NCBI RefSeq assembly: GCF_000010165.1
Contig: NC_012491.1
Coordinates: forward strand, 4,969,001 to 5,033,000
Reading direction: 5' to 3'
Source of the DNA: Brevibacillus brevis NBRC 100599
GTDB taxonomy: Bacteria > Bacillota > Bacilli > Brevibacillales > Brevibacillaceae
DNA: 64,000 bases
Shown here: piece by piece, positions 1-64,000 of the stretch
How positions within the stretch are numbered: position 1 is the first letter of the stretch
How the letters are laid out: each line of letters begins with the position of its first letter
Position numbers and translations under genes: made by a program
Notes under the pieces: generated by a model
What the model was told of the DNA's origin: nothing
Databases searched by the model: none
What the model saw: the letters and a program-made list of their open reading frames with translations, nothing else

Positions 1-26
1 TCAGTTTCTTTAATGGGGAGATAAAT

Positions 27-70
27 AAAAAAAGGCTATCTCCTGAGCTTGTTTGGAGACAGCCTTTTTC
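27..70 (-). terminator. Terminator of the CDF exporter gene
   Basis: An 11-bp stem (33-43 with 55-65, one mismatch) is flanked by an A-run on the left and a T-run on the right. It can therefore stop transcription from both sides and lies just past the minus-strand CDF stop. Confidence 0.85.
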
Positions 71-80
71 TCATGGTCAT

Positions 81-1016
81 TTATACTTGGTTAAGCAAAA
101 ACTGTTTGCCATATTCCCCGTGATCCAGAATCGTCGGGTGCTCGATTTGAATCGTCGAATGGTCAATTCCGTACTTCGTTTGCAAAATGTGATTAATCGC
201 CAAAATGACACAATACGGCTGGATGCCTTCACGAACGAACACATGCGCTGTCAGGGAGTAATGTTCCGTGGATACCGCCCACAGGTGCAGCTCATGAACA
301 TCCTCCACACCCTCTACTTCACTAAGGTCCTGACGGATTTGATCGAGATCAAATTGCTCTGGGACAGATTCCATCAACACAAGCAGCGACTCACGAATGA
401 TTTTGGCACCACCTGTAAAAATAATGCCCCCAATCACCAAGCTAATCAACGGGTCGAACAAGTAGAAGCCAGTCATGTAAATGAGAATCGCCGACGTAAT
501 CACACCGACAGAGCTGAGCAAATCCCCGATAAAGTGCCATAACGCACTTTTTACATTGAGGTTGTCTTCTTCCTTCATACTGCGGGAAAGTACGATGGTT
601 AGCACGATGTTTACAACCAAACCGATGGATGCAATAGTCAGCATCAACTGCAAATCAACGTCTTGCGGATTGATCATCCGCTTGATCCCTTCAATCACGA
701 TCCCAATCGAAATTACGGCAAGAGCCAAGCCATTCAAGAACGAAGCAATAATTTCAAAACGGAGAAATCCGAACGTGTACTTCTTCGTCGGCTTACGTGT
801 CGCCATATAAATAGCGGTCATACTCAAACCTAATGCAACGACGTCAGAAATCATATGGGCGGAGTCAGACAGGAGCGCGAGTGAATTGGACATCAAGCCC
901 CCCACAACCTCCACGATCGTAAAAAACAACGTCAATAGGAGCGTAATCCACAGTGTTTTCTTCGATGTTTGCTGTTCTTTCACATGATCAAGATGGTGAA
1001 AATCACCCTTTTTCAT
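81..1016 (-). CDS. Cation diffusion facilitator (CzcD-type metal exporter)
   Basis: This is a proton-coupled efflux pump for divalent metals such as Zn, Co or Cd in the plasma membrane. The 311-residue protein has six predicted membrane helices. The metal-site pattern is seen twice: SDSAHMISD in the second helix (HxxxD) and HFIGD in the fifth (HxxxD). A cytoplasmic C-terminal domain follows (GVEDVHELHLW). Length is normal for the family. I chose the ATG at 1016 because AGAGGTGATAGG precedes it; an upstream ATG at 1040 is in frame but has no such site. The gene is monocistronic. A TTCA-N2-TGAA inverted repeat at 1096-1105 could be an ArsR/CzrA-type operator, but this is only a guess. The exact metal cannot be read from the sequence. 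Confidence 0.93.
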   Translation of the reverse strand: MKKGDFHHLDHVKEQQTSKKTLWITLLLTLFFTIVEVVGGLMSNSLALLSDSAHMISDVVALGLSMTAIYMATRKPTKKYTFGFLRFEIIASFLNGLALAVISIGIVIEGIKRMINPQDVDLQLMLTIASIGLVVNIVLTIVLSRSMKEEDNLNVKSALWHFIGDLLSSVGVITSAILIYMTGFYLFDPLISLVIGGIIFTGGAKIIRESLLVLMESVPEQFDLDQIRQDLSEVEGVEDVHELHLWAVSTEHYSLTAHVFVREGIQPYCVILAINHILQTKYGIDHSTIQIEHPTILDHGEYGKQFLLNQV

Positions 1017-1158
1017 ACCTATCACCTCTGTCCATTTCATTTATAAAAATTACAATATAAGAATGAATGTAATCATATCCTCTTTTCCGCTAATATTCAA
1101 ATGAACATTTTATGGATCATACAAGTGATTTTCATTACCAGTCATGTGGTACCAAGAC

Positions 1159-1189
1159 AAAAAAAGCCTCATCCAAAAGGATTAGGCTG
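1159..1189 (-). terminator. Terminator of the amino-sugar operon
   Basis: A 10-bp stem (AGCCTCATCC with GGATTAGGCT) with a loop of four bases is followed on the minus strand by seven T residues, immediately after the murQ stop. Confidence 0.88.
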
Positions 1190-1190
1190 A

Positions 1191-2105
1191 TCATTCCTGA
1201 TTGTGATTCCCTTCCAAAACTCGTCGGATATTGCCCTTGTACTGGGTGAGCAAGCGGCTTGCGTCCTCTGCTTGCAGCCCTGTTTTTTGCATGACGATTG
1301 CCAGTTTTGCGTCACCATCTGCCTTGTGCAACAGTACGTCAGCCTCATCAGTGGAGACGTTGGTTGCTTCTGCCACGATTTGTTTTGCCCGTTCCTTCAG
1401 TTTCTCATTGGTTACCTGCACATTGACCATCAAATTTTTGTACACTTTCCCCAACCGTACCATGCATCCGGTCGTAATCATATTGAGAACCATCTTCTGG
1501 GCCGTCGCTGCTTTTAAGCGAGTCGATCCGGTCACTACCTCTGGTCCTACTACCACATTAATCGCCACATCCACACCTTGGCTGATCTGCGCTACCTGGT
1601 TGCAGGACACCGAAATGATCTTTGCCTGCTGCCTTCTTGCTTCCGCCAATGCTCCGATGACATAGGGTGTCCGACCACTCGCTGCAATTCCCACCACGGC
1701 ATCCCCTGCCTTAACGCCATAGGCAATCACATCTTCCCTGCCATTCTGCTCCACGTCTTCGGCTCCTTCGACTGCCCTGACGATCGCTTTTTCTCCGCCA
1801 GCTATGACTCCCTGCACCAATGAGGGGTCCGTCCCAAAGGTCGGGGGGCATTCAGCAGCATCGAGCAAGCCCAATCTCCCACTCGTTCCCGCTCCAAAAT
1901 AAAAGAGTCTTCCGCCGTTTTCCAGACATTCTGCGATCAAATCAACGGCCGCTGCAATCGAAGCCAGCTCCTTTTCAACGGCAAACGCAACTGTTTTATC
2001 CTCTTCATTCATAATCTGGACAATTTCCATCGTAGAGAATTTATCCAGCTCTTCCGTATTCCGATTCCTTGTTTCTGTCGTTAAATCACGCAGGTGAAAC
2101 TTCAT
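1191..2105 (-). CDS. murQ: N-acetylmuramic acid 6-phosphate etherase
   Basis: MurQ cleaves the lactyl ether of MurNAc-6-phosphate to GlcNAc-6-phosphate plus D-lactate in cytoplasmic cell-wall recycling. The 304-residue protein matches the family length. It has the SIS sugar-phosphate fold with the signature FYFGAGTSGRLGLLDAAECPPT and the downstream GIAASGRTPYV loop, and a C-terminal UBA-like helical region (ATNVSTDEADVLLHKADGD). The ATG at 2105 follows GGGAGGTAACTGG; an earlier in-frame start at 2120 is less likely. It is the last gene of the minus-strand operon, 38 bp after nagZ. The usual MurR regulator and MurP phosphotransferase system are not present next to it. Confidence 0.96.
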   Translation of the reverse strand: MKFHLRDLTTETRNRNTEELDKFSTMEIVQIMNEEDKTVAFAVEKELASIAAAVDLIAECLENGGRLFYFGAGTSGRLGLLDAAECPPTFGTDPSLVQGVIAGGEKAIVRAVEGAEDVEQNGREDVIAYGVKAGDAVVGIAASGRTPYVIGALAEARRQQAKIISVSCNQVAQISQGVDVAINVVVGPEVVTGSTRLKAATAQKMVLNMITTGCMVRLGKVYKNLMVNVQVTNEKLKERAKQIVAEATNVSTDEADVLLHKADGDAKLAIVMQKTGLQAEDASRLLTQYKGNIRRVLEGNHNQE

Positions 2106-2143
2106 CCAGTTACCTCCCACCCATCTACACTCATCTTCTCTTT

Positions 2144-3757
2144 CTACCCCACACCATGCTGCTTTTTCTCCGATGGAAACAGGCTGACCGGAAGATGTCC
2201 AGCGGCCTTTCGTTCGCCGAACAAAATGTTTGCCACAAGCTCTATGGCTTGGTACGTATGGTCGTAAACGGCGAGATACGCATCCACCTCTGGCATTACC
2301 AAGAGATCATACGGGTTTCGCAGGGCGACAGCCACGACCTTTTTCCCCTGTTGAATGAGCCGATTCACCAGCAGCGATTGGCCTTTAAAGATATGGGCAT
2401 TGTACGTAAAAACGACGATTTGCTCCGTGGCTGACATCACATGCGCCGCCATCTCCCCTTCATCCTCTGTCGGGTTGAGCGTCGACATCATATAGTATTC
2501 AACTTCACGGTATTTTCTCAATGGTTCGACCAGATCGCCAGAAGCTGCTTGCCCATCCTCTGCCAAAGTAAGGTTGGCAAGCCCCAGAAAAATGACACCG
2601 AGCGGTTGCGTGCTTCTCTGTAAAGGAAGTAGCTGATGTTGATTTTTCACCAAGGTTATGGCTTGGGCGAGTGCACTTTTCGCCATGTCTGCATGCTGGA
2701 CACGGTCAAAGGAAGGGCCTTTTGCTCGCAAGCACTGTTCCCAGGAAAGAAATCGTTTCTTTAATTGAAGAACGCGATTTACAGCTTCGTTGACCCGCTC
2801 CTCCGACAGCTCCCCCGAATGAATGGCTGCAACGAGTCGATCGTACGTTTTTTGCTGAACTTCATGCGTGTGGGAAACCAGCACCAGATCGATCCCAGCC
2901 TGCACACTACGAACCGCCGCTTCTGCAACCCCGATGGTACCCGCAATAGCTGCCATCTCCATGCAATCCGTAATCGCGACCCCATCAAAGCCGAGTGACT
3001 CACGTAATATTCCCGTTACGATCTCCTTGGAATACGTAGCAGGAGAGCCTGACTCATCCATGCTGGGCAAACTGATATGTCCAACCATCACCATGGGGAC
3101 TCCTGCCGCAATACTACGCTGGAATGGAATCAACTCGACCTGATCCAATCGCGTCCGATCATGCCCAAGCACAGGAACGGCTTCATGAGAATCGATGCTC
3201 GTATCACCATGACCAGGGAAGTGCTTGATAGCGGGAATGACACCACTCGCAAGCAAGCCTTGAATGGCGGCCTCCCCAAACCGCGCTACCTGCTCTGGCG
3301 CTTCTCCAAAAGACCGCACCCCAATGACAGGATTGTCCGGATTGTTGTTCACATCGACTGTCGGGGCGAAATTGACTGAAATCCCTGCTGCACGTAGCTC
3401 CTCACCTGTTGCCTCGTAGATGCGCTTGGCTTGATCGAGATTGCCTGTTGCCCCCAAAGCCATCGCTCCTGGGAAGCGCGTCGCCCCTTTTTGCAGACGG
3501 GAAACCACGCCATTTTCCTGATCAGTCCCGACCAACAGCGGATAGGGATGCCAAGACTCATACGCCCAGCTCTGGAGCTTCTGTACACGTTGATAAGTCT
3601 CCTCCGGTGTCCCGATATTGCGGCTAAAAAGAATCACGCTGCCAATCTGTTTTTGTTTGATCCACACTTCCATTTCTTCGGGAATATCCAGCGTAGGGTA
3701 ACCGATCATCAGCAGTTGCCCAACCTTCTGTTCCACCGTCATATGTTCGGCTTGCAT
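2144..3757 (-). CDS. nagZ: Beta-N-acetylglucosaminidase, glycoside hydrolase family 3 (NagZ)
   Basis: NagZ releases GlcNAc from the non-reducing end of muropeptides or GlcNAc-MurNAc. The protein has 537 residues with a TIM-barrel GH3 domain. It carries the diagnostic KHFPGHGDTSIDSHEAVP loop, whose Asp-Ser-His gives the NagZ-specific acid/base dyad, and the nucleophile region VAITDCMEM. A second alpha/beta domain covers about residues 360-537. No signal peptide is seen, so it should act inside the cell, unlike the secreted B. subtilis NagZ; this fits import of a disaccharide by the neighbouring ABC transporter. AGGGAGGAGG precedes the ATG. It lies between the GNAT gene and murQ in one operon. 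Confidence 0.94.
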   Translation of the reverse strand: MQAEHMTVEQKVGQLLMIGYPTLDIPEEMEVWIKQKQIGSVILFSRNIGTPEETYQRVQKLQSWAYESWHPYPLLVGTDQENGVVSRLQKGATRFPGAMALGATGNLDQAKRIYEATGEELRAAGISVNFAPTVDVNNNPDNPVIGVRSFGEAPEQVARFGEAAIQGLLASGVIPAIKHFPGHGDTSIDSHEAVPVLGHDRTRLDQVELIPFQRSIAAGVPMVMVGHISLPSMDESGSPATYSKEIVTGILRESLGFDGVAITDCMEMAAIAGTIGVAEAAVRSVQAGIDLVLVSHTHEVQQKTYDRLVAAIHSGELSEERVNEAVNRVLQLKKRFLSWEQCLRAKGPSFDRVQHADMAKSALAQAITLVKNQHQLLPLQRSTQPLGVIFLGLANLTLAEDGQAASGDLVEPLRKYREVEYYMMSTLNPTEDEGEMAAHVMSATEQIVVFTYNAHIFKGQSLLVNRLIQQGKKVVAVALRNPYDLLVMPEVDAYLAVYDHTYQAIELVANILFGERKAAGHLPVSLFPSEKKQHGVG

Positions 3758-3787
3758 GGAATCCTCCTCCCTACTGACCCACTCTTG

Positions 3788-4750
3788 TTAAGAGAATGTT
3801 TTACCGTACTTCGCATACTGCTTCCAACTGCGATATCCGAGCCTCGCATAGAAGTCGACCAGCGTCGTCCAATCGATGACAATGTTTGATATACCGCGAT
3901 TTCGTAAAGCCACAATGCCTGCCTCCACAATCGCCAGTCCCAGGCCCCGTCCTCTGTACTCCGCATCCACGCCCAACGGACCGATGCCGCCCAGCCCATC
4001 TGCAAACAAAGGTGCCCAGTATACGTTTTGGGCAATAAATGGAGAATTAGCATCATTGATCCGGCAAAAACCGACGATTTCACCGTGCAGCTCCACCACG
4101 ACAAATTCGCGTCCGGTTCCTCCCCGCTGAAAATAGTGAATGGCTTCATACTCCCAGCGTCCGGGAAAGCATCGATGCAAGAAGGCCAAAAAGGCATCTT
4201 CGTCCTCCCTCGTCAACAGTCGAAAGCGGCCATCTGGTACCTCTGGCAATTCCAGCTCTGCTGGTTCGGGATACTGGCCTAACAGATCGTTCTCCAACCG
4301 ATCCTCCGAATGATACCCTTGTCGTTCAAACCATGCTTTTACGTCCGCAGATTCATCGGGTATGCCCGGGAAATAATGATACGGATCGCGCCCCAGCAAG
4401 ACCTTTTCCACCCCTTGCTCTCGCAATGCATTCTCTGCTCTTGCCAGCAATTCACGCCCGACCCCTTGCCCGCGATGAGCTGTAGACACGAGCAAGACCT
4501 GTATCCAGCCAATGCCTTTCCCCAACTGAATGTCGAGCCTTTCCTGCCAGCATTTGGCTACAACAAAACCAACGGGACGCTGCGTCACAGCATCTACCGC
4601 AATCCACGACCCTGCTTTGACTACATTCTGATCCTCGAAGCTGTTTTGCCGCATGAGCTCCGTCCGCATGGGAAAGCGATCACCCAACTCCTGATTCCAC
4701 AGCTCGCACAGAGCGTCCGCATATTGATCGTCCCAAGGTACGTATTGCAT
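3788..4750 (-). CDS. Tandem GNAT-fold acetyltransferase
   Basis: The 320-residue protein contains two GNAT domains. The first (about 1-165) has the acetyl-CoA loop HRGQGVGRELL; the second (about 175-320) has YRGRGLGLAIV and the late motif FYARLGYRSW. Both CoA-binding loops look intact. It lies in the nagZ-murQ operon with good AGGGAGG spacing, so its substrate may be an amino sugar or a muropeptide fragment, for example re-acetylation of a de-acetylated glucosamine. That role is inferred only from position. Confidence 0.85.
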   Translation of the reverse strand: MQYVPWDDQYADALCELWNQELGDRFPMRTELMRQNSFEDQNVVKAGSWIAVDAVTQRPVGFVVAKCWQERLDIQLGKGIGWIQVLLVSTAHRGQGVGRELLARAENALREQGVEKVLLGRDPYHYFPGIPDESADVKAWFERQGYHSEDRLENDLLGQYPEPAELELPEVPDGRFRLLTREDEDAFLAFLHRCFPGRWEYEAIHYFQRGGTGREFVVVELHGEIVGFCRINDANSPFIAQNVYWAPLFADGLGGIGPLGVDAEYRGRGLGLAIVEAGIVALRNRGISNIVIDWTTLVDFYARLGYRSWKQYAKYGKTFS

Positions 4751-4776
4751 CGGATGCTTGCCTCCCTTACTACGCC

Positions 4777-5604
4777 CTATTTCAATCCAGAAGTTTTGGA
4801 GCCTTCCACAAAATATTTCTCCGCAAACAAAAACACGATCAAAATCGGGATCAAGCTGATCAAGGCCCCTGCTACCAGCAGTTGATCCTCTGTCTTGTAC
4901 TGACCACTCAAAGACAAAATCCCGATCGGCAGCGTAAAGTTCTCGTCCGAAATGAGATAAATGACTGGCGCCAAAATCTCATTCCACTTCCCCATAAACG
5001 TAAAGACCGCCAGTGTTGCCAAGGAAGGCTTGCACATCGGCAAAAACACCCGCCAGTAAATCTGGAACGGATTGCAGCCATCCAGCTTTGCCGCTTCCTC
5101 GTAATCCTTCGGGATATTTAAAAATGCTTGCCTCATTAAAAAAATGGCAAACGGCTGTCCGAGCCACTCCAAAATCCAAAGCGGAGCCAACGTGTCGAGC
5201 AGTCCCAAATTTTTAAAGATAATAAACTGCGGGACTATCGTGACGATCCCCGGGATCATCATTGTTCCCAGCACAATCATGAACAGCGTGTCGCGGAAAG
5301 GAAAACGCAGCCTGGCAAAAGCAAAGGCAATCATCGAGCTGGACAATAAAGCCCCGATAACAGAAAGAATCGCAACAATCAGACTGTTGATCGTATAGCT
5401 GCTAAAATTCGCCTGTTCCCACACGGTTGTATAATTGCTCCACTGTGTTGGATTGGGCAGCCATTCTGGCGGAAATTGCATGTACTGCTTGTAGGTTTTC
5501 AGCGAGTTAAACACAGTCGTCAAAAACGGTACCAGCATAATCAACGCACTCGCTATGACAAACAGGTATCCGACGATTTTATTGAGTGGAAAACGCTTTT
5601 GCAT
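4777..5604 (-). CDS. Sugar ABC transporter permease, MalG/AraQ family
   Basis: This is the second membrane subunit of a CUT1-type carbohydrate importer. The 275-residue protein has six predicted helices. The EAA loop that docks the ATPase is seen as DYEEAAKLDGCNPFQIYWRVFLPMCKP. It starts 18 bp after the partner permease, with AAGGAGGTAACC before the ATG. No ATPase gene is in the operon, so a shared MsmX-like ATPase elsewhere is likely, as is usual for CUT1 systems in Bacillales. Confidence 0.94.
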   Translation of the reverse strand: MQKRFPLNKIVGYLFVIASALIMLVPFLTTVFNSLKTYKQYMQFPPEWLPNPTQWSNYTTVWEQANFSSYTINSLIVAILSVIGALLSSSMIAFAFARLRFPFRDTLFMIVLGTMMIPGIVTIVPQFIIFKNLGLLDTLAPLWILEWLGQPFAIFLMRQAFLNIPKDYEEAAKLDGCNPFQIYWRVFLPMCKPSLATLAVFTFMGKWNEILAPVIYLISDENFTLPIGILSLSGQYKTEDQLLVAGALISLIPILIVFLFAEKYFVEGSKTSGLK

Positions 5605-5621
5605 GGTTACCTCCTTGCCTC

Positions 5622-6578
5622 TTAATCATAATGAACCCATTTCTTTTGCAGCTTGAATTGGATGAGCGTAATGGCAAGCAGGATAAGGAACAGCACCCAC
5701 GCGATAGCAGAGGCGTAGCCCATTTTGAAAAAGCTGAATGCTTGACGGAACATGAATAGCATTAGGACGAGACTGGCGTTATTCGCTCCACCTGTCGAGC
5801 CTGCCTCTGTAGAGCCACCCGTCATGACAAAAATCTGCTCGAAGTTTTGGAAGGAGTAAATCGTGTTCAAGATGATGACCAGAAAGGTCGTGCCGGAAAT
5901 CATCGGGACTGTCACCCGCCAAAACTTTTGCCAAGCGTTCGCTCCATCAATCGAGGCTGCCTCGTACATGTCAGAAGAAATTCCTTGCAGCCCAGCCAGA
6001 AAAATAATCATCATGTAACCGACCGATTTCCAGATGGCGATGAGAACCAAGACCGGGATGACCCAGAATTCATCAATCAGCCAGTTTTGCGGGGCGATGC
6101 CCAGTTTGGTTAGAAAAGCATTGGCAAAACCGATCCGCTGGTTAAATACCGCATCCGCTACATACGCGATCACTGTCCATGAGGAGATCACCGGCAAAAA
6201 GTGAACCATCCTGAAAAATTTCAGGCCCTTCAGCTTTTGATTCAGGGCTACCGCTAATAGCAACGCCAAAAACGTTTTGGCCGGAACGTACAGGATTGTA
6301 AAATAGACCGTATTCCATAACGAGCGATAAAACAGCGGGTCTTCAAACAGCTTTGCGTAGTTGTCCAAGCCCGTCCATTTGGGCGGATTTAAAATATCGT
6401 AATCCGAAAAGCTAAAGTACAATGACGCGACCGATGTTCCCACGACGAATACGAGAAAGTGGATGAGATAAGGGGAGACCAGGAGCAATCCCCATCTCCC
6501 CTCGCTATCCAACCATTTTCTCTTGTTCACAGCAGGCTTCGCCTGTTGCTTGGTTTGCAGCTCTAGCATGGTTGGCAC
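5622..6578 (-). CDS. Sugar ABC transporter permease, MalF/UgpA family
   Basis: This is the first permease of the importer, 318 residues with six predicted helices and an extended N-terminus. Its EAA loop is MYEAASIDGANAWQKFWRVTVP. It lies 20 bp after the binding-protein gene. The start is uncertain: a GTG at 6578 overlaps the best ribosome site, and an ATG three codons later is also possible. Confidence 0.93.
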   Translation of the reverse strand: MPTMLELQTKQQAKPAVNKRKWLDSEGRWGLLLVSPYLIHFLVFVVGTSVASLYFSFSDYDILNPPKWTGLDNYAKLFEDPLFYRSLWNTVYFTILYVPAKTFLALLLAVALNQKLKGLKFFRMVHFLPVISSWTVIAYVADAVFNQRIGFANAFLTKLGIAPQNWLIDEFWVIPVLVLIAIWKSVGYMMIIFLAGLQGISSDMYEAASIDGANAWQKFWRVTVPMISGTTFLVIILNTIYSFQNFEQIFVMTGGSTEAGSTGGANNASLVLMLFMFRQAFSFFKMGYASAIAWVLFLILLAITLIQFKLQKKWVHYD

Positions 6579-6598
6579 ACATCCTCACTGATAGATGA

Positions 6599-7930
6599 CT
6601 ACTGCTTCTTGAAGAAATCATCCAGAACTTTTTGAATGCCTTGGTCTGTTTTCGTAATGAAGTCGTCCGTTCCGTATTTATCCATGAACAGCTCCGCCAG
6701 ATTATCCGTGAACACCTTCACCCACTCGGTAAAGACAGCGTTGGTATCAATCGTGCCTGCGAACTCCAAGGTATCGAGGAACACTTTTTTGTTTTCCGGC
6801 TTCGTGGCTGGGTTTAGGAACATTTCGGAATTCGCCACTGATTTTTTCACTGGAATAGCTTCGCCTACTTCTGTCCACTCTTTTTGCGCTTCATCAGATG
6901 TCGTCCAGTAGGTGATCCATTCTTTAGCGGCCTTGACCTTCTCTTCCTCTGCTTTTTTGTTGATGACCCATGAGTTGGCGATGACGGGTGCGAAGCGTTT
7001 GCCGTCCGGCCCTTTTGGCATAGGAGCGACATCGTAATTCAACCCTGCACCATTCATCGAGGTTGTTGCTGCGTAAATATCGATTTGCATCGCTACAGCC
7101 CCGCTCAAAAACGCTTTGAAGTTGCTTTGGAACGCCTTTAGATCAGCCGGATTCGGGAAGAGCTTGCGCTGCATGCCGTCGACCATCCACTCGACCGCTT
7201 TTTTGTTCTCCGGGCTGTTGATAATCGATTTTTTCAACGTCGGGTCCAATACCCCACCACCATACGCTTTCAAGATGTTAAACGCCCCGCGTGAGCTACC
7301 GAAAAACGCGAAGCCGTACTGCTTCACTGATTTTTTGTCAAAAGCAGGATCGTCTGCATTTTTCCCGTTGGCATCGAGGGTCAGCTTGACGGAAGCCGCC
7401 TTTAAATCATCCCAGGTCCAGTCAGCCGTAGGGTATGGCACGCCCGCTTTGTCGAACAAATCCTTGTTGTAGAAAAGCGCTCCGACTTGGATGCCCTGCG
7501 GCACACCCCAATACTTCCCGTCAGAGTCTTTGTTGAACTCCAGACCGTTGAGCTCCTCTTTGCTGATTTCTTTCGTGACGTAGTCGGTGATGTCGAGAAT
7601 CGCGCCACGTTGGGCGTAGCCAAATACTTTTGTCCCGTCGCTCTGCCAAAGATCAGGTGCATTCCCAGCCGCGATCTGAGTCGTCAGCTTTTGATAGAAG
7701 TCATCATAAGGTGCTGTCATTGTTTTGATTTTGATGTTCGGATGTGACTGTTCGAATTTTGCGATAATTTCTTCCATCTTTTTCTTCGTGGGCGGATCAG
7801 AGTTGTAGCCCATATACAACTCAACTTTGTCCCCCTGCTGTGTGGAGGACTGGCTGCTACATCCGGAAATAAGCAATGCCGCGGTTAAGCCAATCAAACC
7901 AAGTACTGAGAGAAACCTTCTCTTTTTCAT
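6599..7930 (-). CDS. Solute-binding lipoprotein of a carbohydrate ABC importer
   Basis: This family 1 extracellular binding protein has 443 residues. A lipoprotein signal ends in LLISGC, so it should be anchored on the outer face of the membrane. The body has the type 1 pattern (VELYMGYNSDPPTKKK, KIKTMTAPYDDFYQKL, WGVPQG, WVINKKA). The ATG at 7930 follows GGGGAGGTTTTCC. It is the first gene of an operon with two permeases, GNAT, nagZ and murQ, so the ligand is likely GlcNAc-MurNAc, MurNAc or a related peptidoglycan sugar. That ligand is inferred, not seen. Confidence 0.93.
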   Translation of the reverse strand: MKKRRFLSVLGLIGLTAALLISGCSSQSSTQQGDKVELYMGYNSDPPTKKKMEEIIAKFEQSHPNIKIKTMTAPYDDFYQKLTTQIAAGNAPDLWQSDGTKVFGYAQRGAILDITDYVTKEISKEELNGLEFNKDSDGKYWGVPQGIQVGALFYNKDLFDKAGVPYPTADWTWDDLKAASVKLTLDANGKNADDPAFDKKSVKQYGFAFFGSSRGAFNILKAYGGGVLDPTLKKSIINSPENKKAVEWMVDGMQRKLFPNPADLKAFQSNFKAFLSGAVAMQIDIYAATTSMNGAGLNYDVAPMPKGPDGKRFAPVIANSWVINKKAEEEKVKAAKEWITYWTTSDEAQKEWTEVGEAIPVKKSVANSEMFLNPATKPENKKVFLDTLEFAGTIDTNAVFTEWVKVFTDNLAELFMDKYGTDDFITKTDQGIQKVLDDFFKKQ

Positions 7931-8107
7931 GGAAAACCTCCCCAATTGCAATAAATGAAAACTTGCATAGCTAACGATATTTCCAAACGCCTCACGTACT
8001 TCTAGCTACATGTGGATACTTTGAAGGTAATGGACTCTTTACTGACTGATAGGATAAAAGGATAAAGGCAGGAGTTTGTGTAGTCTAAGGAGGAAGTGGG
8101 AATCAGA

Positions 8108-8254
8108 ATGGCGCGGAACAGCTCCTTCGTTTTGTTCAGAACGCTTGATATTGTGCAACGATTCGCGGATGCGCAGCAACCCGCCATTCAACACGATATC
8201 ACCCCTTTAGTCCGCAGGATTATTAAGCGCTTACATGATGGTGAGACGTGGTAA
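8108..8254 (+). CDS. Possible 48-residue ORF, unknown
   Basis: A short ORF (MARNSSFVLFRTLDIVQ...) runs into the gap between the divergent binding-protein and PepSY-like genes. An AAGGAGG site lies 14 bases upstream, which is a poor distance. I recognise no family and it may be spurious. Confidence 0.25.
   Translation: MARNSSFVLFRTLDIVQRFADAQQPAIQHDITPLVRRIIKRLHDGETW
8222..8235 (-). promoter_or_regulatory. Candidate cre (CcpA) operator of the amino-sugar operon
   Basis: On the minus strand this reads TGTAAGCGCTTAAT, close to the Bacillales cre consensus TGWAANCGNTNWCA. It lies about 290 bp upstream of the binding-protein start, with no other gene of that strand between. Carbon catabolite control of amino-sugar recycling would be expected. 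The rest of 7931-8462 shows no other clear signal. Confidence 0.4.
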
Positions 8255-8462
8255 TGGATTACATATTTTGTATTATAGACGCTTGAAATAAAATATCAAG
8301 ATGAATTGTCAGATTTGAAATAAAATTTCAAAACTATTTTTCGACACTTTCTCCCTTTGGTCGTCTGTTATAAAATTTTCACAATTTTTCCCGTTACTTA
8401 TTCGAATCTCTTTCCGTATTAAATCATGTACACCCAACTGACAAATAATGGGGATGATCAAA

Positions 8463-9128
8463 ATGACCAAGCGTAAGGTACTCGCATTCACCCTGATAGC
8501 GGCACTCCTTTTGCCAAACACACCTATTCTGACCAACGAAGCCGCAGCAGCCTCTTCCCACAAAGAGAAAGCAACTGTAACTGCGACCAAGTTAGAAGAG
8601 CTTTCCATAAACGATCTGAATCAAAAAGCAAAAGCGACTCTGAATCACGTCAAAGAAGCCATCCCTGACCTGAAGAACTATCACATCACCTCTATCGTAA
8701 AAGAGAATGTTACCACCACTTCTGGTCCGATCGAACGTCTGGAAGCGATCTTGTCGAGCAAACCAGACGGTACTACCCCAGACTTCGGAGTTGTCCATGT
8801 AAACGCAAGTACGGGAGAGCTGATCAGCGTCGACATTCAAAACGGACTCCCCTCTTCGAAAGAAGTTTTAAGTGATGAGGAAGCGATCAAAAAAGGCAAG
8901 GAGCACCTCAAGCTTTTGTTTGGAAAGCAAGCAGAAAAATACAAGTTCTCACAGATCAACTCCTCTACTGTCCAGGAAAACAAGACACAGGTTCTTGTCA
9001 TTTACACTTCCCCGGATCATACCATCAACGTGACCATGGATCGTGCCGGAAAATTAAAGGCTGTCAAAAAAGACATTTATCCCAAAGCAGCGGGCAAAAA
9101 CAAAAAACAAAAAACTTTTGCCCAATGA
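8463..9128 (+). CDS. Secreted PepSY-like protein
   Basis: The protein has 221 residues with a clear signal peptide (hydrophobic LAFTLIAALLLPNTPIL, cleavage near AAAAS). It then has two PepSY-like segments ending in GVVHVNASTGELISVDI and VTMDRAGKLKAVKKDI. Such domains are thought to bind or inhibit extracellular proteases. I chose the ATG at 8463 because GGGGA lies eight bases upstream. The Lys-rich tail is unusual. It is monocistronic with its own terminator. Confidence 0.72.
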   Translation: MTKRKVLAFTLIAALLLPNTPILTNEAAAASSHKEKATVTATKLEELSINDLNQKAKATLNHVKEAIPDLKNYHITSIVKENVTTTSGPIERLEAILSSKPDGTTPDFGVVHVNASTGELISVDIQNGLPSSKEVLSDEEAIKKGKEHLKLLFGKQAEKYKFSQINSSTVQENKTQVLVIYTSPDHTINVTMDRAGKLKAVKKDIYPKAAGKNKKQKTFAQ

Positions 9129-9130
9129 AA

Positions 9131-9157
9131 AAGAGACGGTTCTGCCGTCTCTTTTTT
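9131..9157 (+). terminator. Terminator of the PepSY-like gene
   Basis: A 9-bp perfect stem AAGAGACGG/CCGTCTCTT with a five-base loop and a T-run directly follows the stop codon. Confidence 0.9.
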
Positions 9158-9270
9158 GATGCTACCGAACCAACCTTACAACCCTGTAATATTTCGTAAG
9201 GTAAATCAATTTCCCATTTCTCTCTTATCGATTAAAATTCTCCTGTTACATGTAAAGGGGGATCTCCAAA

Positions 9271-9870
9271 ATGAATGGCATGGAAATCAACATTCACTAT
9301 TTTCGCTTGATTAATGACTTGGGGAAAGAGTATCCGGCTCTCAATCCCGTGTCTTTTTACGTAGCGGAATATACGGTGTTTATTCTGGCGTTAAGCGCTT
9401 TGGTGTATTGGTTTACGAGAAAACATGAGAATCGCATCATGGTCGTTTGTGCGACATTTACGTTTGTCATCGCTGAGCTATTCGGGAAAGTAGCTGGAAG
9501 CCTTCATGCGAATAATCAGCCATTCGCAGAGCTTGCGAATGTCAATCAATTGGTACAAAAAGCGGTCGACAATTCATTTCCGAGCGACCATACGATCTTG
9601 TTTTTTTCCTTTTGCATGACCTACTGGCTTTTTAGAAAGACGACGGGGCCACTCTGGATGCTGCTTGCTGTTTGTGTCGGGCTTTCTCGCATTTTGGTAG
9701 GCGTTCATTATCCGGCAGATGTCATTGTGGGTGCCTTGATCAGCATTGGGTCTGCCTTAGCGGTCTATATAATCGTGCCGAGATTGAGTTTTGTCCATAC
9801 TCTACTGGCTTTCTATGAAAAGGGAGAGCAAGCGATCTTGCCTACCAAATCGAAGACGAGAGACTTTTAA
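9271..9870 (+). CDS. bcrC: Undecaprenyl-diphosphatase, PAP2 family (BcrC)
   Basis: This membrane enzyme dephosphorylates undecaprenyl pyrophosphate, recycling the lipid carrier for cell-wall synthesis and giving bacitracin resistance. The 199-residue protein has about five helices. The PAP2 motifs are SFPSDHTILFF and SRILVGVHYPADVIVG, with the catalytic His in each. AAAGGGGG lies upstream at a good distance. In B. subtilis the gene is controlled by ECF sigma factors; I did not find a convincing ECF promoter here. Confidence 0.92.
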   Translation: MNGMEINIHYFRLINDLGKEYPALNPVSFYVAEYTVFILALSALVYWFTRKHENRIMVVCATFTFVIAELFGKVAGSLHANNQPFAELANVNQLVQKAVDNSFPSDHTILFFSFCMTYWLFRKTTGPLWMLLAVCVGLSRILVGVHYPADVIVGALISIGSALAVYIIVPRLSFVHTLLAFYEKGEQAILPTKSKTRDF

Positions 9871-9877
9871 ATCACCG

Positions 9878-10777
9878 CTACGTCCCTGTAATCGTTCCAC
9901 CATTGACATGCAATACCTGGCCCGTGACATATCCCGAATCATCCGAGGCCAGGTAGACATAGGTCGGAGCCAGCTCAAACGGCTGTCCTGCGCGACGCAT
10001 CGGCGTGTCGACACCCAAAGTCGTGATGTATTCTGCCGAATAGCTGGATACTTGCAGCGGAGTCCAGATTGGTCCAGGAGCAACTGCATTCACCCTGATG
10101 CCTTGCTTGACCAATTGAAGGGACAAGGAGCGGGTAAAGGAGACGATGGCCCCTTTGGTTGCTGAATAATCAACTAATTGCGGATGACCGGCATAGGCAG
10201 TAACCGAAGCCGTACTAATGATGGAACTGCCTGGTTGCAAATGCGGCAACGCCTCTTGTGTGATGTAAAATAAGGGGAAAAGGTTGGTGCGAAACGTGTC
10301 TTCCAGTTGCTCGCGACTTATCTGGAGAATGCTTTCTTGTGGAAACTGTACGCCTTGATTCAAAACAAGCACATCCACTTTGCCGAAACAAGCAACCGTT
10401 TGGCGTACTACCTCCCGACACCAAGCCTCGTCGCGCAAGTCTCCCGGCAGCAGCAAACATTGCCCTCCGTAATACTCAACGACTTGCTTAGTCTCCTCGG
10501 CGTCGATGTGCTCATCCAAATAAGGAATCGCTACGGCTGCCCCCTCCTTCGCAAAAGCAACCGCTACGGCACGGCCGATCCCGCTATCTCCACCCGTTAT
10601 AATCGCTACCTTTCCCCGAAGCTTGCCGCTTCCGATATAGTCAGGATTATCGAAAATCGGTCGCGGGACCATCAAGTATTCCATCCCCGGTTGTCGATCC
10701 TGATGCTGAGGCGGAAACGTAAGGGGAGTCTCTTCGCAAGTAGTTTTGTAACTGTAGTATGGGTATCTCGGATACAT
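9878..10777 (-). CDS. Short-chain dehydrogenase/reductase (YhdF/YdaD type)
   Basis: This 299-residue NAD(P)-dependent oxidoreductase is related to the glucose-1-dehydrogenase-like general stress proteins of Bacillus. The Rossmann motif is TGGDSGIGRAVA. The catalytic set is Ser in ISTASV, then YSATKGA (YxxxK). The late VTGQVLHVNGG is typical. The N-terminal 45 residues (YPRYPYY..., FPPQHQDRQPGME) are the usual extension of this subgroup. The ATG at 10777 follows AGGAGGTATATTTCC; a longer in-frame ORF to 10888 lacks such a site. It converges with bcrC. Substrate unknown. Confidence 0.9.
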   Translation of the reverse strand: MYPRYPYYSYKTTCEETPLTFPPQHQDRQPGMEYLMVPRPIFDNPDYIGSGKLRGKVAIITGGDSGIGRAVAVAFAKEGAAVAIPYLDEHIDAEETKQVVEYYGGQCLLLPGDLRDEAWCREVVRQTVACFGKVDVLVLNQGVQFPQESILQISREQLEDTFRTNLFPLFYITQEALPHLQPGSSIISTASVTAYAGHPQLVDYSATKGAIVSFTRSLSLQLVKQGIRVNAVAPGPIWTPLQVSSYSAEYITTLGVDTPMRRAGQPFELAPTYVYLASDDSGYVTGQVLHVNGGTITGT

Positions 10778-10929
10778 GGAAATATACCTCCTGTACGGTT
10801 TCAGTCGATATCGCCATGATATTCGCCTACCCTCCTTGATGTGCGCCGTGTACGCCATCAAGGGCACAACATGGAAGGAAAATGGCATGTATGTATGACA
10901 TGACCTTTTCCCGAGAAGGAAGCTACCAT

Positions 10930-11331
10930 TTATGAGAGAATCATTTTGATGAACTGAAGAATAAGAGGAACCCCTTGTACAGGAATGTCACTCAGAATCA
11001 CAACTCCCGGCTGGACCACATACAAATTGGAAGGTTGTAGCATTCCATTGATGAATAGATTCATAACCGAAACTTCATTCGGATCCAGAATCCCGGAAGT
11101 ACTGAATGGCATGACAGCATCACTGTTGGTATACACATTTTTGACTCCATCTGATATTGCTGTATACTGATAGGTTTCTGTTCGTATGATACCAGGCGTA
11201 CATGGACACGGGGGACAGGGAGGACATGTGGGGGAGGGCTTTACTGGAAAAATCCCGGGACAACCTAATGGCTGGACGATTTGCAGACACTGTCTCCTCA
11301 CGGTGTATGACTGTGTGACATAGCGCCTCAT
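10930..11331 (-). CDS. DUF4183 protein with a Pro-Cys linker, probable spore surface
   Basis: The protein has 133 residues. The N-terminus is basic; residues about 33-44 form a Cys-Pro run (TCPPCPPCPCTPG). The C-terminal 85 residues match DUF4183 (VSVMNLFINGMLQPSNLYVV...ILQFIKMI). Family members occur on exosporium or spore surfaces of Bacillales; this is family knowledge, not proof. It is paired with a second DUF4183 gene upstream. Confidence 0.72.
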   Translation of the reverse strand: MRRYVTQSYTVRRQCLQIVQPLGCPGIFPVKPSPTCPPCPPCPCTPGIIRTETYQYTAISDGVKNVYTNSDAVMPFSTSGILDPNEVSVMNLFINGMLQPSNLYVVQPGVVILSDIPVQGVPLILQFIKMILS

Positions 11332-11437
11332 GAAATCACTCGTCCTTTCTCGAAGTGCTTCGACCCTTCACTCCGATTTACACATATAGTGAACCCCAGG
11401 CACATTCCATCCACCTGGGGCCACCATCCTATTCATC

Positions 11438-11731
11438 TTAGTTAACGACAAACTCTACAACTATGGGTGTACCACCGTTTTCGGCATCTCCACCTGGAAT
11501 CGTGATCGCTGTTGTTGTGATTGTGGAAGTATTACCTGCCTGAAGCACACCGTTGACGTAGAGATTGTAAAAAGCAAACGTACCAGGAAATGCTGTGGCA
11601 GCAGCGCCCGCGTCAGTGGTAAATGCAGTTGCCGCAATGGCAAACGCAGCACCAGTACCGGTTCCAGCACCCATGGTGGACGTAAATCTCAATGAGGTTA
11701 GATAAGGTTTAACAATCGGCACTTTGAACAC
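11438..11731 (-). CDS. DUF4183 protein, short form
   Basis: The 97-residue protein is rich in Ala, Thr and Gly (TGAAFAIAATAFTTDAGAAATAFPG) and ends in the DUF4183 signature FYNLYVNGVLQAG...IVVEFVVN. No signal peptide is present, as for many spore-coat or exosporium proteins. GGAGGAGG lies upstream of the ATG. It is adjacent to the longer DUF4183 gene, 106 bp apart. Confidence 0.7.
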   Translation of the reverse strand: MFKVPIVKPYLTSLRFTSTMGAGTGTGAAFAIAATAFTTDAGAAATAFPGTFAFYNLYVNGVLQAGNTSTITTTAITIPGGDAENGGTPIVVEFVVN

Positions 11732-11840
11732 CTCCTCCTCTAATTAATCCCTACTAGTAAATGATTGATTTTATCTGATTGAAACCGACAAATGACAGTA
11801 TCAACACGCACATTTCCCCTCAATAGGATATAATCGGAAA

Positions 11841-11878
11841 ACGAAATCACCCTCCCACTTTTACCAGTAGGAGGGCTA
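11841..11878 (-). terminator. Terminator of the nitrate-reductase-like operon
   Basis: A hairpin (CCCTCC with GGAGGG plus extra inner pairs) lies nine bases past the hemerythrin stop. The T-tract behind it on the minus strand is broken. Confidence 0.6.
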
Positions 11879-11886
11879 CATGATTT

Positions 11887-12429
11887 CTAAGCTTGAAACA
11901 GTACTCGCAACTGCTCTTTCTCTGCGTCACTCAATACGTATTCTGCCATCGGGAAGAGGACACTCTCTTCTTTAAAGAAATGTTCCATGAGGATTTCTAT
12001 TGACTTCAGCAAATGAGTGTGGACCGCTTCTATTTCAACTGGTTCAGACTTTTCCTTTTCTACGATTCGCATGAACGACATCAGGCTTTCATGAATAAGA
12101 TCATGCTCTTCCTCCATGACAGCAATCGGTCCCATCTCCCGTTCGATATAGTTAGCCATCAGGGGATACAGGTCTTCCTCCTCGCGTCTGGAGTGTTTCT
12201 CCAGTTCCGCCCGAAACGAGGACGCCAGCTCATGGAGCTCTGTTAAGCCTTTTTTTCGTTTCGTAGGTTCGGCAGTAGCTTTCAGGTTATTTGCCAGATG
12301 TACGAGCTCATTCATCTGCTCAGCTAATGCTAGGTGCTCGTCTTTCAGTTTTTCCAGGGCTGGACACAGCTTCCTTCTCCCTTCAAACTCCTGCATCATC
12401 CCCATACATCCTATAGGCGGTGGTCCCAT
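11887..12429 (-). CDS. Hemerythrin-domain protein
   Basis: The 180-residue, four-helix protein is expected to bind a di-iron centre. The His/Glu pattern is LKDEHLAL, HSRREEEDLYPLM, EEEHDLIHESL and EHFFKEESVLFPM. Related cytoplasmic proteins sense or scavenge O2 or NO or repair Fe-S clusters (RIC/YtfE-like). Here it is the last gene of the molybdenum-reductase operon, 27 bp behind the previous gene, which suggests a protective role against nitric oxide. That role is inferred. GGAGGGATTGTA precedes the ATG. Confidence 0.85.
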   Translation of the reverse strand: MGPPPIGCMGMMQEFEGRRKLCPALEKLKDEHLALAEQMNELVHLANNLKATAEPTKRKKGLTELHELASSFRAELEKHSRREEEDLYPLMANYIEREMGPIAVMEEEHDLIHESLMSFMRIVEKEKSEPVEIEAVHTHLLKSIEILMEHFFKEESVLFPMAEYVLSDAEKEQLRVLFQA

Positions 12430-12456
12430 TACAATCCCTCCATCTACTAGTGGGAG

Positions 12457-12774
12457 TTAGTTACCAAAAGAAATGCGATACGCTAGCTGTCCCCGATTGT
12501 CCCTAGCAACCATGCGAATACAGTCATCCTCTTGCGAAAAAACAACCGGTCCATTCTGGATGGGAATCGCAACAAACTGGCAAGGATTAAAATAGAGTCG
12601 CAGATGCTCCTCATCCTCCGTGATCTCCCATTTTGCCAGCTGCCTTTCCAAGAGAGCCGGACTGTGTGGTTCGGCATTATCCGCCAAATCTTGAATGAGT
12701 ATCCCCATTTTTTTATCCACCAAGGCAGGCAGCTCCTGGTGAAGCTCGGCAATCGTTTGCTTACTAGGATTCAT
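12457..12774 (-). CDS. Small protein of the reductase operon, unknown
   Basis: The 105-residue soluble protein starts with a helical, acidic part (HQELPALVDKKMGILIQDLAD) and ends in beta-rich sequence. I recognise no family. AAAGGAGTG lies upstream. Its tight position suggests an accessory role such as assembly of the reductase. Confidence 0.65.
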   Translation of the reverse strand: MNPSKQTIAELHQELPALVDKKMGILIQDLADNAEPHSPALLERQLAKWEITEDEEHLRLYFNPCQFVAIPIQNGPVVFSQEDDCIRMVARDNRGQLAYRISFGN

Positions 12775-12801
12775 GGCAACTGATCACACTCCTTTCCCAG
12801 A

Positions 12802-13005
12802 TTATTTCCCTTGCTCTCTTCGATCTCGCTGGTCTTTTCTCAATACCATCCATGCCAGTGGGAACAACACTACCGTTGCACCGCTGAGCAAGAGTACCTC
12901 CATATATCGCTGTGCAAGATACATGTTGACTGTGTACTGCGTGCAAACAATGCTGGCGAACAAGATCAATGCTAATAGGATGACACCTCTATAGCTGCTC
13001 TTCAT
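12802..13005 (-). CDS. Two-helix membrane protein of the reductase operon
   Basis: The 67-residue protein has two predicted membrane helices (ILLALILFASIVC and EVLLLSGATVVLFPLAWMVL) and a charged C-terminus. It overlaps the end of the Rieske gene by 17 bp, so the two are probably translationally coupled. It could be a small anchor subunit. No family recognised. Confidence 0.68.
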   Translation of the reverse strand: MKSSYRGVILLALILFASIVCTQYTVNMYLAQRYMEVLLLSGATVVLFPLAWMVLRKDQRDRREQGK

Positions 13006-13522
13006 ATTTCTTCACCCCTACAGCGTATACGGCTCCATCTTTCTCTTGAAGCACAATTTCCGGAAGTGGTCTTCTTGGGGGACCAGCGAGCGGATTACCT
13101 GTGGCAATATCAAATTTCCCGTGATGGCAAGGACATAGCAGCTCTTTCTCATCCCGGTCCCAAAATACCGGACAACGTAGGTGGGTACATGCATTTTGAT
13201 ACGCCTTGTATTCCTTTTCCTTCACATAAACGAACAACGCGCTGTCATGCTCTCCTGGATAAGCAAACTCAATCGCATCTCCGGGCTTTATATCGCTGAG
13301 ATTCGCGATTTTTTGTGTGGGATACGACTTGCTGGATGAACTCATCAGCTCCTTGGCAGCTAATGCTCCCCATGGCAGCGTAGATGCCGCGAAAAGACCG
13401 GCCGCTCCTACCATTGTTTTCATAAAACTCCGTCGATCCAGACTACGCTCATTGGAACGATTGATGTTATGCGTGTAATTGTCATCCTTCAACGGAATGG
13501 GGCGGGTTTTCTCGTTCTCCAT
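12989..13522 (-). CDS. Tat-exported Rieske 2Fe-2S protein
   Basis: The 177-residue protein has a Tat signal (RRSFMKTMVGAAGLFAASTLPWGALA) near residues 27-55. The [2Fe-2S] motif is complete: CTHLRC (CxH) and CPCHHGKFD (CxxH), 16 residues apart. It should sit outside the membrane, anchored by the uncleaved signal. It lies 16 bp after the four-cluster ferredoxin gene. It may pass electrons between quinol and the complex, as Rieske subunits do in haloarchaeal nitrate reductases; this is an inference. Confidence 0.9.
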   Translation of the reverse strand: MENEKTRPIPLKDDNYTHNINRSNERSLDRRSFMKTMVGAAGLFAASTLPWGALAAKELMSSSSKSYPTQKIANLSDIKPGDAIEFAYPGEHDSALFVYVKEKEYKAYQNACTHLRCPVFWDRDEKELLCPCHHGKFDIATGNPLAGPPRRPLPEIVLQEKDGAVYAVGVKKYEEQL

Positions 13523-13538
13523 AAGGTATATCTCCCCT

Positions 13539-14108
13539 CTAGAATAGCTTCTGTTTGCCCTGCAGAATGCCAGGCAGGCTAATTTTCACATTGGTTTCGC
13601 CTTCCAGCACATCCGGGTCGTGGCTGGCAGTCCATTTGCCATTGGCCAAAGGAATCTGTGCCCGTTTTTCTTCCAGCTCTGCTTCCTCAATCCACTGCAA
13701 GGTGTTTGTCGGGCAAACCGAAGCGCACATCGGCGGGATTCCCTCTTTCGTACGGTCGTAGCATAGATCGCACTTGTACATGAGATTCTGCTCTTCATCA
13801 AATTTAGGAATCCCATAGGGGCAGGCAATCGTACAATTTTGGCAACCGATGCATTTCTCTACCAAAGCTGACAATACGGCCCCATTATCTGCGATTTGAA
13901 TCGCCTGAGCAGGACAGCTGCGGGCGCAAGCAGGATTGACACAATGAAAGCACATGAGGGGAATCGTTTGTCTGCTGATAAACGGGTCGACATCCAGTAC
14001 GTAGTTTCGGTTTCGGCTGTCGTGACCTCCACACTGTGTACACGCCGCCAAGCAGCTTCGACAACCTATGCAATTATCCATTTCGATGTATAAGACTTGT
14101 TTACCCAT
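13539..14108 (-). CDS. Four-cluster [4Fe-4S] ferredoxin subunit (NrfC/DmsB type)
   Basis: This 189-residue electron-transfer subunit has four Cys clusters: CIGCRSCLAAC, CFHCVNPACARSC, CIGCQNCTIAC and CDLCYDRTKEGIPPMCASVC. Such proteins link a molybdopterin catalytic subunit to a membrane subunit. There is no export signal, so it is cytoplasmic. The ATG at 14108 overlaps the catalytic-subunit stop by eight bases (ATGGGTAA) and follows GGAGGAG, which indicates coupled translation. Confidence 0.92.
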   Translation of the reverse strand: MGKQVLYIEMDNCIGCRSCLAACTQCGGHDSRNRNYVLDVDPFISRQTIPLMCFHCVNPACARSCPAQAIQIADNGAVLSALVEKCIGCQNCTIACPYGIPKFDEEQNLMYKCDLCYDRTKEGIPPMCASVCPTNTLQWIEEAELEEKRAQIPLANGKWTASHDPDVLEGETNVKISLPGILQGKQKLF

Positions 14109-16275
14109 GGCGAACTCCTCCATGTTTGTGCTTGATGATTTTCGCGGCGCACGCTTTAAACTCTGGCATTTTGCTATATGGGTCCAATGCCGGGTTGGTC
14201 AGCAGATTGATAGACTGCGCTTTTCCCCAATGGTACGGAACAAACACCGTATCCTCCCGAATCGCCTCGATCACTTTCACGCGGTACTGCGCCTCTCCTC
14301 TTCTCGTTTTCAGAGTGACCAGCTCATCGTGTTCAATACCGTAACGTGTCGCTGTTTTTGGGTGAACCTCAAGCAGCGGATCAGGATACATGTCCTTCAA
14401 AAACGGGATTCGTCTTGTCTGGTTCCCGGACAAATAGTGGAACACAACTCGTCCCGTCGTTAACCGCAAAGGATATTCTTCATCCGGCTCCTCCGCTGGC
14501 GGACGGTAAGGCAGCGCACATATTTTGGCTTTGCCATCCGGGTGATAAAATTTTTTATCGAGGAATAAATGTGGCTGTCCCTCATCGCCTTCCTCGCGGC
14601 ACGGCCAGAAAACACCGTTGTTTTGATCAATTTTCTCGTAGGTGACGCCGTAGTAGTCAGCTACTCCGCCTTTGGAGACCTGACGTATTTCATTGAAAAT
14701 ATCCTGAGGAGACTTCAAGTAAGTAAAGAATTTTCCGCGCCCCATTCTTTTGGCGATTTCGATCTGAATCCACCAGTCAGGCTTGGATTCGGCAAACCAT
14801 TCCTGTGCCTGACGGTGACGAATGATGCGCCCTTCGAGATTGGTTGTCGTTCCATCGTCCTCTGCCCAAGTCGTAACGGGAAGAACGACATCAGCGTATT
14901 CAGCTGATTCGGACAAGTAAAAGTCGCAGCAAACCATAAAATCCAGACTTTTCAGGGACTCTCGAACATGGTTTAGATTTGGCGCACTTACCACAGGATT
15001 GGAGCAGAGTAAGTATAAGCTGCGAATCGTTTTATCCTTCATGAGCTGGAACATCTCATAGGCAGAGACACCTTTCTGCGGCATCTCTTCCGCGGGAATG
15101 CCCCATGCACACGCTATTTCACGCACATGTTCAGGATTGTCGAGCTTGCGGTAGCCAGGCAATTGATCGGCTTTTTGCCCATGTTCCCGCCCTCCTTGAC
15201 CGTTTCCTTGACCAGTAAGGGTTGCTACCCCTGATTTTGGGCGGCCAATCTTGCCTGTGACGAGTGACATGTTCGTATAGGCCGATACGTTATCCGTTCC
15301 TTTCGCCTGCTGTTCCACACCACGGCAAAACATCACAATTGCATCGGGTGCCCTCCCGAAAATGTCGGCAGCCCGCACAATCTTCTCCACCGAAACTCCT
15401 GTTATTTCGCTGACATACTCCGGTGTGAAGGTAGCAACCACTTCTTTTGTTTCTTCAAAACCATTCGTATGATTTCGAATAAAGTCTTCATCTATATGTC
15501 CATTCTCGATCAGGAGATGAACGATTCCGTTTGCCAGCGCCAAATCCGTACCAGGCCGCAGATCCAAGTGGATATCAGCGCGACGTGCCAAAGGCGTTTC
15601 CCTTGGATCGGCTACGATCAGGTAGCCGCCTCGATTTTGCACTTCCCAAATACGGAACATGCTGGTTGGGTGACACTCGGCCGCGTTTGATCCGGCCAAA
15701 AACAAGCAGTCTGTTTGGTGAATGTCCGTCCAAGGAATAGTAGAACCGCGGTCAATCCCCAAGCTTCGATTCAATCCTGCCGCTGCGGAGGACATACAGA
15801 AGCGGCCATTATAGTCGATATAGCGAGTTTGCAAGGCAACCCGCGCAAACTTACCCGTGAGGTAGCATTTTTCGTTCGTCATGGAAACGCCAGAGTAAAC
15901 AGACAAGGTATCTTTGCCATAGTTGTGCTGCAACTCCTTGAACTTGGAAACGATCAAGTCAAGCGCTTCTTCCCATGACGCTTCCCGAAAGCCTTCCGCC
16001 GTGCCTTTTAATGAAGCATCTGTTCGAATCAACGGCCGCTGTATCCGATCCGGATGATTCACCTGCTGATAAGCCGTCACCCCTTTTGGGCACATCTTCC
16101 CCAGATTGACAGGAAAATCGTATCGTGGCTCCACTCCAATAATCTTGTTCGTCGTTGTATCTACACGCAGATTCATCCCGCATTGCATACCGCAGTAGCT
16201 GCAGTGCGTGCTGACCAATTTCTCATTCGGATGTATCTTGTTTTCAATTACTTTAAAAAATTTATCCTTTGGCAT
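14101..16275 (-). CDS. Molybdopterin reductase catalytic subunit, NasC/NapA type (probable nitrate reductase)
   Basis: The 724-residue protein has an N-terminal [4Fe-4S] site (CSYCGMQCGMNL then KMCPKG), the catalytic domain with a probable Mo-ligand Cys in RFCMSSAAAG, and the C-terminal dinucleotide-binding domain (GRVVFHYLSGNQTRRIPFL). The Cys in the ligand place argues for the Nas/Nap branch rather than formate dehydrogenase (often selenocysteine) or NarG (Asp). There is no Tat signal, so catalysis is in the cytoplasm. The ATG at 16275 follows GGGAGG; the gene overlaps the cytochrome gene by 14 bp. Nitrate as substrate is supported by linked narK, fnr and hcp. A sulfur oxyanion or other substrate is not excluded. 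Confidence 0.85.
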   Translation of the reverse strand: MPKDKFFKVIENKIHPNEKLVSTHCSYCGMQCGMNLRVDTTTNKIIGVEPRYDFPVNLGKMCPKGVTAYQQVNHPDRIQRPLIRTDASLKGTAEGFREASWEEALDLIVSKFKELQHNYGKDTLSVYSGVSMTNEKCYLTGKFARVALQTRYIDYNGRFCMSSAAAGLNRSLGIDRGSTIPWTDIHQTDCLFLAGSNAAECHPTSMFRIWEVQNRGGYLIVADPRETPLARRADIHLDLRPGTDLALANGIVHLLIENGHIDEDFIRNHTNGFEETKEVVATFTPEYVSEITGVSVEKIVRAADIFGRAPDAIVMFCRGVEQQAKGTDNVSAYTNMSLVTGKIGRPKSGVATLTGQGNGQGGREHGQKADQLPGYRKLDNPEHVREIACAWGIPAEEMPQKGVSAYEMFQLMKDKTIRSLYLLCSNPVVSAPNLNHVRESLKSLDFMVCCDFYLSESAEYADVVLPVTTWAEDDGTTTNLEGRIIRHRQAQEWFAESKPDWWIQIEIAKRMGRGKFFTYLKSPQDIFNEIRQVSKGGVADYYGVTYEKIDQNNGVFWPCREEGDEGQPHLFLDKKFYHPDGKAKICALPYRPPAEEPDEEYPLRLTTGRVVFHYLSGNQTRRIPFLKDMYPDPLLEVHPKTATRYGIEHDELVTLKTRRGEAQYRVKVIEAIREDTVFVPYHWGKAQSINLLTNPALDPYSKMPEFKACAAKIIKHKHGGVRHG

Positions 16276-17302
16276 GTTGATTTGCCTCCCTGGCATTGAT
16301 CTCGTGCGTAGGAACTCCTGTAAAGCGGAACATCCGGTATTTTCTGCGGCACGGCAAGCAAAGTTCAGCCAAGTGGAATCCTTCTTCCATTTGAAAAGCC
16401 ATTTCGTTTTTACCCAGCACGTTGATTACATCTGCCGACTGTTCCGCAGAAACAAACTCATTGCTGCACACTTTGCACTTTTTCATTTCCTGCTCGCCAT
16501 AGTGCTCACGATAATTGCGTGCAAACACACTCATGGGACGGAACGGTATGTGAGCCAGTTTTCCGAATGGCAGATATATCAATGTTACAATCACTGCAAA
16601 TTGATGAGTGACTGATATGACCGGGTGCCCAAAGCCCCCTAAGAACATGTTGCTTGCGGTTAACATCAAGCCTGTCACGCTGATAAACAGCAGCAGGTAT
16701 AAAGGCAAAAAGTCGTAGACAAAGGATTGTTCAGCCCGTGCCTGCATGTTCTTTAATCTGCGATACAAGGCCATGACTGCTCCACCGATGACCATAAAAG
16801 CAGTAATGTTCAACGCGTTGTAAAAGAGAAACGCAATCCAGCCATCCGCTTGTACGGTCAGAACATCCACACCCATGAACACGACCTGATAGTAGCCATT
16901 GTCCGTCATCGTGAAGTACATCCAGCCAAACACTAACGGAAAGGTGACAAACGCGGCCAAGATGCATCCCCATCCCAGCAAAATGTGCTGTGTCCAGCGG
17001 TACCATCCCCGATTCCAAATAAAGCGATAGATGGCCAGATGATCCACTGCTGTATTCGCCGTGCTTTTACGAAAGAGCAGGCGTAGCCCCTTTTTCAAAA
17101 TGACATTCGTTGGCGGGCGATCTGCCCACGCAGAAAATCGATAAAGGAAACCTCCGATAAAGACAAGGGTCCCCACCATATAGCCGTAAAGCGCCAAATC
17201 AATATGCGTGAAAAAACGTGTTCCCACGTAACTTAGGACGAACAAGCAAGCAATGATGATAAAAGCACGCTTCGCCACTTTGGAAGCAAATAGATAATTC
17301 AT
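16262..17302 (-). CDS. Membrane cytochrome b-like subunit with a C-terminal CxxC-CxxC module
   Basis: The 346-residue protein has about six membrane helices with His residues placed for heme (TQHILLGWG, HPVISVTHQF). After the helices, residues about 290-335 form a cytoplasmic tail with KCKVC and CLPC, a rubredoxin- or zinc-like four-Cys site. It probably acts as the quinol-oxidising anchor, in the role of NarI or HdrE. The ATG at 17302 follows GGGAGGGTGTTGT; an ORF to 17404 would overlap the Fnr box. It is the first gene of the operon. Confidence 0.75.
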   Translation of the reverse strand: MNYLFASKVAKRAFIIIACLFVLSYVGTRFFTHIDLALYGYMVGTLVFIGGFLYRFSAWADRPPTNVILKKGLRLLFRKSTANTAVDHLAIYRFIWNRGWYRWTQHILLGWGCILAAFVTFPLVFGWMYFTMTDNGYYQVVFMGVDVLTVQADGWIAFLFYNALNITAFMVIGGAVMALYRRLKNMQARAEQSFVYDFLPLYLLLFISVTGLMLTASNMFLGGFGHPVISVTHQFAVIVTLIYLPFGKLAHIPFRPMSVFARNYREHYGEQEMKKCKVCSNEFVSAEQSADVINVLGKNEMAFQMEEGFHLAELCLPCRRKYRMFRFTGVPTHEINAREANQHAKG

Positions 17303-17349
17303 ACAACACCCTCCCTGCTGCTGCTCATTTTTTCCTTTCGCTCGAGACC

Positions 17350-17392
17350 ATTGTAGCAACAGCTCGAAACCCAGGTTGTGATTTACCTCACA
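17350..17392 (-). promoter_or_regulatory. Fnr-dependent promoter of the reductase operon
   Basis: A perfect Fnr box TGTGATTTACCTCACA (17377-17392) lies on the minus strand 21 bp upstream of a -10 TACAAT (17350-17355). This is the class II spacing, with the box centred near -41.5. The box is also 97 bp upstream of the divergent fnr gene, whose own -10 candidate is TATAAT at 17446-17451. Confidence 0.85.
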
Positions 17393-17488
17393 CCACTGCC
17401 ACAATCAGGACGATTTTCTCTTCCCAAACTATTGTTTACGGATGATATAATGAGTTACCTATATATCCTTGTTGTAAGGGGGACCCAC

Positions 17489-18196
17489 ATGACCGGAAAT
17501 GGTACAACGTTTGTCGAGCAGATTTCTTCCGATTTTGTGAATTGCCTTGAAACGTTTTCTGTTCGGAAAAATTTCGTTCCCGGAGCCGTTCTGTTTTTGG
17601 ATGGTGAAAGAGCCGATCAGCTATTCTTAATTTCGTCGGGCCAAATCAAGCTCACAAAAAACACGAACGATGGAAAAGAATTAACACTGCAAGTATTTGG
17701 TGCAGGAGAGCTAGTTGGCGTTTCCGGGCTATTCGAACAGGAATTGACGTACACCTCCACAGGAACCATGTTGATGGAGGGTGAGGTATGGATCATCCCA
17801 CGACAAGGGTTGGAAAAAATGCTCATCAAAAACGGCCAATTTTGCGTAGACTTCCTGCGTTGGATGGGATTGATGAACAGGCGGATGCAGTCCAAATTTC
17901 GCGATTTGCTACTCAATGGCAAAATCGGCGCCTTGTATTCCACGCTAATCCGCATGAGTAACACGTACGGCAAGCCACACCCCGACGGAATCCTCATCGA
18001 CCTTTCCCTTACCAATCGCGATTTGGCACAATTCATTGGACTGACACGAGAAAGTGTCAACCGGATGCTTTCCGATCTAAAAAAACAGGATTCCATCGAT
18101 CTGCTTCCCCACGGGCATATCTTGATTAAGGACCTTGCCTATTTAAAAGAAGCGATTTATTGTGATGATTGCCCACCTGATATTTGTCAAATGTGA
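17489..18196 (+). CDS. fnr: Fnr, anaerobic Crp-family regulator
   Basis: The 235-residue protein has a cyclic-nucleotide-like domain (about 15-125), a dimer helix and a winged helix with the recognition helix IGLTRESVNRMLSDL. The C-terminus carries C225, C228 and C233 (CDDCPPDIC), spacing C-x2-C-x4-C. Asp139 lies in the dimer helix. These match the Bacillus subtilis Fnr ligands C227, C230, C235 and D141 with a constant shift of two, so an oxygen-sensitive [4Fe-4S] cluster is expected. The ATG at 17489 follows AAGGGGG. It is divergent from the reductase operon and shares its Fnr box. Confidence 0.94.
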   Translation: MTGNGTTFVEQISSDFVNCLETFSVRKNFVPGAVLFLDGERADQLFLISSGQIKLTKNTNDGKELTLQVFGAGELVGVSGLFEQELTYTSTGTMLMEGEVWIIPRQGLEKMLIKNGQFCVDFLRWMGLMNRRMQSKFRDLLLNGKIGALYSTLIRMSNTYGKPHPDGILIDLSLTNRDLAQFIGLTRESVNRMLSDLKKQDSIDLLPHGHILIKDLAYLKEAIYCDDCPPDICQM

Positions 18197-18221
18197 GCAA
18201 AGTCTACATACTTTCCTGCAC

Positions 18222-18259
18222 AAAAAAAGTCCTGGACTTGTCCGTCCAAGACTTTTTTT
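18222..18259. terminator. Bidirectional terminator between fnr and narK
   Basis: The hairpin AGTCCTGGAC/GTCCAAGACT is flanked by A7 on the left and T7 on the right, and serves both convergent genes. Confidence 0.92.
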
Positions 18260-18279
18260 CATCCGTGATTCAAGCTTCT

Positions 18280-19779
18280 TTATCCATGTCTTTGCTCCAC
18301 TAGCTCGCTGAACATGCCAGCATAGTACTCGACTTCACCTGCATCGTCCAGAATCGCGCTAATCGTTAACCATTGGAGATACTGATCCCCATTCTTCCGA
18401 CGATTCCAGATCTCTCCTTGCCAATAGCCATTCTTCTTGATCGAGTCCCACATCTTTTGATAGAAATCGGCATTCTGCCTGCCTGATTTTAAAATATTGG
18501 GGGACTTGCCAATCACTTCATTCATCTCATAACCAGTCACTTTCGTAAAAGCGTGGTTCGCACTTTTAATGACTCCTCGCGTATCGGTAATCAGTATCGC
18601 CTCTCCCGTCTTTTCCATAATGGTGGCGGCGAGCTGCAGCTTCTCTTGGTAAAACATCCACATCACCAAGACCAAGCTCACCAGTGCAAACTGCGATAAC
18701 GCCATGAAACCGATCGCGTAATGCCCGGTCAGATTAAATAACAGCGTTAGGATCAACGGCGGGAAAAATCCTCCTAATCCCCCCATAGCAGATACGATCC
18801 CATTTACAATCCCCGCTTGTCGCGAGAAATACATCGGCACTAATTTGAACACAGCACCGTTACCGATTCCGGCACATGCCGCTACCAACAAGCACCCTAC
18901 TGTATACATCAAAATCGATGGCGAAAACGATAAGACAAGACCAGACAAGGCGAGCCCGGCAAACACAATCATCAACGCCTTGAAGGGGTTCCACTTATCT
19001 CCAAGCCAACCTCCCAATGGTCTTGCAAGTGTCGCCAAAAGAATGAACCCTGCTGTTCTCATACCTGCATCTACTTTATCCAGTTGGAAATGGCTCACTA
19101 AAAAGTTCGGGAGATACACGGTGAAAGCAACGAAGCAACCAAACGTAATAAAGTAGAACAAACTGATCAACCACAGCTTTTCGTTTTTGTAGACACTCTT
19201 TATCTGCTGACCAAGAGGAGTCACTACCTTAGGTTCATTTTTATCCCCCATCAAGAAGGTAAGCACTGCGAATCCCACAAGCAATAGCATAAACATCTGT
19301 ACAGTGGTTGCCCATCCAAACGATTTAGCCAGAACTGGCGCTGAAAACGTCGTGATCGCTGTACCAATATTCCCCATACCGTAGATTCCGTTTACAGAAC
19401 CATGCTTCTCTTTCGGATAGTATTTAGGTAGAGACGTGACACCAACGGAAAACACCGCTCCGCCTATCCCTATAAATAACCCGCCGATTAACAAATCGGT
19501 ATACGTGGTCGCCTGGCTAATATAGAAAACAGGAGCCAGCAGCAAGAGAAAGCTGATGCTAAATAATAGCCTCGCGCCAAATCGGTTACTCCAATATCCA
19601 ACTGGGATTCTCAGCAGCGATCCAAGAAGAACAGGAATCGCTGTCACCCACGCCACTTCGCTTGGACTCATGGGTACGGTTTCTTTGATAAAAGGCATGA
19701 GCGATGACAGAATGACCCATACCATGAAACCGACCGTAAGACTCAACGTCTGTAATGGCAACTGCCATTTTCGTACCAT
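18280..19779 (-). CDS. narK: NarK-type nitrate/nitrite transporter fused to a C-terminal PAS domain
   Basis: The 499-residue protein has two parts. Residues about 1-385 form a 12-helix major facilitator of the nitrate/nitrite porter group (IPVGYWSNRFGARLL; GNIGTAITTFSAPVLAKSFGW; ARPLGGWLGDKWNP). Residues about 388-499 form a PAS domain (GEAILITDTRGVIKSANHAFTKVTGYEMNEVIGKSP) with a PAC-like end (WQGEIWNRRKNGDQYLQWLTIS). Ordinary NarK proteins stop after the last helix. The PAS domain should face the cytoplasm. The ATG at 19779 follows AGGGGTG. Its promoter carries an Fnr box shared with hcp. Confidence 0.9.
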   Translation of the reverse strand: MVRKWQLPLQTLSLTVGFMVWVILSSLMPFIKETVPMSPSEVAWVTAIPVLLGSLLRIPVGYWSNRFGARLLFSISFLLLLAPVFYISQATTYTDLLIGGLFIGIGGAVFSVGVTSLPKYYPKEKHGSVNGIYGMGNIGTAITTFSAPVLAKSFGWATTVQMFMLLLVGFAVLTFLMGDKNEPKVVTPLGQQIKSVYKNEKLWLISLFYFITFGCFVAFTVYLPNFLVSHFQLDKVDAGMRTAGFILLATLARPLGGWLGDKWNPFKALMIVFAGLALSGLVLSFSPSILMYTVGCLLVAACAGIGNGAVFKLVPMYFSRQAGIVNGIVSAMGGLGGFFPPLILTLLFNLTGHYAIGFMALSQFALVSLVLVMWMFYQEKLQLAATIMEKTGEAILITDTRGVIKSANHAFTKVTGYEMNEVIGKSPNILKSGRQNADFYQKMWDSIKKNGYWQGEIWNRRKNGDQYLQWLTISAILDDAGEVEYYAGMFSELVEQRHG

Positions 19780-19820
19780 AAACAACACCCCTCACTTGGG
19801 AAATCTTCTTCATCCACTAT

Positions 19821-19888
19821 GATAAGAGGCAAAGTTTGGTTTCGTTGTGATTTTAATCACAGCTCCTTCCAAGCAATCCGCTTATAAT
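19821..19888. promoter_or_regulatory. Divergent Fnr-dependent promoters of narK and hcp
   Basis: A perfect Fnr box TGTGATTTTAATCACA occupies 19846-19861. Going right, 21 bp separate it from TATAAT (19883-19888), the -10 of hcp. Going left, TATCAT lies at a similar distance for narK. One box can thus activate both genes as a class II site. Confidence 0.85.
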
Positions 19889-19924
19889 CAAAGCGAAATC
19901 TTGGATCGAAGGAGTGGATTATAC

Positions 19925-21220
19925 ATGTTTTGTTATCAATGTGAACAGACTCCAACAGGTGGTTGTAAGGTCATCGGCGTTTGCGGAAAGAATGAAGATC
20001 TTGCGAGTATTCAGGATACCATTATTTTTGCTTTAAAAGGGATTGCAGCTTATGCGACACATGCTCGACAACTGGGATATATCGATCCTGAAGTGGACGG
20101 GATTACACAGGAAGCTCTTTATTTTACATTGACGAATGTGAATTTCAACTTGGACGAACATTTGCAAATGGCCATGAAAGTAGGGAAGGCCGCGATAAAA
20201 GTCATGGAGCTTTTGGATCGGGCTCATACGGATCATTTCGGAGTGCCGCAGCCAATCACAGTCTCGCAAAACAAAATAGAAGGAAAATGCATCGTTGTTA
20301 CGGGGCACAATCTGTTTGCTCTCGAAGAGCTGTTAAAACAGACAGAAGGCAAAGGAATCAATGTATATACGCATTCCGAAATGCTGCCTGCACATGGCTA
20401 TCCCGCACTGAAGAAATATCCTCATTTGAAAGGGAACATCGGGAAAGCATGGTACGATCAACGCCAGTTGTTTGAGAAGTTTCCCGGCGCTATCCTGGCT
20501 ACAACAAACTGTGTGATGCCTATTCGAGGCAGCTACGCCGATCGTTTCTTTTCGTATGATATAACCGGTTTGGAAAATGTAACGAAAATCGAAGAAAACG
20601 ATTTTGCGCCGCTCATTGAAAAGGCATTGTCTCTTCCTGAGGTTTCCATCGAATCGGAACTGACACTGACGACCGGGTATCATCATAAAACGGTTCTGGG
20701 CATCGCCCCTGAAATTATTCAGGCAGTCAAGGAAGGAAAGATCAAACGCTTCTTCGTCATCGCAGGTTGTGACGCTCCTGGCAAGGGAGGCGAGTATTAC
20801 CGTGAATTGGCTACGTCCTTACCACCAGAAGCAGTCATTCTTACGACCTCCTGCGGAAAATTCCGTTTTAACGATGTAGATTTCGGCACCGTGCCAGGTA
20901 CCGACATCCCAAGATATATCGATTTGGGACAGTGCAATAACTCGGTTTCTACCATTACGATTGCGGCTGCATTAGCCGATGCCTTCGAATGTGAAGTGAA
21001 CGAGCTGCCGGTAAGTATCGTTCTTTCCTGGTTTGAACAAAAAGCGGTTGCCATCCTGCTCGGTCTGTTTAGCCTAGGGATACAAGATATACGGATCGGC
21101 CCAAAATTGCCTGAGTTCATTCAGCCCGGTGTTCTGCAAGTATTACAAGACTTGTTCCATATTCAGTTGATTGGTGATGCTCAAGAAGATATGAAGCAAA
21201 TGCTCGGAATCACGCAATAA
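19925..21220 (+). CDS. hcp: Hybrid cluster protein (Hcp), short form
   Basis: Hcp reduces nitric oxide or hydroxylamine and protects cells that respire nitrate. The 431-residue protein begins with the cluster motif CYQCEQTPTGGCKVIGVC (Cys 3, 6, 14, 20). Further ligands of the hybrid cluster are seen in GHNLFALEEL, TTNCVMP, IAGCDAPG, TTSCGKFRF and DLGQCNN. The length is about 110 residues below that of E. coli Hcp, which fits the shorter class lacking a helical insert. Start at 19925 (MFCYQCEQ) is standard. It is controlled by the Fnr box upstream. The redox partner Hcr is not adjacent. Confidence 0.94.
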   Translation: MFCYQCEQTPTGGCKVIGVCGKNEDLASIQDTIIFALKGIAAYATHARQLGYIDPEVDGITQEALYFTLTNVNFNLDEHLQMAMKVGKAAIKVMELLDRAHTDHFGVPQPITVSQNKIEGKCIVVTGHNLFALEELLKQTEGKGINVYTHSEMLPAHGYPALKKYPHLKGNIGKAWYDQRQLFEKFPGAILATTNCVMPIRGSYADRFFSYDITGLENVTKIEENDFAPLIEKALSLPEVSIESELTLTTGYHHKTVLGIAPEIIQAVKEGKIKRFFVIAGCDAPGKGGEYYRELATSLPPEAVILTTSCGKFRFNDVDFGTVPGTDIPRYIDLGQCNNSVSTITIAAALADAFECEVNELPVSIVLSWFEQKAVAILLGLFSLGIQDIRIGPKLPEFIQPGVLQVLQDLFHIQLIGDAQEDMKQMLGITQ

Positions 21221-21240
21221 ACTGTAACCGCACATTACAA

Positions 21241-21281
21241 AAGGAGGCACCTTCTTCTAACAGGAAGGTGCCTCCTTTTTC
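21241..21281. terminator. Terminator of hcp
   Basis: A 13-bp perfect stem (21241-21253 with 21265-21277) with an 11-base loop and a T-run follows hcp. A near copy of the hairpin lies at 29194-29225. Confidence 0.93.
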
Positions 21282-21282
21282 C

Positions 21283-21651
21283 TTACAGCGGTAAATGCGT
21301 AACGGCCGTCCATGTTCCCACTTCTCCTGCCCGCACAGATGGGGGCTTCATTCGAACCGATCCTCGTAATACATAATGTCGCAACCCAATTGTTGGCTCT
21401 TCTTTGTAAGCCAAGGTGCCAACAAAATTGGCATAAGGTGATTCAATCGTGATTTGCCTGGACCTCTCATCCCAACTTCCTTGTATGGGAGTCGGAGTAC
21501 CACGGAAATTAACGGTACCGCTGACCCTGCCATTCGAGACATTGGATATCACCAATGTGCCCAACGTGGTTGGTCTTCCACCGAAGCTCGCTTGAATTTC
21601 CCATGTAGAGGGGTACGGCAAGCTGACCCGAGTCATCTGTCCAATTGCCAC
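21283..21651 (-). CDS. Small beta-rich protein, unknown
   Basis: The 122-residue protein starts at a GTG after AAAGGAGAGG. It is composed of alternating hydrophobic and polar residues with Gly turns (GTLVISNVSNGRVSGTVNFRGTPTPIQGSW), consistent with a small beta barrel. No signal peptide, no family recognised. It converges with hcp. Confidence 0.65.
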   Translation of the reverse strand: MAIGQMTRVSLPYPSTWEIQASFGGRPTTLGTLVISNVSNGRVSGTVNFRGTPTPIQGSWDERSRQITIESPYANFVGTLAYKEEPTIGLRHYVLRGSVRMKPPSVRAGEVGTWTAVTHLPL

Positions 21652-21762
21652 GGCGACCTCTCCTTTCGATTGACTTTAGCATGAAGTCAAAATGTACGTT
21701 ACAGTATACGTCGCCATCAAGAATCTTCCCGTAGGCGGACGCACAACTTTATTTTTAACGAA

Positions 21763-21788
21763 AAAAGAGACGGTTTCCCGCCTCTTCT
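21763..21788 (-). terminator. Terminator of the first ECF locus
   Basis: The hairpin AAGAGACGG/CCGCCTCTT (one mismatch) is followed by six T on the minus strand, just after the anti-sigma gene. Confidence 0.8.
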
Positions 21789-21791
21789 CTA

Positions 21792-22862
21792 TTACTTCCA
21801 TTCCGTTTCCGTTTTGTGTTCAATTACGTGTACGACTTTTGGTTCAATTTCTTTCATCATTTGTTTCAGTAACTCATCGCTGATCGTTACTTTATTTTTC
21901 CCATCTTGAAGCTGTCCTTCAGCCTGTGTTCTTGCAATCACATCAATCACTTGTTGTTTCGAGATATTTTTCGATGCTGCAATCTCCACAACAGTTTTTC
22001 CCTTTGCTAGTTCTTCTTTTAACTCTTTCGGGCTCATTTTTAGTAAAGCAAACAGTTTTTCATCGTTTAAGAAGCTATCAGCAGTATAATCAGGCTTACC
22101 ATTTAATGAGAAATAGCCTTCTACTCCCGTATTTGGTTCAGGAGCTACCGGAGAAAGACTAATTGAATTACCCTGAACAAATACTTGGTAACCCCCTCCT
22201 TCAAATCCTTCTGATCCCTTCTTGGTGTAATTCAAGATAAATGTTTTTTGATTTGGATTGTCCATTTGCTCCATGGCAACCTCGTAATCTTTGATGTTGC
22301 CATACAATTTATCAATGAGCTGATCTACCTTCCCCTTGATTTCCTGATCGGATAACGTAATGAGTGCTTTCTCTTTCGGCTCCCAATTCTCTTGCGTCAG
22401 GTCTTGAATCTCATCCGTAATACCGTTTGTATGGAGGGTAATCTTTTTGCCAGTTCCCCCTTTTTCCTGCAAGACGATGCTTAATTGGACCTTTTTGGTT
22501 GAATCATTGGGGTCTCCAAGGTAGCTTGCCTCGATAATCTCAAATGATTTTGTTTCAGGAATGGCACGATACAGCTTCTCAAGTGTTGCTTTTCCAGCCT
22601 CATCCAGCTTGACTTGTTCAGAAGTTATTGGTGCTCGAGTAAGCATGTCAATCACAACAGGGGACGCAAATGCTGCGGTTGGAATCAAAATCGCAGCAGC
22701 AACTAATCCACCAATTAATCGTTTTTTCATCGTTATTTCGCTCCTTTTTCGTTGCAAATAGTGAGAATAGGATTGTTCGATTCGTTTGGAAATGGCCGGC
22801 GGGCACTCCATCGTTTGTGCCTCTTCGTGCAGATGTTCACGGATTTTGCGTTCAATAGTCAT
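21792..22862 (-). CDS. Membrane-anchored anti-sigma-like protein (DUF3600 type)
   Basis: The 356-residue protein has a cytoplasmic N-terminal segment (1-45), one membrane helix (LIGGLVAAAILIPTAAFA) and a long extracellular domain with Lys-rich beta sequence. The C-terminal part has a helix-turn-helix-like stretch (KTVVEIAASKNISKQQVIDVIARTQAEG). It overlaps the sigma gene by 11 bp. The layout is that of anti-sigma factors whose outer domain senses the signal; binding to the sigma factor is inferred from position. Confidence 0.8.
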   Translation of the reverse strand: MTIERKIREHLHEEAQTMECPPAISKRIEQSYSHYLQRKRSEITMKKRLIGGLVAAAILIPTAAFASPVVIDMLTRAPITSEQVKLDEAGKATLEKLYRAIPETKSFEIIEASYLGDPNDSTKKVQLSIVLQEKGGTGKKITLHTNGITDEIQDLTQENWEPKEKALITLSDQEIKGKVDQLIDKLYGNIKDYEVAMEQMDNPNQKTFILNYTKKGSEGFEGGGYQVFVQGNSISLSPVAPEPNTGVEGYFSLNGKPDYTADSFLNDEKLFALLKMSPKELKEELAKGKTVVEIAASKNISKQQVIDVIARTQAEGQLQDGKNKVTISDELLKQMMKEIEPKVVHVIEHKTETEWK

Positions 22863-23427
22863 TGATCTTTTCCATCCTTTCCACGGGGAGATTCCCTATG
22901 TTTTTTCGAAGCGCCTGGAGGCCAGCATGATATCTGGACTTCACTGTACCCAGCGGAATATCAAGCAAAGTCGCAATTTCCTCAAGCGTATAGTCGTGAT
23001 AAAAGCGGAAGATAATCACTGTCCGCTGTTTGTCGGTCAGTTCTCGTATGGACTGAGATATCATTTGGTTTGTACCATCCATCAACGCTGTATGTTCATC
23101 CAAATAAGACTCATCGTGGGAGAAGGCACGAATGCGTTCAAAAATGCGGAATCTCCTCCAGCTCTTGACCCGAAATCTCTGCACTTGACGGATTACCAGG
23201 CCATGCAGCCAAAACTGGAAAGGACGGTTCGTATCGTAATTAGCAAGTGAGGTCCACATTTGCATATAAATTTCATTCATGACATCTTCCCGATCCTGCT
23301 TATGATCTACCAGAAAGGAAACGGTCCGGTAGACGTCCTGAAAGGTGGCGTCATACATCGTATGAAACGCTTGTTGATCACCCTCTTTCATTTTTATAAG
23401 TAATTGATACATCTCTTCGTTTTGCAT
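22852..23427 (-). CDS. ECF sigma factor
   Basis: The 191-residue sigma-70 family protein has region 2 (FQDVYRTVSFLVDHKQDREDVMNEIYMQMW) and region 4 (LTDKQRTVIIFRFYHDYTLEEIATLLDIPLGTVKSRYHAGLQALRK). It directs RNA polymerase to a small envelope-stress regulon, presumably including its own operon. The next gene is its probable anti-sigma factor. Confidence 0.92.
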   Translation of the reverse strand: MQNEEMYQLLIKMKEGDQQAFHTMYDATFQDVYRTVSFLVDHKQDREDVMNEIYMQMWTSLANYDTNRPFQFWLHGLVIRQVQRFRVKSWRRFRIFERIRAFSHDESYLDEHTALMDGTNQMISQSIRELTDKQRTVIIFRFYHDYTLEEIATLLDIPLGTVKSRYHAGLQALRKNIGNLPVERMEKINDY

Positions 23428-23471
23428 TCAGAGGGCCCTCCTGATTAAGCAGCTTACACCCTATATTGTCT

Positions 23472-23499
23472 CTCGATCGAAAAAAGGTTCGGTTTTCTT
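23472..23499 (-). promoter_or_regulatory. Candidate ECF autoregulatory promoter
   Basis: On the minus strand GAAAAC is followed by 16 bases and then CGAG, close to the TGAAAC-N16-CGTC/CGAC pattern of Bacillus ECF sigma factors. It lies about 45 bp upstream of the sigma gene. Confidence 0.4.
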
Positions 23500-23542
23500 C
23501 GTATTTTTTTTCAAAATGTAACGAGCCCTATGGCGAAGCACG

Positions 23543-23571
23543 AAAAAGAGGCGGTAGTTTCCGCCTCTTTT
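23543..23571 (-). terminator. Terminator of the YdeI-family gene
   Basis: The perfect stem AAAGAGGCGG/CCGCCTCTTT is flanked by A- and T-runs; it lies past the stop at 23579. Confidence 0.88.
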
Positions 23572-23578
23572 CTTTCCA

Positions 23579-24172
23579 TTAATCATTTAATCCCTTTCCC
23601 TCGAGAATTTGCTGCATACATTTTTCAACCCTTGACTCTCGCGTTTTGGCTTGTTTGGGTGCTGAAAAATGAAGCAGGTAGGCTCTTTGCCGTCCCGGAG
23701 TCAATGCTTCAAAGGCAGTTTTCAAGTCAGGGATTTCATCCAATTTATTTTGAAATTCTTCAGGAATGGCATATTCTTCATGCTTTTTAAAGTCCACTTC
23801 CAAACCGGCTTTTTCAACTTCAATGGCTTCCTGAATATAGGCCTTCAAAATAGATTCCATTTCCATGATTTCTTCCACACTGGTGAACCGGATCTGACGA
23901 GCAGCCTGTACATTCTCCGTTTGTTGAATGAGAATCCCATTTGGATCTTTTAACAAAGCACCTTTTTGAAACAGTAGCGCACAATATTCTTTAAATCCAT
24001 GTATTAAAACGATGTTTTTTTTCTCAAACGTGTAACAGGGATGCATCCACTTGAAGTCTTCGGTCAACTCACAGTCCAGAACAATCCTTCTCAACTTCTC
24101 GTATTCTGCCTTCCACTTTTTCGCCTTGCCTAAAAATTCATCAACCTTAGGATTCGTTTTACTTGTTGTCAT
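23579..24172 (-). CDS. YdeI/OmpD-associated family protein
   Basis: The 197-residue cytoplasmic protein has an N-terminal DUF1801-like domain (KWKAEYEKLRRIVLDCELTEDFKWMHPCYTF, NIVLIHGFKEYCALLFQKGALL) and the C-terminal bacteriocin-protection motif (LTPGRQRAYLLHFSAPKQAKTRESRVEKCMQQILEGKGLND). B. subtilis YdeI is linked to resistance to the antimicrobial peptide LL-37; the exact reaction is unknown. The gene stands alone. Confidence 0.85.
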   Translation of the reverse strand: MTTSKTNPKVDEFLGKAKKWKAEYEKLRRIVLDCELTEDFKWMHPCYTFEKKNIVLIHGFKEYCALLFQKGALLKDPNGILIQQTENVQAARQIRFTSVEEIMEMESILKAYIQEAIEVEKAGLEVDFKKHEEYAIPEEFQNKLDEIPDLKTAFEALTPGRQRAYLLHFSAPKQAKTRESRVEKCMQQILEGKGLND

Positions 24173-24349
24173 CAAGAAACACCCCTCATCTCGTTGGTGT
24201 CATGTCAATTTTTAGTTTTGACATTATGGTATTTGTATTATTCGATCATCAGCTATTCAGGTTCCTTCTTTTAATGGACTTCATCATTTGACTAATTTTC
24301 ATGTGGTAGAGGGAAAACTAACGAGAAATGCCAGATAAGGGGACTACGC

Positions 24350-26167
24350 ATGATCTCAGAATTCAAGCGATTTTTACTCGGTAGACCTATGAAATCAAGT
24401 GAGCTTGCCGAAGAAAAGTTAAATAAAGTAAAGGCTTTGGCGGTACTTTCATCTGATGCTCTGTCTTCTGTCGCTTACGGAACAGAACAAATTCTTCTCG
24501 TGTTAATTTCTTTGGGAGCAGTAGCGATGTGGTACTCTCTCCCCATCTCCATTGCGGTTGTCTGTCTTTTAACCATCCTCATTTTGTCTTATCGCCAGAC
24601 CATCTTTGCTTATACAACAGGCGGTGGAGCATACATTGTCGCCAAGGACAATTTAGGAACGACTACGGGACTGATTGCAGGTGGCTCTTTACTCGTGGAC
24701 TACATTTTAACGGTTGCTGTTAGTACGTCTGCTTCTACAGACGCTATTACTTCGGCATTTCCAGTCCTCCATGAACATCGCGTTCTGATTGCACTGTTCA
24801 TGATTGCCATCGTGACGGTATTAAATTTACGGGGAATCACAGAATCCGCAACGATTTTAATGTATCCTGTTTATTTGTTTGTTTTCGCCATGCTTGTCCT
24901 AATTATTGGCGGCGGATATCAATGGCTGGTGGGGAATGTTCAAACTCATCCCCCAGAATATGGGGCAGTTGTTCCAGGTATAACCTTATTTCTTCTATTG
25001 AGAGCATTTAGTTCAGGGTGTTCCGCATTAACAGGGGTAGAAGCCGTATCCAATGCCATTCCCAACTTCAGGGACCCCGCACCCAAAAATGCAGCATTAA
25101 CTCTTATCATGATGGGACTTATCCTCGGAGTTATGTTCATGGGCATTAGCCTGTTGGCCTATTTGTATGGTATTTCACCGAATCCTAAGGAAACAGTGGT
25201 ATCTCAAATCGCTTCTACTGTTTTTGGACGAGGAATCATGTATTACTCGATACAAGCTGTTACAGCGCTTATTTTATTCCTGGCGGCTAATACTGCTTTT
25301 GCAGCCTTTCCTTTACTCGCCTTTATGTTTGCCAAGGACAGATTTATGCCAAACATGTTCATGGTTCGAGGAGATCGTCTTGGGTTTTCAAACGGGATTA
25401 TTTTCTTGGCTGTTCTTTCTGCCCTATTAGTGATCGCGTTTAAAGGTGAAACGGAAAACTTAATCCCTTTGTATGCGCTCGGTGTTTTTATACCGTTTAC
25501 CTTGTCACAAGCAGGAATGATGAAACGCTGGATTTCCAAAAAGCCCCGAGGGTGGTTCACACCTTTCATTATTAATACGTTAGGAATGCTTACGACCCTT
25601 ACCATCTGCCTGATCTTTTTCATTACAAAAATCACACAGGTGTGGCCGATTTTTGTGTTCCTTCCTATCGTCATTTTCATCTTTAGGAAGATAAATCAGC
25701 ACTATAGAGATTTAGCAAATGAGCTACGACTCGATATGGAAACAGAAAAGCCCGAACCCAAAGGGAGTGTCATCGTTATTCCTGTGGCAGGGATTTCACA
25801 GGTGGTGAAAAACACCATTAGTTATGCGCAATCCTTGTCAGACGACATTGTCGCGGTCTACGTCGGGTTCAGTGATGAAGACATGAAAAAAATGGAGGAA
25901 AAATGGGAGCTCTGGAATCCGGGAATACGTTTGATTGTCCTGCGTTCCCATTACCGCAGTATAATAAGACCTTTGTTTAAGTTTATTGATACGGTTGAAT
26001 GGAAAAAGGCAGAAACAGACCATGTTACTGTCATGATTCCACAGTTTATTACCAAGCGCTGGTGGCATAACTTACTTCATAACCAAACGAGCTTATTGAT
26101 CCGCGCGTATTTATTCGCCCGCCAAGATGTAAAAATTGCTACGGTTCCATACCGGTTAAAGAAATAA
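24350..26167 (+). CDS. KimA-like potassium importer (APC superfamily)
   Basis: The 605-residue protein has 12 predicted helices and a C-terminal cytoplasmic domain of about 150 residues. The start (KRFLLGRPMKSSELAEEKLNKVKALAVLSSDALSSVAYGTEQ) closely resembles B. subtilis KimA (YdaO), a K+/H+ symporter bound and inhibited by c-di-AMP. The length is the same as KimA. AAGGGG precedes the ATG. The upstream region (24173-24349) does not show the ydaO c-di-AMP riboswitch that precedes the B. subtilis gene. Confidence 0.88.
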   Translation: MISEFKRFLLGRPMKSSELAEEKLNKVKALAVLSSDALSSVAYGTEQILLVLISLGAVAMWYSLPISIAVVCLLTILILSYRQTIFAYTTGGGAYIVAKDNLGTTTGLIAGGSLLVDYILTVAVSTSASTDAITSAFPVLHEHRVLIALFMIAIVTVLNLRGITESATILMYPVYLFVFAMLVLIIGGGYQWLVGNVQTHPPEYGAVVPGITLFLLLRAFSSGCSALTGVEAVSNAIPNFRDPAPKNAALTLIMMGLILGVMFMGISLLAYLYGISPNPKETVVSQIASTVFGRGIMYYSIQAVTALILFLAANTAFAAFPLLAFMFAKDRFMPNMFMVRGDRLGFSNGIIFLAVLSALLVIAFKGETENLIPLYALGVFIPFTLSQAGMMKRWISKKPRGWFTPFIINTLGMLTTLTICLIFFITKITQVWPIFVFLPIVIFIFRKINQHYRDLANELRLDMETEKPEPKGSVIVIPVAGISQVVKNTISYAQSLSDDIVAVYVGFSDEDMKKMEEKWELWNPGIRLIVLRSHYRSIIRPLFKFIDTVEWKKAETDHVTVMIPQFITKRWWHNLLHNQTSLLIRAYLFARQDVKIATVPYRLKK

Positions 26168-26200
26168 AGCCATATCCATTAGACCATAAACAACGAAGAA

Positions 26201-26231
26201 AACCCGTCCCTTTGTAAGGTGACGGGTTCCA
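26201..26231 (-). terminator. Hairpin terminator between kimA-like and FG-GAP genes
   Basis: The stem AACCCGTC/GACGGGTT is placed at the end of the minus-strand FG-GAP gene. It belongs to a set of similar ACCCGTCC hairpins in this region. Confidence 0.75.
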
Positions 26232-28037
26232 TCATTTTTGATTACCTTGATCATCACGACTATGATTCAAATCCAGTATGAGCCTAAAATTAGATTGAAG
26301 GACAACCCAATCATACACTTTTTTTACGCGAATGATTTCCGGCTGAATACTGTTGGGGACTCCAAAGGTGACGGTAACCACAAAGCTGCAAGAAGCCGTA
26401 TTTCCTGACTGATCCCTGGCTGTGCAGGTGAGCATCGTCATCCCTACAGGAAAGTCCATGGTAAAAGTTGCAACTGCAATGGGGGCAGGAGGGGAAAAGG
26501 AACGTGTCATCCCATGACAAGTAATTGAGGTTACCCCACAAGTATCAGTAGCAGTGACCTCATAGGTAACCGTAGCGGAAGTTCTCCCTGGTAAAACAGG
26601 GACTGTGATATCCTCAGGGCAAGTGATGGTTGGAGGCTCGTCAATAACCGTGATGGTAAATGAACATACTTCCGTATTCCCAAATATATCTTGTGCCGTA
26701 CAGGTGACAACAGTATCTCCCACTGGAAAAAGCGATCCGGAAGGCGGCGAACAGGTAACAGTGACTCCGGGGCAGGTGGCAACAGGTGTTGAATAGTTTA
26801 CGATAGGGCAGGGTACTACCATGTCAGGTGGGCAGGTCGGTGGCTGCACACAGCCATTGAGCAAAACAGAAACATTGTTCGAACCCTCGTTTGCCGTAGC
26901 GATGTCAACTCTTCCGTCTCCGTTAAAATCAGCTACTGTAATGCTGAAAGGACCTGCTCCTGTAGGGAACTGAAAGGGAGTCGAGAATCCTCCTGTTCCG
27001 TTGTTTATGAGTACAGAAACGTTATCAGAACCTGCATTTGGGGTAGCCAAATCAATGGCTCCATCACAATTAAAATCAGCCGCCGTTATATCAAAAGGAA
27101 AGGCATCAGTGCCCAAGGAAAAGGGACTTCCTGCTGCTTCTGTAAAAGAACCGAACCCATTGTTTAGAAAGACGGTTACATTACTCGTAGCAATATTAGC
27201 GACAGCAATATCGATAGACCCATTACCATTTAAGTCAGCTGCTACAAGGCTAAGTGGGGATGCTCCCCCTGGAAGTACAGAGAAACTCACTCCAGGAGTT
27301 TGGAACGTACCGTCCCCATTCCCGTTAAATATCGTTATATCATTCGTGTCCCGATTGGCAGTGGCCAGATCAAGCTTGCCATCTCCATTAAAGTCGGCCG
27401 CTACAATATCAAAAGGGGCCAAACCAGGGGTAGTGGCAAAAGGACTTCCTGGCGCCATGGTAAATACACCTGATCCATTATTCAACAAGACAGTAATGAA
27501 GCTAGTTCCTGTAATTTGGCCTACATTTGCTATAGCTAAGTCCACACCGTTTACACCATCAAAGTCCCCTGTAGCAATAGCAAAAGATTGCGAAACAGCA
27601 GGAAACACACCTGTACTATAAGCTACGGGTGCAGCAAAGGTGCCATCCCCGTTATTCAAAAGGATAAAAACGCGGTCATTGGGAGTTTGATCCGTTACAG
27701 CCAAATCAATGTGCCCATCTCCATTAAAATCTGCTGCTGCAATTTGCCCTAATAAAGACCCAGGGAACAAAGTATTGAAGGGTATCGTTTGCGATACGGA
27801 AAACACGCCGGACCCATTGTTAAGAAGAATGGAAACATCATTGGACCCAATATCCACTACAGCCAGGTCTATAATACTGTCTCCATTAAAATCAGCAGAA
27901 GTAATGCTGGAAGGAGATGTCCCTCCCGTATCATATTCGACTGCGGGCTGAAAAAATGGGCAGGCCAAATTGGATTCACCCTTTCTTACAGGAATACAGG
28001 CACCTATTCTCTCATTGAAATGCTTCACTCCAAACAT
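26232..28037 (-). CDS. FG-GAP beta-propeller protein with HYR domains
   Basis: The 601-residue protein has about seven FG-GAP/VCBS repeats (residues about 35-410) each with a calcium-type DFNGDG.DLA motif and the end SVLLNNGSG.F, followed by two Cys-containing HYR domains (CPPDMVVPCP...GDTVVTCTAQDIFGNTEVCSFTITV; CPEDITVPV...). HYR domains are immunoglobulin-like adhesion modules. No signal peptide is visible and the ribosome site is weak, so it may be a spore-surface protein made in the mother cell; a missed 5' part is also possible. Confidence 0.83.
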   Translation of the reverse strand: MFGVKHFNERIGACIPVRKGESNLACPFFQPAVEYDTGGTSPSSITSADFNGDSIIDLAVVDIGSNDVSILLNNGSGVFSVSQTIPFNTLFPGSLLGQIAAADFNGDGHIDLAVTDQTPNDRVFILLNNGDGTFAAPVAYSTGVFPAVSQSFAIATGDFDGVNGVDLAIANVGQITGTSFITVLLNNGSGVFTMAPGSPFATTPGLAPFDIVAADFNGDGKLDLATANRDTNDITIFNGNGDGTFQTPGVSFSVLPGGASPLSLVAADLNGNGSIDIAVANIATSNVTVFLNNGFGSFTEAAGSPFSLGTDAFPFDITAADFNCDGAIDLATPNAGSDNVSVLINNGTGGFSTPFQFPTGAGPFSITVADFNGDGRVDIATANEGSNNVSVLLNGCVQPPTCPPDMVVPCPIVNYSTPVATCPGVTVTCSPPSGSLFPVGDTVVTCTAQDIFGNTEVCSFTITVIDEPPTITCPEDITVPVLPGRTSATVTYEVTATDTCGVTSITCHGMTRSFSPPAPIAVATFTMDFPVGMTMLTCTARDQSGNTASCSFVVTVTFGVPNSIQPEIIRVKKVYDWVVLQSNFRLILDLNHSRDDQGNQK

Positions 28038-28138
28038 AAATACAGGTTAAAAAATGCATGTGGTGTTATACGATGCAAATGTCTTTGATTATGATATGGC
28101 TGTTTAGGTGTGTATGTGAATTTGCTCTTCTTGTATGG

Positions 28139-28155
28139 TCAATCCCAAGCAAACC
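28139..28155. repeat. Copy of the yuiH 3'-end sequence
   Basis: Seventeen bases (TCAATCCCAAGCAAACC) are identical to 37335-37351, the stop codon and last five codons of the molybdopterin oxidoreductase gene. A diverged copy is at 31345-31395. It may be an old attachment site. The remaining non-coding 28038-28326 holds a hairpin but no gene I can support. Confidence 0.6.
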
Positions 28156-28181
28156 CGCCTCCTTAAAACAGGGACGGGTTT
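28151..28181. terminator. ACCCGYCC-type hairpin
   Basis: AAACCCG and CGGGTTT form the stem around CCTCCTTAAAACAGGGA. Twenty-two bases of it recur identically at 30334-30355. Confidence 0.6.
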
Positions 28182-28326
28182 GCTGTTTTCTTGAACATAT
28201 ATTGAACTTTTCAACTGATTATTCCTTTGATTTGAATTTATTCCTTTTACTGTTTTGCTCGAATTAAGAAAATGTAATATATTCCTAAGGTAAATTATCC
28301 ATATTTAACAGTTCAAGGAGGCTTTT

Positions 28327-29187
28327 ATGAATTCTGTAAAGAAGTACAGTAAGCTAATCTTAAGTTTTGCACTTTTCATCTCTGTTATATTTTCTGGTCA
28401 GTCCATTGGTTTTGCAGAAGATCAGTATACAGATGACCTAATTCCTAAAATGACCAGCAACACAGAACCGAATGGTATTGCAAGTGCAAGTTCTTATTGG
28501 AGTAATAATCACCTACCTTTTGCTGCATTCGATGATACCGATTCTGCGTATGGATGGGGAACTGTCCAAGGCACTGTTACAGGTTGGTTAGCATATGAAT
28601 TTTCCACTCCCCAAAAGATACAGAAATATACTATTAAGCCCAGACTCAATAATATAGATGGGATTCGTGAGTTACCAAAAACATGGACCTTTGAAGGCTG
28701 GGATGGTTCAAAGTGGGTAATCTTAGATACTCAAAAAAATATTTCAAATTGGGCAATTGGTGTAAAAAAGGAATTCTATTTCGACAATCCAAATAACTAT
28801 ATTAAATATCGGATTAATATTGCTGAGAACAATGGTTACTCCAACTTTGTCACAATCGGCGAAATGGAAATGATGGCGAAAGTTAGTGAATCTCCAGAGC
28901 CAGAGCCAGAGCCAAATCCTGAACCAAATCCTGAACCAAATCCTGAACCCACCGGTGATAACGCTCTCCTTGTTATTAAAATGATCAGTGGCCTCGAGAA
29001 AGAGTTCGATTTAACTACATCCGAAGTACAGGACTTCATCACTTGGTACAATGGCCGTGCAGATGGACGTGGCAAAGAAACATATATGTTCGATAAGGAC
29101 TTTAACAAAGGACCATTTACTTCTAGAAAAGATTATGTAACTTTCAGCAAGATTCAATCGTTTGAAGTGATGGAATATACCAAATAA
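28327..29187 (+). CDS. Secreted protein with F5/8 type C-like domain, Pro-Glu linker and C-terminal module
   Basis: The 286-residue protein has a signal peptide (LILSFALFISVIFSGQSIGFA), a discoidin-like carbohydrate-binding domain (about 40-190: ASSYWSNNHLPFAAFDDTD, GWLAYEFSTPQKIQKYTI, TWTFEGWDGSKWVILD), then a linker of PEPNPEPNPEP repeats (195-214) and an 80-residue C-terminal module (LVIKMISGLEKEFDLTTSEVQDFITWYNGRADGRGKETYMFDK). It probably binds a sugar polymer at the cell surface. GGAGG lies upstream. Base composition is AT-rich. Confidence 0.8.
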   Translation: MNSVKKYSKLILSFALFISVIFSGQSIGFAEDQYTDDLIPKMTSNTEPNGIASASSYWSNNHLPFAAFDDTDSAYGWGTVQGTVTGWLAYEFSTPQKIQKYTIKPRLNNIDGIRELPKTWTFEGWDGSKWVILDTQKNISNWAIGVKKEFYFDNPNNYIKYRINIAENNGYSNFVTIGEMEMMAKVSESPEPEPEPNPEPNPEPNPEPTGDNALLVIKMISGLEKEFDLTTSEVQDFITWYNGRADGRGKETYMFDKDFNKGPFTSRKDYVTFSKIQSFEVMEYTK

Positions 29188-29193
29188 CACGAT

Positions 29194-29236
29194 GAGGCAC
29201 CTCCTATATAACAGGATGGTGCCTCGAATTTTTGAA
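29194..29236 (+). terminator. Terminator of the discoidin-domain gene
   Basis: The perfect stem GAGGCACC/GGTGCCTC with a loop containing TATAACAGGA and a late T-run. It resembles the hcp terminator in stem and loop. Confidence 0.82.
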
Positions 29237-29276
29237 GACGCTGATCTATGCTGAAAGAAGACCATTTAGCTAATCG

Positions 29277-29882
29277 TTAATTATATTTCTCTAAAACTTC
29301 TTTCTTCAATTTATTAAACTGCTCAACATTTTCACCAAAATATTCACTTTCCTCTAAACTACGGTACGTATCAGTTGGTTGTGCTTTTTTAGCCTTTGTA
29401 TTCTGCATACCTGCACTGATATCGTATTTGCCTTGATACATTCCAATAATTGCATATCCTTCTTTATCACCTGTATCTCTCAAGAATAATACGTAGGTAC
29501 CTTCTTCATTCATGAGATTATAACCTTCCACTGTATCAAAAACATCACCCTCGAAATAAGCAGGCTCATATACAGAGATTGTATCTCCTTCTTTAAGACT
29601 TCCCTTGTGAACCTTCTGTATTTTTACTTCGGACTCAGAAGCAGCTTTTACATCACCTTCGCCAAGATTCCATTCTTTTAATGATCTCTTTCCAGTAAAT
29701 CCAGCTTGCACTATATAGCCCGAGTACTTTTCAACCTCTTCAATATTTTCAAACAAAATAAAATCGGCCTGATTCATAGCAACTGAATAATCTTTTTCAG
29801 TAGTACTTAATTCTTTATAAGAAAATGCTCCTCCCACTAACAAAGCAATTGTAGCAACAGAAACAGCAATCAATTTTTTCAT
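29277..29882 (-). CDS. Secreted protein, unknown (cell-surface)
   Basis: The 201-residue protein has an N-terminal membrane helix/signal (LIAVSVATIALLVGGAFS). The mature part has a pattern seen in small Bacillus exported proteins (MNQADFILFENIEEVEKYSGYIVQAGFTG, TISVYEPAYFEG, EGYNLMNEEGTYVLFLRDTG, YAIIGMYQGKYDI), reminiscent of proteins that modulate surface charge or redox; no certain family. The ATG at 29882 follows GGTGGAG; the longer ORF to 29987 is less likely. Confidence 0.72.
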   Translation of the reverse strand: MKKLIAVSVATIALLVGGAFSYKELSTTEKDYSVAMNQADFILFENIEEVEKYSGYIVQAGFTGKRSLKEWNLGEGDVKAASESEVKIQKVHKGSLKEGDTISVYEPAYFEGDVFDTVEGYNLMNEEGTYVLFLRDTGDKEGYAIIGMYQGKYDISAGMQNTKAKKAQPTDTYRSLEESEYFGENVEQFNKLKKEVLEKYN

Positions 29883-29943
29883 AACTCCACCTGCTTTCTC
29901 TTGGTTCTTCCAGGATAAATTATTTTCGTCTAATGTCGTAGGA

Positions 29944-30111
29944 TCAGTAAGGCTCAACTTTCCTTGCTGCAAATGCCTTTCCTTCATAGTCTTCTATAGC
30001 TTCAGTAACAGTACCTAGTAGATTCTCATCTGAAACTGAAGCAAGTGATATAGGAATCAATGTCCTTGACATAACTTGCTGTTGGAATTGTAAAACCGGG
30101 CAATCTCTCAC
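29944..30111 (-). CDS. Possible short ORF upstream of the secreted protein gene
   Basis: A 55-codon frame (GTG start at 30111, internal ATG at 30072; ...MSRTLIPISLASVSDENLLGTV...) stands behind an AGAGGAGG site, which overlaps the GTG. A 25-codon TTG frame uses the same site at a better distance. I cannot decide whether either is real. The rest of 30112-30671 has a hairpin at 30328-30357 and no clear gene. Confidence 0.25.
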   Translation of the reverse strand: MRDCPVLQFQQQVMSRTLIPISLASVSDENLLGTVTEAIEDYEGKAFAARKVEPY

Positions 30112-30327
30112 CTCCTCTTAGGTTCCATAATTACATAATAATTCCTTCTCCCTTCCTATCAAACAAAAAATACTATTCATTTTTAGATACGTGCTGTGAT
30201 CTCACTGTAAAAGCAAAGGCATTTTTCCTTCAATCACAGATGGTTACGAGAACATAGTGCAAAAAACGATCCTAGATTTTTGGGAATGAATTTTTCCACC
30301 AAGCTGACCAAACTGACTCTGGTATTT

Positions 30328-30357
30328 GCCCGTCTCCTTAAAACAGGGACGGGTTAT
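30328..30357. repeat. Second copy of the 22-bp hairpin arm repeat
   Basis: The sequence CTCCTTAAAACAGGGACGGG plus two bases is identical to 28159-28180. A diverged copy is at 31438-31460. With the preceding GCCCG it forms a hairpin. Confidence 0.7.
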
Positions 30358-30671
30358 TTTCTAGCCAACTAAAATAAAATCGACGAATACGGGAGAGCGT
30401 AGCCTTCTACTCTTCGTCCAGTTATGAAACTTTGATCGAACTGGACAACGTTTCTACCTATCTTTAAATTTTCACAATGATTTGTAACTTTTTTCCAATA
30501 CATCCGTATTAATATATAAAAGCATGCTTGTCTCGACCTCTACGACTTATTGCCAAGGCTTTTTTCAAATAAAGGGAAAGAGAGGATGTGATGAAATTAA
30601 TAGACAAAAAGTAAACAGGTTAGATTTATGGAAGTGTAAGGAAAACCCTAACTAATCTAAGGAGTGGTACG

Positions 30672-31118
30672 ATGTTAAAGAAAAGGTTTGTAAAAGGTAT
30701 GATGGCAGTAATGATGGTATTTACACTAGCAAGTTCAACACAAGCGGCATCAAATGAAGTAAGCAAGGTTAACCAGCCAAATAAAGTTCAGGCAAATCAA
30801 AATTATTTATTTAATTTTTGGCATAATGGTTTGGAAGCCAACAGCTATTGGAAGGATGCCCCTTTTCAGGTGAATCTCAATTCAACTGTGTGCGGGAAGC
30901 TAAATGTCAATCAAGTTCCAGCAAATTCCCAAAATAGCGGTTTTTTAAACACATCGGTGAATCTGCTAGGGAACAATGGGCAAATCTATTCCTTTGACGG
31001 GATTACTGGGATAGGCACGTATGAGAAAAACTTTTGCCTTCAGCCTGGGACATACACAGTGAAGTATATAAATAATTCATCTTTCCCAATAAATATATTG
31101 GGGTATTTCACCTATTGA
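30672..31118 (+). CDS. Small secreted protein, unknown
   Basis: The 148-residue protein has a signal peptide (GMMAVMMVFTLASSTQAA) and a mature domain with two Cys (TVCGKL and NFCLQPG) likely in a disulfide. The pattern QPGTYTVKYINNSS is that of a small beta sandwich. AAGGAGTGG lies upstream. No family recognised. It lies in the AT-rich accessory stretch. Confidence 0.72.
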   Translation: MLKKRFVKGMMAVMMVFTLASSTQAASNEVSKVNQPNKVQANQNYLFNFWHNGLEANSYWKDAPFQVNLNSTVCGKLNVNQVPANSQNSGFLNTSVNLLGNNGQIYSFDGITGIGTYEKNFCLQPGTYTVKYINNSSFPINILGYFTY

Positions 31119-31344
31119 TACGTCCACGAAATAATAAAAAAGCACCCCTGACTGTGTTTTTCTCGACAGCCTGAATCCGCTCAGATTTCTGGGCGGATTT
31201 TTCATTACATTTATCCGTTTGATTGGGCGCTATTATTTGTCATAGACTCATATGACGAAGTCGTAAATGGAATAAGACGAGTAGCTTGTGAATTTAAGAC
31301 TTTTAAAACGCATGAAGAGGCGGAAATGATATGCCTCTTCACTT

Positions 31345-31395
31345 CTAATCATCCCAAGAAAACCTCTGCTCTTACCAGGGATCACCGGACATATA
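31345..31395 (-). pseudogene. Decayed copy of the yuiH 3' end
   Basis: On the minus strand this reads KYMSGDPW-stop-EQRFSWDD-stop, against MYGDPWKEQRFAWD-stop at the 3' end of the oxidoreductase gene (37335). About three quarters of the bases agree. A weak hairpin at 31314-31336 lies where the real gene has its terminator. Nothing else is supported in 31119-31637 apart from the third hairpin-arm copy at 31438-31460. Confidence 0.6.
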
Positions 31396-31637
31396 CTTGT
31401 GTAACCATTGAGTGATTATAAATCGTCTAAACTGAGTGTTCTTAAAATAGGGACGGGTTCTGAATTTTTTGAACTAATTTGTTTTGCTTTTGTTTATCTT
31501 TGTTGGGAAGCCAAATAGTTGCGTTGGTTTATTTATGCTTTAATTATTAAATATAGTATTTCACAAAAGAAAATATTGCTAGATTTTGTATATATATGTA
31601 TTGTTTAATTAAATCCAGAAACTAGGAGATGATAGAT

Positions 31638-32075
31638 TTGAAAAAGTTTGCTCAAGCAGCTTTGCTCGCATTACTCACTGCATCTTTTATTATCCCAACA
31701 GGAGCAGAAGCCGCAAGTTCTCAACAAACTTCTAATACGGTTGCACCTGCTTCAACCAAACAAGTAGCAGATTACTCAAACCTTGGATCAAATGATCCGA
31801 CTAAGAAGTCTGCAACCTTCAATGTAACTACACCTGGCTATGTTACAGTTAATGTGACACAGAACCATGGTACGGAAACAGCTTACATGTACTATGCAAT
31901 TGTTACAGACCTCCCGGATGGTACTACAACCTCCTATGGCGCTTCAAACATCGAAGGAAATGGCTCTTTTAGCTTCACAAGTAGTAAACCACTACCTGCT
32001 GGCGAGTATTACATCCGTTATAACAGCAAACAACGTGGCCGAACTTCTGGGACTATTTCAGTCACTACACCATAA
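31638..32075 (+). CDS. Secreted protein, tandem copy 1
   Basis: The 145-residue protein has a signal peptide (KKFAQAALLALLTASFIIPTGAEAAS) and a C-terminal pre-peptidase-like beta sandwich (FNVTTPGYVTVNVTQNHGTETAYMYY...LPAGEYYIRYNSKQRGRTSGTISVTTP). I place the start at TTG 31638, nine bases after AGGAG; the ATG at 31629 touches that site. A copy with over 85% identity lies at 32513. Function unknown. Confidence 0.75.
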   Translation: MKKFAQAALLALLTASFIIPTGAEAASSQQTSNTVAPASTKQVADYSNLGSNDPTKKSATFNVTTPGYVTVNVTQNHGTETAYMYYAIVTDLPDGTTTSYGASNIEGNGSFSFTSSKPLPAGEYYIRYNSKQRGRTSGTISVTTP

Positions 32076-32091
32076 ACCTAAACTTTTTTGA

Positions 32092-32122
32092 AAGAGGCTT
32101 TCACCAGAAGGCCTCTTTTTTT
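32092..32122 (+). terminator. Terminator of tandem copy 1
   Basis: AAGAGGC/GCCTCTT stem with nine T. In copy 2 the same left arm exists (32967 onwards) but the right arm is missing. Confidence 0.85.
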
Positions 32123-32138
32123 CCTATATTGGTGCATT

Positions 32139-32336
32139 TCAACGTTTTAAAAGTTCATTCATGGTATCAATGTCGATCAAAATGCCTTGTTTCCGCGCTT
32201 CCTCCATTAGTCTTAACATTCCTTCCCCTGACGTGAAGAACTTCGGCACCCATCCATTACCGTCTGTGGCCCAGTCAGTGAAATCTTCATCGAGATAAGG
32301 TTCCCACCCTAACGTCTCCGCAACTTGCTTGTCCAC
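32139..32336 (-). CDS. Short protein resembling the N-terminal half of phage ABA-sandwich proteins
   Basis: The 65-residue frame reads MDKQVAETLGWEPYLDEDFT...VPKFFTSGEGMLRLMEEARKQG. This resembles the start of small phage ABA-sandwich-domain proteins, which are normally about 90-110 residues; the C-terminal half is missing. It is probably a truncated remnant. The remaining part of 32076-32512 is the duplicated promoter region. Confidence 0.45.
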   Translation of the reverse strand: MDKQVAETLGWEPYLDEDFTDWATDGNGWVPKFFTSGEGMLRLMEEARKQGILIDIDTMNELLKR

Positions 32337-32512
32337 TCTCCACTTGAAATAGTAAGTTAAGTTGAACTACAGAGGATCTGCAACAAACAATTGTTGGGTC
32401 AGTTTATTCATGTTTTAACTATTAAATAAGGTGTTTCTTGCAGAAAATTGTTGTTAAATTTTGTATATACATGTAACATTTGGTGTAATCCGAAAACTAG
32501 GAGATGACAGAT

Positions 32513-32950
32513 GTGAAAAAGTTTGCTCAAGCAGCTTTGCTTGCATTACTCACTGCATCTTTTGTTATTCCAACAGGGGCTGAAGCCGCAAGTTCTCAAC
32601 AAACTTCTAATACGGTTGTACCTGCTTCAACCAAACAAGTAGCAGATTACTCAAACCTTGGATCAAATGATCCGAGTGGGAATTCTGCACCCTTCAATGT
32701 AACTACACCTGGCTATGTCACATTAAATGTGACACAGAACCATAGTACGAAAACAGCTTACATGTACTATTCAATTGTTACATACCTCCCGGATGGTACT
32801 ACAACCTCCTATGGCTCTTCAAACATCAAAGGAAATGGCTCTTTTAGCTTCACAACTAGTAAACCACTGCCTGCTGGCGAATATTTCATTCGTTATAAAA
32901 GCAAACAGCGTGGCCGAACTTCTGGGACTATTTCAGTCACTACACCATAA
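32513..32950 (+). CDS. Secreted protein, tandem copy 2
   Basis: The 145-residue paralogue of the gene at 31638 differs at about 18 positions. It has the same AGGAG plus nine-base spacing, here to a GTG at 32513. Copies lie 875 bp apart and share upstream sequence from about 31505/32390, so the duplication included the promoter. Its terminator is truncated. Confidence 0.75.
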   Translation: MKKFAQAALLALLTASFVIPTGAEAASSQQTSNTVVPASTKQVADYSNLGSNDPSGNSAPFNVTTPGYVTLNVTQNHSTKTAYMYYSIVTYLPDGTTTSYGSSNIKGNGSFSFTTSKPLPAGEYFIRYKSKQRGRTSGTISVTTP

Positions 32951-32952
32951 CC

Positions 32953-33285
32953 CTAAACTTTTTTCAAAGAGGCTTTCACCAGAATCAATTTCTCGTTTGT
33001 GATCCCTTTGTGCTTCAGGAATGCCACGCTTACCGCGTGAGGCACAGTTTCGATGACAAGTGGCTTTATCGCACTGTCCTTTGGCATGCTCATCCAGTCC
33101 TCAGATTCTTCGCAGTATTTCCAAACTCGGCCAAGGTATCAGCCTTTCTGAAAATGCTCGTATTCAAGGTAAATCCCTTGCTTTTCAGCTTCCTCCACTA
33201 GAACGCCCATTCCTTGCCACCTATTTGAGAAGTAAACCGTTCCCTTCCCCCAATTCCAGAGTCCTTGCTGCCCTTTTGCTGGCAC
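32953..33285 (-). pseudogene. Broken phage ABA-sandwich-like gene (C-terminal part)
   Basis: On the minus strand the frame reads LWNWGKGTVYFSNRWQGMG then VLVEEAEKQGIYLEYEHF, an in-frame TGA, then YLGRVWKYCEESEDWM and VIETVPHAVSVAFLKHKGI. The middle resembles 32139-32336 (VPKFFTSGEGMLRLMEEARKQG) and the end resembles the usual C-terminus of that family. The N-terminus is frameshifted or lost. A plus-strand open frame over 33210-33430 (..SWQKWQMAFANDVISLDDLKLHMHEE..) may be another fragment. Confidence 0.45.
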
Positions 33286-33557
33286 CAGATCAAATTAGAT
33301 GGTTCATGGCAAAAATGGCAGATGGCTTTTGCTAATGATGTAATTAGCCTAGATGACCTCAAACTCCACATGCATGAAGAGAATGATCATGACATTTGCA
33401 AAGAGCAAAAAGGAAAACTAGCCACATCTTGAACTTGATCACAAGAAAGTAATTATGCAAACTGTATTCTCCAGAATCGTAACAGATACATATGACGAAG
33501 CTGTTGGGGGTCCTGGTAGAAGAGCAGCACGCAAAATTATTTCATTTGATACGAATT

Positions 33558-33581
33558 AAGAGGCGGTTTCCCGCCTCTTTT
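33558..33581 (+). terminator. Orphan terminator hairpin
   Basis: A 9-bp perfect stem AAGAGGCGG/CCGCCTCTT with TTTT follows a 33-codon frame (MQTVFSRIVTDTYDEAV...) that has no ribosome site. It looks like the relic of a lost gene. Confidence 0.7.
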
Positions 33582-33651
33582 CAATTTCCCCTACATACTT
33601 TATAAGGGTGTCTGTCTTCAAAAAAGTATTCTTCACTGTAAATTTACGTAA

Positions 33652-33950
33652 TCATTCATCTTCCGTTTGATGCTCTTCATGTAGCGCAAAGGTCGGGCCA
33701 TCAAAGTAGCGAGGCCAGAAGTATTTAGGGTCTATCCGTATTTGAATAGGTAATATACTTCCCGTCATACTTCCCTTTATTATTTGTATCGATATGTAAA
33801 TGGGGTCCAGTAGTATCTGTACCTGTATTACCAGATACCACAATTTCTTTTCCTCTACTGCCAATTAAAATCGTCATATGGATTTATGCCTATGCGTAAG
33901 TAGTTCCGTTCCCCGTACTGACAACGGCTGATATTGCGAGAGCTAGACTA
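33652..33950 (-). pseudogene. M23 peptidase remnant with frameshift
   Basis: Minus-strand frames show SLALAISAVVSTGNGTTYA followed by stops, then VVSGNTGTDTTGPHLHIDTN, which is the HxH zinc-binding end of LytM/M23 endopeptidases, then a shift into DPKYFWPRYFDGPTF. The gene is not translatable as one protein. Confidence 0.55.
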
Positions 33951-33970
33951 AGAAAAAGGTGGTAATTTAC

Positions 33971-34672
33971 TTGTACAAAAAGTTAAAAGTATTCTTGTTG
34001 CTTTCTGTCGTTACAATAGCTGGATGTACTACTAATAACAATGCGTTATCCATGCAAGCAAGTCCCCAGCCTCCATTGGTCGACTATAATAAAAAGCTAG
34101 AAATTCTTGATCGATTAGAGAATCACGACACTACCTTAAGTCGAATGACAGAAATACTAACGATTGAATGGCATCATTTATTTACACAAAAGAATGAAGA
34201 GGATTTATGGAATACGTATTTTTATCTCACTTGGAATTTACGTCCAGACGAAAAAGAACGAGTAAAGAAAGAATTATCTACAACCCATAAAGAACTCGCA
34301 ACATACTTGGAAATGCAGAAAAAAGGCATTCTTCCCGCAAAGGAAGTACATGTAAAAAATATTATGGCTGAGAGAAGCCCCGATAATGACGGTTATCTCG
34401 TAAAAGCATGTTACCTTCTCACACTAAATGATGGCTCATCGAAAGAGATTTGGGTAGAGCTTAATGTAGACGACAATATGGAAACTTTTAATCCTCGTTT
34501 TAACACTATAGCTACTGGAGAAAATCTTCCTGAGCCTAAAAATGAACAAGAGGAATTACGTCGTCAATTTATTTTTAGGGCCCTTGACTACAATGTGATT
34601 AAAAAAATGACTTATGATGAAATTTTAGAAATGATCGACATGAAATCGGTCGATACAGATTTTTTGTTGTAA
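33971..34672 (+). CDS. Lipoprotein, unknown
   Basis: The 233-residue protein has a short lipoprotein signal (KVFLLLSVVTIAGC). The mature part is mostly helical and charged, with a central SKEIWVELNVDDN beta segment. I chose TTG 33971, eight bases after AAAGGTGG; a GTG at 33959 overlaps the site. No family recognised. Its 3' end overlaps the next convergent gene by 48 bp. Confidence 0.7.
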   Translation: MYKKLKVFLLLSVVTIAGCTTNNNALSMQASPQPPLVDYNKKLEILDRLENHDTTLSRMTEILTIEWHHLFTQKNEEDLWNTYFYLTWNLRPDEKERVKKELSTTHKELATYLEMQKKGILPAKEVHVKNIMAERSPDNDGYLVKACYLLTLNDGSSKEIWVELNVDDNMETFNPRFNTIATGENLPEPKNEQEELRRQFIFRALDYNVIKKMTYDEILEMIDMKSVDTDFLL

Positions 34673-34849
34673 CGATAAGAAAACCACAAATAGTGAAAAC
34701 AATACGCCAGAATACTTTATAAACCGAATAAACTCCCCTTCATCTAGTACTACCGGAATATCTGCGCCCATAAGCAAATTAAGAAATAGTTGAATGCCAC
34801 TTCCAATTAATAACACAATGAATAGTAACCAATTAAGAAAAGCTGGCAT
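34625..34849 (-). CDS. Small two-helix membrane protein, unknown
   Basis: The 74-residue protein has two membrane helices (FLNWLLFIVLLIGSGIQLFL and YSGVLFSLFVVFLSL). AAGGAGGGGAAGT precedes the ATG at 34849. It converges on and overlaps the lipoprotein gene. Confidence 0.62.
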   Translation of the reverse strand: MPAFLNWLLFIVLLIGSGIQLFLNLLMGADIPVVLDEGEFIRFIKYSGVLFSLFVVFLSLQQKICIDRFHVDHF

Positions 34850-34939
34850 ACTTCCCCTCCTTATGTAAATTTTTTCTGTATACAACTTCAATATCGCTTG
34901 AAATGTATAATACGTATGTTGCAAAGTAAAAAAGTAAAG

Positions 34940-34969
34940 AACCCGCCTAGACATTTCGCCTGGCGGGTT
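34940..34969. terminator. Hairpin after the YcdB-like gene
   Basis: The perfect stem AACCCGCC/GGCGGGTT with T5 on the plus side and an interrupted A-tract on the minus side. Confidence 0.7.
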
Positions 34970-34996
34970 TTTGGCTGCTGTAATTCTCGGTACATA

Positions 34997-36010
34997 CTAG
35001 TTGATCATGCCATTTTCCGGAGTGACGGTAAAATCATAAAAAACCCCTTTTTTATTGATCGATGCCGTAACGGTTGGTTTTCCCTTTTTCGTAAAGGTAT
35101 ACTCGTTGTATTTCGTTGAAACATTGTATCCTGTCAAATCCATATGAAAGATTTTCTTCACCATTGGATTAGCGGCAGCAATCGCTTTTTCTTTCGTATA
35201 GAACGGTTTGGCAAACACTTTTGGAATATCTTCGTCCGAGACATAGTTGCTATCTCTGAAATCATTGTGGTTGATGGCTGAAACAACTTTCCCTGTTTTC
35301 GCCCCGATGAAGACACTATGTGTACGGTCACGATCCATGAAGCTCCACACCTGGTCCAGGTGATAGTCCGAATTTTTCAGGAGCGAGACCTCAGGGAGCA
35401 ATGCTGATGCTTTTCCGTTTGATAGTGTCTTCATTGCCTTTTGCGCTGTATCGACCACCTTGGGGTTAATTTTTTGGCTTGTATATTTTATCGAAACAAC
35501 GCTGATCTTCCCTGTTGTCGCGTCGATGGATGCCGTTACATTCTCTCCCCTAAACGTCCAACTGTTTTCTACATCCGAGCTGATTCGATCTACCTGATCA
35601 ATTCTAAAAGCCTGTGTGCCATCCATACTTTTCAACGTGCTCATGATCGTATTTTGCAAATCTGTAGCCACTTCGCTGAACTTGAAGTTAACATGTACAG
35701 ATACGACCGTTCCCTCTTTTTTGGTAACCAGAACCTCGCCTCTGTTGTCTTTGGCTGAGATCGCCCAGCAGTCGGCGTTCATCCCTGTAATCTCATCCAA
35801 CTCGATCGGCAGACTGCCCGCCTCCTTCTGCATGGCTTGTTTGGCAGCCTCTACGACATTTTTGTCCAATTGTGCGAGTTTCTTCATTGGTTCTGGCGCC
35901 AATTTCGTCTGAGTGTCTGCATAAGCTGGTGCTGGCATGCTCGCAAATGGAACTGCTGCTGACAACAGCACTATCATCATACTAACGGCAAAAAACATTT
36001 GTTTTTTCAT
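34997..36010 (-). CDS. Secreted PepSY/YcdB-like protein
   Basis: The 337-residue protein has a signal peptide (FFAVSMMIVLLSAAVPFASMPAPAYA). Three repeated units follow, each ending in a PepSY-like strand (VTASIDATTGKISVVSIKY; HSVFIGAKTGKVVSAINHNDF; VTASINKKGVFYDFTV). Such proteins are common in the envelope of Brevibacillus and Paenibacillus; function unknown. GAAGGGAAG lies upstream. Confidence 0.75.
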   Translation of the reverse strand: MKKQMFFAVSMMIVLLSAAVPFASMPAPAYADTQTKLAPEPMKKLAQLDKNVVEAAKQAMQKEAGSLPIELDEITGMNADCWAISAKDNRGEVLVTKKEGTVVSVHVNFKFSEVATDLQNTIMSTLKSMDGTQAFRIDQVDRISSDVENSWTFRGENVTASIDATTGKISVVSIKYTSQKINPKVVDTAQKAMKTLSNGKASALLPEVSLLKNSDYHLDQVWSFMDRDRTHSVFIGAKTGKVVSAINHNDFRDSNYVSDEDIPKVFAKPFYTKEKAIAAANPMVKKIFHMDLTGYNVSTKYNEYTFTKKGKPTVTASINKKGVFYDFTVTPENGMIN

Positions 36011-36103
36011 TTCGTTGACTTCCCTTCTATTTTCAGATCACTTATTTGATCCAGCTGGAAGGATTTCGTGACAATGAATTTCGTTTTTTTGCAGTTAAGA
36101 GAC

Positions 36104-36137
36104 AAAAACACCCTTCACAGATTCCGTTGAAGAGTGT
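36104..36137 (-). terminator. Hairpin behind a minus-strand remnant
   Basis: ACACCCTTCA/TGAAGAGTGT stem with one mismatch and A5 on the left. Confidence 0.65.
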
Positions 36138-36148
36138 ACTCCCATCTC

Positions 36149-36275
36149 CTATATTACAGTACCCCTTAAGATACGCATGAGTTCAACTTGTTCGTTCGGG
36201 CATTCGCCTAATCTTGCCGGAATAATCATAGATAAATAATCTTGTATTATTGTTTCCTCATCAAGATTGGGACCT
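36149..36275 (-). pseudogene. C-terminal fragment of an unknown gene
   Basis: A 41-codon open frame (NLDEETIIQDYLSMIIPARLG..., ending MRILRGTVI) without a start and followed by a terminator looks like the tail of a lost gene. No family recognised. Confidence 0.35.
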
Positions 36276-36278
36276 TTT

Positions 36279-36556
36279 TATTACTGATATAAGTACTGCT
36301 CCTTTACTATTATCACTATCAATTAATCCGGAAGTAGCAAAGCATAAACGAAAAGTCTTTCTATGCAGTGGGAATAGTAAAAGATAGAACACACCTTGAG
36401 GAAGTCCGACTTTTTGTAGAGCAAGCTTCATCCAATCGAAATTACTACATCCAACAATGGGTTTCTCGATCGTTTCAACTCATTCAAAACCCAGAACTTT
36501 TTGATTACAAAAAATGGTGTGATGGAGTTGATATCTTTTCTTTCTGGGAAGATTAG
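36279..36556 (+). pseudogene. Broken HEAT-repeat-like gene
   Basis: One frame gives ITDISTAPLLLSLSINPEVAKHKRKVF; a shift near 36350 leads into YAVGIVKDRTHLEEVRLFVEQASSNRNYYIQQWVSRSFQLIQN, ending at 36556. Joined, it reads like helical repeats. There is no valid start. Confidence 0.45.
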
Positions 36557-36833
36557 GCTTTCCTATATTCCAGCTTGGGATGAAGCCCCATTGGAGGTTT
36601 GGCAAGAAGTCATTCAAAAATATCCAGACATGTCTTTTTGGGTTGCTCAAAATAAATCGGTACCTGTTGAGATTCTAAGCATTCTTGCCAGCGATCCCGA
36701 ATTTTTTGTTCGACAACGTATTGCTTATAACAAGAAAGCTACTTTTAAAGCTCTACAAATACTGAGTCATGATAATAACGATGAACTAAGAACTCATGCT
36801 CTGAAACGAATTTCCGAAGACCGATACCGTTAA
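36522..36833 (+). CDS. Leucine-rich-repeat-variant (LRV) protein
   Basis: The 103-residue protein carries LRV-type helical repeats (WDEAPLEVWQEVIQKYPDMSFWVAQNKSVPVEILSILASDPEFFVRQRIAYNKKATFKALQILSHDNNDELRTHALKRI). The start is unclear because no good ribosome site precedes the ATG at 36522. It overlaps the broken frame before it, so it may itself be a fragment. Confidence 0.5.
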   Translation: MELISFLSGKIRLSYIPAWDEAPLEVWQEVIQKYPDMSFWVAQNKSVPVEILSILASDPEFFVRQRIAYNKKATFKALQILSHDNNDELRTHALKRISEDRYR

Positions 36834-36904
36834 CAAATCGTGTGGTTTGTTAATCGAATCCAAATATTGTAAAATATTTTAAAAACTAAGTGGTGGTAAT
36901 CCAA

Positions 36905-37117
36905 ATGAACAAATTCGAAAAAGGAATTGTTTATTTCTTTAGCTTTATTTTCTTTCCCATCGGACTAATCGTATGGATCACTTCATTTTTCAACCAAAAT
37001 CAGCAATTTAAAAGTGTAGGAAGAACAGCTTTATATATTGCTGCTGCTTCCCTTTGCATCCAGATTCTAATAGGAGTCTTAAATTTTGTTGTGTACACTA
37101 ACATTACTCTCAAATGA
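36905..37117 (+). CDS. Small membrane protein, unknown
   Basis: The 70-residue protein has two helices (IVYFFSFIFFPIGLIVWITSFF and ALYIAAASLCIQILIGVLNFVVY), a pattern of DUF4190-like small proteins. GTGGTGG precedes the ATG at 36905. Confidence 0.6.
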   Translation: MNKFEKGIVYFFSFIFFPIGLIVWITSFFNQNQQFKSVGRTALYIAAASLCIQILIGVLNFVVYTNITLK

Positions 37118-37164
37118 GAATGACTTGGAATCCAGTCTTATAATGCTGAAGATTGGACTGGGTA

Positions 37165-37284
37165 TTAAAACAATGACACACCATCTATGTTACCGAAATC
37201 CAAATGTTTCCATTGACTGCGATGGCATTTTATATGCTCGACAATATCGCCTTTTTTCAGGCCGTTCAGCGCCTTGGTTCGCAT
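37165..37284 (-). CDS. Possible 39-residue ORF
   Basis: The frame MRTKALNGLKKGDIVEHIKCHRSQWKHLDFGNIDGVSLF is protein-like but lacks a ribosome site, so it may be the tail of a lost gene. It lies behind the yuiH terminator. Confidence 0.3.
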   Translation of the reverse strand: MRTKALNGLKKGDIVEHIKCHRSQWKHLDFGNIDGVSLF

Positions 37285-37295
37285 GTAATGAAAAC

Positions 37296-37327
37296 AAAAA
37301 AAGAGACGGATAATCACCGTCTCTTTT
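37296..37327 (-). terminator. Terminator of yuiH
   Basis: The perfect stem AAGAGACGG/CCGTCTCTT with A7 on the left, eight bases past the stop. Confidence 0.88.
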
Positions 37328-37334
37328 CCCACAA

Positions 37335-37931
37335 TCAATCCCAAGCAAACCTCTGTTCTTTCCAGGGATCTCCATACATATTATATCCATTCTTCTCCCA
37401 AAACCCTTGCCTGTCTTTCTCCATAAACTCAATCCCACGCACCCACTTGGCGCTTTTCCAGAAGTAAAGATGCGGGATGACAAAGCGTAGCGGCCAGCCG
37501 TGCTCAGGGGTCAAATCCTCGCCGTTATGTTTCGTAGCGAACAGGTTGCCGTTTTTCATGAAGTCGACAAGCGGAATGTTCACAGTCCATCCGTGCTCAG
37601 CATGCAGCATGACGTACTTCGCTTCGGGCTTCACCTTGACCAGCTTCAGAACTTCCTCCACCGGAATGCCTTCCCATTCATTGTCCAGCTTGCTCCAGCC
37701 TGTCACGCAGTGAATATCGTTGGTGGTGCCACCTTTTGGCAGGGCCATCATTTGTTCGTAGGTCAATGTTACTTCTTCTTCGACGAGACCGAAAAGGCGA
37801 AAGCTCCACTCTGTAGAGAGATCTGTATATTCGGGAACCTCTCCGTAGTGCAGGACAGGAAAGCCTGTCGTCTGTTTTTGATTCGGTGGAATGCGATCGC
37901 GCTTGGTATCAGCCGCTGGGTTGATAAACAT
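37335..37931 (-). CDS. yuiH: Molybdopterin-dependent oxidoreductase, YuiH family
   Basis: The 198-residue protein is a sulfite-oxidase-fold domain (FRLFGLVEEEVTLTYEQMMALP). The probable Mo-ligand Cys is in NDIHCVTGWSKLDNEWEGIPVEEVL; LHAEHGWTVNIPLVDFM and TPEHGWPLRFVIPHLYFWKSAKWVRGIEFM are typical. No export signal is present, unlike MsrP. Substrate unknown. GGGGAG precedes the ATG. The 3' end of the gene recurs at 28139 and 31345. Confidence 0.88.
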   Translation of the reverse strand: MFINPAADTKRDRIPPNQKQTTGFPVLHYGEVPEYTDLSTEWSFRLFGLVEEEVTLTYEQMMALPKGGTTNDIHCVTGWSKLDNEWEGIPVEEVLKLVKVKPEAKYVMLHAEHGWTVNIPLVDFMKNGNLFATKHNGEDLTPEHGWPLRFVIPHLYFWKSAKWVRGIEFMEKDRQGFWEKNGYNMYGDPWKEQRFAWD

Positions 37932-37961
37932 GTTGTTTCCACTCCCCGATTGTTCAGTCTC

Positions 37962-38393
37962 TTATTTTCCAACCCGCAAAAGGGCGTGGTCTACCTTGAT
38001 GCACATGTCCTGCACAACCTCGATGCCTTGATCTGCAACCAGTTTCGCCGCGTCTTCGTTGGCAATGCCTTGTTGCATCCAGAACACTTTTGGCTTGTGC
38101 TGCATTTTCAATGCATCTTCCGCAACAGGCATCATGTCTTCGCTGCGGCGGAACACATCGACGATGTCGACTGGCTGATCGATCTCAGACAGGCTAGCAA
38201 CCACTTTTTCACCCAAAACCGTTTCACCCGCGATGACAGGATTGACCGGGATGATCTTGTAGCCCACGTTCTGCATAGCTTGCGATACCATATAGCTGGT
38301 GCGGTCCGGCTTGTTGGACAGACCCACTACAGCGATCGTTTTTGCATCTTCCAGCAGTTGACGGCGTACTTCGTTGCTTGGGTTTTGTGCCAT
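37962..38393 (-). CDS. CoA-binding protein (YneT/YccU family)
   Basis: The 143-residue Rossmann-type protein has TIAVVGLSNKPDRTSYMVSQAMQNVGYKIIPVNP and VDIVDVFRRSEDMMPVAEDAL, ending VVQDMCIKVDH. The conserved Cys in DMCI is typical. Function is unknown; it binds CoA in homologues. It lies 46 bp after pepA and 30 bp before yuiH. Confidence 0.9.
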   Translation of the reverse strand: MAQNPSNEVRRQLLEDAKTIAVVGLSNKPDRTSYMVSQAMQNVGYKIIPVNPVIAGETVLGEKVVASLSEIDQPVDIVDVFRRSEDMMPVAEDALKMQHKPKVFWMQQGIANEDAAKLVADQGIEVVQDMCIKVDHALLRVGK

Positions 38394-38439
38394 GTGAAAA
38401 CACTCCTTTTTATATTGAAATGGGAAATTGAACTACCTC

Positions 38440-39936
38440 TTATTCACTACGGCTGGAAACAAACTCAACAATGGTGCGCGTCATCGCTCCGGTACCGCCA
38501 GCTGGTTGCATGTCGCCAGCACTTGCTGTGTACGCCGTACCTGCGATGTCCAGATGTACCCACGGTGTATCGCCAACGAATTCTTGCAGGAAAACACCAC
38601 CGATGATGCCGTGGCCATAACGTCCACCAGAGTTTTTCAAATCGGCAAAACGGCTCTTGTTCAGGCTGCGATACTCATCGAAGGTAGGCAGCTGCCACAA
38701 GCGCTCACCCGCCACGTCTGCTGCGTTCATCAGCTCATCCAACAGTGCTTTGTCGTTGGTCATAGCACCAGAGCAGAAATGACCGAGCGCGACCACGATA
38801 CCGCCTGTCAAGGTAGCGGCATCCACCAGGCAAGACACTCCTTGCTCTTTTGCATAGGTGATGCAATCAGCCAGTACGAGACGACCTTCTGCGTCTGTCG
38901 TAATGATCTCCACCGTTTTGCCGCTCATGGTCGTGATGACATCGCCTGGACGGAATGCCGTTCCGGATGGCATGTTTTCCACGGTACCGACGACAGCCAG
39001 TACGTTTACCTTTGGTTTAATCTGTCCCAGTGCCTCCAATGCGCCGATCATCGTAGCTGCTCCGCCCATGTCCGACTTCATGTCTTCCATGCCTGCTACT
39101 GGCTTGATGGAGATCCCACCTGTATCAAACGTCACGCCTTTACCGATCAAGCCAATAACATCGTCCCACGTGTCTCTTCCTTGATATTTAACTGCGACGA
39201 CATATGGCTCGAGCTCGCTGCCTTGTGCAACAGAGAGCACTCCGCCCATTCCCAGCTCTTCCAGCTTCGCTTTTTCCATGACTTCCACAGTCATGCCATA
39301 GCGCTCTGCTACCTCGACCATTGCATTCTTCAAAGCGCGTGGAGTCAAGTAGTTAGCTGGTTCATTGACGAGCGTACGCGCCAGATTCGTTCCGGATACG
39401 AGCGCCGAACCACGAGCAACACCCGCCTGTACCAATGAAGCATCGGCATCTGCTGCCAAAATCTGCACCGTCGCAATTGGGTCAAACTCGCGCTTTGCCT
39501 TTTGGCGGTAGCCCTCGTAATTGTATTCGGCAAGTCCAAAGGCTTCCGTAACTGCCTGCGCCAGACGGTCGGCACTCATATGCTCTGTTGTTGGCAAATC
39601 AATCACGACTGTTTTCCCGTTGCCTTTTCCTACAACCGTTTTGGCTGCACGTCCCCATGCATTTCGGGCTGCGACGAAATCAAATTTCCCCGGTTCACCC
39701 ATCCCGACGATCAACAGTTTTTTTGCAGCTACCTTGTTCATTCCGTGGACAACCGTAATTTCTTTTGCCTCACCTGTAACTTCCTTGTCCTGCTGCAAGC
39801 CACTCAGACTGCCCCCAAAAGCTTCGTCCAATTCCGGGTATACTTGCGAAAGCTCCTCACCCTTCCATAGCGGGACAATCAGTTCATCACACGCGATATT
39901 TACAAGCTGTATGCGATTTTCTACTGCTACTTTCAT
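38440..39936 (-). CDS. pepA: Leucyl aminopeptidase (PepA/YuiE)
   Basis: This two-metal M17 peptidase removes N-terminal residues from peptides in the cytoplasm. The 498-residue protein carries the signature NTDAEGRLVLADC, here ITTDAEGRLVLAD, plus GKGVTFDTGGISIKP with the catalytic Lys and metal Asp. The ATG at 39936 (KVAVENRIQLVNIACDELIVPLW) follows AGAGGGAAGAG. It heads a likely pepA-CoA-binding-yuiH operon. Confidence 0.95.
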   Translation of the reverse strand: MKVAVENRIQLVNIACDELIVPLWKGEELSQVYPELDEAFGGSLSGLQQDKEVTGEAKEITVVHGMNKVAAKKLLIVGMGEPGKFDFVAARNAWGRAAKTVVGKGNGKTVVIDLPTTEHMSADRLAQAVTEAFGLAEYNYEGYRQKAKREFDPIATVQILAADADASLVQAGVARGSALVSGTNLARTLVNEPANYLTPRALKNAMVEVAERYGMTVEVMEKAKLEELGMGGVLSVAQGSELEPYVVAVKYQGRDTWDDVIGLIGKGVTFDTGGISIKPVAGMEDMKSDMGGAATMIGALEALGQIKPKVNVLAVVGTVENMPSGTAFRPGDVITTMSGKTVEIITTDAEGRLVLADCITYAKEQGVSCLVDAATLTGGIVVALGHFCSGAMTNDKALLDELMNAADVAGERLWQLPTFDEYRSLNKSRFADLKNSGGRYGHGIIGGVFLQEFVGDTPWVHLDIAGTAYTASAGDMQPAGGTGAMTRTIVEFVSSRSE

Positions 39937-39985
39937 ATACTCTTCCCTCTTTCTGTGTGGTAGGATACTATATGGGCACATTTGT

Positions 39986-40360
39986 TTAACAGGATGTGTC
40001 GACATATAAGCGCAAGGATGGAAACGTCATGGCTTTTGCCTCTGTGTAAGAAATGACATCCTTTTCCGGCAACATTTTCTCGCATTCATCTATGTAACGA
40101 AGAACTCTTGTTACGTCCAGTCCCCAATGAACTGCCTGGTAACGAGTCAAATACTTTCGTGCATTGCCTAACATCCAGCGAGCACCTTTGATATTGCCGT
40201 ACTCTTGGTGGTACAGTCCGACTGACAATTGCAGCAATCCTTGCAAAAACTTGTCTGACTTGTCTTCCATCCAGATGTCTTCCAACAGATCGTGGCATTC
40301 ATAGTATTCTCCATCATTGAATTTTTCAATGAACTGCAAATACTGCTCAGGATATCCCAT
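39986..40360 (-). CDS. DUF309 protein
   Basis: The 124-residue helical protein has the family signature FNDGEYYECHDLLEDIWM and FLQGLLQLSVGLYHQEYGNIKGARWMLGNARKYL. The conserved Glu/His pairs could bind metal. Function unknown. GGAGG lies nine bases before the ATG at 40360. Confidence 0.88.
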   Translation of the reverse strand: MGYPEQYLQFIEKFNDGEYYECHDLLEDIWMEDKSDKFLQGLLQLSVGLYHQEYGNIKGARWMLGNARKYLTRYQAVHWGLDVTRVLRYIDECEKMLPEKDVISYTEAKAMTFPSLRLYVDTSC

Positions 40361-40513
40361 GGATGCATGCCTCCGTTTCGAACCTTCCATCTTCATGGTA
40401 ACACAGATTGGCAGTCACTTTACATCCAAACAAAAACTTCACGGATTAAGACAACGCCCTTCTGTTACAATAATCCTAGAGATAAGCGCACAGTAGAAAG
40501 GAATGGATTTTCC

Positions 40514-40990
40514 GTGGCGGATTTTTTTGAAAACTTCCCCTTATGGGCAGCACTGCTAGCCATAGGGATCGCCCAATTTATCAAAATTCCCCTTCATTTT
40601 TTTGCCACAAAAACGTGGCAATGGTCATTGCTCATGAGTACAGGCGGTATGCCCAGCTCTCACTCTTCTGCCGTGACAGCCCTATCCACAGCCGTGGGAC
40701 TGCGTGAGGGCTTTGGCAGCAACATGTTCGCTATTTCCGCGATTCTCGGTGTGATCGTGATGTTTGATGCCGCAGGTGTCCGCCGCCATGCCGGTATGCA
40801 AGCCGTTGTCTTAAACAAGCTGGTCGATGAATTCAACCACCTGCTAGAAGGTATGAAATCGTTAAAAGTACGCCCTAGCCAGGAAAAAGCGAAAAAACTG
40901 AAAGAACTGCTCGGTCATCAACCAATCGAGGTATTGATCGGCGGTTGGTTAGGCGTCATGATTGCGTTATTGCTCCATCCGTTTTTTTAA
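40514..40990 (+). CDS. yuiD: YuiD family membrane protein (PAP2-related)
   Basis: The 158-residue membrane protein of the DUF212 family, distantly similar to acid phosphatase/haloperoxidase, has TGGMPSSHSSAVTALSTAVGLREGFGS and VIVMFDAAGVRRHAGMQA. It starts at GTG 40514 after AAAGGAATGG. Gene order pepA-yuiD-yuiC matches B. subtilis. Confidence 0.92.
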   Translation: MADFFENFPLWAALLAIGIAQFIKIPLHFFATKTWQWSLLMSTGGMPSSHSSAVTALSTAVGLREGFGSNMFAISAILGVIVMFDAAGVRRHAGMQAVVLNKLVDEFNHLLEGMKSLKVRPSQEKAKKLKELLGHQPIEVLIGGWLGVMIALLLHPFF

Positions 40991-41002
40991 AGGAGGGCTC
41001 CC

Positions 41003-41773
41003 ATGCGCATTGTTTCCATCTGTCCCAGCAATACCGAAATCCTGTATTATTTAGGCCTGCATGAGCATGTCGTCGGTTTGGATGATCACTCTGACTGGCC
41101 GCTGGAGTGGCAGCATCTCCCCCGGGTTGGACCCGATTTGACAATCGATATGGACCGGGTCGCTGCTCTCCAACCGGATCTGGTCGTAGCGTCCCTCTCT
41201 GTTCCTGGCATGGAGAAGAATATAGAAGCTCTGGGCAACAGAGACATTCCGCATATCGTCCTGAACCCTTCCCGCATCGGGGATATCGCTCATGATATCC
41301 GACTCGTCGGTGAGGCGACAGGAACACAGAGGCAAGCCGAGCAGCTTGCGATCCAATTTGACGAAACCATTGAAAGCATCCGGCAAAAGGCAGCGACGTA
41401 CGAGCAACGCCCGAAGCTGTACTGGGAATGGTGGCCGAATCCCATCTACACACCGGGTCAGGAAAACTGGTTGACCGATGTAAGTGACATTGCGGGTGCC
41501 ATCAATATTTTTGCGGACTATCCTGTCGCGAACGTCAAGGCTACGCGGGAAATGGTCATGGAACGCAATCCGGATCATATTTGCGTCGTCTGGTGCGGAA
41601 TTGAACTGAAGCGAATCAAGTCTGATCTGATCACCAATCGCCCAGAGTGGGTGAATATGACCGCGATTCGAAACAATCAGGTCCACTTGTTGGAAGAAGG
41701 CCTCTATTGCCGCCCTTCTCCTCGCATTTTGGAAGGATTGGAGAAGCTGGTTGATTTAATTCATACAAAATGA
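41003..41773 (+). CDS. Cobalamin-binding protein, BtuF-like, cytoplasmic
   Basis: The 256-residue protein has the periplasmic-binding-protein fold of vitamin B12/siderophore binding proteins (MRIVSICPSNTEILYYLGLHEHVVGLDDHSDWP, DLTIDMDRVAALQPDLVVASLS). It has no signal peptide and no nearby ABC transporter, so it probably acts inside the cell. AAAGGAGGG precedes the ATG, 12 bp after yuiD. Role unknown. Confidence 0.86.
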   Translation: MRIVSICPSNTEILYYLGLHEHVVGLDDHSDWPLEWQHLPRVGPDLTIDMDRVAALQPDLVVASLSVPGMEKNIEALGNRDIPHIVLNPSRIGDIAHDIRLVGEATGTQRQAEQLAIQFDETIESIRQKAATYEQRPKLYWEWWPNPIYTPGQENWLTDVSDIAGAINIFADYPVANVKATREMVMERNPDHICVVWCGIELKRIKSDLITNRPEWVNMTAIRNNQVHLLEEGLYCRPSPRILEGLEKLVDLIHTK

Positions 41774-41776
41774 CAC

Positions 41777-41816
41777 AAAAAACGTTCAAAGCTTGTGCCT
41801 TGAACGTTTTTTCTTT
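41777..41816 (+). terminator. Terminator of the yuiD-btuF-like operon
   Basis: A 10-bp perfect stem AAACGTTCAA/TTGAACGTTT with a T-run. Confidence 0.92.
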
Positions 41817-41862
41817 TTTCTTTCATGCCACCGATGCGGCATCCATTTGTTTTCATTCGTTG

Positions 41863-42498
41863 CTATTCAGTTTGTTGTTGGCCGCTGACGGGTTCCGCCA
41901 TGGCTGCGATTCCTTTTTCATTCAAGCTATTCAGAAAAGCTTCCGTTACTTTGCCTTCGCCTTTTTTTACGATATACACGTCCACCGACTTTTTCCCCCA
42001 TTGCGAGAATACGTCCTGCTTGGTCTCGAAATACAGGTCAATCTTATGGCCGCGAATCGCTCCACCCTTGTCAGCTACCACACCATATCCATAACCGGGA
42101 ATGTACAAAATGGTCCCCAGCGGGAAAACGCGCAAATCAGCTGCAATCGTGGAATAGTCGTCTCTACGTACTTTTACACCTGAATAGGTAATGCCATAGG
42201 ACGGGTGAGATGGATTTTTGCCCGTCGATTCGTATCCGGCATAGTAGCCTGTCGCCACTACACGTACTTTTGGATATTGATCATGAAATACATCCGCTTT
42301 ATCAATCACTTGAGTAAGAGAACTGGCAGATACCGTCCGTTTTTTGACGACACGTTGCCCCTCTTTCGTTTCCTTGATTCCAAAAGTGGATGAGACACCG
42401 TAGTCTCCCACAACATTATAGCTGTATCCATCGCTTGCGAAGGCCGTCAAGACCAGGATGAACAGCGCGACGATACTTACGAACTGCTTTCCATTCAT
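41863..42498 (-). CDS. yuiC: 3D-domain protein YuiC (probable lytic transglycosylase)
   Basis: The 211-residue protein has an N-terminal membrane helix, a middle segment ([26 protein letters not shown]) and the 3D domain ([41 protein letters not shown]), named for its three Asp residues. B. subtilis YuiC is a stationary-phase MltA-like peptidoglycan lytic enzyme. GAGGAGG lies upstream. Confidence 0.92.
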
Positions 42499-42616
42499 TT
42501 CTTGGTAAACCTCCTCTCGTTTCTAGTCATGTCCCGACGAGGAGGAAAGTATACACAAATTTTGGTTGATTATAGAAATATTCTGTCTGTTGCCCATTTT
42601 TCCAATCCAATGCCAA

Positions 42617-42646
42617 AAGAAAAACAGGCCCGAAACGACGGCCTGC
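42617..42646 (-). terminator. Terminator of yuiB
   Basis: CAGGCC/GGCCTG stem with A-run (42617-42624) that gives T on the minus strand. Confidence 0.75.
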
Positions 42647-42657
42647 TTGTGCTTGTT

Positions 42658-42918
42658 TTAAAACATCCGATATCCTTTTTTGCGAAGCGTGTGAATGGTC
42701 CAGCCACTCGCCACTGTACCTGCCATGCCGCAGCCCAGAATGAGCGAATCCCAAATTCCCGGAACGATTTGTTGATAGACAAGTGCACCTACGACTACAC
42801 CAACGCCGATTACAACTGGAAACCATGTCGTTTTCAAAATCATGTTTAAAATAAACCCAATGCCAAACCCTAGCACGGAGAACAGAACAATGGATACCAT
42901 AAATTGCATCAAGTTCAT
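42658..42918 (-). CDS. yuiB: YuiB family membrane protein
   Basis: The 86-residue protein has two or three helices (QFMVSIVLFSVLGFGIGFILNMIL, WFPVVIGVGVVVGALVY, LILGCGMAGTVASGWTIHTLRKKGY). It lies between yuiC and yuiA as in B. subtilis. Function unknown. The start at 42918 (MNLMQF) is family-like; AGGAGG is 12 bases away. Confidence 0.82.
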   Translation of the reverse strand: MNLMQFMVSIVLFSVLGFGIGFILNMILKTTWFPVVIGVGVVVGALVYQQIVPGIWDSLILGCGMAGTVASGWTIHTLRKKGYRMF

Positions 42919-43067
42919 CGCCGAAAAAGACCTCCTGCCACCTTCTCCACCTTTTGCCACTTTTTATGCAAATACAGGAAAGGCGGGCTATTTTCGGTAT
43001 TAAGTGTAGCAAAAAGGCGAGGGATCGGTCAATAAGAGAAGCCAAGCGTATGTGTTGCACGCCTGAC

Positions 43068-43103
43068 AGAAAAAACCGCCGATGCATTCGCTTCGACGGT
43101 TTT
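43068..43103 (-). terminator. Terminator of yuiA
   Basis: AACCGCCG/CGACGGTT stem (one mismatch) with A-run on the left. Confidence 0.78.
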
Positions 43104-43124
43104 CTATGCGAGGTTCCTTACTCA

Positions 43125-43268
43125 TTATGGATGAGAAGAAACAGCTTCCTTCTGAGCTTCCTGTGTACCGGCTCCGTCACAGTTAGGGCAATTCTCCGAG
43201 CCCCCCAGGAGCAGTTGGAAATACCCTTGGCCATGGCAGTATGGGCACTGTTCTTGTTTTTGTCTCAT
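43125..43268 (-). CDS. yuiA: YuiA-like small zinc-finger protein
   Basis: The 47-residue protein MRQKQEQCPYCHGQGYFQLLLGG... has two CxxCxGxG-type pairs (CPYCHGQG and CPNCDGAG), like half of a DnaJ zinc finger. AGGGGAG lies eight bases upstream. Gene order yuiB-yuiA-yumB supports the name. Confidence 0.82.
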   Translation of the reverse strand: MRQKQEQCPYCHGQGYFQLLLGGSENCPNCDGAGTQEAQKEAVSSHP

Positions 43269-43393
43269 GTTGAGCTCCCCTTTCGGCATACATGCGTGAA
43301 GATTAATTGCATGTATTTTCAGATTATTTAGATGTATCTAACTATATCAGAATCTCCCCTTGGTTTACAATGCAGTTCATCGCGAAAAAAACA

Positions 43394-43431
43394 TAAAAAA
43401 ACCGCAATGTAAACGGAAACATTGCAGTTTA
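43394..43431 (-). terminator. Terminator of the Nudix gene
   Basis: ACCGCAATGT/ACATTGCAGT stem with A7 on the left side. Confidence 0.85.
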
Positions 43432-43437
43432 TCTAGC

Positions 43438-43926
43438 TTATTCGCAGGATTGCTTAAAGATTTTATAGGAAGTATATTGAAAAATGGGATCGATTGCAAA
43501 CGATTGACCTGTCATTCCCTGTTCCCGTTTGATATAGTCCGGCAATATGATTTTCAAATAAGTCGAAGACAACGGATCATGAAGCAGCTCTTGTATGGGC
43601 ATAAATCTCGCCTCCGCGATCTCACCTTCCTGCGGCCGCGGTTCTCCCCCTATGTAATCCATCCAAAAAACGACCATATTGTCACTAATGGACTCTCGAA
43701 TAACGCCTGAACGGATTCCCGCTACTTGTCGCACGACTGCCTCGACACCCGTTTCTTCCAGCACCTCACGTACTGCAGCTTCATCTACTGTCTCACCCTC
43801 CTGCACGAATCCCGCAGGAAATGACCATTGCCCTTTTAGTCCGCTGTACGTTTTTTTGACAACCAATGCTTCTTGCCCGCGAATGACAATCCCGCAGGCG
43901 CCTAGCCAAACCTTCCCTTCGCGCAT
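43438..43926 (-). CDS. Nudix hydrolase
   Basis: The 162-residue protein carries the Nudix box GFVQEGETVDEAAVREVLEETGV (G-x5-E-x7-REVxEExGV). It hydrolyses a nucleoside-diphosphate derivative; the substrate is unknown. The ATG at 43926 follows AAAGGAGCGAGCCGG. Confidence 0.9.
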   Translation of the reverse strand: MREGKVWLGACGIVIRGQEALVVKKTYSGLKGQWSFPAGFVQEGETVDEAAVREVLEETGVEAVVRQVAGIRSGVIRESISDNMVVFWMDYIGGEPRPQEGEIAEARFMPIQELLHDPLSSTYLKIILPDYIKREQGMTGQSFAIDPIFQYTSYKIFKQSCE

Positions 43927-43956
43927 CCGGCTCGCTCCTTTCATGTCCTAGCTAAA

Positions 43957-43987
43957 CGAAACCCCCGGCTCTTCTTCGCCGGGGGTA
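43957..43987 (-). terminator. Hairpin behind the 83-residue gene
   Basis: The perfect stem ACCCCCGG/CCGGGGGT; the T-tract is weak. Confidence 0.7.
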
Positions 43988-43991
43988 CCTA

Positions 43992-44243
43992 TCAATCATC
44001 CTCGTCATCTAGGAGCCCATTATCGATCATGTATCGCAGATTTTCCCGATCCCTCTCGCGGCCCTTTTCCTTGAGCCGTTCGATGGCAGGCAGGATGAGA
44101 ATATCTACTTCACGCTGTACATGCCATGCCAAATCGTGTCGCCCCTGCTCTTCCAGATAAAGGCCCACTTCCATCATAGCGTTGTACCGATCCATCTCTT
44201 CACGGACCATGAGCCCCCGGACTTGAATGCTCGCGTGACGCAT
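43992..44243 (-). CDS. Small helical protein, unknown
   Basis: The 83-residue charged protein (MVREEMDRYNAMMEVGLYLEEQGRHDLAWHVQREVDILILPAIERLKEKGRERDRENL...) ends in an acidic DDEDD tail. It starts four bases after the yumB stop, so the two are probably cotranscribed; an internal ATG at 44210 is another possible start. No family recognised. Confidence 0.65.
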   Translation of the reverse strand: MRHASIQVRGLMVREEMDRYNAMMEVGLYLEEQGRHDLAWHVQREVDILILPAIERLKEKGRERDRENLRYMIDNGLLDDEDD

Positions 44244-44247
44244 CGTT

Positions 44248-45438
44248 TTACAGCTTTACTTTCTTCAGTGCGAGACCGACGCCGCCAATTTTGTACAAGT
44301 AGCGCAGGTCGCTCGCTTTTTTCATCATGGCTGCTGTGCTGCCGAACAGCTTTTTCGAACCAACTTGCCCGATACCCTCACCTTTTCCAAGAGAGGCCAG
44401 AGTCCCTTGCAGATGCGGGATGAATTTTTGCGGAAGATCGCCACGGATCAAGGCAGCGAGATTCTCACCCAGCGTCTCGCCTTCCTGCACCGCGATTTGC
44501 GCAGTTGGCGGATACGGACGTCCTTCTTCATTGAAAATCAAGGCACAATCCCCTACGACAAAAACATTTTCATGGCCAGGCGCACGCAAGTATTCGTCTA
44601 CCTTGACGCGACCGCGCATGACTTCGAAGCCTGCTTTTTCCACGATGCTGTTGCCGCGGACACCTGCTGCCCAGATAACGGTCTTCGATTTAATTTCTTC
44701 TCCGGTATTCAACAGTACGCCATCTGGCGTGCACTGCTTGATTGGGGTTCCAATTTTGAACACGATGCCTTTTCTCTCCAATACATTTATTGCGTATTGG
44801 ATCAGCTCTGGGTCAAAGCCAGGCAATGCAGTTGGTGCTGCCTCAATGCAGTAGACTTTCACCAGTTCAGGATCAACATCAAATTCTCGGCACAGCTCTG
44901 GCAGACGATCGCCGAGCTCTCCGCAAAACTCAATCCCTGTAAAGCCAGCTCCACCCACAACAAACGTGAGGTAGTCCATACGATCCGGCTCATTTTTAAA
45001 TTTGGAGAACATGTATTCAATATGCTCGCGAATATTGCGGACCGCATTGATGCTGCGAATGCTAAACGCATGCTCCTTGAGTCCCTCAATTCCGAACGTT
45101 TCTGGCTCGCTGCCCAATCCGATGACGAGATAGTCATATGGCAGCACCTCGCCATTATCGAGCGTAACGGTCTGCTCCTCTGACTGAATGGCTTGCACCG
45201 TTCCTTTGACAAAGTTGACTTTGTCCTTGTTCAAAATGCCATCCAGACTGACGCGGGCGTGATCCGCTGGTGCTGTACCTGCAGCCGGCTCGTGCAGCCA
45301 AGTCGTGATGTAGTGATAGTTGTGCTTGTTGACCAAGGTGATTTCCGCCTCATTGTAGTTGAGCTTTTTCTGAAGCTGCAACGTTGTGAGCAAACCACCG
45401 TATCCAGCGCCGAGAATCAGGATTTTGGGTGTACCCAT
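44248..45438 (-). CDS. yumB: Type II NADH dehydrogenase-like oxidoreductase YumB
   Basis: The 396-residue flavoprotein has the FAD motif ILILGAGYGGLLTTLQL, the NAD motif FVVGGAGFTGIEFCGEL and the GDCALIF FAD motif near the C-terminus (ENVFVVGDCALIFNEEGRPYPPTAQIAVQEG). It passes electrons from NADH to menaquinone at the membrane without pumping protons. GGAAGGG precedes the ATG at 45438. YutJ (57186) is a second member. Confidence 0.93.
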   Translation of the reverse strand: MGTPKILILGAGYGGLLTTLQLQKKLNYNEAEITLVNKHNYHYITTWLHEPAAGTAPADHARVSLDGILNKDKVNFVKGTVQAIQSEEQTVTLDNGEVLPYDYLVIGLGSEPETFGIEGLKEHAFSIRSINAVRNIREHIEYMFSKFKNEPDRMDYLTFVVGGAGFTGIEFCGELGDRLPELCREFDVDPELVKVYCIEAAPTALPGFDPELIQYAINVLERKGIVFKIGTPIKQCTPDGVLLNTGEEIKSKTVIWAAGVRGNSIVEKAGFEVMRGRVKVDEYLRAPGHENVFVVGDCALIFNEEGRPYPPTAQIAVQEGETLGENLAALIRGDLPQKFIPHLQGTLASLGKGEGIGQVGSKKLFGSTAAMMKKASDLRYLYKIGGVGLALKKVKL

Positions 45439-45786
45439 CAGTATCCCTTCCAATCATGTATGATGTCATTGTTCATGGTAACTTCAGGAAGATTGTGCGA
45501 TTTTTCACGTGGTCTGGTACAAATTAAGATGCCCCAATTTATGATCCGTGTAGTATCGGAATTATTGCCTCCGATGCCATCTGAACCACTCTGTGAAAAA
45601 ATGCACAAAGTCAGCCATAGAAAAATGTGACAAATTCTTTACAGTCATCCTCATCTTATCGGCAACCAATTGGATTTGCAAGGTTTTTTTGCCTATCATC
45701 CTTCGAATTTTCTCTCCTGTTTTTCCACTTAGATGGGTTATAATGGTTGAGGAGTTCGCTTACGATTAATTCGGAGGTGCTTTGGA

Positions 45787-46797
45787 TTGAATTTTCTGCA
45801 AAAGGACGAGCAAATCTACGACATTACGATCATTGGTGGAGGCCCTGCCGGGTTATTTACCGCTTTCTATGGCGGGATGAGGCAGGCCAGTGTAAAAATC
45901 ATTGAGAGCATGCCCCAGCTAGGCGGGCAATTATCCGCTCTTTATCCGGAGAAGTACATATATGATGTTGCCGGATTTCCAAAGGTTTTAGCACAGGATT
46001 TGATCAATAATCTGAAGGATCAGATTTCGCGCTTTCAGCAAACTGTTTGCCTGGAAGAAAAAGTGGAAAATGTCGTAAAAAAAGTAGACGATGTGTTTGA
46101 AATCACTACGGACAAAGGCACTCACTACTCCAAATCCGTCATCATCACTGCTGGGGTAGGAGCGTTCGAACCTCGCAGGCTGGAACACCCAGATGCCGTC
46201 AAATATGAAAAATCCAATCTGCACTATTTTGTTACCGATCTGAACTCTTTCAAGGGACAGCGTGTAGCTGTTATTGGCGGCGGTGATTCCGCTCTGGACT
46301 GGTCCCTCATGCTAGAACCTATCGCAAAAGAAGTACACCTCATCCATCGCAGAGACAAGTTCCGCGCACATGAACATAGCGTAGAAATGCTCATGTCCTC
46401 CAAAGTAAACGTCACGACACCTTACGAAATCTCAGCTTTGCACGGCGAGGAGCGCATCGAAAAACTCACGCTGGCTAATTGCACGACAAAAGAAGAAATG
46501 GATCTGGAAGTCGATGCAGTCATTGTCAACTTCGGCTTCATCTCCTCTCTCGGTCCAATCAAGAACTGGGGGCTGGAGCTCGAAAAAGGCTCCATCGTGG
46601 TCGATACACGCATGGAATCAAACATCCCTGGCATTTTCGCAGCAGGCGATATCGCTACCTACCCTGGTAAGGTCAAGCTGATCGCTGTCGGATTTGGTGA
46701 AGCACCTACCGCTGTAAACAATGCGGTTTCCTACTTTAATCCGGATGCCAAATTGCAGCCTGGTCATTCTTCAAGTATGGACAACTTCAAATCGTAA
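45787..46797 (+). CDS. yumC: Ferredoxin/flavodoxin-NADP reductase YumC
   Basis: The 336-residue thioredoxin-reductase-like FNR lacks the CxxC redox pair. It has [47 protein letters not shown] and [32 protein letters not shown]. It starts at TTG after GGAGGTGCTTTGGA. It supplies reduced ferredoxin. The 348 bp before it (45439-45786) hold a TATAAT at about 45739 but no clear gene. Confidence 0.95.
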
Positions 46798-46807
46798 AAA
46801 TGTTTCG

Positions 46808-46846
46808 TCCCTGTTGTTGCCTCCGATGGCTGCGACAGGGATTTTT
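46808..46846 (+). terminator. Terminator of yumC
   Basis: TCCCTGT/ACAGGGA stem followed by T5. Confidence 0.8.
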
Positions 46847-46910
46847 CATTCCATTGCATAACCGCTTTTGTTGGCGTGCACAGTAGAAGCAACGAGGAGG
46901 CGATTACACT

Positions 46911-47201
46911 TTGAATCATCTCTGCCCAGTTTGCAATGGCTTCACACCGCTCCAACAACCCTGTTCAGCATGCGGTCAAGCTCTGCAAGATGCAGGCCGT
47001 TTGTATGACTTTTATGGGAGCTACAGCCCGTACCGGGAGATAGACGATGCCAAGATGGACAACGGTTACTTAGATCGTACCCGCCACCAATGCGTCCATA
47101 CAGGCTGGTGTCCTTCCTGCCAAATTGAAGAGAAGGTCTTTCTGGATGAATGGACCCCCGTTATGCTTGTAACCGATATGGAAAAGGACGCGTACCAGTA
47201 A
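46911..47201 (+). CDS. Small Cys-rich protein, unknown
   Basis: The 96-residue protein has a zinc-ribbon-like CPVCNG...CSACGQ pair and a late CVHTGWCPSCQ. It starts at TTG after GAGGAGG. No family recognised. Confidence 0.75.
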   Translation: MNHLCPVCNGFTPLQQPCSACGQALQDAGRLYDFYGSYSPYREIDDAKMDNGYLDRTRHQCVHTGWCPSCQIEEKVFLDEWTPVMLVTDMEKDAYQ

Positions 47202-47221
47202 GTCGGCCACGTCCTTTTTTT
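47184..47221 (+). terminator. Terminator overlapping the end of the Cys-rich gene
   Basis: AAGGACG/CGTCCTT stem with T7; the left arm lies inside the last codons. Confidence 0.85.
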
Positions 47222-47231
47222 GTTCAAATCG

Positions 47232-47852
47232 TTATTTTTTCTTCATGGCCAGCTTTTCCGCCATGCGAGAATTGTTTGCTTGCATTTGTTCCAGCATTTG
47301 TTGAAGCGACTCCTTAATCTTGGCAGTATCACCAGATTCAATCGCCGAGTCAAAAGCATCGTGTGTCTTTTTCATTTGCTCGATTCGGGCTCTTCGGGCG
47401 TCACGCTCTTCTTTCGGCCCCATGTTTTTGTCTTTCCATTCCTTGAACTGCTTTTCCATCTGTTCGTTGGTGATTTCGCCCTTTTTCACTTGTTCATTCA
47501 GCTTGTTGATCAGTTGCTTGCGTTCTTCACGCTTCGCCTGCCACTTCGGGTCGTCACTCAACGTCCCGAACTCGTTCATTAAACGATCGCGTTCTTTAAA
47601 CGCTGCCTGCCATTTCCCCACGCTATCTGGTGCATATTTTTCCGCCAGCAAGAGCATGTACATTTTTTGATGAACGCCTCTGTTTGAGCTATGTTGCACC
47701 TTCATATGCTTTTCTCCATGCTCTTCATGGCCGTGAGTCGGCTTGATCACCAGGGCAACTGTTGCAGACACATCTTGGGCCAACGCGATACCTGGCATGG
47801 CGAGACCCATTACCAGCGCTGTAGTCATCATTCCTTGCTTCCACATCTTCAT
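47232..47852 (-). CDS. Exported coiled-coil protein, unknown
   Basis: The 206-residue protein has a signal peptide (GMMTTALVMGLAMPGIALAQ), a His-rich segment (THGHEEHGEKHMK) and a long charged helical part (about 70-206; KQLINKLNEQVKKGEITNEQMEKQFKEWKDKN). The architecture recalls Spy/CpxP periplasmic chaperones, but no LTxxQ motif is seen. AAGGAGTG precedes the ATG at 47852. Confidence 0.75.
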   Translation of the reverse strand: MKMWKQGMMTTALVMGLAMPGIALAQDVSATVALVIKPTHGHEEHGEKHMKVQHSSNRGVHQKMYMLLLAEKYAPDSVGKWQAAFKERDRLMNEFGTLSDDPKWQAKREERKQLINKLNEQVKKGEITNEQMEKQFKEWKDKNMGPKEERDARRARIEQMKKTHDAFDSAIESGDTAKIKESLQQMLEQMQANNSRMAEKLAMKKK

Positions 47853-47897
47853 GCTGTTCACTCCTTCTTCTTTTAGAAAACGTCTATGATTGATCCG

Positions 47898-48257
47898 TTA
47901 AAAAGGACGCAATTCTTCTCTATCCAACCCCAATAGCTTTACCAGGCCCATTTGCTCCAGATCGCTTTTCGTTTTTTCCGTGCCATACTCATAAATAAGC
48001 TGATAGATGGCCCGCAGGTTGTCATCGTATTCGTCGTTGTCCCGATCCGGCATGTCAGACCATAGCGTATGCCCATGCATCCACATCATGAAATCGCCGT
48101 GCATACAATTATTGAAGAGATCGCGCATCATGCCAACTTCTACATCAGTCGCTTCGATCTCAAAATCGTACGTGGCGGAGCCTTTTTCATCGCGGATTTC
48201 TGCCACGGTCGTTCCCGCTTGCAAGGTCACGTAGTAGTGTTTCTTATCCAGTGTCAC
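47898..48257 (-). CDS. Small cytoplasmic protein, unknown
   Basis: The 119-residue protein starts at a GTG after AAGGAGATGA. It has a beta-rich N-terminus and a middle Met/His-rich stretch (NNCMHGDFMMWMHGHTLWSDMPD), which could bind metal. No family recognised. Confidence 0.7.
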   Translation of the reverse strand: MTLDKKHYYVTLQAGTTVAEIRDEKGSATYDFEIEATDVEVGMMRDLFNNCMHGDFMMWMHGHTLWSDMPDRDNDEYDDNLRAIYQLIYEYGTEKTKSDLEQMGLVKLLGLDREELRPF

Positions 48258-48344
48258 TCATCTCCTTTTTGGATCGCATCACCGACTTGAAAACTTTTCC
48301 TCCTTACGATGTGCAAAAATCGCGAAAACATGTATATAACAAGC

Positions 48345-48370
48345 AAAAAAGCCCTCCGTCAGGGGAGGAC
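48345..48370 (-). terminator. Terminator of the 39-residue gene
   Basis: GCCCTCC/GGAGGAC stem (one mismatch) with A6 on the left. Confidence 0.75.
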
Positions 48371-48399
48371 TCTTTCCTACTTTCGTTTTAGCCGGTATG

Positions 48400-48519
48400 T
48401 TACGATCGATCTTCTTTCCGTAAATTATGCCCAGTGTTCTCTCCCGTTTTCGGAGGAGTGCTGCGTGAGCCAGCGGATGCTTCCGTTGGGCGTTTGTCTT
48501 TGTTGTTGTGCTTGGACAT
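48400..48519 (-). CDS. Small hydrophilic protein, possible spore protein
   Basis: The 39-residue frame MSKHNNKDKRPTEASAGSRSTPPK... has a clear GGGAGGG site and its own terminator. Its disordered, polar composition is like that of minor acid-soluble spore proteins. No named family fits with certainty. Confidence 0.55.
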   Translation of the reverse strand: MSKHNNKDKRPTEASAGSRSTPPKTGENTGHNLRKEDRS

Positions 48520-48580
48520 GTGGTTCCCTCCCTTACTCGATGAGTGGCTGCCCATGTAGTATGTCCCCACTAGTGAAATG

Positions 48581-48616
48581 AAAAAACACCTTGACCTGCT
48601 ATGCAGGCCAAAGTGC
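48581..48616 (-). terminator. Terminator of the CuA lipoprotein gene
   Basis: CACCTTGACCTGC/GCAGGCCAAAGTG stem with A6 on the left. Confidence 0.82.
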
Positions 48617-48651
48617 TTGTTTGTTGTTTTTATGCTATTAAAAGAATCGAA

Positions 48652-49026
48652 TTATTTCACGACTAATTTTGCTACCATTTTGCCATGATCCGGTCCACAG
48701 ATCACGTTGCAAAAGATGGTGTACTCACCAGCGGCATCGATTTTCATCGTTTTGCTGCCATCTTTTTGAAGGTCTACATCCAGCCCTTGGATACCAATAC
48801 CGTGAAAGCCTTCTGTCGACTTGAAGTTGAGCGTGAACTCTTCGCCAGCTTTTACTTCATAGGTTTCTTGATTGAATTTCCAGTTACTAGCTTCGATATT
48901 CACTTGTGTGCCAGTAGTCGCTGCAGCATCCGTGCTAGCAGCTTGCTCCTTGTCTCCGCCGCATGCTGTCATCAACATTGCAGACAATGCAACTGAAGAA
49001 ATCAATAGACCCCACTTCTTGTTCAC
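48652..49026 (-). CDS. CuA-type cupredoxin lipoprotein
   Basis: The 124-residue protein starts at GTG 49026 (GGGGTCAAAA upstream) with a lipoprotein signal ending LMTAC. The cupredoxin fold has the complete CuA-like ligand series: His in GFHGIGI, then CNVICGPDHGKM (C-x3-C-x3-H-x2-M). This is the soluble domain of cytochrome oxidase subunit II without its membrane helices and without linked oxidase genes. It may shuttle electrons or copper outside the membrane. Confidence 0.88.
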   Translation of the reverse strand: MNKKWGLLISSVALSAMLMTACGGDKEQAASTDAAATTGTQVNIEASNWKFNQETYEVKAGEEFTLNFKSTEGFHGIGIQGLDVDLQKDGSKTMKIDAAGEYTIFCNVICGPDHGKMVAKLVVK

Positions 49027-49146
49027 TTTTGACCCCTTCTTTCTTCTTTTTCTACACTTCCATCTTACTCGATGAGACCAATCCAAAATCTGACATCCTG
49101 TGAACGAACCGTGACGAATTGGGGAACGATTGTTGAACTTGAGCGT

Positions 49147-49935
49147 TCATGATGGATTGATCATATATACTGTGATCTCCGGAAAACAATTGAGCCGGAT
49201 TGGTAGCCTGGAAGTTCCGCGACTAATGCCAAATACGCCAACGAATGGATCCTCTTTTTGCCCGATATGAAAATGCTTGTAAGCACCGACAGTACGATTG
49301 AACATGCGGACTTGTCCCCCGTGGGTATGTCCGGTCAAGAGAAGGTCAGCTTTCAAACCCTCGTTGTGAATCAACGAGATAATGTTCGGAGAGTGAGCTA
49401 AAAAGATCGTCAAGTTCGCCTGCCGGATCTCTTTTTCCGTATGCCGTTCATTGCCGTAAATCGAGTTATCGAAGCCGTATATCCAAATGAAACTGCCGTC
49501 TTTTTCTATCACGGCACTCTCGTTTTCCAATACCGTCATCACCTGCTGCCACGCTTCTTTTTGGGAACGGGAAACAGCAGCGGAATAGACCCTTTTCTGA
49601 AATCTTCCTGCCTCTCTCTCGTAATTGCCAGGAACAAAGAAGATTCCATCCTTGCTCTTTACTTTTGCTAGCTGATTTAACACACGCGCCAACTGCCCAC
49701 TGTGCTGTGTCAAATCTCCCGTCACCATCACCAAATCCGGCTCGTGGACATTCACCAGTTTGTGCAGCTCTCCATTCCAAAACCGTATTCGTCCATGAGG
49801 ATCAGAAAGATGAACCAATGTAAGTGGAGGGACAGAAGGGATCGTCAGCTTCACTGTCGATGTTTTGACATAAGTCGTATGGTAGGCGAGAAAGATTATT
49901 CCCACCAGAATACACAAAATAATCGTTGTCATCAT
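49147..49935 (-). CDS. Metallophosphoesterase, YkuE/YaeI type
   Basis: The 262-residue protein has an N-terminal membrane helix and the calcineurin-like motifs HLSDPHGRI, VMVTGDLTQHSG, PGNYE, and LLTGHTHGGQVRM. The usual Asn of GNHE is present as GNYE, where Tyr replaces the His. It should act outside the membrane; substrate unknown. Confidence 0.87.
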   Translation of the reverse strand: MMTTIILCILVGIIFLAYHTTYVKTSTVKLTIPSVPPLTLVHLSDPHGRIRFWNGELHKLVNVHEPDLVMVTGDLTQHSGQLARVLNQLAKVKSKDGIFFVPGNYEREAGRFQKRVYSAAVSRSQKEAWQQVMTVLENESAVIEKDGSFIWIYGFDNSIYGNERHTEKEIRQANLTIFLAHSPNIISLIHNEGLKADLLLTGHTHGGQVRMFNRTVGAYKHFHIGQKEDPFVGVFGISRGTSRLPIRLNCFPEITVYMINPS

Positions 49936-49990
49936 TTTCGGAACAATCCTCTCTTTTCTCCGTCTTATGGTTTAGAGGAGTGGATCAGTG

Positions 49991-50572
49991 ATGATTTTTA
50001 GGAACGTTCAAGGTAATCTTATCGTTTTCTCGTTCGTGCTTCTTTTCACCTTTTTCATCCAGCCTTTTCCTGCGTCGGCCTGTAGTTGTGCCAGACCTCC
50101 TGACCCTTTAACAGCAAAGGATCAATCTGCTGCAGTATTTACAGGCAAGGTGCTCCAGGTAAATGAGCGAATAGACTGGCTTCGCTGGCTTCCCTTTTGG
50201 GATAAACCAGAGCGAGGGGGCTTTGATGTTATTTTCGAGGTGCAGTCCACGTGGAAAGGGGTAGATCAGACACAAGTTCAGATCGTCACCAGCGGTCTTG
50301 GAGGTTCATGCGGCATTCCTTTTCAACCGGGTCAAGAATATCTTGTCTATGCCTCTTATTGGGAGCTAAATGAGCTGGAAACCAATATCTGTACACGAAC
50401 AACCATCAAGTCCGATGCCGGAGGGGATCTGCAAGCGCTAGGTCCTGGTGCCATACCGATCCGTTCTACCAATCTAGTATGGACTGATTATGTCTTTACA
50501 GGGATCGTGGTCATCATCGCTGTGGGAATCTTGTTCTATCTCTTTTGGTTCCAAACAAAACGGAGACGATAG
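49991..50572 (+). CDS. TIMP/netrin-like domain protein with C-terminal membrane anchor
   Basis: The 193-residue protein has a signal peptide ending FPASA, so the mature N-terminus would be CSCARPPDP, the hallmark of tissue-inhibitor-of-metalloproteinase domains. Further Cys residues (GGSCGIPF, TNICTRT) and the NTR pattern (AAVFTGKVLQV, VIFEVQSTWKG, QEYLVYAS) agree. A membrane helix (YVFTGIVVIIAVGILFYLFWF) and a basic end anchor it. It could inhibit a protease at the cell surface; this is inferred. Confidence 0.8.
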   Translation: MIFRNVQGNLIVFSFVLLFTFFIQPFPASACSCARPPDPLTAKDQSAAVFTGKVLQVNERIDWLRWLPFWDKPERGGFDVIFEVQSTWKGVDQTQVQIVTSGLGGSCGIPFQPGQEYLVYASYWELNELETNICTRTTIKSDAGGDLQALGPGAIPIRSTNLVWTDYVFTGIVVIIAVGILFYLFWFQTKRRR

Positions 50573-50598
50573 ATTCCCTCGTCTCCGCCTTCTATTTT
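50561..50598. terminator. Hairpin at the end of the TIMP-like gene
   Basis: A 9-bp perfect stem CGGAGACGA/TCGTCTCCG overlaps the stop codon; T-rich sequence follows. Confidence 0.7.
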
Positions 50599-50607
50599 CA
50601 TGGCTAT

Positions 50608-51525
50608 CTACTTCAAATTTTCGGTAATCATCAGTAAATCTTTTTTCGTCAAAGCAGGATTCATGGCACCCACTTCAATAAGTCTGTTTTTGTCTTCTTG
50701 ATAAATCTTTACAAGTTTTTGTTCTGTTCCATCCAATAGCTTCTGGGCCACATACATTCCCTCATATTTTTGGACTTTCACTTTTTCTACAATTGCATCC
50801 TCTCCTGCTTCTTCTTCGATCCATTTCACCCCTTCAAAGTTCGTGATGGCGATGTACACGTCCCCGTCTGTCTCTGTGCCTTCACTCCCTTTGTACAACG
50901 TAAAGACTCTATTTATTGTCGGCTTAGGAGATACTTTTCGCATGACGATTTGTTTCTTGTCCTTCTCAGCCTCCTTGTGCATTTCAGCGAATAATTCTGG
51001 TTGGCTATAATCAAATGGATACTCAACATGTCCTTTTAAGAATTTGTAGCCACCCGCTATCTCTGCCGGTACCTCGTAAAAGCTGCCCACTTCTTTCTGC
51101 AACGGTGGTGTGATCAGATGTTCAACAGGAATATATGTGAAGGAAACACGTTTTTTCGGATTGTCCGGTCCAGGTATATAAATCGCTGCACCTTCTCCTG
51201 GCTTAAGCGAGTTTCGTGCGTCTTCAAAGGTTTTTATCGTTTCTTCGCTACTTTTTTCTTGTGGTGCAGTAGTCTGCTGCACTTTCACTACTGCTTCCCC
51301 TTTTTCATTCTTCAATTCGTACACCTTTATAGCTGCATAAGCGGATGTTCCACCAAACACAAGAATAGCCGCGACAAGTAATCCTAATCTTTTTTTCATC
51401 TGTTTTCCCTCCGATATATTTTTTCGTTCCTTGATTTTTTGAAGGACTTGATCCTTGACATCGAAATCATCGGCGGCTGCTAGTAACTGCTGTTTCCAAT
51501 CATCGGGTTGCTGAGATCGAGTCAT
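50608..51525 (-). CDS. Membrane-anchored anti-sigma-like protein
   Basis: The 305-residue protein has a 45-residue cytoplasmic N-terminus (QQLLAAADDFDVKDQVLQKIKERK), a membrane helix (RLGLLVAAILVFGGTSAYAA) and a large extracellular domain (YIPVEHLITPPLQKEVGSFYEVP...). It overlaps the ECF gene by 26 bp from the chosen ATG at 51525. The layout copies the 21.8-23.4 kb locus but the proteins are not close relatives. Confidence 0.8.
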   Translation of the reverse strand: MTRSQQPDDWKQQLLAAADDFDVKDQVLQKIKERKNISEGKQMKKRLGLLVAAILVFGGTSAYAAIKVYELKNEKGEAVVKVQQTTAPQEKSSEETIKTFEDARNSLKPGEGAAIYIPGPDNPKKRVSFTYIPVEHLITPPLQKEVGSFYEVPAEIAGGYKFLKGHVEYPFDYSQPELFAEMHKEAEKDKKQIVMRKVSPKPTINRVFTLYKGSEGTETDGDVYIAITNFEGVKWIEEEAGEDAIVEKVKVQKYEGMYVAQKLLDGTEQKLVKIYQEDKNRLIEVGAMNPALTKKDLLMITENLK

Positions 51526-52084
51526 GTCTATCACCGCCTTCACTCACGAGCATGTAAGATTTACATTTTTTCAATGCCCGCTCATACTGTTTTCGCAGCG
51601 TAGCTGGCTTTATATCAAACAACAAGGCCAGCTCGTCGTAGCTGCGTTCTTCCACCACACGCAAGATTAGGAGATTCCGCTCCTTTACAGATAGCTTTGA
51701 TATCGCTACATGAAGAGGGTTGTTCAGGTACTCTGTATCTTCAATCTTCTTTTCACCCTCATGGCGACTGACCGTCTGAATCCCCGCACGCAAAAAAGTG
51801 ACCACGCGATTCAGCTTCGCCCTGTTTAACAGGTTCAGGCAATGATGATACGCGATCTTGTACATCCATGCCGAGAAAGAAACGTTGTGACGATAGCTGT
51901 CCAGCTGCTCGAATGCCTTCAAGAAAACCTCCTGGACAGCATCCTCCGCTTCCTGTCGGTGTCCCAGCATGTGATAGCAATACACGAACAACTGCTTTTG
52001 CATCGCATCGATGATCAAACCAAATTGCTCGATATCCCCAGCTCTGACCTCCTTTAACACTTGCTCCATTTCGTTATGATCCAA
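51500..52084 (-). CDS. ECF sigma factor
   Basis: The 194-residue protein starts at TTG 52084 after GGAGGTGAGAGGGC. Region 2 is YCYHMLGHRQEAEDAVQEVFLKAFEQLDSYRHNVSFSAWMYKIAYHHCLN; region 4 is LSVKERNLLILRVVEERSYDELALLFDIKPATLRKQYERALKKC. It is a second, distinct sigma/anti-sigma pair in the window. Confidence 0.92.
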   Translation of the reverse strand: MDHNEMEQVLKEVRAGDIEQFGLIIDAMQKQLFVYCYHMLGHRQEAEDAVQEVFLKAFEQLDSYRHNVSFSAWMYKIAYHHCLNLLNRAKLNRVVTFLRAGIQTVSRHEGEKKIEDTEYLNNPLHVAISKLSVKERNLLILRVVEERSYDELALLFDIKPATLRKQYERALKKCKSYMLVSEGGDRHDSISATR

Positions 52085-52146
52085 GCCCTCTCACCTCCGA
52101 TTCGCAGGTATAACAAACAAGGCTGTCATTTTGTGACAGGTTGCCG

Positions 52147-52174
52147 CAAAAAAATCCATACCGAAGTATGGATT
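52147..52174 (-). terminator. Terminator of the truncated propeller gene
   Basis: AATCCATAC/GTATGGATT stem with a CGAA loop and A7 on the left. Confidence 0.9.
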
Positions 52175-52181
52175 CCTTGTG

Positions 52182-52769
52182 TTATTTCCACTGAACCTTG
52201 TAAAGCTCATTGTTTGTTTTGGCATAGAGGATGTATTGTGCGGGTACGTTTATCTCTACAATCACATCGCTCTTCAAGTCCATGATTTTCTCTGTTTTAT
52301 CTGAAGCGAGCTGCGTCCGGTATAGAGCTTTGTCGCTGTCCAGATAGAAAATGTTGTCACCTACGACATCAACGATCTTTCCCTTAATTTGCTTGCCATC
52401 TTGCAGGTACTTACCCTCTTTGGAAATCAGCACACGCTGAGAGCTGCTATCCACGTAGGCAATCGCGTCCGTATAAACTTCAAAGCTGCCGCCCTTGCTT
52501 CCATCTATTTTTGTGTCATCTTTGGTAAGCTTCGTTTTTTCTGACCCATTCAGCTTCATTTTATAAAGTCCTTGATCAAGGCTGTCATGGAAGTAATACC
52601 AGCCATTCGAAACCGTTGCATAGTCTACATTTTCAAGGACTTCCTCTTTTTTGTCCGAATTGATTTTCGCTTTATACAGCATCGCTCGGTTGTCGTCAGT
52701 ATAAGATGTAAAGTACATATCGCTTTCATCCATGACAAAGGACGTAATCTTGTCTCCTGCAAATTTCAC
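52182..52769 (-). pseudogene. DUF5050-like propeller gene, 5' end lost
   Basis: The frame gives 195 residues of repeated blades (YFTSYTDDNRAMLYKAKI, GWYYFHDSLDQGLYKMKL, NIFYLDSDKALYRTQL) as in secreted DUF5050 proteins. It has no signal peptide and no ribosome site; upstream the frame continues to a stop at about 52815. The 5' part was probably removed by the insertion that ends at 52934. Confidence 0.65.
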
Positions 52770-52933
52770 AGCTTCAGGTGTACTGCTACCTTCACTTCCA
52801 ATTATTCCTAACTATAAATTCAAGTCCATATTTTGTAAATTTCTTTTATTTCGCACAACAAAATACCCCTTCAACTCGTGCGCAATCATTCACACAAGTC
52901 GATGGGGTCCCGTCTTATTTGTCCTTATTTCTC

Positions 52934-52962
52934 TTAGTCGTCACATTTCTCCGCTTTTCCTT
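52934..52962. repeat. Left 29-bp direct repeat (iscA 3'-end copy)
   Basis: Identical to 54429-54457. It begins with the complement of the iscA stop codon. Confidence 0.9.
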
Positions 52963-52981
52963 TTTTACCCAATTATACTAT

Positions 52982-53176
52982 TGCAAGGGCTGGATCGACC
53001 GCTCTAATGGCGTTGCAACCAAGCATTTACAACATTATTTAGCTTGGTTCCGTTATATAGATAGTAAAGAATATGAGAATACAGCGTCGAATAAGAAGAA
53101 TATGTTCGTCGTCTCTTGCCTGTTTAATGAAATAAGACAAATACTAAACTTCAAACAACAGCTTTTTCTTGACTGA
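52982..53176 (+). pseudogene. IS1595-like transposase C-terminal fragment
   Basis: The frame reads GWIDRSNGVATKHLQHYLAWFRYIDSKE...NKKNMFVVSCLFNEIRQILN and stops at 53176. The GVATKHLQHYLAWF part is typical of the end of IS1595-family transposases. The rest of the transposase is missing. Confidence 0.65.
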
Positions 53177-53275
53177 ACGGGCAGAATCTTGCAGAAAATC
53201 TGTTATAATTTTACTGTAAGTTGAAGATCAAAAACATGAAGATCGGTTCATACAACATAAATTCAGGGGGTAATA

Positions 53276-53803
53276 ATGGTTTCGATAATTCAAATGAAAC
53301 TCGAAGATTCTTACAGAATACATGATATTGACCGTTCAGAAACAATAGATCTGATTTACAAATGCAAGAACGGAGTTCTTGAAGAAATTACAGCAGGACA
53401 TGAATGCCCAAATTGGAAAGAAGATGATTATTATGAAATAATTTCGCGGTACGAATATGAACTCAAAAACGGTGGGACAGCTTTTGGAGCGTACAACGGG
53501 GATAAATTGGTTGGGTTCGGAGTCTTAGCTCATAAGTTTAGGGGTAAAGAGAATAACCAACTTCAGATTGACCTAATGTATGTTACACGGGAATACCGAA
53601 GACAAGGAATTGGTAGCCAAATTTTGGACGCATTAAGTAAAGTGGCAATTCAAAAAGGGGCGAAATACCTATATATATCTTCAACTGAAACTAACTCTGC
53701 GGTAAAGTTTTATTCAAGTTATGGTTCTACAATTACATCAGAAATAGATGAGGAGTTATTTGAAAAAGAACCTTATGACATTCATATGATAAAGAAGCTT
53801 TAG
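53276..53803 (+). CDS. GNAT acetyltransferase
   Basis: The 175-residue protein has the acetyl-CoA loop (YVTREYRRQGIGSQILDALSKVA) and the end strand FYSSYGSTITSEIDEELFEKEPYDIHMIKKL. The N-terminus resembles acetyltransferases that modify small molecules. AGGGGGTAATA precedes the ATG. Base composition is more AT-rich than in the flanking core genes, in keeping with acquisition. Substrate unknown. Confidence 0.85.
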   Translation: MVSIIQMKLEDSYRIHDIDRSETIDLIYKCKNGVLEEITAGHECPNWKEDDYYEIISRYEYELKNGGTAFGAYNGDKLVGFGVLAHKFRGKENNQLQIDLMYVTREYRRQGIGSQILDALSKVAIQKGAKYLYISSTETNSAVKFYSSYGSTITSEIDEELFEKEPYDIHMIKKL

Positions 53804-53863
53804 CACGGCAAAAGCAGGATTTTATTGTAGTGAGATATCAAATCGCTCACCAAACGGGAAATT

Positions 53864-53890
53864 AACCGCCTAGGCTGTGAAGGCGGTTTT
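53864..53890 (+). terminator. Terminator of the GNAT gene
   Basis: AACCGCCT/AGGCGGTT perfect stem with TTTT. Confidence 0.85.
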
Positions 53891-54428
53891 ACTTTGTCCA
53901 AAAATCAACATTAAGGTATGACATAGCGGGCCTTCGGAGGGGTCGCGCGCCGGAGGCATGCAGCGGATGTAATCGCCTCAAATCGGAAGTTATCGGAAGC
54001 ACATCGTAATTATCGAATAACCACTTCGTGAACTGCTTCCAATGATTGCTGTAGCCCGTCAAAGTACGCTCTCGTAATCCCTCCGCACATTTAGCGGAAA
54101 CTACTAGATCAAAAGCTTAGTTAAATGTCAGTCGCGGATACTCACTGTCCGCCTGCCGTCTCCCGATTGGTGTACGTTTTGCGCGTTTCTTCAACACAGA
54201 AAAAGCCTCCTCAACGGTATTTTTACACAATCCACCGTTAAAAAGGCAGTTATCTACAACCCTAAAACGTAAATTTCGGGGTTGTTATTGTACATTCGAG
54301 CGTTTGATAATCCGCAGATATTCGGGTGCAATCCTCAACCCACGGCAGGCTTCCGAAAAATTCCGGTTAGGCTACCGACTAGGCTCCGGTCAGATCACCG
54401 GAACTAAAAAACGTTGATAAGACGCCAA
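53891..54428. other. Non-coding right part of the mini-island
   Basis: No ORF with a ribosome site is visible. The stretch contains a GC-rich segment (about 53928-53972) and a hairpin ACAACCC/GGGTTGT at 54255-54287. I cannot assign a function; short sequences like GCACATTTAGCGGAA look like fragments of dispersed repeats. Confidence 0.5.
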
Positions 54429-54457
54429 TTAGTCGTCACATTTCTCCGCTTTTCCTT
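54429..54457. repeat. Right 29-bp direct repeat (native iscA 3' end)
   Basis: Identical to 52934-52962; it contains the iscA stop codon and last nine codons. Confidence 0.9.
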
Positions 54458-54788
54458 CAGCCAACGCTGTTTTGAACGAAGATCCACAACCACAAGAAGC
54501 GACTGCATTCGGATTCTCGATGGAGAAGCCTCCACCCATCATCGATTCCTTAAAATCGATTTGTGTACCTTTAATGTATGGGTAGCTGTCCTTATCGACA
54601 ACAATTTTCACACCGTTTTGCTCGAAGGTCTCGTCGCCTTCTTTCATCTCTTCGTCCCAGCCCATCCCGTAGGTAAAGCCGCTGCAACCACCTGTTCTGA
54701 CACCTACCCGCAAAAACACATCGGGCTTGCCTTCTGCTGCCAGCATTTCTTTTACTTTCAGACTGGCGCTCTCTGTCAATGTAATCAT
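54429..54788 (-). CDS. Iron-sulfur cluster assembly protein, IscA/ErpA family
   Basis: This 119-residue A-type carrier inserts Fe-S clusters into apo-enzymes. The three conserved Cys are in GGCSGFTY and the C-terminal CGCGSSF. It is the yutM equivalent of B. subtilis. GGAGGG precedes the ATG. Its 3' end is duplicated at 52934 and has probably served as an integration site without changing the protein. Confidence 0.94.
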   Translation of the reverse strand: MITLTESASLKVKEMLAAEGKPDVFLRVGVRTGGCSGFTYGMGWDEEMKEGDETFEQNGVKIVVDKDSYPYIKGTQIDFKESMMGGGFSIENPNAVASCGCGSSFKTALAEGKAEKCDD

Positions 54789-54914
54789 GCTTCTTTCCCT
54801 CCTTCACAGGCTCATCATTCCTGCACTTGTTACAACCAGTATATTCAGTTTACTAAGAAACGCTTCTTCCCACAAGCTTCCCCTGCACTTTACGAGCTCA
54901 TTCTCTCTTTCCAA

Positions 54915-54939
54915 ATAAAAAAGAAGGGTTTCCCCTTCC
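54915..54939 (-). terminator. Terminator of the Spo0E-like gene
   Basis: GAAGGG/CCCTTC stem with a four-base loop and A6 on the left. Confidence 0.78.
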
Positions 54940-55160
54940 TATGCAAAATGTGCATTGTTTTCCATTAAATAAAATCTATACGATTTCTTCCGGTTCTCTG
55001 CCTTAGACAGACTATGATCGATCTGGTTCAGTTCGTTGTGTAGTTGATCAATTTGTATACTGTATTCTAGGACATCTGGATGATCTAACCCAAACTCTAA
55101 CCCCATATTTACCATACGCTGTCGAAGGAGTTCGATTTTCTCGAGCAAAACGTCCCGCAT
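54939..55160 (-). CDS. Spo0E-like aspartyl-phosphate phosphatase
   Basis: The 73-residue, two-helix protein carries the Spo0E signature in the form YSIQIDQLHNELN (S-x2-x-D-x-L). Such proteins dephosphorylate Spo0A-P and delay sporulation. AGGAGGAG precedes the ATG. Confidence 0.82.
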   Translation of the reverse strand: MRDVLLEKIELLRQRMVNMGLEFGLDHPDVLEYSIQIDQLHNELNQIDHSLSKAENRKKSYRFYLMENNAHFA

Positions 55161-55377
55161 TTGAAGCTCCTCCTAATAATAGATCAGGCTTTCTTACTAT
55201 ATTTTACAAGAACAGCTAGAATTTCGCAAACGAAAAATTCCTACTTTCCCCATTTAATGCCGATATTTGTTAGTTTTTTACAATATTTCACACAAAGAAA
55301 TAACGGCTTTTCATGACCAATCGAGTGGGAAAATGGGGCGAGAAGGAGCCAAGTGTAGAGTTGGAGAACTTATGATA

Positions 55378-55406
55378 TTGTTCGTACTTACCAAGAGGTT
55401 TATAAT
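55378..55406 (+). promoter_or_regulatory. Sigma-A promoter of mqnE
   Basis: TTGTTC, 17 bp, TATAAT. Transcription should start near 55413, giving a leader of about 130 bases. The rest of 55161-55377 shows no gene. Confidence 0.75.
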
Positions 55407-55443
55407 ATAGGTGCTCTTGTTGCCCGAGATTCACTTTATTCCT

Positions 55444-55502
55444 AAGAGCTTTCCACTCCCATGGAACGAATATCGATTGGGTAGGACTGGATTAAAGCTC
55501 TT
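55444..55502 (+). promoter_or_regulatory. Structured leader of mqnE
   Basis: A 9-bp perfect inverted repeat AAGAGCTTT (55444-55452) / AAAGCTCTT (55494-55502) encloses 41 bases that can form further pairs (CCCA with TGGG). It lies 40 bases upstream of the mqnE start and is not followed by a T-run. It matches no riboswitch class I recognise. Confidence 0.45.
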
Positions 55503-55541
55503 TCATCTAAGAACCATTGACTTTGAAAGGAAGTGTTTGGA

Positions 55542-56645
55542 ATGGCGCTTGAAACGATTGCCATACAAGACAAAGCTCTCGCCGGAATCGCTGAAAAAGT
55601 TATGCATGGCGAAAGACTTACCTTGGAAGACGGTGTCACCCTTTTTAATTCCAACGATCTTTTGACGATTGGACAATTGGCTAACGTTGTTAACTATCGC
55701 AAGAATCAGGATAACGTTTACTTTTTGCAAAATCTGTACATCAACCCAACCAACGTATGTGAAGCTCATTGCAAATTCTGTGGCTTCCGCCGCGATGAAG
55801 GGGATGAAGGTGCCTACACGATGAGCATGGAAGAGTTGCTTCATTATGTAGAAACGCGCTTCCATCCGGGTATCCGTGAATTTCATATCGTTGGCGGACA
55901 TAACCAGCACAAGCCATTTGAATACTACCTCGACACCCTTCGTACCTTGAGAAAAGCGTACCCGGATGTGACGATTAAATCGTATACAGGTGCAGAGATT
56001 GAGTTCTTCTCCCGCATTTCCGGTCTCTCCATCCGCGAGGTTTTGCAAGAGCTGATGAAGGCTGGTCTTCAAAGCCTTACTGGTGGTGGCGCTGAAATTT
56101 TGACTGAGCGCTATCGGATGAAAATGAGCCCGGAAAAAGCAAGTACAGACATGTACCTGCAAGTACACCGCACGGCTCATGAGTTGGGCTTGAAAACACA
56201 TACCACCATGCTGTACGGCTCCATCGAGACATTAGAAGAGCGCGTGATCCACATGCTTCGCCTGCGCGAGCTGCAAGATGACACAAACGGCTTCATGGTA
56301 TTTATCCCATTGGCTGTTCAACCGATCAAAGCAACAGCAGGCATCAAACGCCGCAACTCTGCCATTGATGATTTGAAAACAATGGCAATCAGCCGTCTGA
56401 TGCTCGATAACTTCCAGCATATCAAAGCATACTTCATCAACATCGGTACCCAACTCACACAGCTTTCTCTGCAAATGGGAATTTCCGATGCTCACGGAAC
56501 CTTGATCGAGGAACGCATCAGCCACTCAGCCGGTGCACTTACCCAGCAAGCCCTGACAGTAGATGAGTTGGTTTGGTTGATCAAAGGCGCTGGAAAACGC
56601 GCTCTGGAACGCGATACCTTCTACAACGTGATCAAAGAACATTAA
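55542..56645 (+). CDS. mqnE: Aminofutalosine synthase
   Basis: MqnE is a radical SAM enzyme that joins the adenosyl radical to 3-carboxyvinyloxybenzoate in the futalosine route to menaquinone. The 367-residue protein has the cluster motif CEAHCKFC (C-x3-C-x2-C). Length and the segments FHIVGGHNQHKPFEYYLD, SYTGAEIEFFSRI and GGGAEILTERYR fit MqnE rather than MqnC or CofH. The ATG at 55542 follows AAAGGAAG. The other mqn genes are not in the window. Confidence 0.9.
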   Translation: MALETIAIQDKALAGIAEKVMHGERLTLEDGVTLFNSNDLLTIGQLANVVNYRKNQDNVYFLQNLYINPTNVCEAHCKFCGFRRDEGDEGAYTMSMEELLHYVETRFHPGIREFHIVGGHNQHKPFEYYLDTLRTLRKAYPDVTIKSYTGAEIEFFSRISGLSIREVLQELMKAGLQSLTGGGAEILTERYRMKMSPEKASTDMYLQVHRTAHELGLKTHTTMLYGSIETLEERVIHMLRLRELQDDTNGFMVFIPLAVQPIKATAGIKRRNSAIDDLKTMAISRLMLDNFQHIKAYFINIGTQLTQLSLQMGISDAHGTLIEERISHSAGALTQQALTVDELVWLIKGAGKRALERDTFYNVIKEH

Positions 56646-56649
56646 TCCA

Positions 56650-56692
56650 AAAAAAAGCTGATGCTCCAGATCACTTGGGCATCAGCTTTACT
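56650..56692 (+). terminator. Terminator of mqnE
   Basis: AAGCTGATGC/GCATCAGCTT perfect stem flanked by an A-run and T-rich sequence. Confidence 0.88.
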
Positions 56693-56748
56693 ATTTTGAT
56701 ACGTGCGCGGTTGATCATGCTCCCCAATGAACATCCTAAGAGAACAAT

Positions 56749-57012
56749 CTACAGAGGAAAATCTGCATCCAGCAGCTCTTCTTCCTCCCGTAATTTATTC
56801 TTGATTTTCACCAGTAATTCATCGGCTGTTGGAGCTTGTACCAAGCTGCCATTTACGAGCGCGAATGGCTCCATGTAGCATTCACCGCAATACCCGAGAC
56901 AGCCGTACTCGAGTACGTCCACATCCAGATCCGGATCATTTTCCAATGCATCCACGACGGATTGCGTATAAGAGGAAACATTGCTCGCGCAAAATTCTAC
57001 TAGTGGTTTCAT
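56749..57012 (-). CDS. yuzB: DUF1450 protein YuzB
   Basis: The 87-residue thioredoxin-fold protein has four Cys (EFCASN, YGCLGYCGECY) placed as in small [2Fe-2S] ferredoxins. It lies beside yutJ as in B. subtilis. Function unknown. Confidence 0.9.
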   Translation of the reverse strand: MKPLVEFCASNVSSYTQSVVDALENDPDLDVDVLEYGCLGYCGECYMEPFALVNGSLVQAPTADELLVKIKNKLREEEELLDADFPL

Positions 57013-57185
57013 CTATTGTCACCTACCGATTATTTCGACATCATCACGTACTTTATTGTACCGCGACTTTGATAAAAATCCAGCGGAGAAAACGGGAAAA
57101 AGATTCTGCTTGCATTTTTAGTGAAAGAGACTAAAAATAGAGTGGGTGCTGTAAAAAACGGACAGAAGAAAGGACTAGACCTTCT

Positions 57186-58253
57186 ATGAAACGACTTGTG
57201 ATCCTTGGAGGAGGATACGGGGGTCTTCGTATTATTGAGCGAGTCCTGTCCCCTGATTTACCAGATGACGTGTTTATAACCCTCGTAGACCGTATGCCGT
57301 TTCATGGCTTGAAAACAGAGTATTACGCTCTGGCGGCAGGTACTACACCGGAATCTCACCTGCGTGTTACTTTTCCAAACGATCCGCGTCTGACCGTCAA
57401 ATACGGTGAAATTGCTGGCGTGGAAATGGACGAGCAGGTCGTCAATTTTGCTGACGGGGACACCCTCTCCTACGATTGGCTTGTAATCGGATTGGGTTGT
57501 GAGGATCGTTACCATGATATCCCTGGTGCTGATCAATTTACGTGTTCGATTCAAACCATGGGAGCTACTCGCAACACATACATGGCAATCAATAATGTGA
57601 ACCCATACGGTACGGTTAGCGTTGTGGGCGGTGGTCTTTCCGGGGTGGAAATGGCTGCTGAGCTGCGCGAGAGCCGTCCCGACCTGAATGTGCGCATCAT
57701 CGACCGCGGTCAAAGCATTTTGAGCCCATTCCCGAAAAAGCTTCAGGAATATGCATCTCAATGGTTCATTGAGCACGATGTACAGCTTGTTTCCATGGCG
57801 AATGTCACTGGCATCGAGCAAGGGATCGTGTACAACCACAATCAGCCTGTTGAAAGTGATGTTATCGTATGGACAGCAGGTATTCAAGCGAACAAAATCG
57901 TGCGCTCTCTGCCGATCGAAACAGACAACATCGGACGCGCCAAACTCAATCAGTACCATCAAATCCCATCCCATACGAACGTGTATGTAGTAGGTGACTG
58001 TGCAAGCACAATCATCGCGCCGAGCGCGCAAACAGCTGAGATCCAAGGCGAACAAATTGCCTTGATGTTGAAAAAAGACATCAAAGGTGAGGAGTATCCA
58101 GCTTCATTGCCTGCTCTCAAGCATAAGGGCTTCCTCGGTTCCCTCGGCAAAAAGGAAGGCTTTGCCAGCATGGGAAAAATGTCTCTGGTTGGTCAGATGG
58201 CTCGTGTCATCAAGAGCGGTCAGCTATGGATGTACAAAAAGCATATGGGATAG
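57186..58253 (+). CDS. yutJ: Type II NADH dehydrogenase-like oxidoreductase YutJ
   Basis: The 355-residue flavoprotein has LVILGGGYGGLRIIERV, VSVVGGGLSGVEMAAEL and TNVYVVGDCASTIIAPSAQTAEIQGEQIA. It is divergent from yuzB. With YumB it is the second NDH-2-like enzyme of the window. Confidence 0.93.
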   Translation: MKRLVILGGGYGGLRIIERVLSPDLPDDVFITLVDRMPFHGLKTEYYALAAGTTPESHLRVTFPNDPRLTVKYGEIAGVEMDEQVVNFADGDTLSYDWLVIGLGCEDRYHDIPGADQFTCSIQTMGATRNTYMAINNVNPYGTVSVVGGGLSGVEMAAELRESRPDLNVRIIDRGQSILSPFPKKLQEYASQWFIEHDVQLVSMANVTGIEQGIVYNHNQPVESDVIVWTAGIQANKIVRSLPIETDNIGRAKLNQYHQIPSHTNVYVVGDCASTIIAPSAQTAEIQGEQIALMLKKDIKGEEYPASLPALKHKGFLGSLGKKEGFASMGKMSLVGQMARVIKSGQLWMYKKHMG

Positions 58254-58261
58254 CAAACAAG

Positions 58262-58296
58262 CCTGTTGACCGGATGGTCTAACAGGTTTTCTTTTT
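58262..58296 (+). terminator. Terminator of yutJ
   Basis: CCTGTT/AACAGG stem followed by T-rich sequence. Confidence 0.75.
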
Positions 58297-58331
58297 GTAT
58301 AATCAAAGGATTAGGAGGGTGATTTTTCCAG

Positions 58332-58802
58332 ATGAATGATTATATTCAAACAATGCGCCGTTTGATCGGGCAAGAACGGCTGATAACTGTAGGCTGTGGA
58401 GCGATCATCGAGGACGAGCTTGGACGTATTTTGCTGCAAAGGCGCAAAGACCAGAACAACTGGTGTCTACCTGGAGGTCTGATGGAAATCGGGGAAACCT
58501 TTATAGAGACACTATTTCGTGAAGTAGAAGAAGAAACCAATCTGATCATTGAGGCGCCAGAGCTGTTTGGAATATACTCCGGCCCTTCGGGTTGCAGAGA
58601 ATACCCGAACGGCGACAAGGTGTTCAGTGTGCAAATCATCTTTCGAGTAACCTCGTTTCATGGAGAACTCAAACAAGAGGGCCCTGAGAGCTCTGAGCAT
58701 ACGTTCTTTACACGGGACAACCTCCCGCAAACACTTAATCCCGGTCAGGCAGCGTTTATATTGGATTGGGCGGAAGGACTTATGGGACCCATCGTCAAAT
58801 AA
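58332..58802 (+). CDS. Nudix hydrolase
   Basis: The 156-residue protein has the Nudix box GGLMEIGETFIETLFREVEEETNL. The N-terminal helix and the end (LNPGQAAFILDWAEGL) match a group of Bacillus Nudix enzymes of unknown substrate. AGGAGGGTG precedes the ATG. Confidence 0.9.
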   Translation: MNDYIQTMRRLIGQERLITVGCGAIIEDELGRILLQRRKDQNNWCLPGGLMEIGETFIETLFREVEEETNLIIEAPELFGIYSGPSGCREYPNGDKVFSVQIIFRVTSFHGELKQEGPESSEHTFFTRDNLPQTLNPGQAAFILDWAEGLMGPIVK

Positions 58803-58884
58803 TTCAAAAAACGGACCAATGATAATCTCCGAGCGAAACCCACATAATATCGTAGACCGGAATAACCAGCTTGGAGGTTTTTTA

Positions 58885-59745
58885 GTGGAACCCAACACAT
58901 ATGAGGATATGAAAGATACGCTGGCCGACAATTACATGCCGATGACTTCCTTTCGAAGTGGCGTCGAAGAGACAGTCAGACCAGATGTAGAATGCTACAC
59001 CATTCAAATTGTGAACATCGCGCTGGTCGGAGATGCAAAATCATGGGTTCTGGTAGATGCGGGTATGCCACAATCGGCGAAACAAATCATCGGGATTGCC
59101 CAGGAGCGCTTTGGTGAGGGTGCCAAGCCGAGGGCCATCCTGCTCACTCACGGTCATTTCGATCATGTCGGGGCAGTCATCGAGCTCGTAAAAGCGTGGA
59201 GGGTGCCCGTCTATGCCCATTCGCTTGAAATCCCCTATTTGACAGGCCAAACATACTATCCGGAGCCAGATGGAACGGTTGAGGGCGGGCTGCTTGCGAT
59301 GATATCCCCGTTGTTTCCAAATGAACCAATCGATTTGGGCAGCCATGTTCATCCTTTGCCCGAAGACGGGAGTGTTCCCGAAATGCCTGGATGGCGCTGG
59401 ATACATACACCTGGACATTCCCCCGGGCACATTTCCTTCTTTCGTGATGAAGACAGAACTCTCCTCGCAGGGGATGCTTTTGTTACGGTAAAACAGGACT
59501 CATTGTATCAAGTCTTGACTCAGCAAAAGCAACTGACCGGTCCTCCTGTTTATTTGACAACTGATTGGCAGGCAGCTCGACAATCCGTCGAAAAGCTTGC
59601 CAATCTTGCCCCTGCGTATGCAATCACTGGTCACGGTCAACCTATGTATGGCGAGGAATTGGCCGATGGATTGGTCCAATTGGTTGCGGAGTTTGATCGG
59701 GTAGCTGTCCCCAAGTATGGGCGATATGTGGACAAGGAGATGTAG
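58885..59745 (+). CDS. Metallo-beta-lactamase-fold hydrolase
   Basis: The 286-residue protein has the zinc motif THGHFDHVG, then HTPGHSPGHISF and LLAGDAF, and the late His in ITGHGQPMYGEEL. It is a glyoxalase II-like hydrolase. GTG 58885 follows GGAGGTTTTTTA. It lies 82 bp after the Nudix gene. Confidence 0.9.
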   Translation: MEPNTYEDMKDTLADNYMPMTSFRSGVEETVRPDVECYTIQIVNIALVGDAKSWVLVDAGMPQSAKQIIGIAQERFGEGAKPRAILLTHGHFDHVGAVIELVKAWRVPVYAHSLEIPYLTGQTYYPEPDGTVEGGLLAMISPLFPNEPIDLGSHVHPLPEDGSVPEMPGWRWIHTPGHSPGHISFFRDEDRTLLAGDAFVTVKQDSLYQVLTQQKQLTGPPVYLTTDWQAARQSVEKLANLAPAYAITGHGQPMYGEELADGLVQLVAEFDRVAVPKYGRYVDKEM

Positions 59746-59750
59746 ACTGG

Positions 59751-59791
59751 CAAAAAAGCTGACGTCGGGATGGTTGGACGTCAGCTTTTTA
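59751..59791 (+). terminator. Terminator between the MBL and nitrilase genes
   Basis: An 11-bp perfect stem AAGCTGACGTC/GACGTCAGCTT with A6 left and T5 right, bidirectional. Confidence 0.93.
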
Positions 59792-59815
59792 TGGTTGGTT
59801 AGAAGATACCTTTTC

Positions 59816-60574
59816 CTATTCAACCAACCCGGGCTGGAATCGCTGGGCCAATAATCGCGTTGCTTTCGCAGGATCAATCTCTAACACAAGCAGCTCCTCG
59901 ACCCCTGAAGCCGCCACACACAGCCGTTCCCCGGTCGGTGAGATCAAAGCCGTCGTCACCTGTTGATTCGGAATCGCGTAGTTCACGCTGGCGAAGTAGA
60001 TATTGTTTTCCAAGCTTCGGCAAACCATCGCCCCGTTGTAAAAATCGGGATTGCTGACCTCCCCTGTAAACATCGGATGGAAAACAATGCTCGCTCCACG
60101 GCGTGCCGCCCACCGTACCGTCTCTGGATATCGCCATCCTTCATGGCAAATGACAATGCCAAACGCCACATCCTCTATCGTAAACATTTGCCGCCCTTCG
60201 CCCGGAATATAGTCAAACTGATCCTCATCTGGGTCGATCTGATTTTTTATTTGCAACCCAAGATCTTCTCCCTGTTTCCCCACCACAAAGGCGACTAGAC
60301 GATAGCCGCGCTCATCCTTCCATTCCATCGGTAAAATGACGGCGAGCTGGCGTTCCTTCGCCAGAGCACGAATCTCTTCCAAAGCTCTCCGTTGTACCTC
60401 ATGATCGTATGCTTCCACTTCATAGCCAACACCGCGCAGCCCCGGAATCATCGATTCAGGAAAGCAAATCAGATCGCAATTGTTTTGCGCAGCATTTATC
60501 ATCTGCTCCTTAATGATTGCAAGCCCCTCCGCCGCTGATTGGGGGAACCTCGTCTGAGCCAGGCCTATTTTCAT
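59816..60574 (-). CDS. Carbon-nitrogen hydrolase (nitrilase family)
   Basis: The 252-residue protein has the Glu-Lys-Cys triad: Glu in CFPESMIPGL, Lys in GLQIKNQIDPDE, Cys in GIVICHEGWRYPE. It hydrolyses a carboxylic amide or nitrile; substrate unknown. AGAGGGATTTTCC precedes the ATG. Confidence 0.88.
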   Translation of the reverse strand: MKIGLAQTRFPQSAAEGLAIIKEQMINAAQNNCDLICFPESMIPGLRGVGYEVEAYDHEVQRRALEEIRALAKERQLAVILPMEWKDERGYRLVAFVVGKQGEDLGLQIKNQIDPDEDQFDYIPGEGRQMFTIEDVAFGIVICHEGWRYPETVRWAARRGASIVFHPMFTGEVSNPDFYNGAMVCRSLENNIYFASVNYAIPNQQVTTALISPTGERLCVAASGVEELLVLEIDPAKATRLLAQRFQPGLVE

Positions 60575-60589
60575 GGAAAATCCCTCTTT

Positions 60590-61495
60590 CTATAGAAAAT
60601 TTCTTTTTAACCTCGTGAAAAATTCACATCTATCAGCCTGTTCAGGCAGAGCCGACACCTGTGCATCCCCTAGCTCGAGGATGGTCCATGAGCCATTTTC
60701 CAGCTTGGCGATATCCATAGTAAAAAAGCGACTCTTGATTTTTTTCGCTACCTCTAAAAATGGCTGGAGGTCTGGCGGCGTATCATCATATTGTCCTTCC
60801 TCCCAGTAATTTGCCATGTACATGGGTTCGCCATCCAAAAAGAAAACGCGATATTCCTGGGATAATGGCATGTTGCTCTGCGAGTGATGGGTCAAAAACT
60901 GAAGCTTTACAAATTCTCGAAAGACGACTCCCTCATTCAGCTCATCCTGTTGCAGCTCCAAAAATCGGCTGGTCACTTGCTGTACCTTTTCTTTATCGGA
61001 AGCATCGGGAATATAGCACGCCTCATTCCAATCGTGTTTTCGAGATTTCACATAATCTTTGATCATGATCGGAGCCTGTCCAAATCTATTTAATATCCGA
61101 TACACGTTTTCAAATGACGCGTCTATCTCTTCTTTGTGCAGCCAGACTGACAGCGGGGTAAAATCTTTGATGACCTCATAAGATTCAGGCAGGTAATGAC
61201 AATGCACGTACTTCTCGGGTGTATTGATTAACTCTATATTTTTGGCTAGCAGGGCGTCGTATAATTTTTGGTACAGGAACGGTTTTAGCATCCATCCCCT
61301 GTAGATAGCCAATACTTTTTCAGGAGAGGGTTGGATTTGTTTCACAGCTGCTAACGGGTTGTCCTGGTATATCAGTTGTTCCAAGCTGATCAGATGAATA
61401 TCCAAGCCGAGTTGTTTTGCGCACGTATACTCATATTCGTAGGTTTCATCGACTTTGTTTTCTTGAAATGGCTGACTGCAAAATAAGACTTTCAT
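60590..61495 (-). CDS. ATP-grasp protein (DUF4343 type)
   Basis: The 301-residue protein has an N-terminal region (VLFCSQPFQENKVDETYEYEYTCAKQLG) and ATP-grasp elements (PIMIKDYVKSRKHDWNEACYI, EYRVFFLDGEPMYMANYW, FTMDIAKLENGSWTILELGDAQVSALP). It joins a carboxylate to an amine with ATP; substrates unknown. The ATG at 61495 is the best start. It lies 15 bp before the nitrilase gene, so they form an operon. Confidence 0.82.
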   Translation of the reverse strand: MKVLFCSQPFQENKVDETYEYEYTCAKQLGLDIHLISLEQLIYQDNPLAAVKQIQPSPEKVLAIYRGWMLKPFLYQKLYDALLAKNIELINTPEKYVHCHYLPESYEVIKDFTPLSVWLHKEEIDASFENVYRILNRFGQAPIMIKDYVKSRKHDWNEACYIPDASDKEKVQQVTSRFLELQQDELNEGVVFREFVKLQFLTHHSQSNMPLSQEYRVFFLDGEPMYMANYWEEGQYDDTPPDLQPFLEVAKKIKSRFFTMDIAKLENGSWTILELGDAQVSALPEQADRCEFFTRLKRNFL

Positions 61496-61560
61496 CTGCA
61501 CGATCCTCCTCTCAAAAATTGGCAATACCATCCCATTATACAAGATAATTGTTTGAACGT

Positions 61561-61590
61561 AAAAAACCGTCAAGACTAATCCTGACGGTT
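61561..61590 (-). terminator. Terminator of the 113-residue gene
   Basis: AACCGTCA/TGACGGTT perfect stem with A6 on the left. Confidence 0.88.
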
Positions 61591-61606
61591 CCCCTATTTT
61601 GCTGGC

Positions 61607-61948
61607 TTATCGCTTTTGGACACGTAACACAGGTACTTTTTTCGGTTCAAAGGTGTCTGCCAGTATCTTCTCTTGAATGACATTCAGCTTGAGCAAACTC
61701 GAAATTTTCCCGGTATCGGCCTTCGACATGAGGCGCCAAAGCGAAGGGTCTGGCAAGGCGTTGTAAAGGCGATCATCGTTGTATTCTCGCCGCTCCTGAT
61801 AAGATATCTGCAGCTTGTATTCGCCTTCCTCTACGCTGCCGGCTTCACTGTAAGCTTCAATTAGTTTACTCCGCAGCTCGTTCAATTCTTCCTCTAGCTG
61901 CTTTTGAATTTCCTTTAACTCATAGTAGCGAGCAATCGGTTGGTCCAT
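61607..61948 (-). CDS. Coiled-coil protein, unknown
   Basis: The 113-residue protein begins with a coiled coil (IARYYELKEIQKQLEEELNELRSKLIEAYSEAG) and continues with KLQISYQERREYNDDRLYNALP. AAAGGAGG precedes the ATG. No family recognised. Confidence 0.75.
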   Translation of the reverse strand: MDQPIARYYELKEIQKQLEEELNELRSKLIEAYSEAGSVEEGEYKLQISYQERREYNDDRLYNALPDPSLWRLMSKADTGKISSLLKLNVIQEKILADTFEPKKVPVLRVQKR

Positions 61949-62029
61949 CCGCTCTTCCTCCTTTGGTTACCCCTGTACCCAAAATCCATATGAGAAAAAG
62001 TCGGTTGCTAGAACCATTCGCTGGCAACG

Positions 62030-62074
62030 AAAAACAGCCTCCTTTTTCATTTTCGTCATAGAAAAGGAGGCTGC
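62030..62074 (-). terminator. Terminator of the FG-GAP-like secreted gene
   Basis: A 12-bp stem CAGCCTCCTTTT/AAAAGGAGGCTG with A5 on the left. Confidence 0.92.
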
Positions 62075-62093
62075 GGATCAAGCTCTGCTATTC

Positions 62094-62987
62094 TTACTTT
62101 TCAATCATTGTGTTGATCGCTTCACCCTGGTGTTTTTTCAAGAAAGTAGAGTACTCTACTTCCCATGGATTCCATTTGCCTTCCCCTTGGTAGCCCCAAA
62201 CGGAGTTGATGCGGGAAACAGTATCTGTGTTGTTCATACCTACAAGTCGTTGCTCCCCTACGAGCTCAAATGTACCGTTCGCATCCATATCGACTGGCGT
62301 CAAAGAACCGAATGGATACGAGAATACAGAAACAGCATCTTCTGTTGGCTGTACTTTTCCTGCCTTGTCATACAGCTTGGCAGCTAGGTATACATCTTGG
62401 TTGGCACTCACATCAAGCGTCAGCGGCTTATCCAGGTGGGAGCCTTTGCCCTCTACTTTGAAGCCATCTACGAATTTCCCCTCGAAACGGATTCCTTCGT
62501 TTTCCTTTTCACCAAAAATCACGGCTGGCTTATTGTTTTCAAAGGTAGCGATAACGTGGCTGTAAACACCGCCGCTTCCGCCAGTCGCTGTTTTCACGAA
62601 GGCATCCGCAACATGGTCACCAGTGAAGTCAACGAGGGTCAGCTCGCCCTCATAGCCGCCCAGCTCTTTGATATCCGTTTGGCTATAAGCGCCGGATTTT
62701 CCGTCTTTTACTACGATGTTCATATTGGAGGAATAGATGTCATCCTCTTTTTCTTTTTCGCCAATCAGATATACGACGTCATCCTTCTTATCGCCGTTCA
62801 CGTCAGCCGTTTTTTGATCGATCACATAGGTGTTTTTCGCGAGCTTCAATTCAGCTGCGGCAGAGAACAGCTTTCCTTTTTCAGAATCTGCGTGAGCAAC
62901 TTGTGTATTCATTGCAGAAAATCCAGCTACGCCTACAACTCCTGCAAGCAGCAAATATGTAACAGGCTTCATCCATTTTTTATTCAT
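62094..62987 (-). CDS. Secreted FG-GAP-like protein
   Basis: The 297-residue protein has a signal peptide (PVTYLLLAGVVGVAGFSAMNTQVAHA) and propeller-type repeats (ADVNGDKKDDVVYLIGEKE, LVDFTGDHVADAFVKTATGGSGG, DMDANGTFELVGEQ). GGAGG precedes the ATG at 62987. Function unknown. Confidence 0.82.
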   Translation of the reverse strand: MNKKWMKPVTYLLLAGVVGVAGFSAMNTQVAHADSEKGKLFSAAAELKLAKNTYVIDQKTADVNGDKKDDVVYLIGEKEKEDDIYSSNMNIVVKDGKSGAYSQTDIKELGGYEGELTLVDFTGDHVADAFVKTATGGSGGVYSHVIATFENNKPAVIFGEKENEGIRFEGKFVDGFKVEGKGSHLDKPLTLDVSANQDVYLAAKLYDKAGKVQPTEDAVSVFSYPFGSLTPVDMDANGTFELVGEQRLVGMNNTDTVSRINSVWGYQGEGKWNPWEVEYSTFLKKHQGEAINTMIEK

Positions 62988-63102
62988 CGTTATGGCCTCC
63001 ACTAAATGGTAAGTTATTGGTTACATTTACTACTATAGGACGAAGCCTACTCTAGTTCGTTACAGAATGTTTACGATTGATATACAAATAGTTAACAGCA
63101 CG

Positions 63103-64000
63103 TTACTTGACGTTATCCAGCACACTTTTGATTATGGCTGGCGAGTCTTGACGGATGGTCAGATTGTAATGCTCTCTGACCGCATGATAGACGGCATCTA
63201 CGTTTTTGCTGCTTTTATTCTTGCGATAGGCAGCTACTTGCTTGGCAAACTTCGGATGGTGGATGAGATCACGGCTCCAGTCCCATACGCGAGGCTTCAT
63301 CGCATCCTTGCGTGCTTGATCGAGAATCTGAGGGAATCGCGGGATCATCCAATCACGGATGCTTCTCGCTGCATTTTTGTATTCGGCTGTTCCATGAAGT
63401 GCGTAGTTTCGATAACTTAAATACGGATCTCCATTCAACTGGATGAACTGTGCCGCGTAGTCGGACAGCATGCTTTCATTCAGCTCCACTTGGTAATACT
63501 CCCATCCCGAGTCCGTCTTTTTCCCCGGCATAATAAGCGTGATAAAATAAAACAGGTCACCATACGTACTAGAATCCACGTATGGTTCCGGACCAGGGCT
63601 CATACTAAGTATTGTCTGCGGATCAAGGTTCATAGTAAGTAGTGTCTGCGGATCAATATACTTTTCTTTGTTTACTACAAAACCAGGCACCCCTACCTCA
63701 ACAGCCCAGCGAACGGAAACATTCTCTGAATCCTTCAGGTCAATTCCACCATGATAGGGTCGTGTCTTCCCAAACATGCGATAAAGTACCGTAGCGACGA
63801 ATTCCTTTGTCGCTATTCCATCGTCAATCTCGTTTGGCATAACGTATCCAGCCTGAACGAGTGGCTGCAAACGAGCGTTCATTTCGATTTGCGCACGGGC
63901 TTTGCGCAATTTTACCCTCTCATCCGAAAAGTCCCCTACATTGTCGATCTTTCGGTCCAGGTCTTCCATATTGACGTCTGTGGGATATGCTGGAGGGAGT
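63103..64000 (-). CDS. SLH-like/surface protein, cut by the window edge
   Basis: At least 298 residues are present; the frame is open to the window end, so the 5' end is missing. SLH-like segments are PLVQAGYVMPNEIDDGIATKEFVATVLYRMFGK and SENVSVRWAVEVGVPG. A tandem 10-residue repeat (DPQTLLTMNL/DPQTILSMSP) follows a 30-bp duplication at about 63602-63655. The C-terminal half is helical and charged. No family certain. Confidence 0.68.
   Translation of the reverse strand, partial: LPPAYPTDVNMEDLDRKIDNVGDFSDERVKLRKARAQIEMNARLQPLVQAGYVMPNEIDDGIATKEFVATVLYRMFGKTRPYHGGIDLKDSENVSVRWAVEVGVPGFVVNKEKYIDPQTLLTMNLDPQTILSMSPGPEPYVDSSTYGDLFYFITLIMPGKKTDSGWEYYQVELNESMLSDYAAQFIQLNGDPYLSYRNYALHGTAEYKNAARSIRDWMIPRFPQILDQARKDAMKPRVWDWSRDLIHHPKFAKQVAAYRKNKSSKNVDAVYHAVREHYNLTIRQDSPAIIKSVLDNVK

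Follow-up and report, generated by a model that had tools for sequence, protein, structure and literature searches.

What kind of enzyme is specified by seven closely packed genes of Brevibacillus brevis NBRC 100599 that set a nitrate-reductase-like molybdenum subunit beside a ferredoxin, a cytochrome b-like anchor, a Rieske protein, two small proteins and a hemerythrin, and does it serve respiration or assimilation? The genes lie in a stretch of 64,000 nucleotides (the window) of a genome that forms a single contig of 6,296,436 bp, and an earlier note on this DNA had suggested a respiratory nitrate reductase of a new type. Comparison with relatives leads us to favor, with a probability of roughly 0.78, a membrane-bound, FNR-induced, quinol-dependent dissimilatory nitrate reductase whose active site faces the cytoplasm and whose Rieske protein lies on the outer side of the membrane. 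The features concerned are these, in window coordinates:

11849–11876, minus strand: terminator-like hairpin 3' of the hemerythrin gene (11 bp stem, then a T-rich run)
11887–12429, minus strand: hemerythrin-like di-iron protein, last gene of the operon (PF01814, E 4e-18)
12457–12774, minus strand: 105-aa soluble protein (conservation, AlphaFold2)
12802–13005, minus strand: 67-aa two-helix membrane protein (iterated HMM)
12989–13522, minus strand: Tat-signal Rieske [2Fe-2S] protein (PF00355, E 2e-12)
13539–14123, minus strand: ferredoxin-like subunit with four [4Fe-4S] Cys motifs, DmsB/NrfC type (PF13247, TIGR02951)
14101–16275, minus strand: NasC-group molybdopterin catalytic subunit, 724 aa (NF047855, motifs, tree)
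16262–17302, minus strand: NarI-like cytochrome b, 346 aa (structure matches, hhalign, Pfam)
17350–17355, minus strand: −10 element TACAAT, spaced from the FNR box as in class-II promoters
17377–17392, no strand assigned: FNR box, TGTGAGGTAAATCACA on the strand of the operon (perfect match)
17489–18196, plus strand: divergent Fnr/Crp regulator with C-terminal CDDCPPDIC (family search, Cys motif)
18280–19788, minus strand: NarK-type nitrate/nitrite transporter with a C-terminal PAS domain (family searches)
19824–19819 and 19883–19888: −10 elements TATCAT and TATAAT, respectively, flanking the second FNR box
19846–19861, no strand assigned: second FNR box, between narK and hcp (perfect match)
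19925–21220, plus strand: hybrid cluster protein, Hcp (TIGR01703, 581 bits)

All seven open reading frames of the operon (11887–17302) are found in the order and with the overlaps first described, adjacent genes overlapping by at most 23 bp or sitting at most 29 bp apart. The proposed extent of 11887–17392 stands at its start; position 17392 is the end of the FNR box, the last gene coordinate being 17302. Downstream, two small open reading frames (10930–11331 and 11438–11731) look by eye like spore-surface proteins.

The catalytic subunit scores best against the NasC model NF047855, at 892.8 bits, which is below that model's curated cut-off of 1100. Its expected molybdenum ligand is Cys160, its metal-ligand motif is NGRFCMSS (Cys-Met), and its second signature, TGQGNGQGGREHG, is as in NasC; the Cys ligand and these nitrate-reductase active-site signatures agree with the Nas/Nap type assigned in the earlier note. 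Formate dehydrogenases are the closest solved structures by sequence (the best PDB sequence match), and formate dehydrogenase was considered and ruled out because of the active-site motifs and the tree position: the subunit has Cys-Met and the pattern TGQ.N..GGREHG (TGQGNGQGG), where formate dehydrogenases have Sec/Cys-His and RGQNNVQG. In a maximum-likelihood tree of 61 rows, the catalytic subunits borne by this complex, from two groups of Bacilli and from Deinococcus, form a single clade (support 97/93) that includes the window protein and has the canonical NasC clade (100/98) as its sister; the two are joined at 100/100, and NapA, NasA, an actinobacterial Nas and formate dehydrogenases fall outside. 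A phylogeny of the catalytic subunit had been proposed at the outset as a check; on motifs and tree together the protein is a NasC-group molybdenum subunit bearing nitrate-reductase signatures. No convincing export signal precedes the catalytic or ferredoxin subunits in the window operon or its relatives, which for the catalytic subunit bears out the first reading.

The cytochrome has six predicted transmembrane helices and a tail with C276xxC279 and C315xxC318, so the anchor with a CxxC-CxxC tail is present as described. Its AlphaFold model is of low confidence (pLDDT 64.6) and was used for resemblance to NarI alone: the top matches among solved structures are all NarI (Foldseek probability 0.84–0.99), and the first eight structural rows are all NarI chains (Z 9.9–10.5, rmsd 5.0–9.2). 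The match to PF02665 is weak (E 0.0064). An hhalign comparison pairs H233 and H251 with NarI H187 and H205; by motif, H106 corresponds to NarI H56, and motif comparison gave no counterpart of NarI H66 in the cytochrome. We take the heme pairs of Escherichia coli NarI to be H56–H205 and H66–H187, with H66 a ligand of the distal heme; since H66 has no counterpart here, both the quinol site and the second heme are uncertain. The three histidines, like the four cysteines of the tail, hardly vary across 51 sequences from all clades. Sequence and model comparisons thus identify the protein as a NarI-like cytochrome b; its charge distribution predicts that the long first loop and the CxxC tail are cytoplasmic, and the tail could face the ferredoxin.

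The ferredoxin subunit contains 16 cysteines in four [4Fe-4S] quartets, a pattern kept in 79 of 80 relatives. Its Rieske neighbor begins with DRRSFMK and a hydrophobic stretch, the Tat signal noticed at first inspection, and carries the bc-type boxes CTHLRC and CPCHHG; the boxes are kept in 77/78 relatives and the twin-arginine motif in 75/78. It resembles the small subunit of arsenite oxidase (TIGR02694, E 1.3e-15). By iterated HMM, the family of the 67-aa protein occurs in all 80 clade A loci and in most clade B loci, and in Deinococcus its position is taken by a DUF6755 gene. The 105-aa family is found in clade A only, in nearly all loci; its model, an N-terminal helix and a beta-barrel (AlphaFold2 pLDDT 91), lies nearest to YojF among solved folds (Z 8.1, rmsd 3.2 over 95 residues), a match that names no function, and also resembles ChuX-like folds at a Z of about 5, too weak for naming one. 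The protein is possibly an assembly factor. Hemerythrin had been counted as part of the unit; as a core subunit it was rejected on its distribution, since it occurs in the operon in only part of Brevibacillus and is absent or strongly diverged beyond a close Brevibacillus group, which makes it a lineage-specific accessory. Judged from their families, Hcp and hemerythrin probably act on nitric oxide formed as a by-product.

A genome scan with the cytochrome gave 163 relatives, of which 80 were kept, with loci from Brevibacillus, Paenibacillus, Cohnella and many Bacillaceae. Genes for the cytochrome, catalytic subunit, ferredoxin, Rieske protein and 67-aa protein lie within 9 kb of one another in 80/80 kept loci; of the seven-gene order that the earlier note proposed to look for, these five therefore recur throughout, and the hemerythrin in part of Brevibacillus only. 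At one of these loci, in Paenibacillus phyllosphaerae, the catalytic and ferredoxin genes within 9 kb belong to a second copy nearby; the other copy is apparently incomplete, with a cytochrome and a Rieske gene and no catalytic gene of its own, and adjoins nirB. A second clade of Bacilli (clade B) and Deinococcus sp. NW-56 have the same gene order, and four Deinococcus plasmids carry the same cytochrome. The conservation of gene order is far beyond chance. Genes for a molybdenum subunit, a four-[4Fe-4S] subunit and a membrane anchor occur together in 80/80 loci, the combination that defines a complex iron-sulfur molybdoenzyme. In a sample of the class, the cytochrome is present in 39/399 genomes. 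The gene set is accordingly not the rarity in Bacilli that it was taken for: it is widespread, and a 2012 paper already notes a linkage of nasC with iron-sulfur and Rieske genes in Bacillus bataviensis (PMC3475470).

Several observations point to anaerobic FNR control of the operon. The window holds only two perfect copies of the palindrome TGTGA-N6-TCACA (0.07 expected in 64 kb), one starting at 17377 in the operon promoter and one at 19846 between the divergent narK and hcp, and −10 elements lie at class-II spacing from both. Among 79 relatives, the region upstream of the cytochrome gene holds a perfect box in 30 and a one-mismatch box in 19, against 2.3 and 2.6 in random stretches, and a second scan placed a −10 element at offset 21 or 22 from the box, the spacing seen in the B. 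brevis operon, in 28 of 43 relatives with a box. No box is evident upstream in many Bacillaceae loci. The C-terminal cysteine motif of the divergent regulator, as expected of a B. subtilis-type Fnr, is kept (CDDCP..IC) in every relative with a complete C-terminus. A narK relative lies within 9 kb in 77/80 loci, with a strong match in 57.

What other enzymes of nitrate and nitrite accompany the complex was judged by family searches. At the thresholds used, these gave no match in the B. brevis genome to NarG, NapA, NapD, a second NasC-type enzyme or NrfA; they found no dedicated nitrite reductase there, the open reading frames of sulfite/nitrite-reductase type being CysI, a CobJ fusion and one short unassigned frame. 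NarG is absent from 47 of the 49 searched named genomes with the complex. Within the class sample, 2/39 complex-bearing genomes have NarG versus 113/360 others (Fisher p 3e-4, shared ancestry ignored), and the two NarG-bearing genomes of Brevibacillaceae both lack the complex, which thus apparently replaces NarG. A separate NasC above its curated cut-off occurs in 32/50 complex genomes, including most complex-bearing Paenibacillus; in these, assimilation need not fall to the complex. Of ten canonical NasC regions inspected, nine contain nirB. None lies beside the window operon, and nirB is nearby in some Paenibacillus complex loci, so that nitrite may be assimilated there.

Bacillus sp. DNRA2 converts nitrate via nitrite to ammonium under anoxia (PMC10653820). 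Its assembly holds three copies of the complex, one of them beside nrfHA, and gave no match to NarG, NapA or NapD in the same searches, in which three relatives with NapA also show NapD. The strain is a strong lead for complex-based nitrate reduction and not a proof, because the paper attributes nap to it (PMC10653820) and the searched assembly does not show nap.

Gene set, protein families, catalytic motifs, phylogeny, FNR promoter and distribution can be read in the sequence itself; for complex formation, topology, quinol donor, energy conservation and the roles of the Rieske protein and the CxxC tail, we infer the following scheme. On the outer side of the membrane, the NarI-like cytochrome b and the exported Rieske protein would jointly oxidize menaquinol. 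As the cytochrome lacks the H66 counterpart, its quinol site may be remodelled, with the Rieske protein as the first to accept electrons there. From heme b, electrons would cross to the four [4Fe-4S] clusters in the ferredoxin subunit and on to a cytoplasmic NasC-type Mo-bisMGD subunit, where nitrate imported by NarK would be reduced to nitrite, NarK exchanging the one for the other. With protons released outside and consumed inside, the system would form a redox loop like that of NarGHI. We lean, though not strongly, toward the broader view that this is a further, NasC-derived family of membrane-bound dissimilatory nitrate reductases, in which quinol electrons enter through an external Rieske protein, in place of the distal heme or in addition to it, and which supplies nitrate respiration in many Bacilli lacking Nar and Nap and also in Deinococcus.

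The same genes admit other readings. Heylen and Keltjens, in their study of B. bataviensis, read nasC linked to iron-sulfur and Rieske genes as an alternative assimilatory system (PMC3475470), and the complex could likewise be an assimilatory nitrate reductase that draws its electrons from the membrane; its nearest relatives are assimilatory NasC, and the nirB genes near some Paenibacillus loci would suit that role. We regard this as unlikely, however, given the FNR promoter, the separate NasC of most complex-bearing Paenibacillus, a B. brevis genome without a recognized assimilatory nitrite reductase, the apparent replacement of NarG, and the DNRA2 copy that adjoins nrfHA.

The AioB-like character of the Rieske protein opens two further readings. 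AioA is not known to have a signal sequence of its own. The catalytic subunit, which has none either, might be exported with its ferredoxin on the Tat-Rieske protein, as AioA is with AioB, to give a respiratory nitrate reductase with its active site outside; the linkage to narK in 77/80 loci fits an active site in the cytoplasm instead, and the predicted cytoplasmic side of the CxxC tail also speaks against this arrangement, which we consider quite improbable. A different oxyanion as substrate, or work in the oxidase direction (arsenite, selenate, chlorate), would draw on the same AioB resemblance and on published trees in which AioA branches near NasC (PMC7331816), but active-site motifs and tree group the subunit with NasC, and the neighbors are narK, hcp and nrfHA; we hold this to be very unlikely. 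The reading we prefer therefore remains that of a quinol-dependent nitrate reductase with its active site inside.

Set beside known systems, the complex would work like an enzyme of the NarGHI type, and by sequence it is a member of neither NarGHI, Nap nor canonical NasC. With NarGHI it shares a (here presumably) cytoplasmic molybdenum subunit, a four-cluster iron-sulfur subunit, a NarI-fold cytochrome b, and NarK and Fnr partners. It differs in its NasC-type catalytic subunit of 724 aa with a Cys ligand, where NarG has about 1200 aa and an Asp ligand; in the extra N-terminal helix, CxxC tail and missing H66 counterpart of the cytochrome; in the added Rieske and two small proteins; and in having no NarJ gene in the operon. 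The distinction from NarGHI drawn in the earlier note is thus upheld, as it is by the lack of NarG in the B. brevis genome, and so is that from assimilatory Nas: the catalytic subunit lies in a clade apart from nirB-linked NasC, and the operon has no nirB. Assimilatory NasC of Bacilli, a sister clade with the same motifs and a soluble catalytic subunit, adjoins nirB, and next to it lies no gene for a NarI-like anchor, a four-cluster subunit or a Rieske protein like those of the complex. Nap also has a Cys-ligated molybdenum subunit from a related family, but the operon lacks NapB, NapD, NapG and NapH, and its catalytic subunit has no signal and falls in another clade. Arsenite oxidase AioBA likewise pairs a Tat-Rieske partner with a NasC-related molybdoenzyme and differs in substrate; we know of no membrane cytochrome or four-cluster subunit in it. 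Haloarchaeal pNar likewise joins nitrate reduction to a Rieske protein and a b-type cytochrome, with an exported NarG catalytic subunit and a bc1-type cytochrome b, NarC (PMC8301774, PMC4683180), whereas here the catalytic subunit is of NasC type and the cytochrome of NarI type. The B. bataviensis cluster is probably the same operon, given in the available part of that paper as three linked genes and described there without the cytochrome, the small proteins or FNR control (PMC3475470). The open literature that we searched yielded no paper describing the complex as respiratory; within it, the suggestion of a new type holds for the architecture among respiratory nitrate reductases, the respiratory role being the probable part.

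Wells et al. state that canonical four-cluster subunits and membrane anchors do not accompany the branch of NasC, NapA and formate dehydrogenase, and that assimilation is the sole role of NasC (PMC7331816); the gene set contradicts the former at the level of sequence and makes the latter doubtful. Most likely, the complex is a means of nitrate respiration without textbook Nar or Nap, built on a subunit type thought purely assimilatory. If active, it would add to the nitrate respirers a group that is common among Paenibacillus, Brevibacillus and Bacillus of soils, and provide a case in which a Rieske protein and a NarI-type cytochrome work together. Surveys of nitrate reducers target narG and napA, and such markers would miss this group, whose genes are labelled in databases as nasC or "MFS transporter," among other names, the latter the annotation of the cytochrome of Deinococcus sp. 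NW-56 (5675–6787 of its locus, L174).

Two minor observations concern the neighborhood. Three clade B operons (L133, L134 and L137) adjoin, by eye, a gene for an Mrp/NBP35-like ATPase, possibly a cluster-assembly factor. The PAS tail of the NarK encoded at 18280–19788 is retained in 54/58 strong narK relatives near the complex, a fusion that suggests a transporter-sensor.
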